DNA of 64,000 nucleotides from an uncultured Sphingomonas sp. (GTDB taxonomy: Bacteria; Pseudomonadota; Alphaproteobacteria; Sphingomonadales; Sphingomonadaceae). The position numbers and the translations under genes are program-made. This document shows, piece after piece, positions 1 through 64,000 of this stretch. The DNA lies in assembly GCA_913775795.1 (NCBI GenBank), contig CAJYLT010000083.1, positions 62,001-126,000 of the forward strand, written 5' to 3'. The notes beneath the pieces are model-generated. The model saw only the letters and a program-made list of their open reading frames with translations, was not told where the DNA came from and searched no databases. The stretch's first letter is position 1; the number at the start of each line of letters is the position of its first letter.

Positions 1-200
1 CGCTCGAGCGCTCGAGCGCCAGCAGCGAGGCGACCGCGGGCCTCATGTGCACCGCGATCGTCGGCGGTGCGATCCTGCCGCTGGCGGTGGGATCGCTGGC
101 GGATGTCGCAGGCTATGCCGCGGCGATGCTGGTGCCGGCGGCCTGCTATGTCGCCCTTTGCGTTTTTGCCTTTGCGGCGGGACGGGTTGCCGCGCGTTGA
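1..200 (+). CDS. C-terminal end of a sugar MFS transporter (FucP-like), 5' end outside window
   Basis: Open frame LERSSASSEATAGLMCTAIVGGAILPLAVGSLADVAGYAAAMLVPAACYVALCVFAFAAGRVAAR* ending at 200; hydrophobic helices typical of FucP-type MFS C-terminus. Confidence 0.7.
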   Translation, partial: LERSSASSEATAGLMCTAIVGGAILPLAVGSLADVAGYAAAMLVPAACYVALCVFAFAAGRVAAR

Positions 201-258
201 GCGGTTGATTGTTATCGCGGAAAGCGCATGCTCCGGGTCGGCGGGCAAAGGATGGCGA

Positions 259-1464
259 ATGGACGGACGTGAGCGATCGGCGTTGCTGGCGGGGGCCAAT
301 ATCGAACATGCCGGTCAGCACAACCAGCGCGTCGTCCTGCATGCCATCCGCGTCAACGGCACCGTCACCCGCGCCGACATCGCCGCGGTCACCGGGCTGA
401 CGCACGCGACGGTCACGAACATCACCAACCGGCTGCTCGACGACGGCCTGCTCGCCCGCGCCGGCCAGCGGCGCGGTGCGCGCGGGCAGCCGGCGATGCG
501 GCTGACGATCAATCCGGCGGGGGCCTGCTCCATCGGGGTCAATGTGGATCGCGACCACCTGACGCTGGTCGCGGTCGATTTCGGCGGCGCGGTGCGCGCG
601 CGGATCAGCCGCGACATGGCGTTCCCGATGCCCGCCGACGTGCGCGCCTTCTATCGCGAGGAAGTCGACCGGTTGCTGGCGGTCGCGGGGATCGGGCGCG
701 ATCAGGTGGCGGGCGTCGGCGTCGCGCTGCCCGACCAGATCGGCGAGGTCGAGCTGCCCGGACGTCCCGCGGGCTATGGCGAATGGGCCGATACCGACGT
801 GGCGTCGCTGTTCGCCGAGCCTCATCCGCTGCGCGTCTGGGTCGAGAACGACGCCGCCGCCGCCGCGATCGGTGAGATGCAGTTCGGTCTGGGCCAGCGA
901 TACGGCAGCTTCTTCTACCTCCTCGTCACCTATGCGCTGGGTGGCGGGCTGGTCGTCAATTCGCTCTACGATCGCGGAGCGAACGGGCGGTCGGGCGAGA
1001 TCGGCTTCCTGATGGTCGACGACGGGACGGGGCGGCAGGTGCCGCTTCAGAACCTCGTCTCGCTCGCTGGCCTCGCCCGCCGGTTCGAGGCGGCGGGGCT
1101 GGAGGGGGCGAGCGTGCGGTCCCCCGATCAGGCGAACCCGGCGATTGCGCGCGAGGTGCAGGCCTGGGTCGAGCAATCGGCACGCGCGCTGGTCCAGCCG
1201 CTGATCGCGGTCAACTGCCTGATCGATCCCGAAACGGTGCTGATCGGCGGGCGGCTGCCGGTGCCGATCGTCGACCAATTGGCGCAGCGGACCAACGCGC
1301 TCCTTCGCATCCATGGCCGCAACGCGCCTGTGCTGGCGCCGGTACAGGCAGCGGCGCAGGCGGAGGATGCGGCGGCGGTCGGCGCGGCGCTGTTGCCGTT
1401 CGAGGATCTGTTGCTTCCCGCCGATGCGGGCGCGGCAAGGCGGGCATCGCTGATCGCGGCGTGA
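259..1464 (+). CDS. ROK-family transcriptional regulator (NagC/XylR-like)
   Basis: N-terminal HTH (VTRADIAAVTGLTHATVTNITNRLLDDGLL) followed by ROK fold; start placed at ATG 259 rather than ORF start 67. Confidence 0.88.
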   Translation: MDGRERSALLAGANIEHAGQHNQRVVLHAIRVNGTVTRADIAAVTGLTHATVTNITNRLLDDGLLARAGQRRGARGQPAMRLTINPAGACSIGVNVDRDHLTLVAVDFGGAVRARISRDMAFPMPADVRAFYREEVDRLLAVAGIGRDQVAGVGVALPDQIGEVELPGRPAGYGEWADTDVASLFAEPHPLRVWVENDAAAAAIGEMQFGLGQRYGSFFYLLVTYALGGGLVVNSLYDRGANGRSGEIGFLMVDDGTGRQVPLQNLVSLAGLARRFEAAGLEGASVRSPDQANPAIAREVQAWVEQSARALVQPLIAVNCLIDPETVLIGGRLPVPIVDQLAQRTNALLRIHGRNAPVLAPVQAAAQAEDAAAVGAALLPFEDLLLPADAGAARRASLIAA

Positions 1465-1570
1465 CCCAATTACAAAATCAATTTTCACTTTTCGATTGAG
1501 CCTTTCCGACGCTCGGCTATGACTTGCATCCGATGCGCGGCGCAAAGCCGTGCGACGGGGAGGGGTGAGA

Positions 1571-2509
1571 ATGGCGGGATCGGTCGCGTCGCTGCGGGCG
1601 GCGACTTCGATCATGGCGGACGGCGGCACGCGGATCGCGGGCGTCGAGCTTGGCGGGACGAAATGCGTCTGCACGCTGGCGACCGAGGATGGCGCGATTC
1701 TCGACCAGGCGACGGTGCCGACGACGACCCCGGCTGTGACGCTGGGCGCGATCGAGCGGACGCTGGATGGCTGGCGGCAGGCGCCGGGGTTCGGCGCGCT
1801 CGGCATTGCGTCGTTCGGGCCGGTGCGGCTCGATCCGGCGGCGGCCGACTGGGGCTATATCACCTCGACGAGCAAGCCCGGCTGGCAGCAGACCGATGTC
1901 GGCGCGCGGCTGCGCGACCGCTACGGTGTGCCGACCGCGTTCGACACCGACGTCAACGGCGCCGCGCTGGCAGAGGCGCGGTGGGGCGCGGCGAGGGGCC
2001 TGAGCGACTTCGCCTATGTGACGCTCGGCACTGGCGTCGGCGTGGGACTGGTCGTGCATGGCCGGCCGACGCGCGGGATCGGGCATTGCGAGATCGGGCA
2101 TATGCGCGTCGCCCGACTGGCGGGCGACCACTGGCCAGGAAGCTGTCCGTTCCACGGCGATTGCGTCGAGGGCCTCGCCTCCGGCACCGCGATCGCGGCG
2201 CGGCTGGGTGACCTGCCGGTCGCCAGCGTCGGTTCGGACCATGCCGTATGGGATGGCGTGGTCGAGACGGTGGCGCAGCTTTGCCAGGCAGTGGTGCTGG
2301 CGACCGGCGCGGCCCGCATCCTGATCGGCGGCGGGGTCGCCAATGGCCAGCCGTTCCTGTTGCCGCGCATCGAGGTGCGGCTCCGGGCGATCATCGCGGG
2401 CTATGTCGAGCTGCCGCCCGAGCCGTTCGTGACCGCCCCCGCGCTGGGCGACGGGGCGGGGCCGCTGGGGCCGATCGCGATGGCGGCGGCGATGCTCGAA
2501 ACCGCTTGA
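1571..2509 (+). CDS. ROK-family sugar kinase (fructokinase-like)
   Basis: IAGVELGGTKC phosphate motif, CPFHGDCVEGLASG zinc-type motif (C-H-C-C) of bacterial fructokinases; start could be 1571 or 1613. Confidence 0.85.
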   Translation: MAGSVASLRAATSIMADGGTRIAGVELGGTKCVCTLATEDGAILDQATVPTTTPAVTLGAIERTLDGWRQAPGFGALGIASFGPVRLDPAAADWGYITSTSKPGWQQTDVGARLRDRYGVPTAFDTDVNGAALAEARWGAARGLSDFAYVTLGTGVGVGLVVHGRPTRGIGHCEIGHMRVARLAGDHWPGSCPFHGDCVEGLASGTAIAARLGDLPVASVGSDHAVWDGVVETVAQLCQAVVLATGAARILIGGGVANGQPFLLPRIEVRLRAIIAGYVELPPEPFVTAPALGDGAGPLGPIAMAAAMLETA

Positions 2510-2579
2510 TCGCTGCTGAGGCATTTCGCACAACCGTACCAATCATAAAAACGATCGAATAAAGGGAGGCTGCTGGCCG

Positions 2580-5500
2580 ATGAGCATGTTCTCGAAGCTT
2601 CTGCTTGCCGGGGCGGCGCTGCTGCCGCTTGCCGCGACCGCGCAGCAGGTCGCGGGGCCGACCAATGTCGGGCCGTACAATGCGGCATTCCTGGAGGGCG
2701 GGATCGGCATCGACCGACCACTGGAGCGCGCCGAGGCGCTGGTCGCGTTGGGTGCGCCCTATACCATCTCGGCGTGGGTGAAGCCCGAGGCGCGCCAGCC
2801 GGGCGAGGCGGTGCTGGTGGCGCTCGGCGATCCCAAGGGGGCGTGCCGGTGCCTATCGCTCGACGACGGGCGGCTCAGCCTGCGCGACGGCGATGCCCGC
2901 GTGTCGGCGCGAACCCCGATCGCGGCGGGGCGCTGGACGCACGTCGCGGCGGTATCGGACGGATCGACCGTCACGCTCTACATCGACGGCAAGCGCGCGG
3001 GCGGCGGCCCGGCCAAGGCCGCGGCGGTGGCTCCGAAGATCGCCATCGCGCCGCCGGGCGCCCGCCACTTCGGCGGCACGCTGATCGAGGCGAAGGTGAC
3101 GCCGGGGGCGATGCCTGTGCAGGGCGTGGCGGCGCTGGTCGCCGCGCGGCCGCAATTCGATCTGGTGCAGGTCTGGCACGTCGGCGTCGGCTGGGAATGG
3201 CAGAAGCAGGCGAACACCGGCTATTGGCGCCAGCAGGACCCCTGGACGCTACCGCAGTCGAAGGTCGCCTATAGCCAGCCCGTCGCCAAGCCGGTGCCGA
3301 ACCGGCCCGCGCTCGAGCCGACGGGCGCGGGGCGGTGGCAGGTCAATGGCTGGCAACTCGCGCCCGCGCCGGAGGTGAAGGACGGCGGCGCGGCGCTGTC
3401 GCGGCCGGGCGGCTCGGTCAAGGGCTGGGTGGCAGCGACGGTGCCGGGCACGGTGCTCCAGACGCTGGTCGATCGCGGCGTCTATCCCGACCCCTATTAC
3501 GGGCTCAACAACCTTAAGATCCCCGAGAGCCTCGCGCGGCAGGATTACTGGTATCGCACGTCGTTCACCGTGCCGGCGGAAGCGGCGGGCAAGCGCACGA
3601 CGCTAGTCTTCGGCGGCATCAACTATGCCGCCGAGATGTGGGTGAACGGGCAGCGTCTGGGCGATACCACGGGCGCGTTCATCCGCGGGCAGTTCGATTT
3701 CGTGCCGGTCGCGGGCGAGAACGTGATCGCCGTCCTCGTCTCGCCGCCGCCGCATCCCGGCATCCCGCACGAACAGTCGATCGCCGCGGGCGTGGGTGAG
3801 AATGGCGGCCAGCTGGCGATCGACGGCCCGACCTTCGTCGCGACCGAGGGGTGGGATTGGATCCCCGGTATCCGTGACCGCAATACCGGGATGTGGCGCC
3901 CGGTCGAGCTGGTCGCACATGGCGACGTGCGCATCCTCGACCCGCAGATCGTCACCGACCTGCCGCTGCCGCGCACCGACAGTGCCGACGTGTATCTCAA
4001 CGTCCCCGTTCGCAACGAATCGACCGCGGCCAAAGCGGTGACCGTGCGCGCGAGGTTCGAGGGCGTGTCGGTCGAAAAGACCGCGACGATCGCCCCCGGC
4101 GACGCCGTGGTCCGCTTCACTCCCGCCGAGTTCGCGCAGCTTCGCGTGCGCAACCCGCGGCTGTGGTGGCCGAACGGCTATGGCGCCCCCGCACTCTACG
4201 GCATCGCGTTCGAGGCGGTGGTCGATGGCGCGGTGTCCGACACGCACAAGGACCGTTTCGGCATTCGCGAGGTGAGCTACGACCTGTCGCTGTTCGACCG
4301 GGCGGGCAAGTTGCGCCGGGTCAATGTGCAGACCACCGATGGCGGGCTGAAGCGCACCAAGCTGATCGACGTGACGCATGCGGCCATCAAGCAGAGCCCG
4401 ACCGGCTGGGCCGAATCGCTGACCGCCGCGGGCGAGAGCTCGCCTGCCGTCACCGCGATCGGCGACGACCTGCCCGAGCCGCACCTGACGATCCGCGTCA
4501 ACGGCGTGCGCATCGCCGCGCGCGGCGGCAACTGGGGCATGGACGACGCGATGAAGCGCGTCAGCTACGACTGGCTGAAACCCTTCTTCCGCCTTCAGAA
4601 GGAGGCGAACATGAACGTCATCCGCAACTGGATGGGCAACAACAGCGAGGAGGAGTTCTACGATCTTGCCGACGAGAACGGCATGATGGTGCTCAACGAC
4701 TTCTGGCAGTCGACGCAGAACTTCCAGGTGGAGCCGCAGGATCCCGAGCTGTTCCTGAAGAACGCGCGCGACACGATCGCGCGCTATCGCAACCACCCCT
4801 CGATCATCCTGTGGTTCGGGCGGAACGAGGGCGTGCCGTACCCTGCGCTGAACGAGGGGCTGGACGATGCCGTCTTCGACCTTGACGGGACGCGCTGGTT
4901 CACGGGCAGCTCGAACGTCGTGAACCTGCAGGGGTCGGGGCCGTACAACTACCGCCCGCCCGCCGGCTATTTCACCGACCTCGCCACCGGCTTCTCGGTC
5001 GAGACGGGGACGCCGTCGCTGTCGACGCTGGAGTCGGTACGGAGTTATGTGCCTGAGGCGGATCGCTGGCCGCTGTCCGACGTGCTTGCCTATCACGACT
5101 GGCATTTCGCCGGGAATGGCGACACCAAGACGTTCATGCAGACGCTCGGCACGATGTTCGGCCCGGCGACCAGCTTCGAGGATTTCGAGCGCAAGGCGCA
5201 GATGATGAACCTCGAGACGCACAAGGCGATGTACGAGGGGTTCCTGGGTCATCTGTGGACCAAGAACAGCGGGCGGCTCCTGTGGATGACGCATCCTGCC
5301 TGGCCATCGAATGCGTGGCAGATCTATTCATGGGATTACGACACGCACGCCGCCTATTACGGGGCGAAGAAGGCGACGCAGCCGCTGCATGTCCAGCTCA
5401 ATCTGCCGGGCAACGAGCTGGTCGTGCTCAACACGACGCAAAACGATGCGCGGGGGCTGTCGGTGCGGACGCGCGTCGTCGGGCTCGACAATCGCCAGCT

Positions 5501-5993
5501 GTTCGCGCGGGAGGACAAGCTCGACGCGCTCGCCAACCGCGCGACGCCGCTCAAGCCGGTGCCGCTGGGCCAGTTGTTCGCGGCCAATCCAATGGTGCTG
5601 GTGAAGCTCGAGTTGGTGGACGCCGGCGGCAAGGTCGTCGCCGACAATTTCTACTGGCGCGGCGCGAGCGAGGCTTCGTACCAGGCTCTCAACACGATGG
5701 GCGCGGCGACGGTCGAGGCGGTGGGGGCGGCGCCGACCACCGAGTGTGAGGACCGCGCGATCGCGGTCACGCTGACCAATCGCGGCGCGGTGCCTGCGCT
5801 CAACGCCAAGCTGACGCTGACCGACGACAAGGGCGCGCGCATCCTGCCAGCCTATTACAGCGACAATTACGTCGCGCTGCTGCCGGGCGAGAGCCGGACG
5901 ATCACCGTCCGCTATCCCGCGAGCGTGGCGGCCGCCCCGCGCCTGTCGCTGCGCGGCTGGAACGTGGTCGAGGCGGGGGTAGCGATCCGGTGA
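2580..5993 (+). CDS. Secreted glycoside hydrolase family 2 protein with N-terminal LamG/concanavalin-like domain
   Basis: Signal peptide; LamG-like YTISAWVKPE...WTHVAAVSDGSTVTLYIDGKRAGG; GH2 features (sugar-binding domain, NVIRNWMGNNSEEEFYDLADENGMMVLNDFW, ILWFGRNEG). Confidence 0.88.
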   Translation: MSMFSKLLLAGAALLPLAATAQQVAGPTNVGPYNAAFLEGGIGIDRPLERAEALVALGAPYTISAWVKPEARQPGEAVLVALGDPKGACRCLSLDDGRLSLRDGDARVSARTPIAAGRWTHVAAVSDGSTVTLYIDGKRAGGGPAKAAAVAPKIAIAPPGARHFGGTLIEAKVTPGAMPVQGVAALVAARPQFDLVQVWHVGVGWEWQKQANTGYWRQQDPWTLPQSKVAYSQPVAKPVPNRPALEPTGAGRWQVNGWQLAPAPEVKDGGAALSRPGGSVKGWVAATVPGTVLQTLVDRGVYPDPYYGLNNLKIPESLARQDYWYRTSFTVPAEAAGKRTTLVFGGINYAAEMWVNGQRLGDTTGAFIRGQFDFVPVAGENVIAVLVSPPPHPGIPHEQSIAAGVGENGGQLAIDGPTFVATEGWDWIPGIRDRNTGMWRPVELVAHGDVRILDPQIVTDLPLPRTDSADVYLNVPVRNESTAAKAVTVRARFEGVSVEKTATIAPGDAVVRFTPAEFAQLRVRNPRLWWPNGYGAPALYGIAFEAVVDGAVSDTHKDRFGIREVSYDLSLFDRAGKLRRVNVQTTDGGLKRTKLIDVTHAAIKQSPTGWAESLTAAGESSPAVTAIGDDLPEPHLTIRVNGVRIAARGGNWGMDDAMKRVSYDWLKPFFRLQKEANMNVIRNWMGNNSEEEFYDLADENGMMVLNDFWQSTQNFQVEPQDPELFLKNARDTIARYRNHPSIILWFGRNEGVPYPALNEGLDDAVFDLDGTRWFTGSSNVVNLQGSGPYNYRPPAGYFTDLATGFSVETGTPSLSTLESVRSYVPEADRWPLSDVLAYHDWHFAGNGDTKTFMQTLGTMFGPATSFEDFERKAQMMNLETHKAMYEGFLGHLWTKNSGRLLWMTHPAWPSNAWQIYSWDYDTHAAYYGAKKATQPLHVQLNLPGNELVVLNTTQNDARGLSVRTRVVGLDNRQLFAREDKLDALANRATPLKPVPLGQLFAANPMVLVKLELVDAGGKVVADNFYWRGASEASYQALNTMGAATVEAVGAAPTTECEDRAIAVTLTNRGAVPALNAKLTLTDDKGARILPAYYSDNYVALLPGESRTITVRYPASVAAAPRLSLRGWNVVEAGVAIR

Positions 5994-7447
5994 GGCGGTT
6001 TCTCGCGCTCCTGCTCGTGCCATTGACGGTCGCGGCGGCCGATCCACCCGTCGTCGCGGTGACGGGCGGGCAGGTCGCGGGAAGCGTGGAGGCCGACCGC
6101 CTCGTCTTTCGCGGTATCCGCTATGCCGCGCCGCCGCTCGGCGACCGGCGGTGGCGTGCGCCTGCGCCGGTCGAGCCGTGGCGCGGGGTGGCGGATGCAA
6201 CCCGGCCCGCGCCCGCCTGCCTTCAGAACGATTATGGCTGGAACCGGCCGAACCATGTGTTCGCGAGCGAGGATTGCCTGACGCTGGAAGTCGCCACGCC
6301 GGCGCTCACCGGCAAGCGGCCGGTGTTCGTGTGGATCCACGGCGGCAGCAACCGCGCCGGATCGGGCGCGGGGATGGGCGGCACGCCGATGGTGGCCAAG
6401 GACATCGTCGTCGTGTCGATGCAGTACCGGCTCGGCATCTTCGGCTTCCTCGCGCATCGCGGCGCGGTCGAGGGCGGCCATGCGGGCAATTACGGGCTGA
6501 TGGACCAGATCGCGGCGCTCAAATGGGTGCAGGCGAACATCGCCCGCTTCGGCGGCGATCCCGCGCGCGTGACGATCGCGGGTGAGAGTGCGGGCGGGCA
6601 GGACGTCGGGCTGCTCGTCGCAAGCCCGGCGGCGCGGGGGCTGTTCGCAAAGGCGGTGATGCAGTCGGGGACGCCCAATTTCGGGCTGCCGCCGCGGCCG
6701 CTCGGCGAAGCGTTGCGGCTCGGGGATCAGGTCGATGCCGCGCTCGGCACCGACGGGTCGATCGGCGCGCTGCGGGCGGCATCCGCCAATGCGCTGCTGG
6801 CGGCGGACCTGAAGCTGCACGACGCGGCGCTCACCGCCGACGACTACATGTGGCTGAGGACGACGATCGACGGCGCGGTGATCCCCGCCGATCCGGTGCG
6901 GCTGATGGCCGAGGCGCCGCCGCGTCCCGCGATCGTCGGCTCCAATCGCTTCGAGCTCGACCTGCCCGGCGGGCGGCCGGCGCGCGATGCGTTCGTGGCG
7001 CTGAGCTTCGGCGCGAACGAAGAAGCGGCGCGTGCCTTTTTCGGTCTCGGCAGGCCCGATCCCGCCGCCGATCCGCGGACGGGAACGATCGACCAGCAGA
7101 TCGCGACCGACGCCACGTTCCGTTGCCCCGCGGGTCGGATGGCGATGGCAATGGCGGCCAAGGGCGCGCCGGTCTGGCGCTACGACTTCGACGTGTCGGC
7201 GGATGGCGGACGGACGGCGCATGCGGTCGATGTCGGCTATTTCTGGGGCGCCGCCAAAGCGGGCGGATTGTCGCTGCTCGACTATTGGGCGAACTTTGCG
7301 AAAAGCGGCGATCCCAATGGCGGCGGTCTGCCGGCATGGCCGCGCTTTGAGGTGGGTGCGCAGCGGCATATCGTGTTCGGAAACGGGGGCGTCACCACCG
7401 GCGCGCGCCTTCGCGAGCCCATCTGCCGGTTGACGGAGGCCCTGTGA
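5990..7447 (+). CDS. Carboxylesterase (type B family), secreted
   Basis: GESAGG nucleophile elbow, EDCLTLEV and VWIHGGSNRAGSG oxyanion motif; 4-bp overlap with upstream gene. Confidence 0.9.
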   Translation: MRRFLALLLVPLTVAAADPPVVAVTGGQVAGSVEADRLVFRGIRYAAPPLGDRRWRAPAPVEPWRGVADATRPAPACLQNDYGWNRPNHVFASEDCLTLEVATPALTGKRPVFVWIHGGSNRAGSGAGMGGTPMVAKDIVVVSMQYRLGIFGFLAHRGAVEGGHAGNYGLMDQIAALKWVQANIARFGGDPARVTIAGESAGGQDVGLLVASPAARGLFAKAVMQSGTPNFGLPPRPLGEALRLGDQVDAALGTDGSIGALRAASANALLAADLKLHDAALTADDYMWLRTTIDGAVIPADPVRLMAEAPPRPAIVGSNRFELDLPGGRPARDAFVALSFGANEEAARAFFGLGRPDPAADPRTGTIDQQIATDATFRCPAGRMAMAMAAKGAPVWRYDFDVSADGGRTAHAVDVGYFWGAAKAGGLSLLDYWANFAKSGDPNGGGLPAWPRFEVGAQRHIVFGNGGVTTGARLREPICRLTEAL

Positions 7448-8151
7448 TGAACCGACGCCAGCTTTTCGCCGCGGGGGCGCTGCTGCCGCTGATCCCCGCC
7501 GTTGCACGCGCGGACGATGCCGCCGACCGCCGCCTGCGCGAGGATTGGGCATGGCTCGGCCGCTACGCCAAGGAGAATGCGGCGCTCAAGGCGCGGGGCG
7601 CAAAGACGGGCATCGTCTTCATGGGCGATTCGATCACGCAGGGGTGGCGCGAGAAGCGGCCGGACTTTTTCCGAGAGGGGCGCGTCGGGCGTGGGATCAG
7701 CGGACAGACGACGCCGCAGATGCTGGTGCGGATGATGGCCGACGTGATCGCGCTGAAGCCCCGCGCGGTGCACATCATGGCGGGGACCAACGACATCGCC
7801 GGCAATACCGGGCCGATGACGCGCCAGCAAAGCTTCGACAATCTCGCCGCGATGGCGACGCTGGCGCGCGCCAACGGCATCGCGGTGATCCTGGCGAACG
7901 TGCCGCCCGCCTCCTCCTTTCCGTGGCGGCCGGGGCTGGAGACGATCGGCCCGATCGCCGAGATCAATCGCTGGATCGCGGATTATGCGCGAGAGACGCG
8001 GGCGACCCATGTCGATTACGGCCCGGCGCTGAGCGACGGGCGCGGCGGCATTCCGAAGGCGCTTGCCTATGACGGGGTCCATCCGACGCCAGAGGGCTAT
8101 GCCGCGATGGAGCGGGTGCTGTTGCCGATCCTGGCCAAGCGCGGGCTTTGA
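7444..8151 (+). CDS. SGNH/GDSL-family hydrolase
   Basis: GDSITQGW block I, GTNDIAGN block III, DGVHPT block V; ATGA overlap with esterase. Confidence 0.9.
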   Translation: MMNRRQLFAAGALLPLIPAVARADDAADRRLREDWAWLGRYAKENAALKARGAKTGIVFMGDSITQGWREKRPDFFREGRVGRGISGQTTPQMLVRMMADVIALKPRAVHIMAGTNDIAGNTGPMTRQQSFDNLAAMATLARANGIAVILANVPPASSFPWRPGLETIGPIAEINRWIADYARETRATHVDYGPALSDGRGGIPKALAYDGVHPTPEGYAAMERVLLPILAKRGL

Positions 8152-8218
8152 GTCCGACTTAATCCAAAAATAATGCTTTTTGTCATCGCTTCCGCGCGCG
8201 TCTTGTGCGGGTTGGCGC

Positions 8219-8248
8219 TTGACAGGCCGACGTTTCACGTCAGATAAA
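8219..8248 (+). promoter_or_regulatory. Candidate sigma-70-type promoter of TonB-dependent receptor with internal dyad GACGTttcACGTC
   Basis: TTGACA (8219-8224), 18-bp spacer, GATAAA (8243-8248); perfect 5-3-5 dyad at 8229-8241 inside the spacer. Confidence 0.45.
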
Positions 8249-8299
8249 CAAATCGATTTTATTAAAGGCGCGTTAGTCGCCGAAATCCGGGAGAAGGTG

Positions 8300-11200
8300 A
8301 TGAAGGGGATGACCGTTCGCCAGACGTTGCTGCTCGCAACGTCGGGATTTGCCATGCTGGCGACGCCGGCATTCGCACAGGAAACGCCGCCCGCCGGCGA
8401 TCCGGCCGCCGCCGCCGATCAGGTCGGCACCGAGGACGAGATCATCGTCACCGGCATCCGCGCCGCACAGGCGCGCGCGATCGACGTGAAACGCAATGCA
8501 TCGAGCGTGGTCGAGGCGATCAGCGCGCAGGACATCGGCAAGCTGCCCGACGTCACCATCTCCGATTCGCTCCAGCGTATCTCCGGCGTCCAGATCCGCC
8601 GCGAGGCGGGCGAGGGCGGCGCGATCAACATCCGCGGCCTGCCACAGGTCAACACGCTGATGAACGGCGAGCAGTTCCTGGGCGCCAATTCGGTGACCAC
8701 GGTCCAGCCGAACTTCAACGACATCCCCTCTCAGCTCTTCTCGGGCGCGACGGTGTTCAAGTCGCCGACCGCCTCGCTCCAGCAGGCGGGCCTGTCGGGC
8801 ACCGTCGACCTGCTGACGCGCCGTCCGTTCGACCTGAAGCAGGGCCTGACGATCGCGGGCGCGGCAGAGGCGCAGTATGGCGACAAGGTCAAGAAGTGGA
8901 ACCCGTCGTTCAACGGGTTGATCGCGTACAATAGCGGCCGGGTCGGCCTGCTCGTGTCGGCGGCGTACAGCGACCTCACGCTCTCCAACAGCTATCGCGG
9001 CATCCAGGATTACGGCGTGGCGCTGCGCAACGAGGGCGGCAGCGCGACCAACCAGGGCGACTTCGCGACGGGCAATTACCGCCGCGATGCCGCGGGGAAC
9101 ATCCTCTACGACACCTCGCCCAACACCGACAACAATCCGGCGACGTCGTGCATCGTCCCGTCCGCGGCGACCAGTGTGGTGCCCGCGATCGGCGGCACGC
9201 GCTGTGCGCCGCTGACCGCCAGCCGCGGCACCCCGGTGCGCAACGCCGCGGGCGCGATCGTCGGCTACGACGTCAATGGCGACGGCGATGCCAACGACAC
9301 TTTCATCACCCCGCAATCGCACACCGCCTGGAACCGCATCACCAGCCGCGAGCGCTTCGGCGCCAATGCCTCGCTTCAGATCGAGCTCAGCGACGCGGTG
9401 AAGCTGACCGCCGACGGCTTCTACACGCGCCAGACGCAGTATGACCGGACCGCGGGTTTCCAGTTCCAGATGGTCGACTGGCAGTCGGCGCCGTATCTGC
9501 CCACCAATTCGCGCGATACCGGCGCGGTGGTCGGCGGCTACAACCTCAATACCGTCCAGACCTACAGCTACGACCTGGCGAACTTCGACAGCTATGCAGA
9601 GACGTTCCGCATCAAGTCGGAATCGCAGAACTACAACCTGCAGCTCGACTGGGACAACGACACCAACTTCAAGGCGACGCTGCGCGGCGTCTATGGCAAG
9701 GCGAGCCGCAAGAGCGATCAGAGCTATGCCCAGTTCAGCCTGACCGACGGCTATCAATGGGCCTATGAGGGCGTCGGAAATTATCCGGCCTCGGTCGGCG
9801 GCGACCGGCGGTTCAACCCGACCGGCTACCGCGTCTACAGCCAGAAGGCGACGGTCGACTATTCGTCGGGCGCGCCGGTGTTCGGCTTCTCCGACGCGTT
9901 CCTCAATCAGGTGCAGGACGTCAGCCGCTATGGCCTGAAGACGATCTCTTCGGAAAACAACGTCTATCAGGACGGCGATCTGTGGGCGGTGCGCGGCGAT
10001 GCCGAGTGGAAGGCGAACGACGCGGTGACGCTCAAGTTCGGCGCCCGTTACGGCGAGCGGTCGGTCGAGCAGTTCACCTTCGAGCGCGTCTCGCCCTTCT
10101 ATGCCGGCAATCGCGACAACGCGGCCAATCCGGCGGCGGGGTGCCTGGTCAAGTGGAAGGCGTTCGACGTCAACCTGAACGACGGCGCGTGCCAGGTGCG
10201 CGACGCGGCGGGCGTCCCCTACACCGCGGGCCTGACGCGGCAGGGCAACGATCCGGTTTTTGCGGGCCTCTTGAAGCAGTACAGCCTGCCCGCCTCGGGC
10301 GCGCCGAGCATCTATGTCCTCGATCCCAAGGCGATGGACGACAGCGAGGCGTTCCAGAACAAATTCTACCCGGGCAGCATCAACAATGTGAACCCGGCGG
10401 ACTCGTTCGGCATCAACCTTCAGCAGATCTCGGGCTATATTCAGGTCGACGGCGAGGGCGAGCTGTTCGGGATGCCCGTGCGCGCCAATGGCGGCGTGCG
10501 GATCGTCAACACCCGGTTCCAAGTGCGCCAGAACGTGGTCGGCGCGCCGCAGCCTTACGGCGTCTCGGGCGTCGACGGCGGCGACGTGACGGTGGAGCGC
10601 AACTTCACCGATTTCCTCCCTGCCTTCAACGTCGCGTTCGACATCACCGACAAGCTTCGCCTGCGCGGTGCCTATTCGAAGACGATGACGCTGCTCGACT
10701 TCCTCCAGTGGGGCGGCGGGCTCAACATCAACTACGCGATCCAGACCAATCCGGGCGGCGGCGCGCCGATCTTTGCCGCGACGGGCGCCAATTCGCGCGG
10801 CAACCCGCAGCTCGATCCGTGGCGGTCTGACAATGTCGAGGCGAGCCTCGAATACTATACCGGCCGGTCCAGCCTGATCGCGGTCGGCGCCTATTATCTG
10901 TCGGTCGAAAGCTTCATCGAGAATGCGACGATCAACCGGAATGACATCCCCGACAATGACGGCGTGATCCGCCGCAGCGTGCCGGTGAACACGATCGTTC
11001 AGGGTGCGGGCGGGACGCTGAAGGGTCTCGAGGTCTCTGCGCGCCAGTCGCTGGCCGATTACGGCGTCGACGGGTTCTTCGGAGGCTTCGGCGTGGACGC
11101 GAACTACACGCTGTCGCTGGGCGATACCGGCCGCACCGACCTCGCTGGCAACAAGCAGCCGTTCCAGGATAACTCCAAGCATCAGGCGAACGTCGCGCTC

Positions 11201-11488
11201 TGGTACGAGAAGTACGGCCTGTCGGCGCGCGTGGCGTACAACTACCGTTCGGAGCGGCTGGTGTCGTCGGATTACGCTGGCATCACCGGCCTTGCCCAGT
11301 ATCAGAAGCCGACAAACTATCTCGACGCGTCGATCGCGTACGACATCACGCCGCAGCTCACCATTTATGGCCAGGCGTCCAACCTGACCGCGGAGACCGA
11401 GCGCTATTACCTGACGTTCGAGGACCAGGTGCTCTGGGAGAACCTGTACGAGCGGCGGTTCATCGCGGGCGTGCGCGCGCGGTTCTAA
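8300..11488 (+). CDS. TonB-dependent receptor (TonB-Xanth-Caul type)
   Basis: Signal peptide, EIIVTGIRAAQ TonB box region, plug RISGVQIRREAGEGGAINIRGLPQVNTLMNGEQ, C-terminal aromatic RFIAGVRARF*; start set at ATG 8300. Confidence 0.93.
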   Translation: MKGMTVRQTLLLATSGFAMLATPAFAQETPPAGDPAAAADQVGTEDEIIVTGIRAAQARAIDVKRNASSVVEAISAQDIGKLPDVTISDSLQRISGVQIRREAGEGGAINIRGLPQVNTLMNGEQFLGANSVTTVQPNFNDIPSQLFSGATVFKSPTASLQQAGLSGTVDLLTRRPFDLKQGLTIAGAAEAQYGDKVKKWNPSFNGLIAYNSGRVGLLVSAAYSDLTLSNSYRGIQDYGVALRNEGGSATNQGDFATGNYRRDAAGNILYDTSPNTDNNPATSCIVPSAATSVVPAIGGTRCAPLTASRGTPVRNAAGAIVGYDVNGDGDANDTFITPQSHTAWNRITSRERFGANASLQIELSDAVKLTADGFYTRQTQYDRTAGFQFQMVDWQSAPYLPTNSRDTGAVVGGYNLNTVQTYSYDLANFDSYAETFRIKSESQNYNLQLDWDNDTNFKATLRGVYGKASRKSDQSYAQFSLTDGYQWAYEGVGNYPASVGGDRRFNPTGYRVYSQKATVDYSSGAPVFGFSDAFLNQVQDVSRYGLKTISSENNVYQDGDLWAVRGDAEWKANDAVTLKFGARYGERSVEQFTFERVSPFYAGNRDNAANPAAGCLVKWKAFDVNLNDGACQVRDAAGVPYTAGLTRQGNDPVFAGLLKQYSLPASGAPSIYVLDPKAMDDSEAFQNKFYPGSINNVNPADSFGINLQQISGYIQVDGEGELFGMPVRANGGVRIVNTRFQVRQNVVGAPQPYGVSGVDGGDVTVERNFTDFLPAFNVAFDITDKLRLRGAYSKTMTLLDFLQWGGGLNINYAIQTNPGGGAPIFAATGANSRGNPQLDPWRSDNVEASLEYYTGRSSLIAVGAYYLSVESFIENATINRNDIPDNDGVIRRSVPVNTIVQGAGGTLKGLEVSARQSLADYGVDGFFGGFGVDANYTLSLGDTGRTDLAGNKQPFQDNSKHQANVALWYEKYGLSARVAYNYRSERLVSSDYAGITGLAQYQKPTNYLDASIAYDITPQLTIYGQASNLTAETERYYLTFEDQVLWENLYERRFIAGVRARF

Positions 11489-11502
11489 GGCTCTTCCCAC
11501 TG

Positions 11503-11545
11503 GGTCCGTCGTCGCTCTAGACCAGCGGCGGCGGACCGTCTTTTT
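11503..11545 (+). terminator. Rho-independent terminator after TonB-dependent receptor
   Basis: GGTCCGTCGTCGCT-ctagacc-AGCGGCGGCGGACC (two G.U wobbles) followed by GTCTTTTT. Confidence 0.75.
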
Positions 11546-11563
11546 CGGGGAGGATCGGGGGTA

Positions 11564-13072
11564 ATGCAACGAAGCGCGGACCCCGTCCGAAGCATCGTCA
11601 TCGTCGGCGGCGGCACCGCCGGCTGGATGTCGGCCGCCTATCTTGCGCGCCGTCTCTCGCATCTGCCGATCGCGATCACCGTCGTCGACAGCGCCGAGAT
11701 CGGCACCGTGGGCGTCGGCGAGGCGACGGTGCCGGCGATCCGCGACTTCCTGGCCGCGGTCGAACTCGGCGAACCCGACGTGCTCGCCGCCACCGAGGGT
11801 ACGATCAAGTACGGCATCCGGTTCGCGGGCTGGGGCGGGGAGGGACATGGCTTCTTCCACCCCTTCGGCCTGTACGGCGTGCCCGCGAACGGCGTCGCGT
11901 TCCATCATTACTGGCTGAAGCTCAGGGCGGCGGGGCACGACCTGCCGCTCGGCGACTATTGCCTCGCGACGCAGCTGGCCGAGCGGGGGCTGTTCCTGCC
12001 GCCCTCGACCCAGCCGGGCAGCGACCTTGGCGTCTTCAACTTCGCCCTGCATTTCGACGCGACGAAGTTCGCGCATCTGCTGCGGCGGCTGTCGCTGGCG
12101 AACGGCGTGGCGCATGTCGACGGGCGGATCGTCGACGTGACGCGCGGCGAGACGGGCGTGCAGTCGGTGCGGCTCGCCGACGGGCGCACGATCGAGGGCG
12201 ACCTCTGGATCGACTGTTCGGGGTTCCGCAGCCTGCTGCTCGGCGAGGCGATGGGCGTGCCCTATGTCGACTGGCGGCACTGGCTGCCCTGCGACCGGGC
12301 GATCGCGATCCCGTGCCGCAGTGCCGGGGTGCACCGGCCCTTCACGACCGCGACCGCGCACGATGCGGGCTGGCGCTGGCACATTCCGCTCCAGCACCGG
12401 GTCGGCAACGGCATCGTCTATTCGAGCGCACACCTGTCCGACGAGGCGGCCGAGGCGAGGCTGCGCGCCGCGCTGGAGGGCGAGCCGATCGCCGAGCCCA
12501 ACCGCCTGCGCTTCGTCACCGGCCACCGGGCCGAGTTCTGGGCGGGCAATGTCGTGGGGGTGGGATTGTCGGGCGGGTTCCTCGAGCCGCTCGAATCGAC
12601 CAGCATCGTCCTCATCCAATCGGCGCTCGAGCGGTTCGTGGCGCTGTTCCCCGATCGCGGTTGCGACCCGCGGCTGGCGGCGACGTACAACCGGCAGTCG
12701 GTGCTAGAGTTCGAGCGGATCCGCGACTTCATCCTCCTGCATTACTGGGCGAACCGGAGGACGGGCGAACCCTTCTGGGACGCGATGCGCAGCCTCAATC
12801 TGCCCGAATCGCTCGCCGAAAGGGTAGAGGCGTGGCGCGCGGGCGGCGTGTTCGTCCGGCGCGAATGGGACACGTTCCAGGACCCGAGCTGGCTGAGCAT
12901 GTATGCCGGCTTCGGCCTGTTGCCCGACCGCACGAACCCGATCGCCGACCAACTGGGGGAAGAGGAATTGCTGACGGCATTTTCGCGGATGCGCGAGGCG
13001 ATCGACCGGGCGGCGCGGACCGCGGAGCCGCACGCCGACTTCCTCGCCCGCCAGGGTAGGCGCGCGGCATGA
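11564..13072 (+). CDS. Flavin-dependent tryptophan-halogenase family protein
   Basis: GGGTAGW FAD motif, TIKYGIRFAGWG (conserved Lys region), WRWHIP (WxWxIP halogenase motif). Confidence 0.9.
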   Translation: MQRSADPVRSIVIVGGGTAGWMSAAYLARRLSHLPIAITVVDSAEIGTVGVGEATVPAIRDFLAAVELGEPDVLAATEGTIKYGIRFAGWGGEGHGFFHPFGLYGVPANGVAFHHYWLKLRAAGHDLPLGDYCLATQLAERGLFLPPSTQPGSDLGVFNFALHFDATKFAHLLRRLSLANGVAHVDGRIVDVTRGETGVQSVRLADGRTIEGDLWIDCSGFRSLLLGEAMGVPYVDWRHWLPCDRAIAIPCRSAGVHRPFTTATAHDAGWRWHIPLQHRVGNGIVYSSAHLSDEAAEARLRAALEGEPIAEPNRLRFVTGHRAEFWAGNVVGVGLSGGFLEPLESTSIVLIQSALERFVALFPDRGCDPRLAATYNRQSVLEFERIRDFILLHYWANRRTGEPFWDAMRSLNLPESLAERVEAWRAGGVFVRREWDTFQDPSWLSMYAGFGLLPDRTNPIADQLGEEELLTAFSRMREAIDRAARTAEPHADFLARQGRRAA

Positions 13073-14340
13073 GCGTGCAGGGGCGTGCGATCGGCGCGAT
13101 GGCGCTGGGCGGGCTGTTGTTCGGGTTCGACACCGCCGTCGTCGCGGGCGTGACCGAGGCGCTGCGCGGCGGCTTCGCGCCCGATGCGGTGTCGATGGGG
13201 ATCGCGGTGTCGTCCGCGCTCTGGGGGACGCTGGCGGGCGCATTGCTGAGCGGTGCGCCGGGCGACCGTTATGGCAGCCGGACGGTGCTGCGCGGGGTGG
13301 GGCTGTTCTATCTCGTCTCAGCGGTCGGCTGCGCGCTGGCGACGGGGCTGTGGGCGTTCGCGGCGTTCCGCTTCATCGGCGGGTTCGCGATCGGCGCCTC
13401 CTCAGTCCTCGCGCCCGTCTACATTGCCGAGATCAGCCCGCCCGAACGGCGCGGCCGGCTGGTGGGGACGTTCCAGCTCAACATCGTCGTCGGCATCCTT
13501 GCCGCCTATCTCGTCAACGGGATCATCGGTGCGGTGTTTCCGGGCGATCTGGCGTGGCGCGTGAAGCTGGCGGCGGCAGCGTTGCCCGCCGCGTTGTTCC
13601 TGATCCTGCTGGCCGGCGTGCCGCAGAGCCCGCGCTGGCTGAACGCCCGCGGGCGGCGGGTAGAGGCGGCAGAGGCGGCGGAACGGTTGGGCGTGGACCT
13701 GACCACTCCGGAGGCGAAGGAGGGTACGGGCCGGCTCGACTGGCGGCGGCATCGCGGGCCGATCCTGCTGGCGGTGGCGGTGGGGCTGTTCAACCAGCTC
13801 TCCGGCATCAACGCGATCCTTTACTACCTCAACGACATCTTCGCCGCAGGCGGGTTCGAGGGGCTGTCGGCGGATACGCAGGCGGTGGCGGTGGGTGCCG
13901 CCAACCTGATCGCGACGCTGGCGGGCATCGCGATCATCGACAAGCTGGGGCGCCGACCGCTGCTGATCGGCGGCGGGTTCGGGTGCGCGGCGGCGCTCCT
14001 GGGCGTCGCGCTCACCTATGCCGGTGTGCTGGGGGCGGGGTGGCTGTTGCCGCTGCTCGTCTTCTTCATCGTCGCCTTCGCCATGTCGCAGGGGGCGGTA
14101 ATCTGGGTCTATCTGAGCGAGATCTTCCCCACCGACGTGCGCGCGCGGGGCCAGGCAATCGGCAGCGCGACGCACTGGATCGCCAATGCGGTCATCGCGT
14201 TCGTCTTCCCGATGCTGACCGTCGCGGGGCCGGCGCTCCCCTTCTACGGTTTTGCAGCGGCGATGCTGCTCCAGTCGTTCGTCGTCTGGCGCTTCTTCCC
14301 CGAAACCAAGCAGCGGACGCTGGAAGCGATCAGCGGCTGA
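13069..14340 (+). CDS. MFS sugar porter (sugar:H+ symporter family)
   Basis: LLFGFDTAVVAG, GDRYGSR, PESPRWL-like PQSPRWL, NQLSGINAILYY, PETK near C-terminus; ATGA overlap with halogenase. Confidence 0.92.
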   Translation: MSVQGRAIGAMALGGLLFGFDTAVVAGVTEALRGGFAPDAVSMGIAVSSALWGTLAGALLSGAPGDRYGSRTVLRGVGLFYLVSAVGCALATGLWAFAAFRFIGGFAIGASSVLAPVYIAEISPPERRGRLVGTFQLNIVVGILAAYLVNGIIGAVFPGDLAWRVKLAAAALPAALFLILLAGVPQSPRWLNARGRRVEAAEAAERLGVDLTTPEAKEGTGRLDWRRHRGPILLAVAVGLFNQLSGINAILYYLNDIFAAGGFEGLSADTQAVAVGAANLIATLAGIAIIDKLGRRPLLIGGGFGCAAALLGVALTYAGVLGAGWLLPLLVFFIVAFAMSQGAVIWVYLSEIFPTDVRARGQAIGSATHWIANAVIAFVFPMLTVAGPALPFYGFAAAMLLQSFVVWRFFPETKQRTLEAISG

Positions 14341-15358
14341 CGGGTTCGATCCAGCGGCCGTGCGGGTGGCTGGCAGCGAGGCGATGCGTCTCGCCGCCGG
14401 GCCAGAGCGTCGCATGGACCTGATGCCGGGCGAGGTCGCGGTCGGGCTCCAGCCGCACCCAGGCGAGCGGACGGTCGGGCGAGGCGCGCTGGCCGGCGGC
14501 ATCGAGCGCGGCGGCGATCCGCCGCTGGCGCTCGGGACCGAGATATTGCCAGACGACCGAGTGCATCAGGACGCGGGTGTGGCCGGCGGGCTGCGGTTCT
14601 GCCAGCCGCGCCTCGACCCAGTTGGCGGCATCGCCCTGTTCGAGCAGCGGCGGGTCGGCGGCGAACATCGCGATCGCGGCATCGAGGCGTTCGTAGCGGT
14701 CGGGATGATCGGTCCAGACATAGGCGCGCAGTCGATCGGCGTCGGCCGGGTCGGTGAGGTCGAGCGGGGCGATGTCGACGCCGCGGGTCGAGGCGACCGT
14801 AACCGCCACGGGTTCGGGCGGCGCGCCGCGCCACTCGGGTCGCAGTGTGACGGGCGACGGCGGGCCGACGGCCGTGCCGCCGAGGTCGTAGGCGTAGCGG
14901 CCAACGAGGAGGTTGAGGCCGGCGCTCGACCCGACCTCGAACACGTCGAGCGGCTGGCCGAAGGTTTGCGCGGCGAGCATTAGGCCGAGCATCAGTGCGG
15001 CAGAGCGGCCGGGCTCGTTGGTCTGGGGCGGGCCATCGAGCCATGGGAGCAACGCGGCGTCGTGCTTATCCAGCGCGGCCTTGAGCGTCGGAACGGGATC
15101 GCCGCGTCCCTCGAACAGCGCCGCGAGGTCGGGGGCATCACCGCGAAGCGCCAGCGCGCGCAGGCCACCGACGAGGCGGAGCGGCAGCGCGTCCTCGATC
15201 GGGTTGCCGGGCCATGCCAGCACGCGGCGGCCGGTTTCGGTATTGTCGTCGAGCGCCTCGGCCAGCCCTGCCGCCACGCGGCCAGTGAGCGGCGCGTCCA
15301 TCGTGTCGCAGAACCCGGCCTGTGCACGGAAGGCGCTGCGGACGCTGCGCTCGCTCAC
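14330..15358 (-). CDS. DUF2332-family protein
   Basis: GTG start at 15358 gives [17 protein letters not shown]...; FEVGSSAGLNLLVGRYAYDLGG and LMHSVVWQYL match DUF2332; converges with and overlaps MFS gene by 11 bp. Confidence 0.75.
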   Translation of the reverse strand: MSERSVRSAFRAQAGFCDTMDAPLTGRVAAGLAEALDDNTETGRRVLAWPGNPIEDALPLRLVGGLRALALRGDAPDLAALFEGRGDPVPTLKAALDKHDAALLPWLDGPPQTNEPGRSAALMLGLMLAAQTFGQPLDVFEVGSSAGLNLLVGRYAYDLGGTAVGPPSPVTLRPEWRGAPPEPVAVTVASTRGVDIAPLDLTDPADADRLRAYVWTDHPDRYERLDAAIAMFAADPPLLEQGDAANWVEARLAEPQPAGHTRVLMHSVVWQYLGPERQRRIAAALDAAGQRASPDRPLAWVRLEPDRDLARHQVHATLWPGGETHRLAASHPHGRWIEPVSR

Positions 15359-16080
15359 GCGAGGGTTTCGGCGAGCAGGCGGGTCATCGCCGCCCAGCTC
15401 AAGGCGTCGGCATCGGCGTCGTAGCCGAAGCCGGGGCGGGTCGAGCCCGTCATCGAGGTGTCGGTGAAGCCGTGGCCGGCATGGCCATAGGCGTGAAGCT
15501 GCCACCGCGCGCCACCCTCGGTCAGTTCGGCGGCGAGTGCGGTCACGGCCTCGGGCGGGGCGAGCGGGTCGGCCCAGCCGTGACAGACAAGGATGCGCGG
15601 GCGGATCGGCGTGGCGGTCGGATAGTCGGGGCGGTCGAACAGGCCGTGGAACGCGACGACGGCGCGGACATCCGCGTCCGATCGCGCGAGGTCGAGGACG
15701 CACTTGCCGCCGAAGCAATAGCCGATCGCGGCGGCGCGGTCGGCATCGACCTCGGGCTGCGCCTTCAGCGCCGCGAGGCTGGCGTGAAGGCGGTCGCGCA
15801 GCAGCGTGCGGTCGGCGTTGATCGCGTTCATATGGACCGCGGGATCGGGCGACTCGCGCGTCGTGCGTTTGCCCTGGCCGAACACGTCGGCGGCGAACCC
15901 TACATAGCCGAGCGCCGCGAGCCGCTCGGCGACGAGGTTGTCGGCTTCTTTCTGGCCGAGGACGTTGGGAATGATGAGGACGCCGGGGCGCGGGGCGGTG
16001 GCCTCGGCGTCGAAGGCGAGCACGCCCTCAAACGGGCCGCCGGGGCCGTCGTACACGTGGGTGCGTCGCTCGATCATCAT
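15355..16080 (-). CDS. Dienelactone hydrolase family protein
   Basis: [18 protein letters not shown] nucleophile motif, [20 protein letters not shown]. Confidence 0.9.
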
Positions 16081-16150
16081 CGCCGTCCTCCGGTTTGCCA
16101 GCCGCGCGCCAATCGGTATGGACGGGGCCGATCATTCACGGGGAGCAGCT

Positions 16151-16837
16151 ATGCCGACACTCGTCCTCATCCGCCACGGCCAGTCGGCCTGGAACCTCGA
16201 AAATCGCTTCACCGGCTGGTGGGACGTCGACCTGACCGAACAGGGGACCAAGGAAGCTTGGGCGGCGGGCGAGGCACTGGCGGCGAAGGGTCTCGATTTC
16301 GACCAGTGCTTCACCAGCTTCCAGACGCGGGCGATCAAGACGCTTAACCTCGCGCTGGAGGCGATGGGGCGGCTGTGGCTGCCGGTGGAAAAGGACTGGC
16401 GGCTGAACGAGCGGCATTATGGCGGCCTGACCGGCCTCGACAAGGCGGAGACGGCGGCGCTGCACGGCGACGAGCAGGTCAAGATCTGGCGCCGCAGCTT
16501 CGACATTCCGCCGCCGCTGCCCGAGGCGGGATCGACGTTCGACCTGTCGAGCGACCGCCGCTATGCCGGCATCCCGATCCCCGCGACCGAAAGCCTGAAG
16601 GACACGATCGCGCGCGTTCTTCCCTATTGGGAAGCGCGGATCGCCCCCGAATTGCGCGCCGGCAAGCGCGTGCTTGTCTCGGCGCACGGCAATTCGCTGC
16701 GTGCGCTGGTCAAGCACCTGTCGGGCATTTCGGACGAGGATATCGCCAGCCTCGAAATCCCCACCGGCCAGCCGATCGTCTATCAGCTCAACGACGACCT
16801 GAACGCCGTCGATCGCTACTATCTGTCGGAGCGCTGA
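16151..16837 (+). CDS. gpmA: 2,3-bisphosphoglycerate-dependent phosphoglycerate mutase
   Basis: [61 protein letters not shown]. Confidence 0.95.
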
Positions 16838-18024
16838 GGCGAGCGGGGGTTCTCGCCCCAGGCGATCAGCCGGCGGCTGATCGTCGGGTCGAGGACCGCC
16901 ATCACCGTATAGGCGGCGGCCTGCTTCAGCCGCGTCCAGGGGGTCATCGCGGCACGGTGATCCTCCCGGGTGATCCGCTTCGAGGCGGCGATCTCGCCAT
17001 CGACATAGGCGCGGACATGGGCGGTGAAGGCCGGGTCCTCGATCCGGAGCATCAGCTCCAGATTGAGGAACAGGCTGCGGATATCGAAATTGGCCGAGCC
17101 GATATGCACCGCCCCGCTGATCGCGACGAGCTTGGTATGAAGCTTGGTCGGCTGATACTCCCAGATGCGCACGCCCCGACGCAGCAGCCCGGCATAGGTG
17201 AAGTGCGACGCCCAGATCGCCATGTAATTGTCGGTGACCGCGGGAAGCACGACGTTGACGATCCCGCGCCGCGCCGCGCGCTTCAGCCGGCGCAGCATCG
17301 ACGGGCCGGGCGCGAAATAGGCGGCGATCAGGTCGATCCGGTCGCCAGACTTCGCCGCCGCGTGCATCTCGCGCCGGAGTGCGCGGGCGAAGGGTGACAG
17401 GCGGCGGGTCGGGCCGCCGAGCAGCCAGCGGACCTCGCCCTCATGCTCGCTGTGGCGGCGCAGCACGCGGGCGAGCGCGCGGACGGGGGCCTTTTCCTGT
17501 CGGCTCCAGCGGGCGAGCGCATCGAAATAATGCGCGAGACGAGCGGCGGCGGGGCCGTCGAGGTGAAGGCCAAGGTCGCGCCACGCCTCCCCATCCTCGC
17601 CTGGCACGCCAAAATAATCGGCCTTGATGTTGAAGCCGCCGATGATGACGCGTGCGTCGTCGGCGAGTGCGAGCTTCTGGTGGTTGCGGAGCAGGTATTT
17701 GCGGCCGAAGCGCGGGATGAAGCGGCAGACCTCGACCCCCGCGGCCTCCAACGGCGCGAAGAAGTGCGCGCGGGCCGCGGGTTCGCTGCCAAGACCGTCG
17801 ACGATTAGGGTGATGCGCACGCCGCGCGCGGCGGCGGCGATCAGCGCGGCGCCGACCGCACGCCCCGCCTCGTCATCCTCGTAGATGTAGTAGAGGACGC
17901 GCAGACTTTCGCGCGCGCCGGCGATCAGATCGAGCAGCGCCTGCATCCGGCGCGGGCCGGTGTCGAGCAGGCGAATGGCGTTGCCAACGACCTCGAATGT
18001 CGGCTGTTCGGTGGGCGCGGCCAT
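16819..18024 (-). CDS. Phospholipase D-like / cardiolipin synthase family protein
   Basis: Two HKD-type motifs: [19 protein letters not shown] and [20 protein letters not shown]. Confidence 0.88.
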
Positions 18025-18150
18025 GGCGCCTCAGATGGCCCTTGCCGGGGTGACAGGCAACGCGGATGCGCAAAATCTTGACTTTGGCGGGCGCCCGCTT
18101 TAGCTGGCACGCTTTCCCGAACCCATCGGTATCAAGCGAAGGAAGCGTTC

Positions 18151-18495
18151 ATGGCGCGCGTCACCGTCGAGGATTGCGTCGACAAGATCCCCAACCGGTT
18201 CGACCTGGTGCTGCTCGCGGCCCAGCGCGCCCGCCAGATTTCGGGCGGTGCCGAACTGCTGCTCGATCGCGACCGCGACAAGAACCCGGTCGTCGCGCTG
18301 CGCGAGATCGCCGAGGAGAAGGTTCGCCCCGACGCGATGCACGAAGCGCTGGTTTCTAGCCTGCAGCGCGTGCAGATCGACGACGAGGAAGCGCCGGACG
18401 AGATCGGTTCGCTGTCGGCATCGGCAGAGGCGCTGCGCCTCACCGCCGCCGCCCCGCCGCGCAACCAGAATGCCGGCGGCGACTACGACGGCTGA
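18151..18495 (+). CDS. rpoZ: DNA-directed RNA polymerase subunit omega
   Basis: [33 protein letters not shown]...[16 protein letters not shown]. Confidence 0.96.
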
Positions 18496-18520
18496 TCGCC
18501 GGATCGTCGCGTTTGAAAAA

Positions 18521-18553
18521 AAGGGCCGCGCCTCGTCGAGAGGTGCGGCCCTT
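18521..18553 (+). terminator. Rho-independent (bidirectional-looking) terminator downstream of rpoZ
   Basis: AAGGGCCGCGCCTC / GAGGTGCGGCCCTT stem flanked by A and T runs. Confidence 0.8.
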
Positions 18554-18557
18554 TCGT

Positions 18558-18728
18558 TCAGGCGGCGCGGGGTTTGACGATGAGCGTCGCGGCCTTTTCG
18601 GCCTGCGCGACGTAGCGGTTCGCCATTTCGGCGTGCGCGGCTCGCGCGGCGACGTCGGTGCAACGTGCGGCGATCGCGCGCTCCTGCTCGGCGCGGGTCA
18701 GAAAATAGTTACGATCCTGCGGTTCCAT
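18558..18728 (-). CDS. Small hypothetical protein (56 aa)
   Basis: Read directly: MEPQDRNYFLTRAEQERAIAARCTDVAARAAHAEMANRYVAQAEKAATLIVKPRAA*; shares terminator with rpoZ. Confidence 0.55.
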   Translation of the reverse strand: MEPQDRNYFLTRAEQERAIAARCTDVAARAAHAEMANRYVAQAEKAATLIVKPRAA

Positions 18729-18767
18729 CACGGTTCTCCTCGTCCAAGCGGGAGCGCGGTGGGTCTC

Positions 18768-18953
18768 TCAGCCGTCGGCCTGCTCGGATGAGTCGCGGTG
18801 CCGGCGATGCAGTTTGTCTATCATAGTAATCGCAGGGTCGACATGATCGAGGATAAGCCCTTGGTATGTCGTCTCGGTCGCGGCTCGGTTCGCCTTGTCC
18901 TGCGAGCCGTTCTCGCTGGCAAGCGTGCCGAAAAGCGCGTATTGGCGCGCCAT
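18768..18953 (-). CDS. Small hypothetical protein (61 aa), divergent from hemA
   Basis: [61 protein letters not shown]; start codon overlaps the hemA start in CATG. Confidence 0.4.
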
Positions 18954-20196
18954 GATCGAGGCGCGTAACCAGCCCCCAGCGGTCGATTATGGCCGTGTCT
19001 TCGCCCAGGCCATCGACCGGCTGCATGCCGAGGGGCGCTACCGCGTCTTCATCGACATCCTGCGCAACAAGGGCGCGTTCCCCAATGCGCGCTGCTTCGC
19101 CGGGCATAACGGGCCGAAGCCGATCACCGTCTGGTGCTCCAACGACTATCTGGCGATGGGCCAGCACCCGAAGGTGATCGCGGCGATGGAGGAAGCGCTC
19201 CACGATGTGGGCGCCGGCTCCGGCGGCACGCGCAACATCGGCGGCAACACGCACTACCATGTCGATCTGGAGGCCGAGTTGGCCGACCTGCACGGCAAGG
19301 AAGCAGCGCTCCTGTTTACCAGCGGATATGTCTCGAACGAGGCGACGCTGTCGACGCTGGCCAAGGTGCTGCCGGGCTGCGTCGTGTTTTCCGACGAGCT
19401 CAATCACGCGTCGATGATTGCGGGCATCCGCAATTCGGGCTGCGAGAAGCGGGTGTTCCGGCACAACGACCTCGCGCATCTCGAGTCGCTGCTGACGGCC
19501 GAGGATCCGTCGGTGCCCAAGCTGATCGCGTTCGAGAGCGTCTATTCGATGGATGGCGATGTGGCGCCAATCCACGCGATCTGTGATCTGGCCGACAAGT
19601 ACAACGCGCTGACGTATCTGGACGAAGTGCACGCGGTCGGCATGTACGGCGCGCGGGGCGGCGGGATATCGGAGCGGGACGAAGCGGCGCATCGCCTGAC
19701 GATCATCGAGGGGACGCTGGGCAAGGCGTTCGGGGTGATGGGTGGCTACATCGCCGCCGACCAGCCGATCGTCGACGTGATCCGCAGCTATGCGCCGGGA
19801 TTCATCTTCACGACCAGCCTGTCGCCGGTACTCGTCGCCGGCGTGCTGGCGAGCGTGCGGCACCTCAAGGCCTCCAGCTTGGAACGCGATGGGCAACAGG
19901 CGGCGGCGGCGCGGTTGAAGGCGATGTTCGAGGAAGCCGGGCTGCCGGTGATGGCGACGACGACGCATATCGTCCCACTGATGGTCGGCGATCCCGTCCG
20001 TGCCAAGCGGATCAGCGACATCCTGCTCGCGGAATACGGCGTCTACGTCCAGCCGATCAATTATCCGACCGTGCCCCGCGGGACCGAGCGGCTGCGCTTC
20101 ACTCCCGGCCCGGCGCACGACGAGGGCATGATGCGCGACCTGACCGCCGCATTGGTCGAAATCTGGGGCCGGCTGGAGATGCGCGCCGCCGCCTGA
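18952..20196 (+). CDS. hemA: 5-aminolevulinate synthase
   Basis: [73 protein letters not shown]. Confidence 0.95.
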
Positions 20197-20226
20197 TAGC
20201 CTCCATCCCTGAGGGGGATCGGGGGG

Positions 20227-21981
20227 ATGGATCGGGAACCGGCGCGGGCGCTGCCGCCTTTGGGGCCGCGGGCAGCGCGGATCGTGGGCTTTGCCTGGCG
20301 AGCGGTCGCGGCGGCGGTGCTGCTGTTCGCGCTGACGGGCCTGTGGCGCGGCTGGGTGACGAGCTATCGCATCGAGCCGGCCTTTACCGCGCGGGGGCTC
20401 GTCGTCGATGTCGAGGACGCGGCGCGGATCATGATCGGACCACGCAACGCGTCCGTCGCGGGCGTGCCCGAGGACGGCGCGCGGCTGATCGCCATCGACG
20501 GCGCAGTGGTGACGAGTGGCGAGGATGCGGCAACGCGTCTGGCGGGCGATGGGCCGGTCGGGTTGACGCTGGAGACGGCGGGCACGCGCACGGTCGTGAC
20601 GCTGCGCCGAAGTGCGGCGCTGGCCACCGCCGCAGGCGCGGGGCCGGGCGCACCGTTGCCGCAATTCCTGTCGCTCTACGCGCTCCAATTCGTCGCCATC
20701 CTCGGCCTGCTCGCGGGCGGGCTGATGCTGGCCGAGCGGCGGCCGGACGATCCCGTTTCGATGCTGCTCGCTTATGCCTTTGCGATGGGCGCGGCGGCGC
20801 TGCCCGTCACCGCGACGGCGCTGGCATGGCTTGGCTGGTATGATTTCAACGATCTGGCGACCGCGGCGTTCTTTGCGCTGTTCCTTGTCGCGCTGCCGGC
20901 CTTTCCAGACGGGCGGTTCGTGCCGCGGCGCGGGCGCTGGCTGGCGCTGTGGGCGCCGATACTGTTCATCCTGATCGTCGCGGACTTTCTGCCGCTGCCG
21001 GTGATCGCCGCGCTTTCGTTCGTGAGTGCGCTTGTCGCCGGGCTGATGCCCGTCATCCGCTTTCGCCGGACGCCGCCGGGGATCGAGCGGCAGCAGCTCA
21101 AATGGGCGGGGCTGGGCTTTACGCTTGCCTTTGCGGTGCTGCTGATTGGGGCGGTGCTGGTGATGGTGGAGCCGTGGACTGGGCCGTGGGTGTCGCTCGG
21201 CGGCATGGTGCTGTTCAACCTGGGCTTTCTGATCCTGCCCGCGGGCGTGCTGGTGTCGCTGATGCGATACCGGCTTTGGGACGCGGACCGGGTGACGGCG
21301 AAGTCGGGCATGGTCGGCATCGTGACGCTGACGATGGGCGCCCTGTGGGCCGCGGGACAGGAAGTGGCCAAGATCGCGGTGGCGCAGATCGACCCGAGCT
21401 TCGATCCCACGACCCTGGCCGCGCTGTCGACCGCAGCGGTGGCGATCCTGTTTCCGCCGGTCCAGTCGCGGATCGACCGCTGGACCGAGGGACGGCTGGA
21501 ACCGCGGATCGGCCGGCTACGCGGCCTGCCTGAGATGCTGGGTACGCGCGCCGGCCGGGCGTCGAGCGGGCAGCTTGCCGAGGCGGCACTGGCCGAGGCG
21601 GTCGAAGGCGCCGCGGCGGCGGGCGGGACGCTGTCGATCGAGCGGGGCGGCGCGCCGGTGGAGCTTGCCGCGCGCGGGGCGCAGCCGGGCGACGATGCGT
21701 TCGAGGTACGCGGCGGCGATGTGGTGCTGCGTCTGGCGGGGCGGCCCGACCATACGCCGCTGCCCGGCGGGGTGCGCGCGCTGCTGGCGGAGCTGGACGC
21801 GCCGCTGGCCGAGGCGTTCGGCGCGGTGCTGGCGCGCGAGGATCAGGCGCGGGCGATCGCGGGGCTGGCGGCGCGTGTCGACGCGCTCGCCGGTCAGGTG
21901 GCGGCGCTGTCCGCGGGCGGGGCGAGCAGCGCGCGCACCTCCTCGATGAAGCGCAGCACCGAGATCGGCTTGGAGACATAG
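20227..21981 (+). CDS. Multi-TM membrane protein with N-terminal PDZ-like periplasmic domain; sensor-like, no kinase domain
   Basis: PDZ-like VVDVEDAARIMIGPRNASVAGVPEDGARLIAIDG...; several hydrophobic helices; cytosolic C-terminal segment with coiled-coil tail. Confidence 0.6.
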   Translation: MDREPARALPPLGPRAARIVGFAWRAVAAAVLLFALTGLWRGWVTSYRIEPAFTARGLVVDVEDAARIMIGPRNASVAGVPEDGARLIAIDGAVVTSGEDAATRLAGDGPVGLTLETAGTRTVVTLRRSAALATAAGAGPGAPLPQFLSLYALQFVAILGLLAGGLMLAERRPDDPVSMLLAYAFAMGAAALPVTATALAWLGWYDFNDLATAAFFALFLVALPAFPDGRFVPRRGRWLALWAPILFILIVADFLPLPVIAALSFVSALVAGLMPVIRFRRTPPGIERQQLKWAGLGFTLAFAVLLIGAVLVMVEPWTGPWVSLGGMVLFNLGFLILPAGVLVSLMRYRLWDADRVTAKSGMVGIVTLTMGALWAAGQEVAKIAVAQIDPSFDPTTLAALSTAAVAILFPPVQSRIDRWTEGRLEPRIGRLRGLPEMLGTRAGRASSGQLAEAALAEAVEGAAAAGGTLSIERGGAPVELAARGAQPGDDAFEVRGGDVVLRLAGRPDHTPLPGGVRALLAELDAPLAEAFGAVLAREDQARAIAGLAARVDALAGQVAALSAGGASSARTSSMKRSTEIGLET

Positions 21982-22301
21982 GCGCTGGCCCCCGCGGCAC
22001 GGATGCGTGCCTCGTCGTCATGCCCGGCATAGGCAGTGACCGCCATGATCGGGACGTGTTTCAGCCGGGGATCGGCGCGAAACCGCTGGATCAGTTCGAG
22101 TCCGGTGACGTGCGGCAACTGGATGTCGGTGACGATGAGGTCGGGTGCGGTCTCCCGCGCCTTTGCCACCGCCTCTCGCCCGTCGCGGACCGGCGTCGGC
22201 ACGAAACCGTGCGCGCGCAGGAGGTCGCAGAACAGCTTGAGGTTGAGCTCGTTGTCCTCGACAACCAGCACGGGTCGCGGCAAGGCGGCGTCTTCTTCCA
22301 T
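21894..22301 (-). CDS. divK: Single-domain response regulator, DivK-like
   Basis: VLVVEDNELNLKLFCDLLRAHGF...DLIVTDIQLPHVTGLELIQRFR...VPIMAVTAYA...AGASAYVSKPI. Confidence 0.88.
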   Translation of the reverse strand: MEEDAALPRPVLVVEDNELNLKLFCDLLRAHGFVPTPVRDGREAVAKARETAPDLIVTDIQLPHVTGLELIQRFRADPRLKHVPIMAVTAYAGHDDEARIRAAGASAYVSKPISVLRFIEEVRALLAPPADSAAT

Positions 22302-22319
22302 CGAGGTTCGTCCTATCCG

Positions 22320-22598
22320 ATGCCGATCCGCGAAACAAACGCCGAACCCGATCCGAAAGCGGTCGCGCTGGGGGCGCTGGGCTGGGCGGTGAGCGACGGC
22401 ACGCGCGCCGACCGGCTACTCGCGACGACCGGGCTCGACCCCGCCGACCTGCGCGCGCGGGCGGGCGAGCCGGCGGTGCTGGCGGCGGCGTTGAGCTTCA
22501 TCGAGGCGCATGAGCCCGACCTGATCGCGTGTGCCGATGCGCTGGGCCTCGAGCCGGTCGTGCTCGTGCGTGCGCGGATGCGACTGGAGGGCGAATGA
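22320..22598 (+). CDS. DUF3572-family protein
   Basis: ALGALGWAVSDGTRADRLLATTGLDPADLRARAGEPAVLAAALSFIEAHEPDLIACADALGLEP. Confidence 0.8.
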   Translation: MPIRETNAEPDPKAVALGALGWAVSDGTRADRLLATTGLDPADLRARAGEPAVLAAALSFIEAHEPDLIACADALGLEPVVLVRARMRLEGE

Positions 22599-23236
22599 AG
22601 CCGCTGCTCATCACCGACTGCGACGAGGTGCTGCTGCACATGGTGCGGCATTTCCGCGGCTGGCTGGACGAGGCGCATGCGATCGACTTCACCTTCACAC
22701 AGGATTTCGCCAATGCGATGACGCGCGCGGACGGGTCGAAGCCGACGCAGCGGGAAATGTGGGCACTGCTCGGCGGCTTCTTCCCCGACCAGATGCATCG
22801 CCAGACGATCGTGCCGCATGCTCGCGAGGCGCTGGCGCGGATTGCGGAGCGGGCGGAGATCGTCGTGCTCACCAATCTGGAGGATCATTGCCAGACGCAC
22901 CGCGTCGACCAGCTCGCCGCGCACGGCATCGCCCACCGGGTCGAGTGCAACCAGGGCGGCAAGGGTGCGGCGGTCGCGCGGCTCGTCGCCGATCACGGGA
23001 ACCCGGTGACGGTGTTCGTCGACGACCTGGGCGTCCACCACGCCTCCGTCGCCGAGGCTGCGCCGGGCGTGCACCGGCTGCACATGGTGGCCGAGCCCGA
23101 TCTTGCGCCACTGGTCGACAAGGCGCCCGCGGCACATGCGCGTATCGACGACTGGCGGGAGGCAGCGGACTGGATCGAGGCGCGGTTCGCTTCGGGCTTG
23201 CCCGCCGATGCGGTGGCGGGCAGAGCGACGGCATGA
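22595..23236 (+). CDS. HAD-like hydrolase
   Basis: LLITDCDEVLLHMV (DxD motif), EIVVLTNLEDH, VFVDDLGVHHASVAEAAPGVHRLHMV. Confidence 0.75.
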   Translation: MKPLLITDCDEVLLHMVRHFRGWLDEAHAIDFTFTQDFANAMTRADGSKPTQREMWALLGGFFPDQMHRQTIVPHAREALARIAERAEIVVLTNLEDHCQTHRVDQLAAHGIAHRVECNQGGKGAAVARLVADHGNPVTVFVDDLGVHHASVAEAAPGVHRLHMVAEPDLAPLVDKAPAAHARIDDWREAADWIEARFASGLPADAVAGRATA

Positions 23237-23697
23237 GCACGCGCATCGAAACCCGCCTGGCCGAACTCGGCCTCTCGCTTCCCGAAGCCGCCGCGCCGGT
23301 CGCCGCCTACGTCCCGGTGGTCGAGCATGGCGGGCTTCTCTACATCTCGGGCCAGCTGCCGTTCGACGACGGGGCGCTGATGATGGGCCGCGTCGGCGAG
23401 GACCGCGAGCTGTCCTTCGCGCAAGAAGCGGCCAAGCGGTGCGCGCTGATGGTGCTGGCACAGGCCAAGCGCGCGCTCGGCGGCGATCTGTCGCGGATCG
23501 AGCGGATCGTGAAGCTGGGCGTGTTCGTCAATTCGGCCACCGACTTCACCGACCAGGCCAAGGTCGCCAACGGCGCGTCGGAGCTGATGATCGAACTGAT
23601 GGGCGATATCGGTCGGCATGCGCGCAGCGCCGTCGGCGTCGCGGTGCTGCCGCTGGGTGCGGTTGTCGAAATCGACGCGATCATCGCCGTTCGCTGA
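23233..23697 (+). CDS. RidA (YjgF/YER057c/UK114) family protein
   Basis: GGLLYISGQLPFDDGAL; RIVKLGVFVNSATDFTDQ; RSAVGVAVLPLGAVVEIDAI. Confidence 0.92.
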   Translation: MSTRIETRLAELGLSLPEAAAPVAAYVPVVEHGGLLYISGQLPFDDGALMMGRVGEDRELSFAQEAAKRCALMVLAQAKRALGGDLSRIERIVKLGVFVNSATDFTDQAKVANGASELMIELMGDIGRHARSAVGVAVLPLGAVVEIDAIIAVR

Positions 23698-23706
23698 CCG
23701 GTAACG

Positions 23707-23729
23707 CGCGCAACCTTTGTTGCGCGTTT
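23707..23729 (+). terminator. Weak candidate terminator after ridA-like gene
   Basis: CGCGCAAC-CTTT-GTTGCGCG followed by TTT. Confidence 0.5.
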
Positions 23730-23903
23730 CCCACAGCCATTCTTCTTTTGTGACAATTCGTTTTCGACTCGCCTTGTGCGCTGCGGCATGATGCGGCACA
23801 CAAGGCGGGTCGGTGAACGACCGCGCGTGCTTTCAGCAACAAAGACAGACGCGGCATCCCGGCAGCAGGAGAGAACCATCGCCTCTTTATGAAAGGGCCT
23901 ACG

Positions 23904-24746
23904 ATGCGGTTCTCTAATCTCGGGCTCCCGGCCCTGTTTCTCGTCTGTGCCACCCCTGCCTTCGCGCAGGAGGAAACCGCCCCGCCGTCACCGATCACGG
24001 TGTCGGGCAGCGCTTCCATCACGTCCGACTATCGATTCCGCGGCGTTTCGCAGTCGGACAAGGAGATGGCGATCCAAGGCGGCATCACCATTTCCCACGA
24101 AAGCGGCTTCTATGTCGGCACCTGGGGCTCGAACCTGGCCGGTTGGGGTACGTTCGGCGGCGCCAATATGGAGCTCGATCTGATCGGCGGGTTCAAGACG
24201 CCGATCGGCGGCGGCGGCACGCTCGACGTCGGCGTCACCTGGTACATGTACCCCGGCGGCGCGGACAAGACCGACTTCGCCGAGCCCTATGTGAAGCTGT
24301 CGGGCACGACTGGGCCGGTCACGCTGACCGCGGGCGTCTTCTATGCGCCGCAGCAGGAGGCGCTGGGCAACTGGTGGTTCACCGGCGCCGACGCGGTGAC
24401 GGGCGTCTACAACGATCCGGGTGACAAGGAGGACAACCTTTATCTGTCGGGCGATGCGGTCGCGGCGATCCCGAACACGCCGGTCTCGCTGCGCGCGCAT
24501 ATCGGCTATTCGGACGGCAATCCGGGGCTCGGCCCGAACGGCACCAGCGTCGCGCCGACGGGGAAATACTGGGATTGGACGCTCGGCGCCGATTTCACGT
24601 ACAAGAACCTGACGCTCGGCCTGTCCTACGTCGATACCGACATCAGCCGTGCGGACGGGGCGTATCTGCTGCCCAACTTCTCGAAGGGCGGGACCGATCC
24701 GATCGCCGATGGCGCGGTCGTCGCGTCGTTGACCGCGGCGTTCTGA
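23904..24746 (+). CDS. TorF-family putative porin
   Basis: Signal peptide, ITVSGSASITSDYRFRGVSQSDKEMAIQGGITISHESGFYVGTWGSN, C-terminal F; start at ATG 23904 or 23889. Confidence 0.88.
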   Translation: MRFSNLGLPALFLVCATPAFAQEETAPPSPITVSGSASITSDYRFRGVSQSDKEMAIQGGITISHESGFYVGTWGSNLAGWGTFGGANMELDLIGGFKTPIGGGGTLDVGVTWYMYPGGADKTDFAEPYVKLSGTTGPVTLTAGVFYAPQQEALGNWWFTGADAVTGVYNDPGDKEDNLYLSGDAVAAIPNTPVSLRAHIGYSDGNPGLGPNGTSVAPTGKYWDWTLGADFTYKNLTLGLSYVDTDISRADGAYLLPNFSKGGTDPIADGAVVASLTAAF

Positions 24747-24764
24747 CGCTGGCGTGACGGACGA

Positions 24765-24805
24765 AAAAGGGGCCGCGCTTCATGCCGAAGCGCGGCCCCT
24801 TTTTG
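24765..24805 (+). terminator. Bidirectional rho-independent terminator
   Basis: AAAAGGGGCCGCGCTT-catgccg-AAGCGCGGCCCCTTTTT perfect stem. Confidence 0.9.
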
Positions 24806-24819
24806 CTGGGCGGAAGGCC

Positions 24820-25257
24820 TTAGTTCTTGGGCGGGGTGGTCGTGGCCGGCGCGGGCGTGCCGGCGACCGCGCGTGCGTCCTGACCGTCACCCTGCGGGGC
24901 GGCGACGACGTCGCGGACGGTGGTGCCCTTGTCGATCACGTTGGTCGAGGGATCGCCCGCGCCCGAGCGGATGCCGGCATCGGCGGTGTTGCCGCCGGCC
25001 GCGCGGATCGCCGCGCTCTCGCCCGCGCTGCGCGGGGCGGGGCCGCCGAACAGCGCGTCGGCCGCCTGGACCGAGGGGCTGACGTCCTGCGGCCGCGGGG
25101 CGCCCGGCTGCGGGGGCACGAGCGCGAAGTCGGGCGGGATCACCAGCGGCGCTTGGCGGGCGGTGGCGAACTCGTCGGGGCGGTTGCGGTCGAGGCCGCT
25201 CTTGCCGCAGCCGGCGAGCGAAAGGGCCACGAGGCCGAGCGCGAACATCTTACGCAT
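24820..25257 (-). CDS. DUF3035-family lipoprotein
   Basis: MRKMFALGLVALSLAGCGKSGL lipobox; RPDEFATARQAPLVIPPDFALVPP. Confidence 0.82.
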   Translation of the reverse strand: MRKMFALGLVALSLAGCGKSGLDRNRPDEFATARQAPLVIPPDFALVPPQPGAPRPQDVSPSVQAADALFGGPAPRSAGESAAIRAAGGNTADAGIRSGAGDPSTNVIDKGTTVRDVVAAPQGDGQDARAVAGTPAPATTTPPKN

Positions 25258-25768
25258 TGGGTTTCTCCACGGGAGCGGCCGTCGCCGGTTTGCCTTCGCG
25301 CACAAACAATGCGCGGATCAGAAGGATGACGACGCCGATGGTAATCGCGGCGTCGGCCACGTTGAAGACGAGAAACGGGCGCCACTCGCCGAAATGAAGG
25401 TCGGCGAAGTCCACCACGTAGCCGAAGCGAATCCGGTCGAGGATGTTGCCGAGCGCGCCGCCGAGAACAAGCGCGAGCGCCGCCTTGTCGCGGGGGTTCT
25501 CCTCGCGCCGCATCCAGATCGCCACGCCGACCGCGATCGCGCCGGTCAGTAGGACCAGCGCCCAGCGCATCCAGCTCGAATCGGCGGGCAGCAGGCCCAG
25601 CGACACGCCGACATTGGGAACGAAGCGCAGGTCGAAGATGCCGATCAGCGGCTTGACCGCGCCGATCCGGTCGACGCCGAGCGGCCCCGTCACCAGCCAC
25701 TTGGTCAGCTGGTCGACGAGAAACACCAGCCCCGCGATGCGGAAGCCCCAGTTACGTGCGGACGTCAT
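25250..25768 (-). CDS. lspA: Lipoprotein signal peptidase (signal peptidase II)
   Basis: DQLTKWLV; FVPNVGVSLGLL; GGALGNILDRIRFGYVVDF; FNVADAAITIGV catalytic Asp motifs. Confidence 0.95.
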   Translation of the reverse strand: MTSARNWGFRIAGLVFLVDQLTKWLVTGPLGVDRIGAVKPLIGIFDLRFVPNVGVSLGLLPADSSWMRWALVLLTGAIAVGVAIWMRREENPRDKAALALVLGGALGNILDRIRFGYVVDFADLHFGEWRPFLVFNVADAAITIGVVILLIRALFVREGKPATAAPVEKPNA

Positions 25769-28662
25769 CACTTCACCACCTCTTCGCAGCGGTGGCACAG
25801 CGCGCCGTCCGCTTCAACCTCGGGCAGCAGGCGCCAGCAACGGCCGCACTTGTGATGCTCGCTGCGCGCGATGGCGATGCCCTCGCCGCCGGCATGGACG
25901 GTCGAGGTGATGAAGAGCTCGGCCAGGTCCTCGGGCGGGAGCGGCAGCGACGGGAGCGTCACTTCGGCCTCGAGGCTCGATCGCACGGTCTTTTCGCGGC
26001 GATAGGGCTCGATCGCCTCGGTCACCGCCTGGCGCAGGCGGCGCAGCTCCGCCCATTGCGCGTCGTCGACCGCGGGGGCCGCCGGAAGCTCGGGCCATTC
26101 GAGGAAGTGGATCGAGCCGTCCTCCGACGGGAAGCGCGCCTGCCACACTTCCTCCGCCGTGAAGGCGAGGACGGGGGCGGCGTAACGGACGAGGGCGTGG
26201 AACAGCGTGTCGAGGACGGTGCGGTACGCGCGCCGCTTCGGGCTGTCGGCCGCGTCGCAGTAGAGCGAGTCCTTGCGGATATCGAAGAAGAAGGCCGAGA
26301 GGTCGTCGTTGGCGAAGTCGGCCAGCGCGCGGGTGTAGCGGTTGAACTCGAACGCCTCCGCCGCGGCGCGCAGCTCGGTGTCGAGGCGGGTCAGCTCGGA
26401 CAGGATATAGCGTTCGAGCGCGGGCATGTCGGCCACCTCGACCCGTTCGGCATCGGTGAAGCCGTCGAGCGCGCCGAGGAGATAGCGGAAGGTGTTGCGC
26501 AGCTTGCGATAGGTATCGCCGGTGCCCGCGAGCACTTCCTTGCCGATCCGCACATCCTCGAAATAGTCGGTCTGTGCGACCCAGAGGCGGAGGATGTCGG
26601 CCCCGCTCTCGCCGATGATCTTTAGCGGATCGACGACGTTGCCGAGGCTCTTCGACATTTTCCGGCCATTGCCGTCGAGCGCGAAGCCGTGGGTGAGGAC
26701 GGCATCATAGGGCGCGCGGCCGCGGGTGCCGCAGCTTTCGAGCAGCGACGACTGGAACCAGCCGCGATGCTGGTCCGAGCCCTCGACATAGAGGTCGGCG
26801 CGGACGCCCTCGCCATAGCGCGCCTCGACGGTGAAGACGTGGGTCGAGCCGGAGTCGAACCACACGTCGAGGATGTCGTTGACGACCTCGTAGCCGGTGA
26901 GGTCGTAGTCTGGGCCAAGCAAGGCTTGGTGGTCGGCGGCGAACCAGGCGTCGGCGCCGCCCGCCTCGAACGCTTCCAGGATGCGGGCGTTGACGGCTTC
27001 GTCGCGCAGATAGTCGCCGGTCTTGCGGTCGACGTAGAGCGGGATCGGCACGCCCCAGGCGCGCTGGCGGCTGATGACCCAGTCGGGGCGCCCCTCGACC
27101 ATCGAGCGGATGCGGTTCTGCGACCGCGCGGGGACCCAGCGCGTGCGCTCGATCGCGTCGAGCGCGAGGCCGCGGAGGGTGGGGGCGTTATGCCCTTCCG
27201 TCACCCCAGCGAAAGCTGGGGTCGCTTGCGGCTCTTGCTGCGCGCCATCGAGAGCGGCCCCAGCGTCCGCTGGGGCGACGACTTTGTGGCCGTCCATGGG
27301 GATGAACCACTGCGGCGTGCAGCGGAAGATCACGCGTGCCTTCGAGCGCCAGCTGTGCGGGTAGCTGTGCTTGAACGGCGCGGCGGACAGGAGCGCGCCG
27401 GCCGCGCGCAGGTCTTCGCAGATCGGGCCGTCGGGGCCGGTGAACTTCTGGTTGATGACGCTGCCCTGACCGCCGAGCCAGGCCCAGTCGTCGCGGTACT
27501 TGCCGTCGTCGGTGACGGCGAAAACGGGGTCGATCCCCGCCGCCTTGCACAAAGCGAAGTCGTCCTCGCCATGATCGGGCGCCATGTGGACGAGGCCGGT
27601 GCCCGCGTCGGTTGTGACGAAATCGCCGGCGAGGAACGGGCGGGGCTTCGCGAAGAAACCGCCGAGATGGTGCATCGGGTGGCGGGCGACCGCGCCGGCG
27701 AGTTGCGAGCCTTTAATCCTCAAAGGCTGTTCGCTTAGCGCCGCAGCCCAATAAGCTTCTGAACCCAAACCCGAACCAACTAAGCGAGTGACGAAGTTCA
27801 ACAATAGCATTGGATGATCGGCAACGAGCAGCTGACGTCCGTTGTCGTTCACCAAAAGATATTCAATCTCCTCCCCATATGCCAACGCCTGGTTGACGGG
27901 GATCGTCCACGGCGTCGTCGTCCAGATGACCGCGTGTGCGCCGACGAGTTCGGGCGCATTGGGGGCCTCGACGATCTCGAACGCCACGTCGATCTGGGTC
28001 GAGGTGACGTCTTCGTACTCGACCTCGGCCTCGGCCAGTGCGGTCTTTTCGACCGGGGACCACATGACGGGCTTGGCGCCGCGATAGAGCTGGCCGGACA
28101 TGGCGAATTTCAGGAGTTCGCCGGCGATCGCGGCTTCGCTGGCGTAGTTCATCGTGAGGTACGGGTTCGCCCAGTCGCCGGCGATGCCCAGCCGCTCGAA
28201 CTGCGCGGCCTGTACGCCCACCCATTTCGCGGCATAGTCGCGGCATTCGGCGCGGAACTCGGCGGCGGGAACCTCGTCCTTCGACCGCTTTTTGGCGCGG
28301 TACGCTTCTTCGATCTTCCACTCGATCGGCAGGCCGTGACAATCCCAGCCGGGGACGTAGGGCGCGTCCTTGCCCATCAGCGACTGGCTGCGGACGATGA
28401 TGTCCTTCAGCACCTTGTTCATCGCATGGCCCATGTGGATGTCGCCATTGGCGTAGGGCGGGCCGTCGTGGAGGATGAAGCGGTCGCGGCCGGCGCGCTG
28501 TTCGCGCAGGCGGTCGTAGATGCCGATCCGCGCCCAGCGGTCGAGGATCGCGGGCTCCTTTTGCGCGAGGCCGGCCTTCATCGGGAAGTCGGTCTTCGGC
28601 AGGAAGACGGTGTCGCGGTAATCCAGCTGGGTGGCGCGCGCGGAGTCGGGAGTATCGGTCAT
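25768..28662 (-). CDS. ileS: Isoleucyl-tRNA synthetase with palindromic-element insertion
   Basis: HDGPPYANGDIHMGHAMNKVLKD, PGWDCHGLPIEWK, DGNGRKMSKSLGNVVDP (KMSKS), C-terminal zinc motif CGRCWR...CHRC. Confidence 0.97.
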   Translation of the reverse strand: MTDTPDSARATQLDYRDTVFLPKTDFPMKAGLAQKEPAILDRWARIGIYDRLREQRAGRDRFILHDGPPYANGDIHMGHAMNKVLKDIIVRSQSLMGKDAPYVPGWDCHGLPIEWKIEEAYRAKKRSKDEVPAAEFRAECRDYAAKWVGVQAAQFERLGIAGDWANPYLTMNYASEAAIAGELLKFAMSGQLYRGAKPVMWSPVEKTALAEAEVEYEDVTSTQIDVAFEIVEAPNAPELVGAHAVIWTTTPWTIPVNQALAYGEEIEYLLVNDNGRQLLVADHPMLLLNFVTRLVGSGLGSEAYWAAALSEQPLRIKGSQLAGAVARHPMHHLGGFFAKPRPFLAGDFVTTDAGTGLVHMAPDHGEDDFALCKAAGIDPVFAVTDDGKYRDDWAWLGGQGSVINQKFTGPDGPICEDLRAAGALLSAAPFKHSYPHSWRSKARVIFRCTPQWFIPMDGHKVVAPADAGAALDGAQQEPQATPAFAGVTEGHNAPTLRGLALDAIERTRWVPARSQNRIRSMVEGRPDWVISRQRAWGVPIPLYVDRKTGDYLRDEAVNARILEAFEAGGADAWFAADHQALLGPDYDLTGYEVVNDILDVWFDSGSTHVFTVEARYGEGVRADLYVEGSDQHRGWFQSSLLESCGTRGRAPYDAVLTHGFALDGNGRKMSKSLGNVVDPLKIIGESGADILRLWVAQTDYFEDVRIGKEVLAGTGDTYRKLRNTFRYLLGALDGFTDAERVEVADMPALERYILSELTRLDTELRAAAEAFEFNRYTRALADFANDDLSAFFFDIRKDSLYCDAADSPKRRAYRTVLDTLFHALVRYAAPVLAFTAEEVWQARFPSEDGSIHFLEWPELPAAPAVDDAQWAELRRLRQAVTEAIEPYRREKTVRSSLEAEVTLPSLPLPPEDLAELFITSTVHAGGEGIAIARSEHHKCGRCWRLLPEVEADGALCHRCEEVVK
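27199..27280. repeat. Paired-hairpin REP-like palindromic element inside ileS
   Basis: ACCCCAGC-gaaa-GCTGGGGT (27203-27222) and GCCCCAGC-gtcc-GCTGGGGC (27257-27276). Confidence 0.85.
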
Positions 28663-28704
28663 GGGTGCGCGCGGCCTTACGGCCTTCGCCCCCCCTTCGG
28701 CAAG

Positions 28705-29634
28705 CTAGGCGCGCGCGAGGATGATGCGGGCCTCGTCGCAGTCGCGGGCCATCTGATCTTTGAGCGCGTCGAGGTCGTCGAACTTCTGTTCGGGGCGCAG
28801 GAACGCGATCAGCGCCACGTCGATCGACTGGCCGTAGAGGTCGCCCGAAAAGTCGAAGAAATAGGGTTCGAGCAGTTCGATCGGCTCGCCCTCGATCGTC
28901 GGGCGGATGCCGAGATTGGCGGCGCCATCGAGGACGGTGCCGTCGGGGAGCGTGCCGCGCACCGCGTAGATGCCGTAGCGGGGGCGCAGGTAGTTGCCGA
29001 GCCGGAGGTTGGCGGTGGGGTAGCCGAGCTGGCGGCCGAGCTTCGCGCCGTGCTCGACCTCGCCGCGGATCGCGAAGGGGCGGGTGAGGAGGCGGGCGGC
29101 CTGGTCGGGCTCACCGGCGATCAGGTGCTGGCGGATGCGGCTCGACGAGACGGGCTCGCCGTCCAGCGTCACGGGGGCGACGGTGTCGGTGGAGAAGCCG
29201 TGCACCGCGCCCAGTTCGGCGAGGCGTGCGACGTCGCCCGCGCGGCCCTTGCCAAAGGTGAAGTCGGTGCCGGTGACGACCCCGCCCGCGCCGATCGTGT
29301 CGGCGAGAGTGGCCGCGAAATCCTCCGGCGTCTGCGCAGCGAGCGCGGGGCCGAAGGGGAAGACGAGCATCGCATCGGCGCCGGCCTGGCCAAACAGTTC
29401 CTGCCGCTGGTCGAGCGTGGTTAGGCGGAAGGCGGGCGTGTCCGGGCGGAAGAAGCGCATCGGGTGCGGGTCGAAGGTCGCGACGATCGCGGGACGCTGT
29501 TCTGCCCGCGCACGCTCGATCGCGCGGCCGATCACCGCCTGGTGGCCGAGGTGAAACCCGTCGAAATTGCCGAGCGCGACGATCCCGCCGCGCAGGCCCG
29601 CCGGCACCGGCGAGCCGCCGTCCAGACGCTCCAT
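28705..29634 (-). CDS. ribF: Bifunctional riboflavin kinase / FAD synthetase
   Basis: ALGNFDGFHLGHQAVI; TFDPHPMRFF; SSSRIRQHLIAGE; GRQLGYPTANL; YGIYAVRG. Confidence 0.94.
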   Translation of the reverse strand: MERLDGGSPVPAGLRGGIVALGNFDGFHLGHQAVIGRAIERARAEQRPAIVATFDPHPMRFFRPDTPAFRLTTLDQRQELFGQAGADAMLVFPFGPALAAQTPEDFAATLADTIGAGGVVTGTDFTFGKGRAGDVARLAELGAVHGFSTDTVAPVTLDGEPVSSSRIRQHLIAGEPDQAARLLTRPFAIRGEVEHGAKLGRQLGYPTANLRLGNYLRPRYGIYAVRGTLPDGTVLDGAANLGIRPTIEGEPIELLEPYFFDFSGDLYGQSIDVALIAFLRPEQKFDDLDALKDQMARDCDEARIILARA

Positions 29635-29642
29635 CGCCGGGC

Positions 29643-30830
29643 CTATAGGGTGGTGGCCGGCGGGGGGGAAGGGGCCATGCCCGCGCGCAGGATACGCACG
29701 ACGTTGCCGCCCATCACCCGGGCGATATCGGCGTCGGAAAAGCCGCGGTCCCTCAGCGTCTGCGTGATGACGGCGAGGCGGGCGGTGTCGAAACCCGTCG
29801 TCACGCTGCCGTCGAAGTCGGAGCCCAAGCCGACATGGTCGATGCCGGCGACGTCGCGGACATGCTCGATCGCGGCGACGATGGCCTTGGGCGCAGTCGA
29901 GCAGACGGCGGCGTCCCAGTAGCCGACGCCGATCACGCCGCCGGTGCGGGCGATGCCGCGGATTTCCGCATCGGTCAGGTTGCGATTGACGGCGCAGGTG
30001 GCCTGGACGCCGCCATGGCTGGAGACGACGGGGCGGCGGGCCATCGCCAGCACTTCGGCAACGGTCCGGTGGCTGGAATGCGCGACGTCGACGATCATGC
30101 CGAGCGCCTCCATCCGCCGGACGACCTGCCGCCCGAGCGGGGTGAGGTCGCCTTTCCGAAGGCCGTGCATCGAGCCGGCGACCTCGTTGTCGAAGAAGTG
30201 GGCGAGGCCGGCCATGCGGAAACCGGCGGCGTAGAGGCGGTCGAGGTTGGCGAGCTTGCCCTCGATATTCTGGAGTCCCTCGATCGAGAGGATCGCGCCT
30301 ACTACCTTTCGGCCCCGCGCGCGGTCGGCGAGGAGGGCGTCGAGCTCGGCGGGGTCGTTGATGATGCGAAGCGCGCCGTTTGACCGCGCTTCCGCCCGTT
30401 CCAGCTTGGTGGCGTGCCAGAGCGAGCGTTCGAGAAGGGACGTCCAGGTCCTGACCGGCTGGAGCTGGCCGATGGTGAGCCAGCGGATCTGGTCGGTGTC
30501 GGCGCCGTTGGCGTCGTAATTCTGGCCGGCGGGGGTTTTGGTGACCGAGGAGAAGACCTGGATCGCGACATTGCCTGCGAGCAGGCGGGGAATGTCGACA
30601 TGACCCTGGTCGGAAGGCTTTGAGATGTCGCGTTTCCATAGCAGTGAGTCTGCGTGGAGATCGGCGATCGTCAGGCGGTCGTGGAGGGCCTTCGTCTCCG
30701 CGGTGACGGTCGGGAGGGGTGTGGGGGCGATCCTGTTCATCGATCGCTCGGCGATGCCGGGGGCGAGGAGGAAAAAGGCGGTGGCGGCTGCGATGAGCAG
30801 CGCGAGGGCGATGAGGGCGGCGCGCTTCAT
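29643..30830 (-). CDS. Membrane dipeptidase (peptidase M19 family)
   Basis: DLHADSLLWKRD; LSIEGLQNIEGKLANLDRLYAAGFRMAGLAHFFDN; DVAHSSHRTVAEVL; HVGLGSDFDGSV. Confidence 0.93.
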   Translation of the reverse strand: MKRAALIALALLIAAATAFFLLAPGIAERSMNRIAPTPLPTVTAETKALHDRLTIADLHADSLLWKRDISKPSDQGHVDIPRLLAGNVAIQVFSSVTKTPAGQNYDANGADTDQIRWLTIGQLQPVRTWTSLLERSLWHATKLERAEARSNGALRIINDPAELDALLADRARGRKVVGAILSIEGLQNIEGKLANLDRLYAAGFRMAGLAHFFDNEVAGSMHGLRKGDLTPLGRQVVRRMEALGMIVDVAHSSHRTVAEVLAMARRPVVSSHGGVQATCAVNRNLTDAEIRGIARTGGVIGVGYWDAAVCSTAPKAIVAAIEHVRDVAGIDHVGLGSDFDGSVTTGFDTARLAVITQTLRDRGFSDADIARVMGGNVVRILRAGMAPSPPPATTL

Positions 30831-31336
30831 CGCGTGAGGGTCACGAAGCTGTAGGCGGGGCGGGTGCCGTCGGCGGGGTGGTCCTCGCGCGCGGTTTCGT
30901 GCCAGTCGGTGAAGGGGGGGACGGTGGCGTCGCCCTTTGGCTCGGCATGGACTTCAGTGAGTTCGATGCGGGTGGCGGCGTCGCGGTAGAGGGCGAAGAT
31001 TTCGGCGCCGCCGATGATCGCGATCTCGGGCGCGTCGGCGGCGAGGGCGAGCGCGGCGGCGGGGGTGTGGGCGGGTTCGGCCCCCGCCGCGGACCAGTTC
31101 CGGTCGCGGGTTAGGACGATATGGCGGCGGCCCGGCAAGGGCGCGGGGAAGCTCTCGAAGGTCTTGCGGCCCATCACCATCGGCTTGCCCATGGTGAGCG
31201 CCTTGAATCGCTTGAGGTCGGCGGGCAGGCGCCAGGGGAGGTCGCCGTTGGCGCCGATCACGCCGTTCGTCGCGCGCGCCAGATAGAAGACGATTTCCTG
31301 CAAGCCCCGGCCCCCATTGTCCTTTCGCGCAAGCAT
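30827..31336 (-). CDS. folA: Dihydrofolate reductase
   Basis: NGVIGANGDLPWRLPADLKRFKALTMGKPMVMGRKTFESFP...AIIGGAEIFALY. Confidence 0.93.
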   Translation of the reverse strand: MLARKDNGGRGLQEIVFYLARATNGVIGANGDLPWRLPADLKRFKALTMGKPMVMGRKTFESFPAPLPGRRHIVLTRDRNWSAAGAEPAHTPAAALALAADAPEIAIIGGAEIFALYRDAATRIELTEVHAEPKGDATVPPFTDWHETAREDHPADGTRPAYSFVTLTR

Positions 31337-31401
31337 GGGGCGCGGGCCGGCGCTTGGCAATCGGCGGCGGGTGGGCGAAGCTGGCGGCAAAGGGGAGTGG
31401 C

Positions 31402-32721
31402 ATGAAGCATTGGGGACTGGCGGCGGCATTGGTGGCGGCGCCCGCCGCGGCGCAATTGGGGGAGGGGGCGCGGCCCGCCTATCCCGCGGTGCCTTCCTTG
31501 CGCGAGCGGGCGGCGGCGGTGGATGCGTCGCTGAAGGATCGGCTGGAGACCGTCGTCCCGGCGATCATGCGCGAACGTGGGGTCGACATGTGGATCGTCG
31601 TCGCGCGGGAGAATTTCGAGGAGCCGGTGATTGCGACGATGCTGGACGCCGAGAGTTTCGCGGCGCGGCGGCGGACGATCCTCGTCTTCTTCGATCCCGG
31701 CAAAGGCAAGCCGGTGGAGCGGCTGACGGTCAGCCGGTACGGGATGGGCGGGCTGTTCGCGCCCGCGTGGGACCCGGCTAGGCAACCCGACCAGTGGAAG
31801 GCGCTGGCCGCGATCGTCGCGGAGCGGAAGCCGAAGCGGATCGCGGTCAACAGTTCGGCCGCGTCCGCTTATGCCGACGGGATGACGCTGTCGGCGTGGG
31901 AGGAGATGAATGCGGCGCTCGCCCCCGCCGATCGGGCGCAAGTGGTGCGCGATGATGTGCTCGCGATCCGGTGGCTTGAGAGCCGGTCGGCGCGGGAGCT
32001 AACTGACTATCCGCGGATCGTCGGGACGGCGCAGGCGATCATCGCGGAGGGGTTCTCGAACAAGGCGATCGTGCCGGGGCGGACGACGAGCGCGGACCTC
32101 GTCTGGTGGTATCGCGAGAAGATCGCGTCGCTGAAGCTGGAGACGTGGTTCCAGCCCTCGGTCGGGATCCAGCGGGCGGGGGCCAAGCGGATGCTGGAGG
32201 GCGATACGGTCATCCAGCCGGGCGACATGCTGTGGGTCGATTTCGGGATCGTGACCGAGCGGCTGGCGACCGATACGCAGCACCTGGCCTATGTGCTGAA
32301 GCCCGGCGAGACCGAGGCGCCGGCGGGGCTTCGCGCCGGCCTTGCCGCCGCCAACCGGTTGCAGGAGATCACCATGGCATCGTTCCGCGCGGGCGAGAGC
32401 GGCAACGCGATCCTCGCGCGGGCGCGCGCGGCGGCGATCGCCGAGGGGCTTGTGCCCAGCATCTATTCGCACCCGATCGGCTTTCACGGCCATGCGGCGG
32501 GGAGCGCCATCGGCTTCTGGGACAATCAGGCGGCGGACCCGCGCGGGGCCGGGCCGGTCCGCGCGCGCACGACCTGGTCGATCGAGCTGATGGCGAAGGC
32601 GCCCGTACCCGAATGGGGCGGGCAGGTCGCCGAGTTCCGGCAGGAGGAGGATGCTTTCTTCGACGGGCGGCGGGTGACGTGGCTGAACGGGCGGCAGACA
32701 GGGTTTTATCTGGTGCGGTGA
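31402..32721 (+). CDS. Secreted M24-family metallopeptidase (Xaa-Pro aminopeptidase-like)
   Basis: Signal peptide; creatinase-like N-domain; LWVDFGIVTERLATDTQHLAYVLKPGE; HPIGFHGHAAGSAIGFWDNQ. Confidence 0.85.
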   Translation: MKHWGLAAALVAAPAAAQLGEGARPAYPAVPSLRERAAAVDASLKDRLETVVPAIMRERGVDMWIVVARENFEEPVIATMLDAESFAARRRTILVFFDPGKGKPVERLTVSRYGMGGLFAPAWDPARQPDQWKALAAIVAERKPKRIAVNSSAASAYADGMTLSAWEEMNAALAPADRAQVVRDDVLAIRWLESRSARELTDYPRIVGTAQAIIAEGFSNKAIVPGRTTSADLVWWYREKIASLKLETWFQPSVGIQRAGAKRMLEGDTVIQPGDMLWVDFGIVTERLATDTQHLAYVLKPGETEAPAGLRAGLAAANRLQEITMASFRAGESGNAILARARAAAIAEGLVPSIYSHPIGFHGHAAGSAIGFWDNQAADPRGAGPVRARTTWSIELMAKAPVPEWGGQVAEFRQEEDAFFDGRRVTWLNGRQTGFYLVR

Positions 32722-32775
32722 GGGGGGAAATGATAACGATTCACAACACCGAGCTGACATGATACCCATTCGCAT

Positions 32776-33444
32776 ATGAACGCACCGGCTGGCCCTGACG
32801 ACTTCTGGCGGGCGCGTCTCGACACCCCGAATTATGACGTGGGCGAAGCTGCCCGCTACGCTCACATTCACGCGAGCACCGTTGCGCGGTGGCAGCGCAG
32901 TTCCACCATTCGTGCTCGCGAAAAGCGCGCTCGGCTATCATACCTTCAGTTGATAGAGTTGGCTGTCGTCGCAGCGGCTCAAAAGGCCGGGATGAAGCTC
33001 GCTGACATACGTACTGCTCGAGCTTATTTCGCTGGCGCCTTTGGTACCGATCACCCGTTTGCGACCATTCGGCTTTCAACCGATGGTGTCGATATGGCCG
33101 CCAAGGCAGGCGCTGATTTGCTGATTGGAAATAAAAACGGACAGCTGGCTTGGAAGTCGGTGATTGGAGAACGCTTTAAAGAATTTGAGTACGAGGACGG
33201 ACTTGCGACCCGATGGCATGTCGCTGGCACAGGCTCGCCGGTGCTGATTGATCCGCGCGTCCGCTTTGGCGCGCCGCATGTTGCCGGAATTCCAACTTGG
33301 CTCTTGAAAGAGCGGTGGGAGGCAGGCGAGCCAATTGAGGAAATTGAAGACGATTTGAGCTTAGAGTCTCGATCAATAGAGGCGGCACTCCGCTTTGAAG
33401 GTATAGATCCGACGCGGGCTAGAAAGACGGCGTGGGCAACCTGA
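32776..33444 (+). CDS. DUF433-domain antitoxin with N-terminal HTH
   Basis: HTH YDVGEAARYAHIHASTVARWQ; C-terminal DUF433-like GIPTWLLKERWEAGEPIEEIEDDLSLESRSIEAALRFE. Confidence 0.75.
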   Translation: MNAPAGPDDFWRARLDTPNYDVGEAARYAHIHASTVARWQRSSTIRAREKRARLSYLQLIELAVVAAAQKAGMKLADIRTARAYFAGAFGTDHPFATIRLSTDGVDMAAKAGADLLIGNKNGQLAWKSVIGERFKEFEYEDGLATRWHVAGTGSPVLIDPRVRFGAPHVAGIPTWLLKERWEAGEPIEEIEDDLSLESRSIEAALRFEGIDPTRARKTAWAT

Positions 33445-33839
33445 CGTTTTTCTTCGACCGCTTTACGGGTTCGGCAGTGCCTAAGCTGCTAAAGAACACC
33501 CGCGCGCCTTTCGAGGTCGAATATCATGACGACAAAAAGCATGGCTATGCGCACAATCTTGAAGACGATAAGTGGCTAGCCGAGGTTAGCAAAAAGAAGT
33601 GGGTCGTTATTAGTCACGATAAACGCTTCCATAACGATAGTGTCGCATTGGAAGCTGTGCGGCAACACGGTGGCCGGGTATTCTACCTTGACGGCGGAAG
33701 CGGGGTGAAGTGGGACAAGCTGCGTCGTTTTGCTGCCTCTTACAAGAAGATGGAAGCGATCATAGCTGCAGAGAAGCCTCCATTCATTTACCGGGTAACG
33801 TACGCGGATAGAGTGATCCGCGTCCTTCAGGTCGGGTAG
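33432..33839 (+). CDS. PIN-like toxin (VapC45-type)
   Basis: FFFDRFTGSAVPKLLKNT...DDKWLAEVSKKKWVVISHDKRFHND...; GTG start overlaps antitoxin stop by 13 bp. Confidence 0.7.
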   Translation: MGNLTFFFDRFTGSAVPKLLKNTRAPFEVEYHDDKKHGYAHNLEDDKWLAEVSKKKWVVISHDKRFHNDSVALEAVRQHGGRVFYLDGGSGVKWDKLRRFAASYKKMEAIIAAEKPPFIYRVTYADRVIRVLQVG

Positions 33840-33947
33840 CACGACCGAATATCATTCCATATGCGCACAACCCATCTAACCTATTTGGCACATTTCGCTT
33901 GACAGCGCGACGCTGATCTGGCACTCCTCCTGACGCTGGAGAATTGC

Positions 33948-33986
33948 GAATCGGGCCGGGGCGGGGACGCTTTCCGGCCCGTTTTC
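33948..33986 (+). terminator. Rho-independent terminator between TA pair and GTA cluster
   Basis: CGGGCCGG (33952-33959) / CCGGCCCG (33974-33981) followed by TTTTC. Confidence 0.65.
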
Positions 33987-34008
33987 GTTGGGGCGGGGGC
34001 CTTTTCAT

Positions 34009-34548
34009 ATGGCGGATGCGGTGATCTACAGCGGGCCGGATCGGGCACCGCAGGTTCGGATGCGGACGACCGGCTGGACGCGGGAGCGGCGGCAGCGGTT
34101 TCTGGATGTGCTGGCGGCGTCGGCCAATGTCGCGCTGGCGGCGCGGGCGGTGGGGGTTGGACCGGGAAGCGCCTGGGCGCTTCGCAAGCGGGACCATGTT
34201 TTTGCCGAGCTGTTCGCCGAGGCGATGGCGCAGGGGTATGACGCGCTCGAGGGTGCGCTGCTCGAACGGGCGCGCGGCGGGGTCAATGCGATCGAGGTCG
34301 AGGGCCTGCCGCTGACGCTGACGGGCGATGCCGAGGACCGGCGGCTCAGCCACGACGCGGCGCGGATCGTGGGTGGCCGGGTCGAGATGGACGTGAAGCT
34401 CGCCATGTGGCTGCTCGAACGGCAGGACAAGCGGGGCGCGCGGGCGCTGGCGGGCAACGCGATGCTGGGGCCGGCCCCCAGCCGCGCGGCGGTGGAGGCG
34501 AAGATCGCGCGCAAGCTCGACGCGCTCGCCAAGCGGCCGAAGAAGTGA
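34009..34548 (+). CDS. Terminase small subunit-like DNA-packaging protein
   Basis: RRQRFLDVLAASANVALAARAVGVGPGSAWALRKRDHVFAELFAEAMAQGYDALEGALLERA; directly upstream of large terminase. Confidence 0.7.
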   Translation: MADAVIYSGPDRAPQVRMRTTGWTRERRQRFLDVLAASANVALAARAVGVGPGSAWALRKRDHVFAELFAEAMAQGYDALEGALLERARGGVNAIEVEGLPLTLTGDAEDRRLSHDAARIVGGRVEMDVKLAMWLLERQDKRGARALAGNAMLGPAPSRAAVEAKIARKLDALAKRPKK

Positions 34549-35864
34549 CGGCGGAGGCGGGCGGCGACCTTTATGCGCGGCTGAGTGCGCTGGATGCCGA
34601 CGACCGGCGGCTGGTGTTCGATATCCTGAAGGAGCGCGAGCTCGACGTGCTCGACGAGGCCTGGGACGCGTGGGCGCATGACGGGCAGCTGGCGCCGCCG
34701 GGGGACTGGGGGATCTGGCTGATCCGGGCGGGGCGCGGGTTCGGGAAGACGCGGGCGGGGGCGGAGTGGGTGAGCGCGGTGGCGCGGGCCAATCCCGAGT
34801 GCCGCATCGCGCTGGTCGGCGGGTCGATCGACGAGGTGCGGCGGGTGATGGTCGAGGGGCCGAGCGGGCTGCTCGCCGTCGCGCACGCGGCCGAGCGGCC
34901 GGGGATGAAGGTGGTGGGGGGCGTGCTGCGCTTTGCCAACAAGGCGGAGGCGCATGTCTATTCCGCCGCCTCGCCCGAGGGGCTGCGCGGGCCTGAACAC
35001 CATTTCGCCTGGGCGGACGAACTGGGGAAGTGGCGGGCGCGGAGCGGATCTGCGGCGTGGGACAATCTGCGCCTGGGGCTTCGGCTGGGGGAGCGGCCGC
35101 GGATGCTGGTGACGACGACGCCGCGGCCGACCGCGCTGATGCGGCGGGTGATGGCGCTGGACGGGCTGGTGCAGACGCTGGGGCGGACGCGGGACAATCC
35201 GCACCTGCCGGCGAGCTTCGTGGGGGCGATGATCGCCGATTATGGCGGCACGCGGCTGGGGCGGCAGGAACTGGACGGCGAGATGGTCGAGGATGTCGCC
35301 GGCGCGCTCTGGACGCGGGCGCTGATCGAGGGGTGCCGGGTGCGGGCGGTGCCGGCGCTGGTGCGGGTGGTGGTGGGAGTGGACCCGCCGGCGGGCACGG
35401 AGGGCGACGCTTGCGGGATCGTCGCGGTGGGGCTGGGCGCGGATGCGCGCGGCTATGTGATCGAGGATGCGAGCGTGCTCGGCGCCTCGCCCGAGGGGTG
35501 GGCGCGAGCGGTGGTGGCTTGTGCCGCGCGCCACGATGCCGAGCGGGTGGTGGCGGAGGTGAACCAGGGCGGGGCGATGGTCGCGAGCGTGCTGCGCGCG
35601 GTCGACGCCGCGCTGCCGGTGCGCGGCGTCCATGCGACGCGGGGCAAGGCGGCGCGGGCGGAGCCGGTGGCGGCTTTGTACGAGCAGGGGCGGGTCGCGC
35701 ATGTGGGCGCGTTCACAGCACTGGAGGACGAGTTGTGCGGGCTGGTCGCGGGCGGGCGCTACGAGGGGCCGGGGCGGTCGCCGGACCGCGCGGATGCGTG
35801 CGTGTGGGCGCTGTCGGAGCTGATGCTGGGGCGGCGGGGGGGCGTGGCGGTGCGGCCCTGCTAG
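34545..35864 (+). CDS. Phage/GTA terminase large subunit (g2)
   Basis: WLIRAGRGFGKTRAGAEWV Walker A-like, RGPEHHFAWADELGKW Walker B; GTG start overlapping previous stop. Confidence 0.92.
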   Translation: MTAEAGGDLYARLSALDADDRRLVFDILKERELDVLDEAWDAWAHDGQLAPPGDWGIWLIRAGRGFGKTRAGAEWVSAVARANPECRIALVGGSIDEVRRVMVEGPSGLLAVAHAAERPGMKVVGGVLRFANKAEAHVYSAASPEGLRGPEHHFAWADELGKWRARSGSAAWDNLRLGLRLGERPRMLVTTTPRPTALMRRVMALDGLVQTLGRTRDNPHLPASFVGAMIADYGGTRLGRQELDGEMVEDVAGALWTRALIEGCRVRAVPALVRVVVGVDPPAGTEGDACGIVAVGLGADARGYVIEDASVLGASPEGWARAVVACAARHDAERVVAEVNQGGAMVASVLRAVDAALPVRGVHATRGKAARAEPVAALYEQGRVAHVGAFTALEDELCGLVAGGRYEGPGRSPDRADACVWALSELMLGRRGGVAVRPC

Positions 35865-35876
35865 GCGGGCGTCGCT

Positions 35877-35950
35877 TCACCCTCGCCAAGCTGCGCTAGC
35901 CGCTGAAGCGGCAAGCTTCGCTATCCTCCCCCCTGAAGGGGGAGGGTGAG
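35877..35950. repeat. Intergenic palindromic element between terminase and portal genes
   Basis: CTCCCCC-ctgaa-GGGGGAG hairpin and adjacent CCGCTgaAGCGG-containing inverted repeat. Confidence 0.6.
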
Positions 35951-36004
35951 GTCGCACTGTCCGGTAACGGCGGTGCTTCAATCACGATTTCAGGAGAACC
36001 AAGC

Positions 36005-37114
36005 ATGAAATGGTTCGGTCGCAAGGCCGGGCGCGAGGATGCGCGTCCGATGATGGGGAGTGCGCGCGAGGGGGCGCGGCTGGGGGAATGGCCGGCGGCC
36101 TATGCCGAGCAGGTGCGCGAGGGATATTGCCTCAATCCCGTCGCGCAGCGGGCGATCCGGCTGGTGGCGGAGACGGTGGCGCAGGCGCCGCTGGATGCCA
36201 GCGACGAGGCGATGACGGGCCTGGTCATGGAGCGCAGCGGAGGGCAGCCGCTGATCGAGACGCTGGCGGCGCATCTGATGCTGCACGGCAATGCCTTCGT
36301 CCAGGTGCTGGGCGATGGCGAGGGGGGCGTGCGCGAGCTGTTCGCGCTGCGGCCCGAGCGGGTGAGTATCGAAACCGACGCCAATGGCTGGCCGGTCGCC
36401 TATCGCTATGCGGTGGGGGCGCGGGTCATGCGGTTGCCGGCCGAGGATGCGGCCGGGCGGCCGAGCGTCATTCATATCCGGCATTTCCATCCGCTCGACG
36501 ATCATCTGGGGCTGGGGTGCCTCGGTGCCGCGATGGGGGCGATCGCGATCCACAATGCGGCGACGCGGTGGAACAAGGCGCTGCTCGACAATGCCGCGCG
36601 GCCTTCGGGCGCGCTGGTCTATGACCCCGGCGACGGGTCGAGCCTGTCGGGCGAGCAGTACCGGCGGCTGAAGGAGGAGATGGCGGTCGCCTATCAGGGG
36701 GCGGGCAATGCCGGGCGGCCGATGCTGCTGGAAGGCGGCCTAAAGTGGCAGGCGATCAGCATGACGCCCGCCGACATGGACTTCGTGGGGCTGAAGGCGG
36801 CGGCGGCGCGGGAGATTGCGCTCGCCTTCGGCGTGCCGCCGATGCTGATGGGGCTACCTGGGGATGCGGCCTATGCCAATTACCGCGAGGCGAACCGCGC
36901 GCTATGGCGCTCGTCGGTGGTGCCGCTGGCCGACAACATCCTCGGCGCGATCGCCGAGGGGCTGCGGCCGTGGTTTCCGGGCGGCTGGATCCGGGTGGCG
37001 ATCGACCGGGTGAGCGTGCTGAGCGAGGAGCGCGCGGCCCTGTGGGCGCGGATCGGCGGGGCGGATTTCCTGTCGGACGAGGAAAAGCGCCGCATCCTGG
37101 GGGTGGACCGATGA
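36005..37114 (+). CDS. HK97-family phage portal protein (g3)
   Basis: NPVAQRAIRLVAETVAQAPL; HGNAFVQVLGD; LEGGLKWQAISMTPADMDFVGLKAAAAREIALAFGVPPMLMGLPGDAAYANYREANRALWRSSVVPL. Confidence 0.93.
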   Translation: MKWFGRKAGREDARPMMGSAREGARLGEWPAAYAEQVREGYCLNPVAQRAIRLVAETVAQAPLDASDEAMTGLVMERSGGQPLIETLAAHLMLHGNAFVQVLGDGEGGVRELFALRPERVSIETDANGWPVAYRYAVGARVMRLPAEDAAGRPSVIHIRHFHPLDDHLGLGCLGAAMGAIAIHNAATRWNKALLDNAARPSGALVYDPGDGSSLSGEQYRRLKEEMAVAYQGAGNAGRPMLLEGGLKWQAISMTPADMDFVGLKAAAAREIALAFGVPPMLMGLPGDAAYANYREANRALWRSSVVPLADNILGAIAEGLRPWFPGGWIRVAIDRVSVLSEERAALWARIGGADFLSDEEKRRILGVDR

Positions 37115-37413
37115 GCGCGCTGCTGGCCGAGCTGATGCGGCAGGCGGAGGACGAGGGCGCGAGCCTGCCGGTGCTGCGCGGGATCGCCGAGGAAGCGGGG
37201 GAGACTGCGGCGGCGCGGGCGCTCGCCCGGCTGGGGCTCGCCGATGCGGGGGCGGCGAAGGACATGGGGGAGCTGCGCGAGCTGCTCGGCGCGTGGCGCG
37301 ATGCCAAGCGGTCGGCGCTGAGAGCGGCGCTGGCGTGGGTGACGCACATGCTGACCGCGTGCGTGCTGGTCGGGCTGGCGGTGAAGCTGGGGTTTTCGGG
37401 GTGGGTGAAGTGA
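37111..37413 (+). CDS. DUF6127-like small protein (g3.5 position)
   Basis: MSALLAELMRQAEDEGASLPVLRGIAEEAGETAAARALARLGLADAGAAKDMGELRELLGAWRDAKRSALRAALAWVTHM; ATGA overlap. Confidence 0.7.
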   Translation: MSALLAELMRQAEDEGASLPVLRGIAEEAGETAAARALARLGLADAGAAKDMGELRELLGAWRDAKRSALRAALAWVTHMLTACVLVGLAVKLGFSGWVK

Positions 37414-38057
37414 GGGGCTTCACGCTGCGTACCCCGGCGGAGGCCGGGGTCCAGTTGGGGGACCTTCGCGTGCCTTCGATGCCGCTCGATCCTGGACCCC
37501 GGCCTTCGCCGGGGTACGGGGATGAGGGCGCGGTGCAGACACGCGAGCCGTGTTCCCGCGGAAGCGGGAACCCAGGGTTGCAGGAAGCAGCAGATGGTCT
37601 GTTGGGCTCTGGGCTCCCGCTTTCGCGGGAGCACGGGGCGTTGCGGGAGGCGGTATCACACGGCGGCGTGCTGCGGTTCGCGGGGTACGCGGCGGTGTTC
37701 GATCGGGCGGATCGCGGGGGCGATGTGGTGCGGCGGGGGGCGTTTGGCGGCGCGGGCTGCGTGCCGGTGCTCTGGCAGCATCGCGGGCCAGCCGTGGGCC
37801 TCATCGAGCGGGTGTTCGAGGATGCGCGGGGGCTGGCGGTGGTCGGGCGGATCGAGGCCCCCGGACTGGCGGCGATGGTCGCGGCGGGCGCGCTCACCGG
37901 CCTGTCGGTCGGGTATCGCGCGCGGGCCGTGCGCCAAGGAACATATCGTGAACTTATCGGGCTGGACCTCCACGAGGTCAGCCTGGTGGCGCAGCCGATG
38001 CAGCCGCTGGCGCGGGTGACGGCATTTGAGTGGGTCAAGGAGGACGAGACGGCATGA
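37410..38057 (+). CDS. HK97-family prohead protease (g4), N-terminus formed from palindromic repeats
   Basis: VLRFAGYAAVFDRADRGGDVVRRGAFG...LWQHRGPAVGLIERVFEDARGLAVVGRIE...ALTGLSVGYRA...LHEVSLVAQPMQPLARV. Confidence 0.85.
   Translation: MRGFTLRTPAEAGVQLGDLRVPSMPLDPGPRPSPGYGDEGAVQTREPCSRGSGNPGLQEAADGLLGSGLPLSREHGALREAVSHGGVLRFAGYAAVFDRADRGGDVVRRGAFGGAGCVPVLWQHRGPAVGLIERVFEDARGLAVVGRIEAPGLAAMVAAGALTGLSVGYRARAVRQGTYRELIGLDLHEVSLVAQPMQPLARVTAFEWVKEDETA
37429..37518. repeat. Paired-hairpin REP-like element (copy 1 in protease 5' region)
   Basis: ACCCCGGC-ggag-GCCGGGGT (37431-37450) and ACCCCGGC-cttc-GCCGGGGT (37496-37515), with GTCCAG/CTGGAC outer pairing. Confidence 0.88.
37551..37634. repeat. 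Paired-hairpin REP-like element (copy 2, different stem sequence)
   Basis: TTCCCGC-ggaa-GCGGGAA (37553-37570) and CTCCCGC-tttc-GCGGGAG (37614-37631). Confidence 0.85.
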
Positions 38058-39091
38058 CCAAGATCGACATGAGCTTTGCAGGACTTCCCGCCGCCGATGC
38101 GCGGCCGATGCTGGAGGGTGCGCGGGCGCCGGGCGGCTCCGGCGCGTTCGCCGGGTTCCTGCGTGCGGGCACGGGGATGGCGGAAGCCAAGGCCTTTACC
38201 GGCATCACCGGCGCCGAGGGCGGCTATGCCGTGCCGCGCGAGATCGACGTGCAGATCGATGCGGCACTGAAGGCGGCGAGCCCGATCCGCGCGCTCGCCA
38301 ACGTGGTGCAGGTGGGGTCGAACGGCTATCGCAAGCTGGTCACGACGGGCGGCACGCCGTCGGGCTGGGCGAGCGAGGGCGCCGCGCGGCCGGCGACCGC
38401 GACGCCGACATTCAACGAGATCGCGCCGCCGATGGGCGAGCTCTATGCCAATCCGGCGGCGAGCCAGGCGATGCTCGACGATGCGGGCTTCGACGTGGAA
38501 AGCTGGCTGGCGGGCGAGATCGCGATGGAGTTCGCCAAGGCCGAGGGCGCCGCGTTCATCAACGGCAACGGGGTGGACAAGCCCAAGGGGTTCCTGTCCC
38601 AGCCGACCGCCGCGACGGGGGATGCGGCGCGCGCCTTCGGGACGCTCCAGCATGTCGCGACGGGCACGGCGGGCGACTTCGGCGCGAATCCACAGGACAA
38701 GCTGATCGACCTCATTCAGTCGCTGCGGGCGCCGTACCGTCAGGGGGCGGCGTGGGTGATGAATGCCGCGACGCTGGCGCGCATCAGGAAGCTCAAGACC
38801 GCGGACGGCGCGTTCCTGTGGGTGCCGGGGCTGGTGGCGGGGCAGCCCGACACGCTGCTCGGCTATCCGGTGACCGAGGCCGAGGAAATGCCGGACATCG
38901 CCGCGGGCAGCCTGTCGATCGCGTTCGGCAACTTCAAGGCCGGCTATGTCATCGCCGAGCGCGGCGAGACGCAGATCCTGCGCGATCCCTATTCGAACAA
39001 GCCGTTCGTCCACTTCTACGCGACCAAGCGCGTGGGCGGCGCGGTGAGCAATTCGGAAGCGATCAAGCTGATGAAGTTCGCCGCGGCGTAA
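38054..39091 (+). CDS. HK97-fold major capsid protein (g5)
   Basis: GGYAVPREIDVQIDAALKAASPIRALANVVQVGSNGYRKLVTTGG...FINGNGVDKPKGFL...YPVTEAEEMPDIAAGSLSIAFGNFKAGYVIAER. Confidence 0.94.
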   Translation: MTKIDMSFAGLPAADARPMLEGARAPGGSGAFAGFLRAGTGMAEAKAFTGITGAEGGYAVPREIDVQIDAALKAASPIRALANVVQVGSNGYRKLVTTGGTPSGWASEGAARPATATPTFNEIAPPMGELYANPAASQAMLDDAGFDVESWLAGEIAMEFAKAEGAAFINGNGVDKPKGFLSQPTAATGDAARAFGTLQHVATGTAGDFGANPQDKLIDLIQSLRAPYRQGAAWVMNAATLARIRKLKTADGAFLWVPGLVAGQPDTLLGYPVTEAEEMPDIAAGSLSIAFGNFKAGYVIAERGETQILRDPYSNKPFVHFYATKRVGGAVSNSEAIKLMKFAAA

Positions 39092-39109
39092 GCGTCCCCT
39101 GAAGCCTCG

Positions 39110-39138
39110 CCCCCTCCCGTCGTGGAGGGGGTGTTTTT
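39110..39138 (+). terminator. Terminator-like hairpin directly after capsid gene
   Basis: CCCCCTCC-cgtcgt-GGAGGGGG followed by TGTTTTTT. Confidence 0.75.
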
Positions 39139-39153
39139 TGCGGGAGACGGGGG

Positions 39154-39669
39154 ATGGAAGAAGCGGATCGGGCCGCGGCGGTGGCCGCGGTCAGGGACTT
39201 GCTGCGGATTGGGTCGGCAGCCGAGGACGGGCTGCTCGGCGCGCTGGTGGGCGAGGCGTTCGACCTGGCCGAGCGGTTCACGGGCCAAGTGCTGATCGAG
39301 CGGGCGGTGAACGAGCGGATCGCGGCGGACGGGAACTGGCGGCGGCTGGCGGCGACGCCAGTGCGGGCGATTTCGGCGGTGAGTGCGGACGGCGTCGCGC
39401 TGCCGGGCGATGCCTATGCCGTGGACATCGACGGGGATGCGGATGGCTGGGTGCGGGTGAGCGGTTCGCCGCGGGTGGTGACGGTGGCGCTCACCGCAGG
39501 GCTGGCGAGCGGGTGGGGCGAGCTGCCGTCCGCCATTCGTGGCGGGATCGTGCGGCTGGCGGCGTTCCGCTTCGATGCGCGCGACGGCGGCGAGGCGGCA
39601 CCGGCGGCGGTGTCGGCCTTGTGGCGGCCGTATCGCCGGCTGCGGCTGGTCGAGGGGCGGCGGGCATGA
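39154..39669 (+). CDS. Head-tail connector protein (g6)
   Basis: Gp6-like: LLGALVGEAFDLAERFTGQVLIERAVNERI...PVRAISAVSADGVAL...PSAIRGGIVRLAAFRF. Confidence 0.82.
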   Translation: MEEADRAAAVAAVRDLLRIGSAAEDGLLGALVGEAFDLAERFTGQVLIERAVNERIAADGNWRRLAATPVRAISAVSADGVALPGDAYAVDIDGDADGWVRVSGSPRVVTVALTAGLASGWGELPSAIRGGIVRLAAFRFDARDGGEAAPAAVSALWRPYRRLRLVEGRRA

Positions 39670-39830
39670 CGGCGCGGATCAAGGGGATCGCCGAGCGGCG
39701 CGCCGAGGCGATGCGCGAGCGCGTCGCCGCGCTGATCGGCGGCACAGTCGAGGGCGAGACCGTGGTCGTCGAGCGGCGGGTGGGGGTGCTCGTGGGCGAC
39801 CTTCGCTGGGTGGCGGGGGCGCTGAAATGA
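39666..39830 (+). CDS. Very short protein at the g7 (head-closure) position
   Basis: MTARIKGIAERRAEAMRERVAALIGGTVEGETVVVERRVGVLVGDLRWVAGALK; ATGA overlaps on both sides. Confidence 0.6.
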   Translation: MTARIKGIAERRAEAMRERVAALIGGTVEGETVVVERRVGVLVGDLRWVAGALK

Positions 39831-40222
39831 GCGCGGTGCGGTTGCATGAGGCGATCGTGGCGGCGCTGCGGGCGTATCCGGTCGTGGCGGACGGGGTGAC
39901 GGCGGTGTTCGCCTCGCCGCCGGTGCGGTCGGCGGCGCCCTATGCGCTGGTGGCCGAGGCGGTGGTCGCCGACTGGTCGACCAAGGACGCTGCGGGGATC
40001 GAGGCGCGGGTGGCGGTCGAGCTGCACGACGCGCGCGAGGACGGCGCGGTGGTGCGCGCGCTGGCGGGCGCGGCGCGCGAGGCGATCGAGGCGATGGGCG
40101 GCGATTTGGGCGGCGGCTGGCGGATCGTCAGCCGGCTGTTCGTGCGCCAGCGCATCGTTCGCGCGAAGGGCGAGTGGGTGGCGAGCGTCGAGTTCCGGAT
40201 GCGGATGATGGTCGGGGTTTGA
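39827..40222 (+). CDS. DUF3168-family tail terminator-like protein (g8)
   Basis: LHEAIVAALRAYPVVADGVTAVFASPPVRSAAPYALVAEAVVADWSTKD. Confidence 0.82.
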   Translation: MSAVRLHEAIVAALRAYPVVADGVTAVFASPPVRSAAPYALVAEAVVADWSTKDAAGIEARVAVELHDAREDGAVVRALAGAAREAIEAMGGDLGGGWRIVSRLFVRQRIVRAKGEWVASVEFRMRMMVGV

Positions 40223-40261
40223 GGGGGCGTTGAGGACGGCGGCGGGCCGATCCACCCCCGG

Positions 40262-40282
40262 CCCCTCCCTTCCAGGGAGGGG
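40262..40282. repeat. Single hairpin of CCCCTCCCT repeat family
   Basis: CCCCTCCCT-tcc-AGGGAGGGG perfect inverted repeat. Confidence 0.75.
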
Positions 40283-40302
40283 AGGAGCGAGGGAGACTGC
40301 AA

Positions 40303-40710
40303 ATGGCGGCGGAGAAGGGAAGTGCGTTCCTGCTCAAGGTCGGGAACGGGGCGGTGCCGGTGGTCTATGTGACGGTGGCGGGGCTGAGGACCACGCAATT
40401 GTCGATCAACGGTGAGGCGGTGGCGATCACGTCGAAGGATTCGGGCGGGTGGCGCGAGCTGCTTTCCGGCGCCGGCGTGCGGCACGTCAGCGTGGCGGCG
40501 GCGGGGATCTTCACCGGGTCGGCGGCGGAGGGGCGGATCAAGGCGAGCGCGCTTGCTGGCACGATCGACGACTATCGGCTGAGCTTCGAGAGCGGCGAGA
40601 CGATGACCGGGCGGTTCCTGGTCACGCGGCTGGACTATGCTGGCGATGTGGGCGGCGAGCGCAGCTATACGCTGGCGCTGGAGAGTTCCGGCGCGGTGGT
40701 AAGCGCGTGA
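40303..40710 (+). CDS. Phage major tail tube protein (g9)
   Basis: GSAFLLKVGNGAVPVVYVTVAGLRTTQLSINGEAVAITSKDSGGWRELLSGAGVRHVSVAAAGIFTGSAAE. Confidence 0.87.
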   Translation: MAAEKGSAFLLKVGNGAVPVVYVTVAGLRTTQLSINGEAVAITSKDSGGWRELLSGAGVRHVSVAAAGIFTGSAAEGRIKASALAGTIDDYRLSFESGETMTGRFLVTRLDYAGDVGGERSYTLALESSGAVVSA

Positions 40711-41006
40711 ATGCCGCGAGAGGCGAGGCGTCGATCCGGGTGAACGGGGAGACGCTGGCGCTGCGGCCGAGCTTTGCCGCATTGGTGGCGGCGGAGGGAG
40801 AACTGGGGCCGCTGTTCGAGCTGGTCGAGCGGGCGGTGGCGGGGCGGCTGGGGCTAGGCGAGATGGTAGGGCTGTTCTGGCACTGCCTGAAGGATCCCGC
40901 GCCGATGCCGCGCGAGGCGTTTGCCGAGGGGGTGGCGGCGGGCGGGCTTGCCGCGGCGACGCCGGCGCTGAAGGTGCTGCTCGGACAGATCCTGGCGGGG
41001 CGATGA
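40707..41006 (+). CDS. GTA gp10-family protein
   Basis: GEASIRVNGETLALRPSFAALVAAEGELGPLFELVERAVAGRLGLGEMVGLFWHCL; GTG start in stop overlap. Confidence 0.8.
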   Translation: MNAARGEASIRVNGETLALRPSFAALVAAEGELGPLFELVERAVAGRLGLGEMVGLFWHCLKDPAPMPREAFAEGVAAGGLAAATPALKVLLGQILAGR

Positions 41007-41194
41007 TGTTCTCGGAATCCGCCGTGCGGCTGGCGGGGATGGCGGGGGTGGCGTTCGGGTGGTCGCCCGATGCCTTTTGGGCCGCGACGCCGGCCGAACT
41101 GTCGGCACTGGTTCGGGTGCTCGCGGGTGACGAGGGGCCGGTCGCCGATGCGGGCGACCTCAAGCGACTGATGGAGGCGTTTCCCGATGGATGA
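41003..41194 (+). CDS. Phage tail assembly chaperone (TIGR02216-like, g10.1)
   Basis: RLAGMAGVAFGWSPDAFWAATPAELSALV. Confidence 0.82.
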   Translation: MMFSESAVRLAGMAGVAFGWSPDAFWAATPAELSALVRVLAGDEGPVADAGDLKRLMEAFPDG

Positions 41195-41756
41195 GGAAAT
41201 CGAGCGGCTGGTAGTGCGCGTCCGTGCCGATACGGGCGCGTTCGCGCGCGACGTGGCGGCGATGCGCGAGAGCCTGGAAGGGCCGATGGAGGCGGGGGCG
41301 GCGCGCGCGGGGCGGGCGATCGACACGACGCTGTCGCGGGCGATCCGGACGGGCAAGCTGGGGTTCGAGGACCTCGGCCGGATCGCGACGGCGGTGCTGG
41401 GCGAGATCGCGGCGAGTGCGGTGCAGGGCGGGCTGGGCGCGCTGCTGGGCGGGTCGAAGGGTGGGGGCGGCGCGGGGCTGCTCTCGGCGCTGGCGAGCGT
41501 GCTCGGCGGGGCGCCGGGGCGGGCGACCGGCGGGCCGGTGTCGCCGGGGCGACCATATTGGGTGGGCGAGCGCGGGCCGGAGCTGTTCGTGCCGACGAGT
41601 GCGGGGCGGGTCGAGGCGAACGGTGCGGGCGGCGGGCGGGCGGTGCGCATCGCGATCACCGTCAATGCGCGCGGGGGTGAGGCGCCGGCGGCGCTGGCAC
41701 AGTCGAGCCGGCAGGTGGCGCGGGCGGTGCGCGCGGCGCTGGCGAGCGGGGATTGA
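41187..41756 (+). CDS. Short tail tape measure protein (g11)
   Basis: LVVRVRADTGAFARDVAAMRESLEGPMEAGAARAGRAIDTTL...ATGGPVSPGRPYWVGERGPELFVPTSAGRV. Confidence 0.85.
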   Translation: MDEEIERLVVRVRADTGAFARDVAAMRESLEGPMEAGAARAGRAIDTTLSRAIRTGKLGFEDLGRIATAVLGEIAASAVQGGLGALLGGSKGGGGAGLLSALASVLGGAPGRATGGPVSPGRPYWVGERGPELFVPTSAGRVEANGAGGGRAVRIAITVNARGGEAPAALAQSSRQVARAVRAALASGD

Positions 41757-41770
41757 GGGACCGGCGCATT

Positions 41771-41883
41771 CCTTCTCCCCTCCCTGGAAGGGAGGGGGCG
41801 GGGGTGGGTTCGCTCGTTGCTTGGCGGGCGGCTTGCGATGCGGGAGCCAACCCACCCCTAACCCCTCCCTTCCAGGGAGGGGA
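41771..41883. repeat. Paired-hairpin element of CCCCTCCCT repeat family
   Basis: CCCCTCCCT/AGGGAGGGG hairpins at 41777-41798 and 41862-41882 flanking GGGGTGGGTT...AACCCACCCC inner inverted repeat. Confidence 0.82.
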
Positions 41884-41901
41884 ATTGGTTGGAGAAAGAT
41901 C

Positions 41902-44178
41902 ATGGGGCATTGGCTGGCGGCTGCGCGGAGCGTGCAGGCGACGGGGCATCTGACGCGCTTCGATCCGCGGTTCTGGACGGTGGATTTCCCGCGGCCGATG
42001 ATGGCGAGCGTGGTCACGACCGCGCATGACGCGTTGCGGGTCGATGCGGTGTTTTACCGCAAGGGCGATCTGGCGGGGCTGATCTGGGACAGCGTCGATC
42101 GCTGGGATCATCCGCTGACGAGCTACGACACCGATCGCGACTATCGCGGGTGCGTGCTGTCGTTCCGGTGGCGGTCGGGCGGGGTGGTGGCGCTGGATGC
42201 GATCGACGGCCCGACGCTGACGATCGAGGGGCGGGGTGCCGATGGCGCGGCGCGGGCCTGGTACGTGCGACTTTGGAACTATGCCGAGGGCTCGCCCGAG
42301 GATGCGCGGGTAACGATCGACTACGATGCGGTCGTCGGCGGGTTCGAGCTACCCGGTGAGGCCGATCCGGTGTTCGCGGGCGATATCGACCGGATGTTCG
42401 TGTCGCTGGTGCCGCCGGGTTACGAGGCCGGGAGCGAGGCGCCGATCGGGCCGGTCGAGGGGTGGGCCGAGCTCACCGACATGACCTGTACCGGTCCGCG
42501 ATCGGTGCTGACGGTCGGCGAGTGCATCGTGCCCGAGCATCGCCTCCGCATCGCGACGGGCTATGACGACGCGTACAACCAGACGCCCGCGCGGGTGATG
42601 CGGAACATCGAGTTGCTGGGCTATCGCGGGGCCATCAACCACTATGTCGGGATGAGCCACTATTTCCGGCTCGAGCATGTGGCGGGCGGGCTGTTCGCGA
42701 GCCTGAGCGGGGGCGCGCTCAATGCGCCGTGCCTTGCCTGGCATCGCGATTTCACGGCGCTGGCGAAGGCGAGCGGGCGGTCGGTGATCTGGTCGCTGAG
42801 CTACGAACTGTTCGACGCGCATTGCTGGGGCGACTGGAAGCAGCGGGCGGCGGACGGCAGCCCGGCGCTGACCGGGTGGGTGCCGCCCTCGACGCTGCTG
42901 AGCCCGGCGCATGCGGGGGCGATGGCCTATCTGCGCGCGGTGGCGCAGGCGTTTGCGGGGATCGCGGTCGCGGCGGGGCTCGAGATGCGGTTTCAGGTCG
43001 GCGAGCCGTGGTGGTGGGTGCGCGCGGATGGGACGCCGTGCCTGTACGATGATGCGGCCAAGGCGGCGTTCGGGGGCGATCCGCCGGTGATCGCGAGTTT
43101 GAAGGCGACGCTGAATGCCGGGGAGCGCACGCTGCTGGATGCGGCGGGGGCGATGCTGGCGGCGTCGACGGCGGCGCTGTGCGCAAGCGTGCGCGAGGTG
43201 GCGCCGGGGGCGGAGACGCTGTTGCTCGCCTATCTGCCGACGATCCTCGATGCGGCAATGCCCGAGGCGAAGCGGGCCAACCTGCCTATGGGGTGGGCGA
43301 GCCCGGCGTTCGATACGCTCCAGCTTGAGGATTACGACTGGGCGGCGACGGGCAATGTCGGGGCGAGCGCGCGGGGTGCGGCAGCGGCGACCGCGCGGCT
43401 GGGGTATCCGGCGGCGCGTCAGCATTACCTGGCGGGGTTCGTGCTGCGCGCCGATCAGGCGGACCAGTGGCATGCGATCGCCGCGGCGGTCGAGGCCGGG
43501 CGGGCGCGGGGGGTGGCCGAGACGTTCGTCTGGGCGCTCCCGCAGGTGCTGCGCGACGGCTTCGTGCATTTCGATGAGGAGGAGAGCGACGTGCAGGCGT
43601 TCGACGATGTGCGCTTTCCGCTGGCGCTGGGGCGCGAGGCGGAAGTGATGCCCGAAACCTCGACCGCGATCCTGACGAGCGGCGGGGGGCATGAGCGGCG
43701 CAGCGTCGCCTGGGCGGCGGCGCGGACGCGGTACGATGTCGGGGTGGGCGTGCGGTCCGAGGCGGACATCGCCGTGCTGCTCGACTTTTTTCGCGCGCGG
43801 ATGGGGCCGGCGCGGGGGTTCCGGTTGCAGGACCCGTTCGATCATCGCGGGGTGGGCGAGGCGATCGGGACGGGCGGCGGGCTAGCCATGCGCTTCGCGC
43901 TCGTCCGCCGATATGGCGAGAGCGTGCGGCGGATCACCCGGCCGGTGGCGGGGACGGTCGAGGTGCGTGTGGACGGCGCGGTCGTGGCGGGCTGGACCCT
44001 CGATCCCGGCGGGTGGGTGACGTTCGACGTGCCGCCGGCCGCGGGGGCGGCGATCACCGCGAGCTTCGACTTCGACGTGCCGGTGCGGTTCGCCGAGGAC
44101 CGGCTGAGCGTCGCGCGGGCGACGTTCCTGGCGGGTGAGGCGCCGTCGGTGCCGCTGATCGAGGTGCGGGAGGCATGA
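41902..44178 (+). CDS. DUF2460 (g12) distal tail protein fused to large N-terminal tail-sheath/TIM-barrel-like domain
   Basis: C-terminal DUF2460: FPLALGREAEVMPETSTAILTSGGGHERRSVAWAAARTRYDVGVGVRSEADIAVLLDFFRARMGPARGFRLQDPFDH; ~550-aa N-terminal extension. Confidence 0.83.
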   Translation: MGHWLAAARSVQATGHLTRFDPRFWTVDFPRPMMASVVTTAHDALRVDAVFYRKGDLAGLIWDSVDRWDHPLTSYDTDRDYRGCVLSFRWRSGGVVALDAIDGPTLTIEGRGADGAARAWYVRLWNYAEGSPEDARVTIDYDAVVGGFELPGEADPVFAGDIDRMFVSLVPPGYEAGSEAPIGPVEGWAELTDMTCTGPRSVLTVGECIVPEHRLRIATGYDDAYNQTPARVMRNIELLGYRGAINHYVGMSHYFRLEHVAGGLFASLSGGALNAPCLAWHRDFTALAKASGRSVIWSLSYELFDAHCWGDWKQRAADGSPALTGWVPPSTLLSPAHAGAMAYLRAVAQAFAGIAVAAGLEMRFQVGEPWWWVRADGTPCLYDDAAKAAFGGDPPVIASLKATLNAGERTLLDAAGAMLAASTAALCASVREVAPGAETLLLAYLPTILDAAMPEAKRANLPMGWASPAFDTLQLEDYDWAATGNVGASARGAAAATARLGYPAARQHYLAGFVLRADQADQWHAIAAAVEAGRARGVAETFVWALPQVLRDGFVHFDEEESDVQAFDDVRFPLALGREAEVMPETSTAILTSGGGHERRSVAWAAARTRYDVGVGVRSEADIAVLLDFFRARMGPARGFRLQDPFDHRGVGEAIGTGGGLAMRFALVRRYGESVRRITRPVAGTVEVRVDGAVVAGWTLDPGGWVTFDVPPAAGAAITASFDFDVPVRFAEDRLSVARATFLAGEAPSVPLIEVREA

Positions 44179-44984
44179 GCTGGCTGAGCGAAGCTTGCGC
44201 CACCATCGCCTTTTGCTGGCGGGTCGAGCGGCGCGACGGGGTGGCGATCGGGCTGACCAGCCACGACCACGACCTCGTCATCGACGGGATCGTCCACCGG
44301 GCGGCGCCGGGGATCAGTCCCTCTGCGATCAAGCGGTCGGACGGGCTGGAGGCGGACAGCATGGACGTGACGGGCGCGCTGACCCACGACGCGATCGGGG
44401 AGCGCGATCTGGTGGCCGGGCGCTGGGACGGGGCGCGGGTGGCGGTCAGCGCGGTCGACTGGACGGACGTTACCAATCGGGTGGGGCTGGGCGAGGGGAC
44501 GATCGGGGCGATCGAGACTTCGGACGGCGGCTTTACCGCCGAGCTGCGCGGCGTGACGGCGGCGTTCGATGCGCCGGTGTGCGAAGTGACCGCGCCCGAA
44601 TGCCGCGCCGAGCTGGGCGATGCGCGCTGCCGCGTGGCGATGGCGGGGCGACGGCGGATCGTGCGGGTGGTGGCGGTCGACGGGCAGGCGCTCACCGTCG
44701 ATGCCGGCGAGCCAAGCGCGAATGCGTACGGAAGCGGACGGCTGCGCTGGCTGGACGGCGCCAATTCGGGGCTGGAGTCGGCGATCGACCGGAGCGACGG
44801 CGCGGCCGTGGTCCTGCGCGAGTTGCCGCGGCTGCCGGTTTCGGCGGGCGACCGCTGCGAGCTGATCGAGGGATGCGACAAGCGGCTGGAGACCTGTGCG
44901 ACGCGGTACGCGAACGCGGCGAACTTTCGCGGCGAGCCGTTCCTGCCGGGGATCGACCTTTTGACGCGCTATCCGGGCGCATGA
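44175..44984 (+). CDS. DUF2163 baseplate hub-like protein (g13)
   Basis: CWRVERRDGVAIGLTSHDHDLVIDGIVHRAAPGI...CRAELGDARCRV...FRGEPFLPGIDLLTRYPGA. Confidence 0.88.
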   Translation: MSWLSEACATIAFCWRVERRDGVAIGLTSHDHDLVIDGIVHRAAPGISPSAIKRSDGLEADSMDVTGALTHDAIGERDLVAGRWDGARVAVSAVDWTDVTNRVGLGEGTIGAIETSDGGFTAELRGVTAAFDAPVCEVTAPECRAELGDARCRVAMAGRRRIVRVVAVDGQALTVDAGEPSANAYGSGRLRWLDGANSGLESAIDRSDGAAVVLRELPRLPVSAGDRCELIEGCDKRLETCATRYANAANFRGEPFLPGIDLLTRYPGA

Positions 44985-45361
44985 GGCACGGTGAGGTGGC
45001 GGCGGAGGCCGCGCGGGCGTTGGTCGGCGCGCCCTTTCGCCTGCACGGGCGCGATCCGGCGACGGGGCTCGACTGTGTGGGTGTAGCGGCAGTCGCGCTG
45101 GGGCGAGCGGCGCCGCGCGACTATGCGGTGCGGACGGGGGATGCCGACCGGGCGGCGACCTGGATCGCGGCGGCGGGGCTGGCGCGTGTCGCCGAGGGGC
45201 GGCCGGGCGACGTGGTGCTGATGCGCACCGGCCCGGGCCAGCTTCATCTGGGAGTGCTGACGGCGAGCGGGATGGTCCACGCCGACGCGGCCCTGCGCCG
45301 CGTGGTCGAGCGGCCAGGGCCGCCGGCATGGCCGGTTCTGGGCTGTTTTCGGGGGGAATGA
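44981..45361 (+). CDS. NlpC/P60-family peptidase (g14)
   Basis: ARALVGAPFRLHGRDPATGLDCVGVAAVALG; GQLHLGVLT. Confidence 0.88.
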   Translation: MRHGEVAAEAARALVGAPFRLHGRDPATGLDCVGVAAVALGRAAPRDYAVRTGDADRAATWIAAAGLARVAEGRPGDVVLMRTGPGQLHLGVLTASGMVHADAALRRVVERPGPPAWPVLGCFRGE

Positions 45362-45362
45362 C

Positions 45363-47501
45363 ATGGCGACACTGATCCTGACCGCGGTCGGCACGATCGT
45401 CGGCGGGCCGATCGGCGGTGCGATCGGGGCGATGGCCGGCCAGGCGATCGACCGCGAGCTGTTCGGCCCCGGCCCGCGGCAAGGCCCGCGACTGCGCGAA
45501 CTGGCGCTTCAGACCTCTTCCTATGGCAGCGAGATCCCGCATCTGTTCGGGACGATGCGCGTGGCGGGCAGCGTCATCTGGGCCACCGACCTGATCGAGA
45601 CGCGTGATCGCGAGGGCGGGGGCAAGGGTGCGCCGGACACGATCCGCTACAGCTACGCCGCGTCGTTCGCGGTGCTGTTGTCGGCGCGGCCGATCGTCGG
45701 GGTCGGACGCATCTGGGCCGACGGCAAGCTGCTGCGCGGGGCGGGCGGGGACTTTGCCGCGCGAACGAGCTTTCGCCTGAACTTGGGCAGCGAGGATCAG
45801 GCGCCGGACCCGCTGATCGCCAGCGCGGTCGGGCCCGCGCGCGCGACGGCGATGCGCGGACAGGCCTATGCCGTGTTCGAGGGGCTGGCGCTCGCCGATT
45901 TCGGCAATCGCATCCCGTCGCTGACATTCGAGGTCCAGGCCGACGACGCGGCGGTCGATCCGGCGGCCATCGCCGCGGCGATCGGCGGCGGCGGCGTGGC
46001 GGCGGGCGAACCCATGGCGCCGCGGCTCGGCGGGTTTTCGGCCTATGGCGGCAGCCGGCGCGCGGTGCTGGAGACACTGGCGAAGACGGGTGGCGGCTGG
46101 TTCGGGGCGGAGGGGGACCATGTGACGCTGCGCAGCGGGGCGGGGCCGGCACGCGGCCTTGCCGATGCGGGGCTGGGCGGCGGGCGCGGCGTGCGGCGCA
46201 TCGCGCCCGCGGATCAGGCGCCCCGGTCGGTCACGGTCGGGCATTACGACGCCGCGCGCGACTATCAGGCCGGGTTGCAGCGAGCGACGCGGCCGGGCGC
46301 GGGATGGCGCGAACAGCATGTCGAACTGCCGGCAGTGCTGTCGGCAGGCGAGGCCAAGCAGGTCGCGGCGTCGATGCTGACGCGGATCGATGCCGATCGG
46401 CGGCGGCGGCGGGTCGCCTGCGGCTGGGAAGGGCTGACGATCGCGCCGGGCGACCGCGTTCGCGTGGCGGGCGAGGAAACGCTGTGGCGCGTCGGCGGCT
46501 GGAGCCTGGAAGCGATGGCGGTCGAGCTCGACCTTGTCCCCGTCGCGCTCGCGACCGCCACCGCGCTTGCCGATCCGGGGACGGTGGTCGCTGCGCCCGA
46601 TCGCCCGCGCGGGCGCACGGTGATCGTTGCGGCTGAACTGCCGCCGCTTGGCGAGGGGTTGGCGACGCAGCCGCAACTGATCGTAGTCGCCGGGGGAACC
46701 GAGACCGGCTGGCGCGGCGCGGCGCTGATGATGAGTACGGATTCGGGCACAAGCTGGTCGATCGCCGCGACGCTGCCGACTGGCGGCGTGGTGGGAAGCG
46801 TCGTCGTGCCGCCGGGTGCGGCGCCAGCGGCGATCGAGGATCGCGGCGGGTCGCTGACGGTGGAGCTGGCGAACGACGCGATGATCCTGTCGGGCGCCGA
46901 TGCGGCGGCGATGGACGGCGGCGCCAACCTGGCGATGGTGGGCGAGGAACTGATCCAGTTCGGGGCCGCCGAGCCGGCCGGTCCGAGACGATGGCGTCTG
47001 TCGCGGCTGTGGCGTGGCCGGCGCGGGACCGAGGCCGCGACGGGCACCCATCGGGCCGGCGAGGGCTTCGCGCTTCTGTCGGCGCCCAGCGCGGTCGTCG
47101 TGCCGATCGCAAGGCCGATCGGGACGCGGCTGCTCCTCGCCCCGGCGAGCGTCGGAGACGGCGACGAGTTGCGCCCCGTCGAGGTGGTCCTGACCGGCGC
47201 CTCGGTCGCGCCGCCGTCGCCGGTGCATGTCCGCGCCGCGCGGCGGCCGGACGGGGGTCTCGACCTTCGCTGGATCCGGCGCAGCCGGGCCGGCTGGCAA
47301 TGGTCGGACCGGATCGACGTGCCGCTTGCCGAGGAGCGCGAACGCTATCGGGTCGAGGTCGATACGGCGTCGGGCGGCACGCGGTCGGCGGCGACCGAGG
47401 GGCCGGCGCTGTCGCTCGAAAGCGACGCCTTGAGCGTCCGGGTGATGCAGATCGGTACGCACGCCGCGTCGCCCGCGCGACCCATCATGCTGGAGGATTG
47501 A
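45363..47501 (+). CDS. Phage tail hub/host-specificity protein (g15-like, short)
   Basis: TAVGTIVGGPIGGAIGAMAGQAIDRELFGPGPRQGPRLRELALQTSSYGSEIPHLFGTMRVAGSVIWATDL. Confidence 0.87.
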   Translation: MATLILTAVGTIVGGPIGGAIGAMAGQAIDRELFGPGPRQGPRLRELALQTSSYGSEIPHLFGTMRVAGSVIWATDLIETRDREGGGKGAPDTIRYSYAASFAVLLSARPIVGVGRIWADGKLLRGAGGDFAARTSFRLNLGSEDQAPDPLIASAVGPARATAMRGQAYAVFEGLALADFGNRIPSLTFEVQADDAAVDPAAIAAAIGGGGVAAGEPMAPRLGGFSAYGGSRRAVLETLAKTGGGWFGAEGDHVTLRSGAGPARGLADAGLGGGRGVRRIAPADQAPRSVTVGHYDAARDYQAGLQRATRPGAGWREQHVELPAVLSAGEAKQVAASMLTRIDADRRRRRVACGWEGLTIAPGDRVRVAGEETLWRVGGWSLEAMAVELDLVPVALATATALADPGTVVAAPDRPRGRTVIVAAELPPLGEGLATQPQLIVVAGGTETGWRGAALMMSTDSGTSWSIAATLPTGGVVGSVVVPPGAAPAAIEDRGGSLTVELANDAMILSGADAAAMDGGANLAMVGEELIQFGAAEPAGPRRWRLSRLWRGRRGTEAATGTHRAGEGFALLSAPSAVVVPIARPIGTRLLLAPASVGDGDELRPVEVVLTGASVAPPSPVHVRAARRPDGGLDLRWIRRSRAGWQWSDRIDVPLAEERERYRVEVDTASGGTRSAATEGPALSLESDALSVRVMQIGTHAASPARPIMLED

Positions 47502-47504
47502 TCG

Positions 47505-48008
47505 ATGGCCGAGGAACAGACCGACCGTCATGACCTGCCCCTGTTGCAGGCAGGACAGGCGCAGAAGGAACTGACGCATAACGAGGCGCTGGTGCTCATC
47601 GACATGCTGGTGATGGCGTCGGTGCTCGGCATCCGGGACACGGTGCCGGCGACGCCCGCGCCCGGCGACTGCTGGATCGTCGGGCCGGCACCCGCCGGCG
47701 AATGGGCGGGCGAGGCGGGAAAGCTGGCCTGCTGGACCGCAGGCGGCTGGCGCTTCGCCCCGCCGCGGGACGGGATGCGGGTCTGGTGCGCGGACGAGGG
47801 TGTCGATGCGCTGTGGCACGGTGGTGGGTGGACCACGGGCATGGTCGCGGCCCGGCGGATCATCGTCGGCGGCGAGCCGGTGGTGGGGGCGCGGCAACCG
47901 CCGATCGGCGACCCCGAGGGCGGCGGCACCGTCGATGTCGAGGCGCGGGCGGCGGTCGGGCGCATCATCGCGGCGATGGCGGCGCACGGGCTGGTCGCGC
48001 CAAGTTGA
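47505..48008 (+). CDS. DUF2793-family protein (GTA-associated)
   Basis: RHDLPLLQAGQAQKELTHNEALVLIDMLV...DCWIVGPAPAGEWAG. Confidence 0.85.
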   Translation: MAEEQTDRHDLPLLQAGQAQKELTHNEALVLIDMLVMASVLGIRDTVPATPAPGDCWIVGPAPAGEWAGEAGKLACWTAGGWRFAPPRDGMRVWCADEGVDALWHGGGWTTGMVAARRIIVGGEPVVGARQPPIGDPEGGGTVDVEARAAVGRIIAAMAAHGLVAPS

Positions 48009-48117
48009 TGTTGCGTTCCTGCAACAGTCCCCGACTTTGTTTCGCTTGCGTGGAAACCAAGCCAAATGTAGTGAGTTTGCGCTGTCCGTAGTGACAACCG
48101 TGAAAGGGGAATTTTTT

Positions 48118-49221
48118 ATGCGGAAGCTTGCCGTAGCAGTGGCGCTTGCGACCACTGCTCTTAGCACGCCTGCCCTCGCCCGCGACAACGCGTGGTATGT
48201 GGGCCTTGAGGGCGGCGCGATGATCGTCGAGGATATCGACTTCACGCTGGCCGACACCAACACGCAGATTCTGAGCACCGACTCGGACTATGGCTGGGAT
48301 GTCGATGGCATCGTCGGCTATGACTTCGGTGCGTTCCGCCTCGAGGCCGAAGTCGGCTATCGCCGTGCGGCTGCCGAAGAGCATCAGACCTCGGTCGCGC
48401 TGGCTGGCATTCCCGCCGGCATCTATGGCGACGACCGTGCGTTCGGCCGCGCCTCGGCGCTCAGCTTCATGCTGAACGGCCTTCTGGACTTCGGTCCGGA
48501 CGACGGCGTGCAGGGCTTCGTCGGCGGTGGTGCCGGTGTGGCGCGCGTGAAGTACGAGCAGTACGGCATTGCGCCGGTCACGCTGCTCGACGACAGCGAC
48601 ACCGTCTTCGCGTGGCAGGCTCTGGCGGGCGTCCGCGCGCCGCTGAGCGACAACATCGACGTCTCGCTGAAGTATCGCTTCTTCAACGCCGACAGCGTGA
48701 CGGTGCAGGCGAACAACGGCGCGCTGCTTGACTCGCGCTTCCGCTCGCACAGCCTGCTCGGTGGCGTGACGTTCAACTTCGGCGAGCCGACCCCGCCCCC
48801 CCCGCCGCCGCCGCCGCCCCCGCCGCCGCCGCCTCCCCCGCCGCCCCCGCCGCCGCCGGTCGAGACCGTCTGCACGCCTGGGCCGTACATCGTGTTCTTC
48901 GAGTGGGATCGCTCGGACATCACGCCTGAGGCTGCCAGCATTCTCGACAACGCCATCTCGGCATACCAGAACTGCGGCAACGCGCAGGTCATGCTTGCCG
49001 GTCACGCCGACAAGTCGGGTGCCGCTTCGTACAACGTCGGTCTGTCGCAGCGTCGTGCTGACTCGGTCCGCTCGTACATGTCGGGCCGCGGTATCCCCGA
49101 CGGCAACATCTCGACCGAAGCGTTCGGTGAAACCCAGCCGCGCGTCGACACCGCAGACGGTGTGCGCGAGCTGCAGAACCGCCGCGTGGAAGTCACCTAC
49201 GGTCCCGGCGCGGGCATGTAA
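48118..49221 (+). CDS. OmpA-family outer-membrane porin with polyproline linker
   Basis: Signal peptide MRKLAVAVALATTALSTPALA; beta-barrel; ~22 consecutive Pro; OmpA domain YIVFFEWDRSDITPEAASIL...GHADKSGAASYNVGLSQRRADSV. Confidence 0.94.
   Translation: MRKLAVAVALATTALSTPALARDNAWYVGLEGGAMIVEDIDFTLADTNTQILSTDSDYGWDVDGIVGYDFGAFRLEAEVGYRRAAAEEHQTSVALAGIPAGIYGDDRAFGRASALSFMLNGLLDFGPDDGVQGFVGGGAGVARVKYEQYGIAPVTLLDDSDTVFAWQALAGVRAPLSDNIDVSLKYRFFNADSVTVQANNGALLDSRFRSHSLLGGVTFNFGEPTPPPPPPPPPPPPPPPPPPPPPPVETVCTPGPYIVFFEWDRSDITPEAASILDNAISAYQNCGNAQVMLAGHADKSGAASYNVGLSQRRADSVRSYMSGRGIPDGNISTEAFGETQPRVDTADGVRELQNRRVEVTYGPGAGM
48793..48858 (+). repeat. CCG/CCC proline-codon run encoding polyproline linker
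   Basis: ~22 consecutive CCN codons. Confidence 0.9.
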
Positions 49222-49253
49222 TCGCGCCGGTCCCGATGGGACTGGAAAGAATT

Positions 49254-49286
49254 GGGGGAGGCCGGGCAACCGGCCTCCCCTTTTTC
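49254..49286 (+). terminator. Rho-independent terminator after ompA-like gene
   Basis: GGGGAGGCCGG-gcaa-CCGGCCTCCCC followed by TTTTTC. Confidence 0.88.
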
Positions 49287-49387
49287 TTGTGCACGTACGT
49301 CCGGCAAAGGCCGGACGGCCGAGAGGCAATGCGGATGCGGGTCGCGTGCTTCCGTTTCAGGCTGGAAGCGCCACAAGCCGGTGAATG

Positions 49388-49810
49388 TCACCCCCTCAGC
49401 AACAGCCGTGTCTCCGTCAGCTCGACGACCGGCGTCTCCCACGGGTGCGCTGCGATCAAAGCCGCAAGCGCCGCATCGAGCCGGGCTGGCGGGGTGGCGG
49501 CATCGATATGGAGCGTCATGATCAGTGTCGGTGACACCTGTTGTTTGCCCGGCTTGCCGAGCGTCGGTTTGGCGGCCGGCGTGACGGTGAAAATCTCCCA
49601 TCCCGGTGAAAGCTCGGCCACCGCGATATAGGGGCCGAAGTCACCGACAGCGGGATGCCGCGCAATCGCTTCCCGCATCCGGGCGGCGTGAGGGTCGCGT
49701 TCGATCGCGCCGATATCGCCGGAAAGCAGCGCAGCAAGCGTATCAGGCTCGATCGGGCAATGGACGCGGATGGCGAGAACGGCGCGAGTGGCGGTCTGGA
49801 TCGGGGGCAT
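49388..49810 (-). CDS. Hypothetical protein with NIF3/CutA-like C-terminal segment
   Basis: 140-aa ORF; LDAALAALIAAHPWETPVVELTETRLLLRG. Confidence 0.55.
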   Translation of the reverse strand: MPPIQTATRAVLAIRVHCPIEPDTLAALLSGDIGAIERDPHAARMREAIARHPAVGDFGPYIAVAELSPGWEIFTVTPAAKPTLGKPGKQQVSPTLIMTLHIDAATPPARLDAALAALIAAHPWETPVVELTETRLLLRG

Positions 49811-49856
49811 GGCCCGAGCTTAGCCGTCAGACGATCGGCTGCAAGGTGATGCCTGC

Positions 49857-52800
49857 TTAATGGAAGTCGCGCGATTTCTGACGGATCGCATCCTCAGGAT
49901 CGCAGCCGTCGCGGAACGCCGGGTGGTAGAGGCTGCGGCCCTTTGGGCGCCATTCGGGGTCGCCGCGATCGGGCGAGCCGCCGCCGCCGGGGCGGCCGAG
50001 GCGGGGCATGTCGATCTCGCCGATCGAATGAAGCATCGGCGACAGATCCTCGAGCGTGTCGGCGATGACGTGGATCACCTCGCCCTCGCGCTGCATCCGG
50101 CCGCGCACACCGAGCATTGCCGCCGACATGACGGTCCGGCGATTGGCCTCGAACCGGTCGGGCCACAGGATGATGTTGGCGATACCGCTCTCGTCCTCCA
50201 GTGTAATGAAAAGCACGCCCTTGGCGCTGCCGGGCTTTTGCCGGACGAGGACGATGCCCGCCAGTTCGAGGAAGCTGCCGTCCTTCATCCGCCGGAGGTC
50301 GCCGCAGCGAGTCATGCGGCGGCGGGTGAGTTTGTCGCGCAGAAAGGTCAGCGGGTGCGCGCGTAGCGACAACTGGGTCGCGCGGTAATCCTCCACCACC
50401 TCGCGCCCCGCGGTCAGCGGGGCCAGCGCGACGGCGGTTTCGTGAAGTTCGGGGCGCGTCGCCCCTTCGCGCGCATCGGCGGCGGCGAAGAGCGGGAGCG
50501 GCGCGGCGCCGAGGCCCTTGATCGTCCACAGTGCCTGTCGCCGGTCGAGGCCGAGCGCATGGAACCCGTCGGCGCGCGCGATCCGTTCGAGCGCGACGAG
50601 CGGCACGCCCGAGCGGCGCCACGCATCTTCGATCGACACAAAAGGCCTGTCGGTGCGGGCGCCGACGATCGCCGCGCCATGCTCGTTCGACAGTCCTGCG
50701 ACGACGCGCAGGCCCAGGCGGAGCGGCAACCGTTCGCCCTTGCCGATGAGCCGCGTGTCCCAGCGACTGTCGTTGATGCAGACCGGGCGGATGTCGACGC
50801 CGTGTTCGCGCGCGTCGCGGACGATCTGGGCGGGGGCGTAGAAGCCCATCGGCTGCGCGTTGAGCAGCGCCGCGCAGAACACGTCCGGGTGATGGCACTT
50901 CACCCAGGACGAGGCATAGGCGATCTTGGCAAAGGACGCCGCGTGGCTTTCGGGAAAGCCGTAGCTGCCGAATCCCTCGATCTGCTTGACCAGTCGCTCG
51001 GCGAAGTCGAGCGCGATGCCATTCGCCTGCATGCCGGCGATCAGCTTGTCGCGGAACTCGCCGACGCCGCCGGTGAACTTGAACGTGGCCATCGCGCGGC
51101 GCAGGCGATCGGCCTGGTTCGCCGAAAAGCCGGCGCCCTTGATCGCCACCTGCATCGCCTGTTCCTGGAACAGCGGCACGCCCAATGTCTTTTCGAGGAC
51201 TTCGCGCAGCGCCTCGCTGGGATAGTCGATGACCGCGTTCGGGTCGCGGCGCTTCAGCTCGCGGCGCTTCAGATAGGGGTGGACCATGTCGCCCTGGATC
51301 GGTCCGGGGCGGACGATCGCGACCTGGATGGCGATGTCGTAGAAATTGGTCGGCTTCATCCGCGGCAGCATCGCCATCTGTGCCCGGCTCTCGATCTGGA
51401 ACACGCCAAGCGTATCGGCGCGGCGGATCATCTCGAACGTCGCGGGGTCGTCGTCCTGCAGCGCGGGCGAGGCGAGGGTGAGCGCGGTATCCTTGTGATC
51501 GGCGAGCAGGTCGAAGGCGCGGCGCATGCAGCCGAGCATGCCGAGGCCGAGGATATCGACCTTCATGAAGCCGAGTTCCTCGATATCCTCCTTTTCCCAT
51601 TCGACGACGCGGCGGTCGACCATCGCGGCCGGTTCGATCGGCACGAGATCGTCGAGCCGGTCACGGGTCAGCACGAAGCCGCCCGGATGCTGCGACAAAT
51701 GCCGCGGGGTGCCGATGAGCTCGCGCGAAAGGTCGAGCGTCAGCGCGATGCGCGGGTCGGTGGCGTCGAGATTGAGCGCCTCGGCATGGCGATCGGCCAC
51801 CCCCTCCGACGACCAGCCCCAGATCTGGCCCGCCAGCGCGCCGGTCAGATCCTCGGGCAGGCCCAATGCCTTGCCCACCTCGCGCACCGCGCCGCGCGCG
51901 CGGAAGCGGCTGACGACCGCGGTCAGCGCGGCGTGGTCATGGCCGTAGGTCTCGTAGATCCACTGGATCACCTCCTCGCGCCGCTCATGTTCGAAATCGA
52001 CGTCGATATCGGGGGGCTCGGCGCGATCCTCCGAAATGAAGCGCTCGAAGAGCAATTTGTGCTTCACCGGGTCGATCGAGGTGATGCCGAGGACGAAGCA
52101 GATCACCGAATTGGCCGCCGACCCGCGCCCCTGGCACAGAATGTCCTGGCTGCGCGCGAACTGGACGATCGACTGGACGGTGAGGAAGTAGCGGGCATAG
52201 CCCATCCGCTCGACGAGTTCGAGTTCATGCTCCAGCAGCTTGGTGTAAGCCTCGTCAGGGGCGCCGTCGAAGCGTTCGGCGAGTGCACGGCGGGCCATGA
52301 GCGCGAGCGCTTCCTGCGGCGTCCGGCCCGACATCACAATCTCGTCAGGATATTGGTAGCTGAGTTCGCGGGGCGAGAAGCGACACCGCTCGGCGATGGC
52401 GAGGCCCGAGGCGAGCGCTTGTGGAAGGTCGGCGAAGCGGCGGGCCATGGCCTCGGGCGGCAGTAGGTGGCCGTCGCCGATCCGCGCGCGGCGGGTGCCG
52501 AGTGCGTCGATCGTCGTCTTCTCGCGGATTGCGGTCACCACGTCGTGCAGCATCCGGCGGTCGGGGTGGTGATAGCGCACGTCGCCGGTCGCGAGCGGTT
52601 TCAATCCGTGCGAGGTGGCCGCCCGGGCGAGCGCATGGAGGCGGCGCACATCCTCCGGCCGGCGATGCGCGGCGAGCGCGACATGGCCATCGGCGCCGAA
52701 AATGTCGGCGACCCAGCGCATCCCCGTCTGGTCCTCGAACTCTGCGGGGCGGGGGACGAGTGCGGCGACGAGGCCGGCGGCGTGGGCGGCGATGTCCTCC

Positions 52801-53168
52801 CAATGAAGGAAGCACTGCCCCTTTTCCCCGCGACGGCGGTCGGCACGCGATTTGCCGAGCGTAAGGAGGCGAGTGAGGCGGCTCCAGCCGGCGCGATCCT
52901 CCGGCCAGACGAGCAGCGAGCGGCCGTCGACGAGGTCGAGGCGGCAGCCGGCGACCAGGCGGATCGGACGGGCCTGCGCGCTGACCTTTTCGGCGGCGAC
53001 CATCGAGCGGACGATGCCGGCGACCGAGTTGTGGTCGGTGATGCCGAGGACCGCGTGGCCCATCTCGCTGGCAGTGGCGAACAGTTCTTCGGCCGAGGAG
53101 GCACCGCGCAGGAACGAGAAATGTGTCGCGACCTGAAGTTCGGCGTAGGGCGGGTCAGCGGCGGGCAT
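49857..53168 (-). CDS. dnaE2: Error-prone DNA polymerase (DnaE2)
   Basis: PHP domain YAELQVATHFSFLRGASSAEEL; GRGSAANSVICFVLGITSIDP; FERFISEDRAEPPDIDVDFEHERREEVIQWIYETYG; C-terminal OB fold. Confidence 0.95.
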   Translation of the reverse strand: MPAADPPYAELQVATHFSFLRGASSAEELFATASEMGHAVLGITDHNSVAGIVRSMVAAEKVSAQARPIRLVAGCRLDLVDGRSLLVWPEDRAGWSRLTRLLTLGKSRADRRRGEKGQCFLHWEDIAAHAAGLVAALVPRPAEFEDQTGMRWVADIFGADGHVALAAHRRPEDVRRLHALARAATSHGLKPLATGDVRYHHPDRRMLHDVVTAIREKTTIDALGTRRARIGDGHLLPPEAMARRFADLPQALASGLAIAERCRFSPRELSYQYPDEIVMSGRTPQEALALMARRALAERFDGAPDEAYTKLLEHELELVERMGYARYFLTVQSIVQFARSQDILCQGRGSAANSVICFVLGITSIDPVKHKLLFERFISEDRAEPPDIDVDFEHERREEVIQWIYETYGHDHAALTAVVSRFRARGAVREVGKALGLPEDLTGALAGQIWGWSSEGVADRHAEALNLDATDPRIALTLDLSRELIGTPRHLSQHPGGFVLTRDRLDDLVPIEPAAMVDRRVVEWEKEDIEELGFMKVDILGLGMLGCMRRAFDLLADHKDTALTLASPALQDDDPATFEMIRRADTLGVFQIESRAQMAMLPRMKPTNFYDIAIQVAIVRPGPIQGDMVHPYLKRRELKRRDPNAVIDYPSEALREVLEKTLGVPLFQEQAMQVAIKGAGFSANQADRLRRAMATFKFTGGVGEFRDKLIAGMQANGIALDFAERLVKQIEGFGSYGFPESHAASFAKIAYASSWVKCHHPDVFCAALLNAQPMGFYAPAQIVRDAREHGVDIRPVCINDSRWDTRLIGKGERLPLRLGLRVVAGLSNEHGAAIVGARTDRPFVSIEDAWRRSGVPLVALERIARADGFHALGLDRRQALWTIKGLGAAPLPLFAAADAREGATRPELHETAVALAPLTAGREVVEDYRATQLSLRAHPLTFLRDKLTRRRMTRCGDLRRMKDGSFLELAGIVLVRQKPGSAKGVLFITLEDESGIANIILWPDRFEANRRTVMSAAMLGVRGRMQREGEVIHVIADTLEDLSPMLHSIGEIDMPRLGRPGGGGSPDRGDPEWRPKGRSLYHPAFRDGCDPEDAIRQKSRDFH

Positions 53169-53218
53169 GGCAAAGCATGAGCCGGGCCACATATGCTTGA
53201 ACAGCCATATCTATGGCC

Positions 53219-53322
53219 CTACCCTGGCGCAGGTCGGGGTCCGGTTGGCATGGCTTCTCGACAAAGCGGCGCGCCTTGCAACGACGGTTCCGTAACTGGA
53301 CCCCGGCCTTTGCCGGGGTACG
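53219..53322. repeat. REP-like paired element, one decayed and one intact hairpin
   Basis: ACCCCGGC-cttt-GCCGGGGT (53300-53319); degenerate partner ACCCTGGCgcagGTCGGGGT near 53221. Confidence 0.75.
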
Positions 53323-53336
53323 GCAAAGGGCACCCA

Positions 53337-55415
53337 TCATCCGAACAGTCCGTGCAGCCACCAGCTCAAATCGCCCGAGACGCTGCGCACCCCGTCGCCG
53401 CGGCGGTAGAGCCAGTAGCGGCGGCCCGCCTCGTCCTCGACCCGAAAATAGTCGCGGACGGCATGCGCCTCGCCCAGCCGACGCCACCATTCGCCATGGA
53501 TGCGCTCCGGCCCGTCGGCGCGGACGACGCGGTGACTGACGCCGCGCCAGGTGAAGCGGGCGGGCGGGCGATCGGGGAGCTCGGCAACGACATGATCGAG
53601 CCGCTCGGGCCGTTTCAGCAGCCTCGCGGGGCGCGGCCATGCGGGGTGCCAGGCGGGGACGTCACCCCCATCTCCCAGACGGCGCACATCGTCGGCGGCA
53701 AGGCGCGTCGGCACGGCGGCATCGGGCGCGAGCGGCGGTGCGGTCCCGACCGAGCGTTCGGGCACGTCGCTTTCGACCGCGCGGACGCGCCACAGCCGGG
53801 CCATGCCGATGCGGTTGGCGATCGCGTCGATCAGCGGGGCGAGGTCGCGCGCCGCCTCCGCATCCAGCCGCTCGTCGAAAGGGACGGGGCCGAGCGGCTC
53901 GGCGCGGCGGACGTGGAGCGTCATCGCGTCGATGCCGTAGCCGGGCTCGATCTCCTCGATCCGGCGGGCGATCAGCCGCATGATATGTGCAGGGTCGCGG
54001 CTGGCACGGGCGAGACCGATGCGCAGCCGCTGGGGGATGTGATCCACCCGCTCGGCCACCAATTCGATCGCGCGGGCGCCGAGGCCGGTGGCGGCGAGTT
54101 CGGCGGTCAGGCGCGGGACGAGGACGCCCAGCCAGTGCGCGATCCCCTCGGCCGTGGCCACGGGTTCAAGAAAACCCTGCCGGCACGCGATGGCGGCGCG
54201 CGTGATGACGGGATCGAGCGGTTCGGCGACGCGGCCCAGCGCCTGATCCAGGCGTTCGAGTGCGCGCGCGAACCGGCGCGCGAGCGGACCGCGCGGCAGC
54301 TCGGCAAGTTGGCCGATCCGTTCGATCCCGAAGCGGCGCAGCATCTCGACGTCGGCGGGCTCGAGCCGAAGCGCAGCGGCGGGGAGGGGGGCGAGCCAGT
54401 CGGCATCCGCGCCCAGGGGACAGGCGATGACGGTATCGGGTATAGCTTCCGTCGCCGTCTCGCGCGGTTTCGATCGCGCGGCATAGGGATTGCCGTCGTC
54501 GCGCGGGTGGCGGATGCGGAAATCGGGGGCATCGGCCAAGGGCGATTGCCGCATCCCGGCGTTGCGCGGGCGCGGCGCGGTGAAGCGCGGCGACCCCGGC
54601 GGCGCGCCGTGGCGGACGAGCGCGGCGGCGGCGCCCGGCGTGCCGGCGATCGCGATCCTGGCATGGTGCCCCGCACGTGCGAGCACCGCGACGATACGCG
54701 CCGCCATCGCCATTTCACCACCGAACAGATGCGACGCACCCGTGAGGTCGAGGAAGATCAGGTCCTCGCCCCCCACCGCCACCTGCGGACTCCATTTGCG
54801 GGCGAGCGCGATGGCAAGGCGGCGCAAACCGATGGCATCGCCGGCGGGATCGGCGGGGTGGACGATCAGGCCCGGCACCATCGCGCGCGCGGCGGTGAGC
54901 GCCATGCCCCGCCGCAGCCCCAGCGCGCGGGCGGCGGGACAGGCGGCGTGGATCACGACCTTTGCCCCTTCGCGCAGACTGGTGACGATCGGCGGGTCGG
55001 CCGACACAGGCTTTGCCGCGCGACGGCGCTCACGGTGGGGCGGGGCGGGCGGCTGGTCCTTCAGCGAGAACGGCACATGGCCGCGCGCCTCGTCGGGGCG
55101 GAGCGCGCGGAACGGATGGTCGGCGGCTTCGCTGCGCCGGCCGAGCTCGCGCATCGGTGGCCGTTGGTGGAGCGGCAGCGCGTCGATCTCCACCTGCACG
55201 GCCTCGCGGGATTCCGACCGCGCCCAGCGCGCGCCGGGTCGCCAGCCGGGCGTGTTCGGCACCGAGCATTCGTTCGCGCGCTCGTCGGCGACTGCCGCCG
55301 CCAGCGCGCTCATGTCCGCGACGCCGCGCTCAGGCGGCGGCGCGGGAATCGTGCCCTGCCGCCGCAGCCGGTCGATCGACCAGTCGGGCAGGCAGAGCGC
55401 AGCGACCCGTCGCAT
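53337..55415 (-). CDS. imuB: Y-family polymerase-like mutasome protein ImuB
   Basis: MRRVAALCLPDWSIDRLRR; RGMALTAARAMVPGL; EDLIFLDLTGASHLFGGE; sits between imuA and dnaE2. Confidence 0.9.
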   Translation of the reverse strand: MRRVAALCLPDWSIDRLRRQGTIPAPPPERGVADMSALAAAVADERANECSVPNTPGWRPGARWARSESREAVQVEIDALPLHQRPPMRELGRRSEAADHPFRALRPDEARGHVPFSLKDQPPAPPHRERRRAAKPVSADPPIVTSLREGAKVVIHAACPAARALGLRRGMALTAARAMVPGLIVHPADPAGDAIGLRRLAIALARKWSPQVAVGGEDLIFLDLTGASHLFGGEMAMAARIVAVLARAGHHARIAIAGTPGAAAALVRHGAPPGSPRFTAPRPRNAGMRQSPLADAPDFRIRHPRDDGNPYAARSKPRETATEAIPDTVIACPLGADADWLAPLPAAALRLEPADVEMLRRFGIERIGQLAELPRGPLARRFARALERLDQALGRVAEPLDPVITRAAIACRQGFLEPVATAEGIAHWLGVLVPRLTAELAATGLGARAIELVAERVDHIPQRLRIGLARASRDPAHIMRLIARRIEEIEPGYGIDAMTLHVRRAEPLGPVPFDERLDAEAARDLAPLIDAIANRIGMARLWRVRAVESDVPERSVGTAPPLAPDAAVPTRLAADDVRRLGDGGDVPAWHPAWPRPARLLKRPERLDHVVAELPDRPPARFTWRGVSHRVVRADGPERIHGEWWRRLGEAHAVRDYFRVEDEAGRRYWLYRRGDGVRSVSGDLSWWLHGLFG

Positions 55416-56073
55416 CGCAAGCCTCCAATTGCCATTCACCGCTTTCGCCGCCGCGCTGGCGCACCAGCGCCGCGTGCCATCGCGCACGCCCCACTCCCTC
55501 GACCGCCAGCGGGGTCGAGGGCGCACAGCCGATCCGCCAGCGCGTCACCGCCGCCGACGGCACGCCCAGCGGATCGACGCCGCTTCGCCCATGGCGCTTC
55601 AGCATCAACGCGATCGTCCGCCCGCCTTCGGCCGCCAGTTGCAGCCGCCGCGTGGCGGGCAGGCCGACGCGCTTCACCTCGCCGATCACGGCACCCAGGC
55701 CGCGGTGGCGCAGCCCTTCCTCCATCAGCGCCAGCACCTCGGCATCGTCGGTCGCCTCGGCATAGAGGACACGCTCGGTCGCCAGCCCCGCCTGTGACAG
55801 GCCGGGGGCGAACAGGTCGCGGCGGCGGACGATCCAGAGCACCGTGCCCCATGCCCGCGCGGCGATCCCCGTCAGGAACAGCGTCGCCGCCGCATCGTCG
55901 GCCAGGTCGGGCGTCGCGCCCACCACCTCGTGCAACCCGTCGAGGCGCAGGCCCCCGCCCGCCAGCTTCGAATCGATCGCGCCGATCCCGAACGGCAGCG
56001 CCGGACGGCGGCGATACCCGCCGCCCTCGATGGCGTTCAGCGCTTGGCGCAGTTCGGCTAGGGTGGCGGACAT
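55330..56073 (-). CDS. imuA: ImuA-family protein
   Basis: LPFGIGAIDSKLAGGGLRLDGLHEVVGATPD; overlaps imuB start by 86 bp; LexA box upstream. Confidence 0.88.
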   Translation of the reverse strand: MSATLAELRQALNAIEGGGYRRRPALPFGIGAIDSKLAGGGLRLDGLHEVVGATPDLADDAAATLFLTGIAARAWGTVLWIVRRRDLFAPGLSQAGLATERVLYAEATDDAEVLALMEEGLRHRGLGAVIGEVKRVGLPATRRLQLAAEGGRTIALMLKRHGRSGVDPLGVPSAAVTRWRIGCAPSTPLAVEGVGRARWHAALVRQRGGESGEWQLEACDATGRCALPARLVDRPAAAAGHDSRAAA

Positions 56074-56095
56074 GGCGACTCGATTGAACCAGAAT

Positions 56096-56110
56096 GTTCC
56101 TATTCTGTTC
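56096..56110 (-). promoter_or_regulatory. LexA (SOS) box, alphaproteobacterial type
   Basis: GTTC-CTATTCT-GTTC (GTTCN7GTTC) 22 bp upstream of imuA start. Confidence 0.85.
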
Positions 56111-56191
56111 CAACTACCCGACGAGTCAACCGGGTTCGTACACTTGGTATCGCCTGTGACGATTGGGCACTCGCCAACCGCGTTGTAATTT

Positions 56192-56197
56192 TATAAT
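56192..56197 (+). promoter_or_regulatory. Candidate -10 element upstream of bkd operon
   Basis: Perfect TATAAT 63 bp before the TTG start; no convincing -35. Confidence 0.35.
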
Positions 56198-56259
56198 AGC
56201 GCGGCAACGATGACTCGGCGCCCGTTCGCAAAGGGCCGGCGCGATCTGGAGAGTATGGT

Positions 56260-57540
56260 TTGACCGGCGCCCCCGCCAATCGTCCGCCCCTGTCGCTGCA
56301 TGTGCCCGAACCGCGGTTCCGGCCCGGCGATGCCGTCGATTACACGCATGTCGAGGTGCCCGCCGCGGGCAGTGCACGCCGTCCCGAACCGGGCGATGCG
56401 GCAGCAAGCTTTCACGAGCTTTCCTTCGGCCTCGTCCGCGTGCTGGACGAGGAGAACCGCGCGGTCGGCCCCTGGGCACCGCGCCTGTCGCCCGACATGC
56501 TGCGCCAGATGCTGCGCAACATGGCGCTCGTCCGCGCCTTCGACGAGCGGATGTTCCGCGCGCAGCGACAGGGCAAGACCAGCTTCTACATGAAGTCGAC
56601 CGGCGAGGAGGCCGTGTCGGTCGCTGCCGCGATGGCGATGCAGCGCGACGACATGTGCTTCCCCAGCTATCGCCAGCAGGGCATCCTCATCACCCGCGAC
56701 TACAGCCTCGTCGAGATGATGAACCAGATCTACTCGAACAAGGGCGACAAGCTGCAGGGCAAGCAGCTGCCGATCATGTATTCGGCCAAGGATTACGGCT
56801 TCTTCTCGATCTCCGGCAACCTCGCGACGCAGTATCCGCAGGCAGTGGGCTGGGCGATGGCGTCGGCGGCGAAGGGTGACAGCCGGATCGCCGCGACGTG
56901 GTGCGGCGAAGGGTCGACGGCGGAGGGCGACTTCCACTCCGCGCTCACCTTCGCCACCGTCTATCGCGCGCCGGTGATCTTCAACGTCGTCAACAACCAG
57001 TGGGCGATATCGAGCTTCTCGGGCTTTGCGGGCGCGGAGGCGACGACGTTCGCGGCGCGTGCGGTGGGCTATGGCATCGCCGGGCTGCGCATCGACGGCA
57101 ACGACGCGCTCGCCGTCTATGCCGCGACCGAATGGGCAGCCGAGCGCGCGCGCACCAATGCCGGCCCGACGCTGATCGAGCATTTCACCTATCGGGCCGA
57201 GGGGCACTCGACCTCCGACGATCCCAGCGCCTATCGCTCCGCCGACGAGGCGACGGGCTGGCCGCTCGGCGACCCGATCCGGCGGCTTCGCGACCATCTG
57301 ATCGCGCTCGGCGAATGGGACCTCGATGCCCATGCCGCGCAGGATCTCGAACTCGCCGAGACGGTCAAGAAGGCGCAGAAGGAGGCCGAGACCAACGGCA
57401 TCCTCGGCCACGGCTTGCACCAGCCGCTCGACACGCTGTTCGACGGCGTGTTCGAGGAAATGCCCTGGCACCTGCGCGAGCAGCAGGCACAGATGCTGGC
57501 CGAGGAAGAGGCGAGCGGCCGTCCGTGGGCGAGGAAGTGA
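56260..57540 (+). CDS. Branched-chain 2-oxoacid dehydrogenase E1 alpha subunit
   Basis: FYMKSTGEEAVSVAAAMAMQRDDMCFPSYRQQGILI; GEGSTAEGDFHSALTFATVYRAPVIFNVVNNQWAIS (TPP motif); TTG start. Confidence 0.92.
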   Translation: MTGAPANRPPLSLHVPEPRFRPGDAVDYTHVEVPAAGSARRPEPGDAAASFHELSFGLVRVLDEENRAVGPWAPRLSPDMLRQMLRNMALVRAFDERMFRAQRQGKTSFYMKSTGEEAVSVAAAMAMQRDDMCFPSYRQQGILITRDYSLVEMMNQIYSNKGDKLQGKQLPIMYSAKDYGFFSISGNLATQYPQAVGWAMASAAKGDSRIAATWCGEGSTAEGDFHSALTFATVYRAPVIFNVVNNQWAISSFSGFAGAEATTFAARAVGYGIAGLRIDGNDALAVYAATEWAAERARTNAGPTLIEHFTYRAEGHSTSDDPSAYRSADEATGWPLGDPIRRLRDHLIALGEWDLDAHAAQDLELAETVKKAQKEAETNGILGHGLHQPLDTLFDGVFEEMPWHLREQQAQMLAEEEASGRPWARK

Positions 57541-57542
57541 GC

Positions 57543-58601
57543 ATGTCGGACGTGATGACCGAAACCGCCGCCCCGGCAGAGGGCGAAACTACGCGCATGA
57601 ACATGATCCAGGCGATCAATTCGGCGCTCGACGTGATGATGGGCCGCGACGACGACGTGCTCGTGATGGGCGAGGATGTCGGCTATTTCGGCGGCGTGTT
57701 CCGCGCGACCGCGGGGCTGCAGCAGAAATACGGCAAGACGCGCGCGTTCGATACGCCGATCACCGAGATCGGCATCATCGGCGTGGCGATCGGCATGGGC
57801 GCCTATGGCCTGCGCCCCGTGCCGGAGATCCAGTTCGCAGATTATATCTATCCCGCGCTCGACCAGCTCGTGTCGGAGGCGGCGCGGCTGCGCTATCGTT
57901 CGGCGGGCGAGTTCACCGCGCCGATCACCGTCCGTTCGCCATACGGCGGCGGCATCTTCGGCGGGCAGACGCACTCGCAGTCGCCGGAGGGCATCTTCAC
58001 CCATGTCTCGGGCATCAAGACGGTGATCCCGTCGACCCCCTATGACGCCAAGGGCCTGCTGATCGCCGCGATCGAGGACAACGACCCCGTTCTCTTCCTC
58101 GAGCCCAAGCGCATCTACAACGGCCCGTTCGACGGCAACTGGGACCGCCCGGCCAGGAACTGGTCGAACCATCCCGCGGGCGCGGTGCCCGGCGGCTATT
58201 ACCGGATCGAGCTCGGCAAGGCGGCGACCGTGCGCGCGGGCGCCGACCTCACCATCCTCGCCTACGGCACGATGGTGCACGTCGTGCAGTCGGTGGTCGA
58301 GGAAATGGGCGTCGATGCCGAGATCATCGACCTGCGCACGCTCGTGCCGCTCGACATCGAGGCGATCGAGGCGTCGGTGAAGAAGACCGGCCGCTGCATG
58401 ATCGTGCATGAGGCCACGCGCACCGGCGGCTTCGGCGCCGAGCTTTCCGCGCTCGTCACCGAACGCTGCTTCCATCATCTGGAGGCGCCGGTCGAGCGCG
58501 TGACCGGCTTCGACACGCCCTATCCGCACAGCCTCGAATGGGCCTATTTCCCCGGCCCCGTTCGCATCGGCCAGGCGCTCAAGAAGATCATGAAGGACTG
58601 A
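57543..58601 (+). CDS. Branched-chain 2-oxoacid dehydrogenase E1 beta subunit
   Basis: NMIQAINSALDVMMGRDDDVLVMGEDVGYFGGVFRATAGL; RSPYGGGIFGGQTHSQSPEG. Confidence 0.94.
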   Translation: MSDVMTETAAPAEGETTRMNMIQAINSALDVMMGRDDDVLVMGEDVGYFGGVFRATAGLQQKYGKTRAFDTPITEIGIIGVAIGMGAYGLRPVPEIQFADYIYPALDQLVSEAARLRYRSAGEFTAPITVRSPYGGGIFGGQTHSQSPEGIFTHVSGIKTVIPSTPYDAKGLLIAAIEDNDPVLFLEPKRIYNGPFDGNWDRPARNWSNHPAGAVPGGYYRIELGKAATVRAGADLTILAYGTMVHVVQSVVEEMGVDAEIIDLRTLVPLDIEAIEASVKKTGRCMIVHEATRTGGFGAELSALVTERCFHHLEAPVERVTGFDTPYPHSLEWAYFPGPVRIGQALKKIMKD

Positions 58602-58603
58602 CG

Positions 58604-59878
58604 ATGGCGCTGTTCAAGTTCCGCCTGCCGGATATCGGCGAGGGTATTTCCGAGGCCGAGATCGTCGCATGGCACGTCAAGGTCGGCGACCGTGTCGAAG
58701 AGGACCAGAGCCTCGCCGACATGATGACCGACAAGGCGACGGTCGAGATGGAATCGCCGGTTGCCGGCACCGTCGTCGAACTGGCGGGCGAGGTCGGCGA
58801 CCAGGTGCCGATCGGCTCGACGCTGGTCGTGATCGAGACCGAGGGCGCGGACGAAGCAGCCGAGGCCCCCGCCGCGCCGGTCACCGAGGCGGTGGTCGAG
58901 GCGGAGAATCCCGGCGTCGAGGAAGTTGTCGAGACACCCGCCCCGGCACCGACGCCGGCGCCCGCCCCGGTCGTGGCGGCGCCCGCTGCACCCGAGCCCG
59001 CCCGCGTGGAGGAAGATCGCAAGGTCCTCGCCAGCCCCGCCGTCCGGGCGCGCGCCAAGGACCTCGGCGTCGACCTGTCGCAGGTCCGGCATGAGGGGGC
59101 GCATGTCCGCCACGCCGACCTCGACGCGTTCCTGCGCTACAATGCCGGTCAGGGCTATCACGCGCCGCACGCCAGCCGTGCGCGTGAGGACGAGGCGGTG
59201 AAGGTCATCGGCATGCGCCGCCGCATCGCCGAGAACATGGCCGCGTCGAAGCGCGCGATCCCGCACTTCACCTATGTGGACGAGATCGACGTGACCGCGC
59301 TGGAGGCGATGCGCGGCGACCTCAACGCCAATCGGAGCGGTCGGCCGAAGCTGACCATGCTGCCGTTCCTGATCGTCGCGATCTGTCGCACGCTGCCTGA
59401 CTTCCCGATGCTCAACGCGCGCTACGACGATGAGGCGGGCGTGGTGACGCGCTCGGGCCGCGTGCACATGGGCATGGCGACGCAGACCGATGCCGGCCTG
59501 ATGGTCCCCGTGATCCGCGATGCGCAGGACAAGAATGTCTGGCAGCTCGCGACCGAGATCGGCCGCCTGGCCGAGGCGGCGCGCACCGGCAAGGCGAAGT
59601 CGGAGGAACTCTCGGGCTCGACGATCACCGTCACCTCATTGGGCCCGCTCGGCGGCATCGCGACGACGCCGGTCATCAACCGGCCCGAGGTGGCGATCAT
59701 CGGTCCGAATAAGATCGTCGAGCGCCCCGTGTTCGACGGCGACGACATCCGCCGCGCCAAGCTGATGAACCTGTCGATCAGCTGCGACCACCGCGTCGTC
59801 GATGGCTGGGACGCGGCAAGCTATGTCCAGGCGGTGCGCAAGCTGCTCGAGACGCCGGTGCTGCTTTTTGCCGACTGA
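58604..59878 (+). CDS. Dihydrolipoamide acyltransferase (E2) component
   Basis: FRLPDIGEGISEAEIVAWHVKVGD...MMTDKATVEMESPVAG (lipoyl); E3-binding SPAVRARAKDLGVDLSQV; SCDHRVVDGWDAASYV. Confidence 0.95.
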   Translation: MALFKFRLPDIGEGISEAEIVAWHVKVGDRVEEDQSLADMMTDKATVEMESPVAGTVVELAGEVGDQVPIGSTLVVIETEGADEAAEAPAAPVTEAVVEAENPGVEEVVETPAPAPTPAPAPVVAAPAAPEPARVEEDRKVLASPAVRARAKDLGVDLSQVRHEGAHVRHADLDAFLRYNAGQGYHAPHASRAREDEAVKVIGMRRRIAENMAASKRAIPHFTYVDEIDVTALEAMRGDLNANRSGRPKLTMLPFLIVAICRTLPDFPMLNARYDDEAGVVTRSGRVHMGMATQTDAGLMVPVIRDAQDKNVWQLATEIGRLAEAARTGKAKSEELSGSTITVTSLGPLGGIATTPVINRPEVAIIGPNKIVERPVFDGDDIRRAKLMNLSISCDHRVVDGWDAASYVQAVRKLLETPVLLFAD

Positions 59879-59879
59879 G

Positions 59880-61334
59880 CTACTGGCCGCTCGCCCGCTC
59901 GACCGTGACGATGACACGGGCGTAGCGGGTGAGCGGCGGTGATCCCTTGTCGGTGACGCTCAGGATGAAATGCGCCTCGCACCGCCGGTCGAACGCGGGG
60001 ATGGTGATCGCCCGTTCGTAGAGACTTTCCGCGCCCGACAGCTTGATTTCGCCGGGACAGTTGCCCGCCTCCGGATAGGCGAACCAGTGATAGCTGAGGC
60101 TGTCGCCGTCGGGATCGCTCGTCCCGCGCGCGCTGAGCGTCAGGCGATCGCCTGCCTTCGCCGTTAGCCGATCTGCATGTCCGAGGCGCACGACCGGCGG
60201 ATGGTTCGCCTCATTCGGCGCGCGTGTCGTCCAGTCCATCCGCGCGGCGAAATCGTTCTGGAAATCGTCGCGCCAGCGCCAGATCGTCTCGCGATAGCCC
60301 TCGTACGAGCGCTCGCCGGGCCTGATCGCCGCGCCATGGGGGCTGGCGACCGGCGGCGTCACCTTGTCGATCGCGTTGGTCCAGATCGGCCGCGCCTCGG
60401 GATCGACCGGCACGCCGCCATTGAAGCCCTTGGGGTCGAGCTCAGCCAGCGGCGGGATGCGCAGCGCATAGCGACCGCCCCAGCCGCCCCAGTCGGGCCG
60501 CTCGGGCACGCTCAGGCCGTTGGGGATGAGGCCGAGGAACGAGGGCGTGTCGCCTTCCATGCCATAGGCGACGTCGGGATAGGCGGCGCCCAGCGGCCCG
60601 TGCCCCTGCTGGATGTTGGCGGCGAGCCAGTCGTTCGAGATCGTCTTGTTATCCGCTCCCTCCACGACGGTCATGATCCCCGTCCACGTCGCCGCGCCAT
60701 AGCCGCCGGGGCTGACGATGTAGAACAGCCCGGGAAACTCCCGCCGCATCCAGGCGCCCGAATCGTCCTGGTCGGAGATGGTATAGACGCGCAACTTGGC
60801 GACCAGCCGCTCAACGTCCGCCGCGGATCGCGTCGCGCGCAGCGTATGGAGCGCCTGTGCCAGCGTGTTCGGCCCGCCCCATGCCGTCACCCAGAGCGGG
60901 CGCGGATCGGGCCGGTCGAGCGCCTCGATCAGCCGCCGCGATCCGTCGCTGTCCTTCCCCGCGCCGACGCCGCCCATGCCATAGGTCGTCTGTCCCCGCG
61001 CGACGAGGCGGTCGAGCGCCGACGCGGCCGAATAGCCCGGCGCGTGCCGCGACAGGTTGGGCTGCACCTTGGCGTACTCGCCGATGATCCGCCGGATCGT
61101 CTCGGGTGCGGTGCGCGTCTTCATGTGGACGGAGGTGGTGGCGACCAGCCCCTCGATATCGATCTCGTTCGAATAGAGCAGCAGCCGGATCAGCGACTGG
61201 GTGTCGTCGGGCTCGTTCTCGATATCGGTCAGGACGAACAGGCGCTGTTTGGACACCGGCGCCTGTTGGGCTGAAGCCGGAGCCGCCGCCATCGGGAAGA
61301 GGCAGGCGATCGCCAGCCATTTGCGCAGTCCCAT
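59880..61334 (-). CDS. Secreted DUF1593 protein (nucleoside-hydrolase-like) with C-terminal Ig-like domain
   Basis: RLFVLTDIENEPDDTQSLIRLLLYSNEIDIEGLVATTS; WGGPNTLAQALHTL; C-terminal LSARGTSDPDGDSLSYHWFAYPEAG. Confidence 0.85.
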   Translation of the reverse strand: MGLRKWLAIACLFPMAAAPASAQQAPVSKQRLFVLTDIENEPDDTQSLIRLLLYSNEIDIEGLVATTSVHMKTRTAPETIRRIIGEYAKVQPNLSRHAPGYSAASALDRLVARGQTTYGMGGVGAGKDSDGSRRLIEALDRPDPRPLWVTAWGGPNTLAQALHTLRATRSAADVERLVAKLRVYTISDQDDSGAWMRREFPGLFYIVSPGGYGAATWTGIMTVVEGADNKTISNDWLAANIQQGHGPLGAAYPDVAYGMEGDTPSFLGLIPNGLSVPERPDWGGWGGRYALRIPPLAELDPKGFNGGVPVDPEARPIWTNAIDKVTPPVASPHGAAIRPGERSYEGYRETIWRWRDDFQNDFAARMDWTTRAPNEANHPPVVRLGHADRLTAKAGDRLTLSARGTSDPDGDSLSYHWFAYPEAGNCPGEIKLSGAESLYERAITIPAFDRRCEAHFILSVTDKGSPPLTRYARVIVTVERASGQ

Positions 61335-61387
61335 CGCCCTCTCCCCGGTTTCGTTATCGCTATCATCCGCGGAAACGGAACCTCGCG

Positions 61388-61786
61388 TCAATCGGCCTTG
61401 AACGCCTCGAGGATCGGGCAGGGGCCTGGCCCCGCCGCGCCGCACGCGCTGGCGAGACCGGCAAGCGCCGTCCGCGCCGCGCTCAGCGCAGCGATCTGTT
61501 CATCGAGCGCGGCGATCCGTGCGGTCGCCAATCGCCGTACGCCCGCGCGATCGCTTGCCGCATCGAGCGTGAGCAGTTCGCCGATCTGGTCGAGCGTGAA
61601 ACCCGCCGCCTGTGCCGACCGGATGAAGCGCAGCCGCTTGAGATCGCCCGAACGATAGCGGCGGATGCCGCCACTCGATCCGCCGCCCGCCGGACGATCG
61701 GGCAGGCCGACCAGCCCACGCCGCTGGTAATAGCGTACGGTTTCCACGCCTACGCCGCCGGCTTCCGCCAGCGTGCCGATCGTCAT
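61388..61786 (-). CDS. MerR-family heavy-metal-type regulator lacking the first Hg-ligand Cys
   Basis: [32 protein letters not shown]...[34 protein letters not shown]...[18 protein letters not shown]; start placed at ATG 61786. Confidence 0.88.
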
Positions 61787-61789
61787 CGC

Positions 61790-61820
61790 TTGATCCCGTA
61801 CCATGGTACGGACCCATATG
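61790..61820 (+). promoter_or_regulatory. mer-type MerR operator/promoter
   Basis: TTGATC (61790-61795), 19-bp spacer containing perfect palindrome CCGTACCATGGTACGG (61796-61811), CATATG at -10 position. Confidence 0.8.
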
Positions 61821-61848
61821 GGGTCGGCCAGCCAGTCGGAGAAGGACG

Positions 61849-62847
61849 ATGACCCGCACTGCGACGCTCTATCGCATGGTGATGCCCAGCCACACCTGCC
61901 CCTATGGCCTCAAGGCGAAGCACCTGCTGCGTCGCAAGGGCTATGCCGTCGACGATCATTGGCTTACGACGCGCGCGGAAACCGACGCGTTCAAGGCGAC
62001 GTACGGCGTCGCCACCACGCCGCAGGTCTTCATCGACGGCGAGCGGATCGGCGGCCATGACGACCTTCGCCGCTTCCTCGGCCTCAAGATCGCCGATCCG
62101 AAGGCGACGACCTATCGCCCCGTCGCCGTCCTGTTCGCGCTGACGGCGCTGATGGCGCTGGCGGCGAGCTACGCCGCCTATGGCGATGCGCTGACGGTGC
62201 GCACGGGCGAGTGGTTCGTCGCCTTCTCAATGGTCGTACTGGCGCTGCTCAAGCTCCAGAATGTCGATCGGTTCGCGACGATGTTCCTCAATTACGACCT
62301 GCTCGCGCGGCGATGGGTGCCGTACGGCCATGTCTATCCCTATGCGGAGGGGCTGGCCGGCCTCCTGATGGTTGCGGGCGTCGCCGTCTGGGCGTCGGTG
62401 CCGATCGCACTTTTCATCGGCACGATCGGCGCGGTGTCGGTGTTCAAGGCGGTCTATCTCGACCGGCGAGAGCTCAAATGCGCGTGCGTCGGCGGCGACA
62501 GCCACGTGCCGCTAGGCTTCCTGTCGCTGACCGAGAACGTGATGATGATCGCGATGGCGCTCTGGATGGCGGCGGGCGCGCTCGGCTGGACGCCGCACGC
62601 CGCGCCGCCGCCGGCGCATGGCATGAAGATGGCGACGAGCGGCGATCCCGACACTGTGTTTATGCAAGGGATGATCCCGCATCACCGCGGCGCGATCGAC
62701 ATGGCGAAGGCGGCATTGCGCGACGGCAAGGACCCTGAGGTCCGTGCGCTCGCCGCCGACGTCATCCGTGCACAGGATGCCGAGATCGCGCAGATGCAGG
62801 CATGGCTCGCCCGCCGCGGCGAGCGCGCGGGTGCCATGGCGCACTGA
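61849..62847 (+). CDS. Glutaredoxin-like / MauE-like membrane / DUF305 triple-domain protein
   Basis: N-term [18 protein letters not shown]...[25 protein letters not shown] segments with [26 protein letters not shown]-term DUF305 [19 protein letters not shown]. Confidence 0.85.
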
Positions 62848-62872
62848 TGCGCCTTCGCCTAAGGTCGCGCGA

Positions 62873-63754
62873 ATGGCCGAGCCCTTGCCCATCGCCTTTG
62901 CCCGGCACCTGACGCGCGACCGCCGCCGCTCGGCCCAGACGGTGCGCGCCTATCAGGCGACGGCGGAGCGATTGCTCGCCTTCCTGCGCGATCATTGGGG
63001 CGGGCCCGTAGAGGCCGCGGACCTGGCGAAGGCGACCGCCGCCGACCTGCGCGCCTTCCTCGCGGTGCGTCGGGGGGAGGGGCTGTCCAATACGTCGGCC
63101 GCGCGCGAATTGTCCGCGGTGCGCGCGTTCCTCGCCTTTGCCGGGGCGCCGCCCCCGCGCCTTGCCGGCCCGCGCGTCAAGAAGGGCGTGCCGCGACCGA
63201 TCGCCCCGGCCGAAGTGATCGCGCTGGCGGAGGAAGTGTCGGAGGATGCCGCCGAGCCCTGGATCGCCGCGCGCGACTGGGCGGTGCTGCTGCTCCTGTA
63301 CGGCGCGGGACTGCGCATCGGAGAGGCGATGGCGCTGACCCCGGCGATCCTGCCGCTCGGCGACACGCTTCGCGTCACTGGCAAGCGCGCCAGGACGCGG
63401 ATCGTGCCGCTGCTCCCCGCCGTGCGGACCGCGGTCGAAGATTATGCCGCTGCCTGCCCCTATGCGCTAACGCCGGAGGCACCGCTGTTCCGCGGGGCGA
63501 AGGGCGGCGCGCTCTCGCCCGCGATCATCCGCCGGTCGGTGCGCGCGGCGCGCGGGCGGTTGGGCCTGTCCGATCGCACCACACCGCACGCGTTGCGCCA
63601 CAGTTTCGCGACGCATCTGCTGGGCCGCGGCGCGGACCTGCGCGCGCTGCAGGAACTGCTCGGCCATGCCAGCCTCGGCTCGACCCAGATCTATACCGCG
63701 GTCGATGCGGCGCATCTGCTCGACGTCTATCGCAATGCGCATCCGCGGGCATGA
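62873..63754 (+). CDS. Tyrosine recombinase XerC/D-like
   Basis: YGAGLRIGEAMAL, TPHALRHSFATHLLGRGADLRALQELLGHASLGSTQIYTAVD (R-H-R-H-Y). Confidence 0.92.
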   Translation: MAEPLPIAFARHLTRDRRRSAQTVRAYQATAERLLAFLRDHWGGPVEAADLAKATAADLRAFLAVRRGEGLSNTSAARELSAVRAFLAFAGAPPPRLAGPRVKKGVPRPIAPAEVIALAEEVSEDAAEPWIAARDWAVLLLLYGAGLRIGEAMALTPAILPLGDTLRVTGKRARTRIVPLLPAVRTAVEDYAAACPYALTPEAPLFRGAKGGALSPAIIRRSVRAARGRLGLSDRTTPHALRHSFATHLLGRGADLRALQELLGHASLGSTQIYTAVDAAHLLDVYRNAHPRA

Positions 63755-64000
63755 GGGGGACGAAGCTATTCGTCGGTGCGTTGGCGACGGTCCTGCTTGC
63801 GCGCGTCCCGGTCGCGGCGCAGCAAATCCCGCCGCCGCCGCCTGAAAACCATTACGACCCCATCCCAGGGCCATATTTTGTTGGCCCCGCGGACATCGAA
63901 ACGGCGAGCGGCAGTGAATTGCTCGATCGGATAGCGGAAGGATGGGTCGGTCCCCGGCTTTCGGCGTTCAGTCTATGTGTGCATCCTGGAACGACGCCGC
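63751..64000 (+). CDS. Hypothetical secreted protein, 3' end outside window
   Basis: Read directly: MRGTKLFVGALATVLLARVPVAAQQIPPPPPENHYDPIPGPYFVGPADIETASG...; signal peptide; ATGA overlap with xerC-like gene. Confidence 0.6.
   Translation, partial: MRGTKLFVGALATVLLARVPVAAQQIPPPPPENHYDPIPGPYFVGPADIETASGSELLDRIAEGWVGPRLSAFSLCVHPGTTP

Follow-up and report, generated by a model that had tools for sequence, protein, structure and literature searches.

An arginine-bearing sister lineage of the mercury regulator MerR and its divergent glutaredoxin-MauE-CopM gene: a candidate copper(I) divergon in Sphingomonas

In MerR-family metal sensors, the cross-subunit residue at the metal site sets the selectivity for +1 or +2 ions; this residue is Ser77' in CueR, whereas MerR, CadR and ZntR have Cys (PMC9909328, PMC11591864). 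Serine was reported at the cross-subunit position in all monovalent sensors (PMC11591864), and a cross-subunit Cys was essential in all of the divalent-metal sensors tested (PMC3431237). Alanine scanning of MerR showed that C82, C117 and C126 are each required for the mercury response (PMC11494693). The half-sites of proteobacterial mer operators read TCCGTAC-(4)-GTACGGA (PMC1526738). Synthetic MerR-CueR hybrids function on mer promoters (PMC10028694), so a copper-sensing half can feasibly be joined to a DNA-binding half of the mercury type. Among glutaredoxins, SmGrx3 (SMa0280) of S. meliloti was found to have low deglutathionylation activity and no reported mutant phenotype; its function was reported as unknown and its gene was listed as heat-shock inducible (PMC6315971). 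The divergon analysed here was not described in the open-access literature that we searched on MauE with DUF305 and copper, and on SMa0280.

The regulator of this divergon lies in a stretch of 64,000 nucleotides from an uncultured Sphingomonas sp., referred to hereafter as the window. It had been singled out from the sequence as a mercury MerR that lacks one ligand cysteine.

The regulator and its metal site

The regulator gene is intact and occupies 61388..61786 on the minus strand (ATG at 61786, stop at 61388), encoding a MerR-family protein of 132 aa. A second in-frame ATG is present upstream at 61804, but because it falls inside the operator the start at 61786 is likelier. The Pfam domains MerR_1, MerR-DNA-bind and MerR all scored above their cut-offs, and the protein has the helix-turn-helix, dimerisation helix and two-Cys C-terminal loop of the family. 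Tn501 MerR (5crl) was the top solved structure in a single-sequence search (E = 1.6e-23) and was again first when solved structures were searched with a profile of 22 family members (E = 2.7e-34), in agreement with the original prediction that the protein aligns along its length with mercury MerR. A predicted model of the regulator (mean pLDDT 90.8) gave 5crl as its best match in a fold search, with CadR and CueR also matching.

In both the sequence and the profile alignments, Arg80 of the regulator (in SDRAG) stands opposite C82 of MerR (in THCEEAS), while C117 pairs with C115 and C126 with C123. The prediction had read the site in the same way, with Arg at the first ligand position and the two C-terminal ligand cysteines kept. 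It had also staked itself on a profile alignment, in which a Cys opposite C82 would have overturned it; the alignment was run and returned Arg. Misalignment at C82 was considered and rejected, since Arg occupies the position in both alignments and the long helix of the predicted model begins at Arg80. A hidden third Cys was likewise rejected, as C115 and C123 are the only cysteines in the 132-aa protein. The loop reads C-x7-C-P-I-L, with the spacing of CueR (C112-x7-C120), whereas that of Tn501 MerR is C-x8-C.

Scanning genome contigs with an alignment of the family yielded 80 loci, mainly from Alphaproteobacteria (Sphingomonadales, Rhizobiales and Caulobacterales) with one Lysobacteraceae record. 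At the C82 position 77 of the 80 regulators have Arg and three have His; Cys and Ser were each found in none. Both loop cysteines are present in all 80, spaced as C-x7-C in 79, and the Pro after the second Cys is invariant (C-x7-C-P-I). The three His regulators are L079, L082 and L108, and in L108 the loop is also C-x6-C. Because Arg is conserved across the clade it is a lineage trait. Pseudogene status and substitution by chance were both rejected, given Arg or His in 80/80 and an intact gene. The statement that the regulator had lost the first cysteine was correct as to its absence but understated what had replaced it. The clade-wide Arg and the CueR-like loop spacing are two details that go beyond the prediction, although C-x7-C occurs also in alphaproteobacterial MerR relatives that retain the Cys, so the spacing is not diagnostic. 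Two alphaproteobacterial MerR relatives outside the clade, L167 (DTATVR) and L172 (DLELVR), also have no Cys near the C82 position. In Agrobacterium tumefaciens pAt3 (L037), the regulator frame is 97 aa and has no cysteine loop, so it appears truncated, and the adjacent Grx-MauE gene and operator are intact; several annotated copper proteins lie in this plasmid region.

Orthology to mercury MerR, as originally proposed, did not hold. The regulator scored 95.7 bits against the NCBIfam MerR equivalog (TIGR02051), below the cut-off of 150.85, and in the tree the Arg-type clade is sister to Tn501 MerR (support 96/87) and outside the CueR clade (100/99). The tree was built from 81 rows and only 133 columns, its bootstrap had not settled, and Tn501 was the sole gammaproteobacterial Hg-MerR in the set. 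The regulator has two of the three mercury ligands (C82/C117/C126), and the recurrent neighbours in its family are copper genes instead of mer genes such as merT; in view of its score, ligands, partner gene and tree position, a Hg-MerR orthologue was rejected. A CueR orthologue was rejected on score (76.1 bits, cut-off 147.4), Ser, operator and tree: the protein has the two loop cysteines at x7 and no cross-subunit Cys, as CueR does, but Arg or His stands where CueR has Ser77. The ZntR and CadR-PbrR equivalogs gave 74.5 and 55.7 bits (cut-offs 167.95 and 151.45), and the cross-subunit Cys of the ZntR/CadR/PbrR group is replaced by Arg. The SoxR model gave 50.9 bits (cut-off 116.9), and the protein has two cysteines, not the four needed for [2Fe-2S]. 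By sequence comparison, the clade is a sister lineage of Hg-MerR.

The operator and the divergent gene

The intergenic region contains a palindromic putative operator, CCGTACCATGGTACGG, at 61796..61811. Reading on the plus strand toward the divergent gene, a -35-like element, TTGATC (61790..61795; consensus among relatives, TTGACT), precedes it and a -10-like element, CATATG (61815..61820), follows it 19 bp from the -35 element; in relatives the -10 element is TATAT, best read with a 20-bp spacing. The order from 61790 to 61820 is TTGATC-CCGTACCATGGTACGG-ACC-CATATG. The palindrome, CCGTAC-CATG-GTACGG, matches the mer consensus and lies within an over-long promoter spacer of 19-20 bp, and its core is the CCGTAC-N4-GTACGG of mer operators. 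When an operator was scored as at least 10 of 12 half-site bases after a TTGAC-like -35 element with a TATAT element next, one was predicted in 80 of 81 loci, a count that takes in the window site. The composite site was present within two mismatches in 76 of 121 genomes of the genus. Exact CCGTAC-N4-GTACGG occurs once in the genome from which the window comes, at the window site, and no larger regulon was seen there, as matches with one mismatch were no commoner than those to a reversed-pattern control.

The divergent gene (61849..62847, plus strand) encodes a 332-aa fusion of glutaredoxin, MauE and CopM/DUF305 domains. The glutaredoxin domain covers residues of about 11-78 (61879..62082, plus strand; Pfam PF00462 and alignment) and has CPYG at 17-20. 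The MauE domain, residues 119-242 (62203..62574, plus strand), scored 41.7 bits against a cut-off of 27 (Pfam PF07291) and carries an invariant C-A-C at 211-213. The third domain, residues 257-320 (62617..62808, plus strand), scored 100.3 bits against the cut-off of 90 for the CopM family metallochaperones (NCBIfam NF049983), has the MIPHH motif, and also matches CopM and DUF305 structures. A fold search with the whole fusion gave weak matches, the glutaredoxin domain first and CopM lower, and no fold relative for MauE. In the model the glutaredoxin domain is followed by five long helices, and the loops after the second and fourth of these carry Arg/Lys. The simplest topology probably places the glutaredoxin domain and the C-A-C motif in the cytoplasm and the CopM domain in the periplasm, although several of the helices are only moderately hydrophobic. 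Grx-MauE is divergent to the regulator in 75 of the 80 loci; a clear CopM domain was found in three of these 75 proteins (L039, L084 and L104), and the others end after MauE.

The flanking genes in the window are not obviously linked to metals. A protein with a Sde182-like nucleoside-hydrolase domain is encoded at 59883-61334 on the minus strand, and a XerC/D-like tyrosine recombinase, which scored under the XerC equivalog cut-off, at 62873-63751 on the plus strand.

Copper genes and natural exchanges

The recurrent neighbours of the divergon are copper-tolerance genes: multicopper oxidase, CopB, DUF411, DUF305 and CusB-CusF, together with an RND pump recognised by eye only. A copper-tolerance gene was found within about 6 kb in 29 of the 80 loci (27 if the RND-pump cluster is left out), a figure that is a floor because many contigs are truncated. 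The majority of the 80 loci show no copper genes nearby, and around the copy in the window the CopM domain is the only such feature. Within the genus, copB lies within 6 kb of 12 of 39 Grx-MauE copies, where 0.18 was expected (Poisson P about 3e-18, a value that overstates independence because the genomes are related). No true MerT gene (>80 bits) was found near any Grx-MauE copy; weak MerT-like matches come closer, the nearest being about 4 kb away in one genome (G014). The genome that holds the window is 81% complete. It has one CopB gene (C6:1040-1660), and neither MerT nor, at 1e-25, the CueR model found a match in it. Allowing for the missing sequence, this genome may have no CueR-class copper sensor other than the regulator.

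In four loci one of the two partners has been exchanged. In L027, the divergent partner of Grx-MauE is a CueR relative of the Ser type, and between the two lies TTGACCTTCCAATGGTTGGAAGG, a CueR-type operator. In Methylobacterium currus (L206) the gene divergent to Grx-MauE is annotated as cueR and comes with a CueR-like site; since the selectivity position of this CueR reads Asn (SNADVK), the regulator is not Ser-type. The reverse exchange is seen in L115, where a tandem CopM protein (212.6 bits, cut-off 90) is encoded divergently from the Arg-type regulator, and in L048, where the nearest long divergent ORF encodes a copA-type copper-resistance oxidase (TIGR01480; 820 bits, cut-off 479), with a small ORF between this gene and the operator. 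Neither L115 nor L048 has Grx-MauE beside the regulator. To judge from these gene arrangements, the four exchanges are the strongest evidence that the regulator and its target belong to a copper response.

The same divergon is present on pSymA of S. meliloti 1021 (L036; NC_003037, about 157.6-158.3 kb), with a divergent Arg-type regulator (HNRSAAR) and the site TTGACTCTGTACCATGCTACGG. The locus is unannotated in the record used, and the Grx-MauE gene fits SmGrx3 (SMa0280) by architecture and plasmid. Copper induction of SMa0280 would be predicted if the regulator senses copper; on this view SmGrx3, an orphan glutaredoxin, and its relatives would have a role in responding to copper that can be tested.

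Candidate ligands and known systems

Of the ligands originally put forward (another thiophilic metal, Cu(I) or redox state), the gene context favours Cu(I)/Ag(I). We infer, with a probability of roughly 0.68, that the regulator is a MerR-family activator of the Cu(I)/Ag(I) class and that its target is the divergent Grx-MauE-CopM gene. Against this stand the mercury-type operator and DNA-binding half and the position of the clade as sister to Tn501 MerR; and since Ser is reported for every monovalent sensor (PMC11591864), Arg does not fit the known copper class either. A dimer of the regulator would bind CCGTAC-N4-GTACGG and keep the promoter inactive without metal. Cytoplasmic Cu(I) (or Ag or Au) would be held linearly by C115 and C123, and Arg80' from the other subunit might cap the site in the place of Ser77' of CueR, offsetting the net negative charge of S-Cu-S. 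The metal-bound state would then untwist the DNA so that RNA polymerase reads the target gene, whose product may act on copper or thiols at the inner membrane, its glutaredoxin domain and C-A-C motif lying inside and CopM probably in the periplasm.

The alternative that survives best, though it is unlikely, is a sensor of redox or thiol stress, in which a C115-C123 disulfide or glutathionylation would switch on a membrane glutaredoxin that repairs thiols, the copper genes being near because copper causes thiol stress. The CPYG site and invariant C-A-C motif of the target, the heat-shock induction listed for SMa0280 in S. meliloti (PMC6315971) and two cysteines nine residues apart, which could form a disulfide, are all consistent with such a sensor. 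Nevertheless, the loop retains the C-x7-C-P-I signature of a metal site with its invariant Pro, targets without glutaredoxin (CopM in L115, the copA-type oxidase in L048) stand beside the same operator, and a CueR-type regulator can replace the Arg-type one.

Somewhat less probable still is the sensing of a different ion, divalent or metalloid (Cd, Zn, Pb or As), or a broad selectivity in which Arg or His is a mere spacer in the site. MerR regulators can relax their selectivity at high metal (PMC11591864), and the His of three members could itself bind metal; yet Arg is a poor ligand, a cross-subunit Cys was essential in every divalent sensor tested (PMC3431237), and of the metal genes that can be recognised among the neighbours, those of the copper type recur most.

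Mercury, whether bound only by the two loop cysteines or also by an external thiol, is the least probable ligand, despite the mer consensus half-sites (PMC1526738) and the closeness of Tn501 MerR in structure and tree, since MerR needs C82 for its response (PMC11494693), CueR binds Hg(II) without being activated (PMC6899792), and true MerT genes are not near the loci, nor was one seen in the 81% complete genome of the window. The prediction had argued from the need for three cysteines that the regulator is probably not a mercury sensor, and both steps agree with the published mutagenesis (PMC11494693, PMC3431237).

The lineage might represent a third class of MerR metal sensor, one whose partner subunit contributes a conserved Arg (sometimes His) at the position held by Ser in monovalent sensors and by Cys in divalent ones. 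This class would have arisen from the Hg-MerR lineage with the mer operator kept, passing from a mercury-type to a copper(I) regulator by a change in its own sensor site and not by a domain swap; we hold the odds on this proposal to be even. An Arg that fits neither the Ser nor the Cys rule, in a widespread lineage, would allow a direct test of how charge at this site governs selectivity. In cells that also contain mer operons, the mer half-sites of the operator may lead to cross-talk between those operons and the regulator, and this would matter for mercury biosensors.

Tn501/Tn21 MerR (5crl) is the nearest relative by sequence, profile, fold and tree, and shares the CCGTAC/GTACGG half-sites and two loop cysteines. 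It differs in having C82 for the conserved Arg, C-x8-C for C-x7-C, and mer genes as targets, and the regulator falls under the MerR equivalog cut-off. CueR/HmrR (1q05, 4wlw) share the C-x7-C-P-I spacing, the lack of a Cys at the cross-subunit position and the copper gene context, and can occupy the same place divergent to Grx-MauE; in contrast, Ser77 of CueR is Arg here, the operator is mer-type and not ACCTTCC, and the regulator is in a separate clade and has no C-terminal CCHH motif. The CopM/DUF305 copper-binding proteins (5fej, 7vw1) match the C-terminal domain of the target by sequence, with the PHH motif kept, but here the domain forms the end of a single membrane protein, after glutaredoxin and MauE. 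SmGrx3 shares the Grx-CPYG and MauE architecture and the divergon with an Arg-type regulator and operator, and differs in being described without a CopM domain. The synthetic MerR-CueR chimeras (PMC10028694) resemble the regulator in their mercury-type DNA-binding half, and they sense Cu/Ag and are active on the mer promoter. They are domain-swapped proteins that keep the CueR sensor half, whereas the Arg lineage is natural and the tree gave no sign of a CueR-derived sensor half in it.
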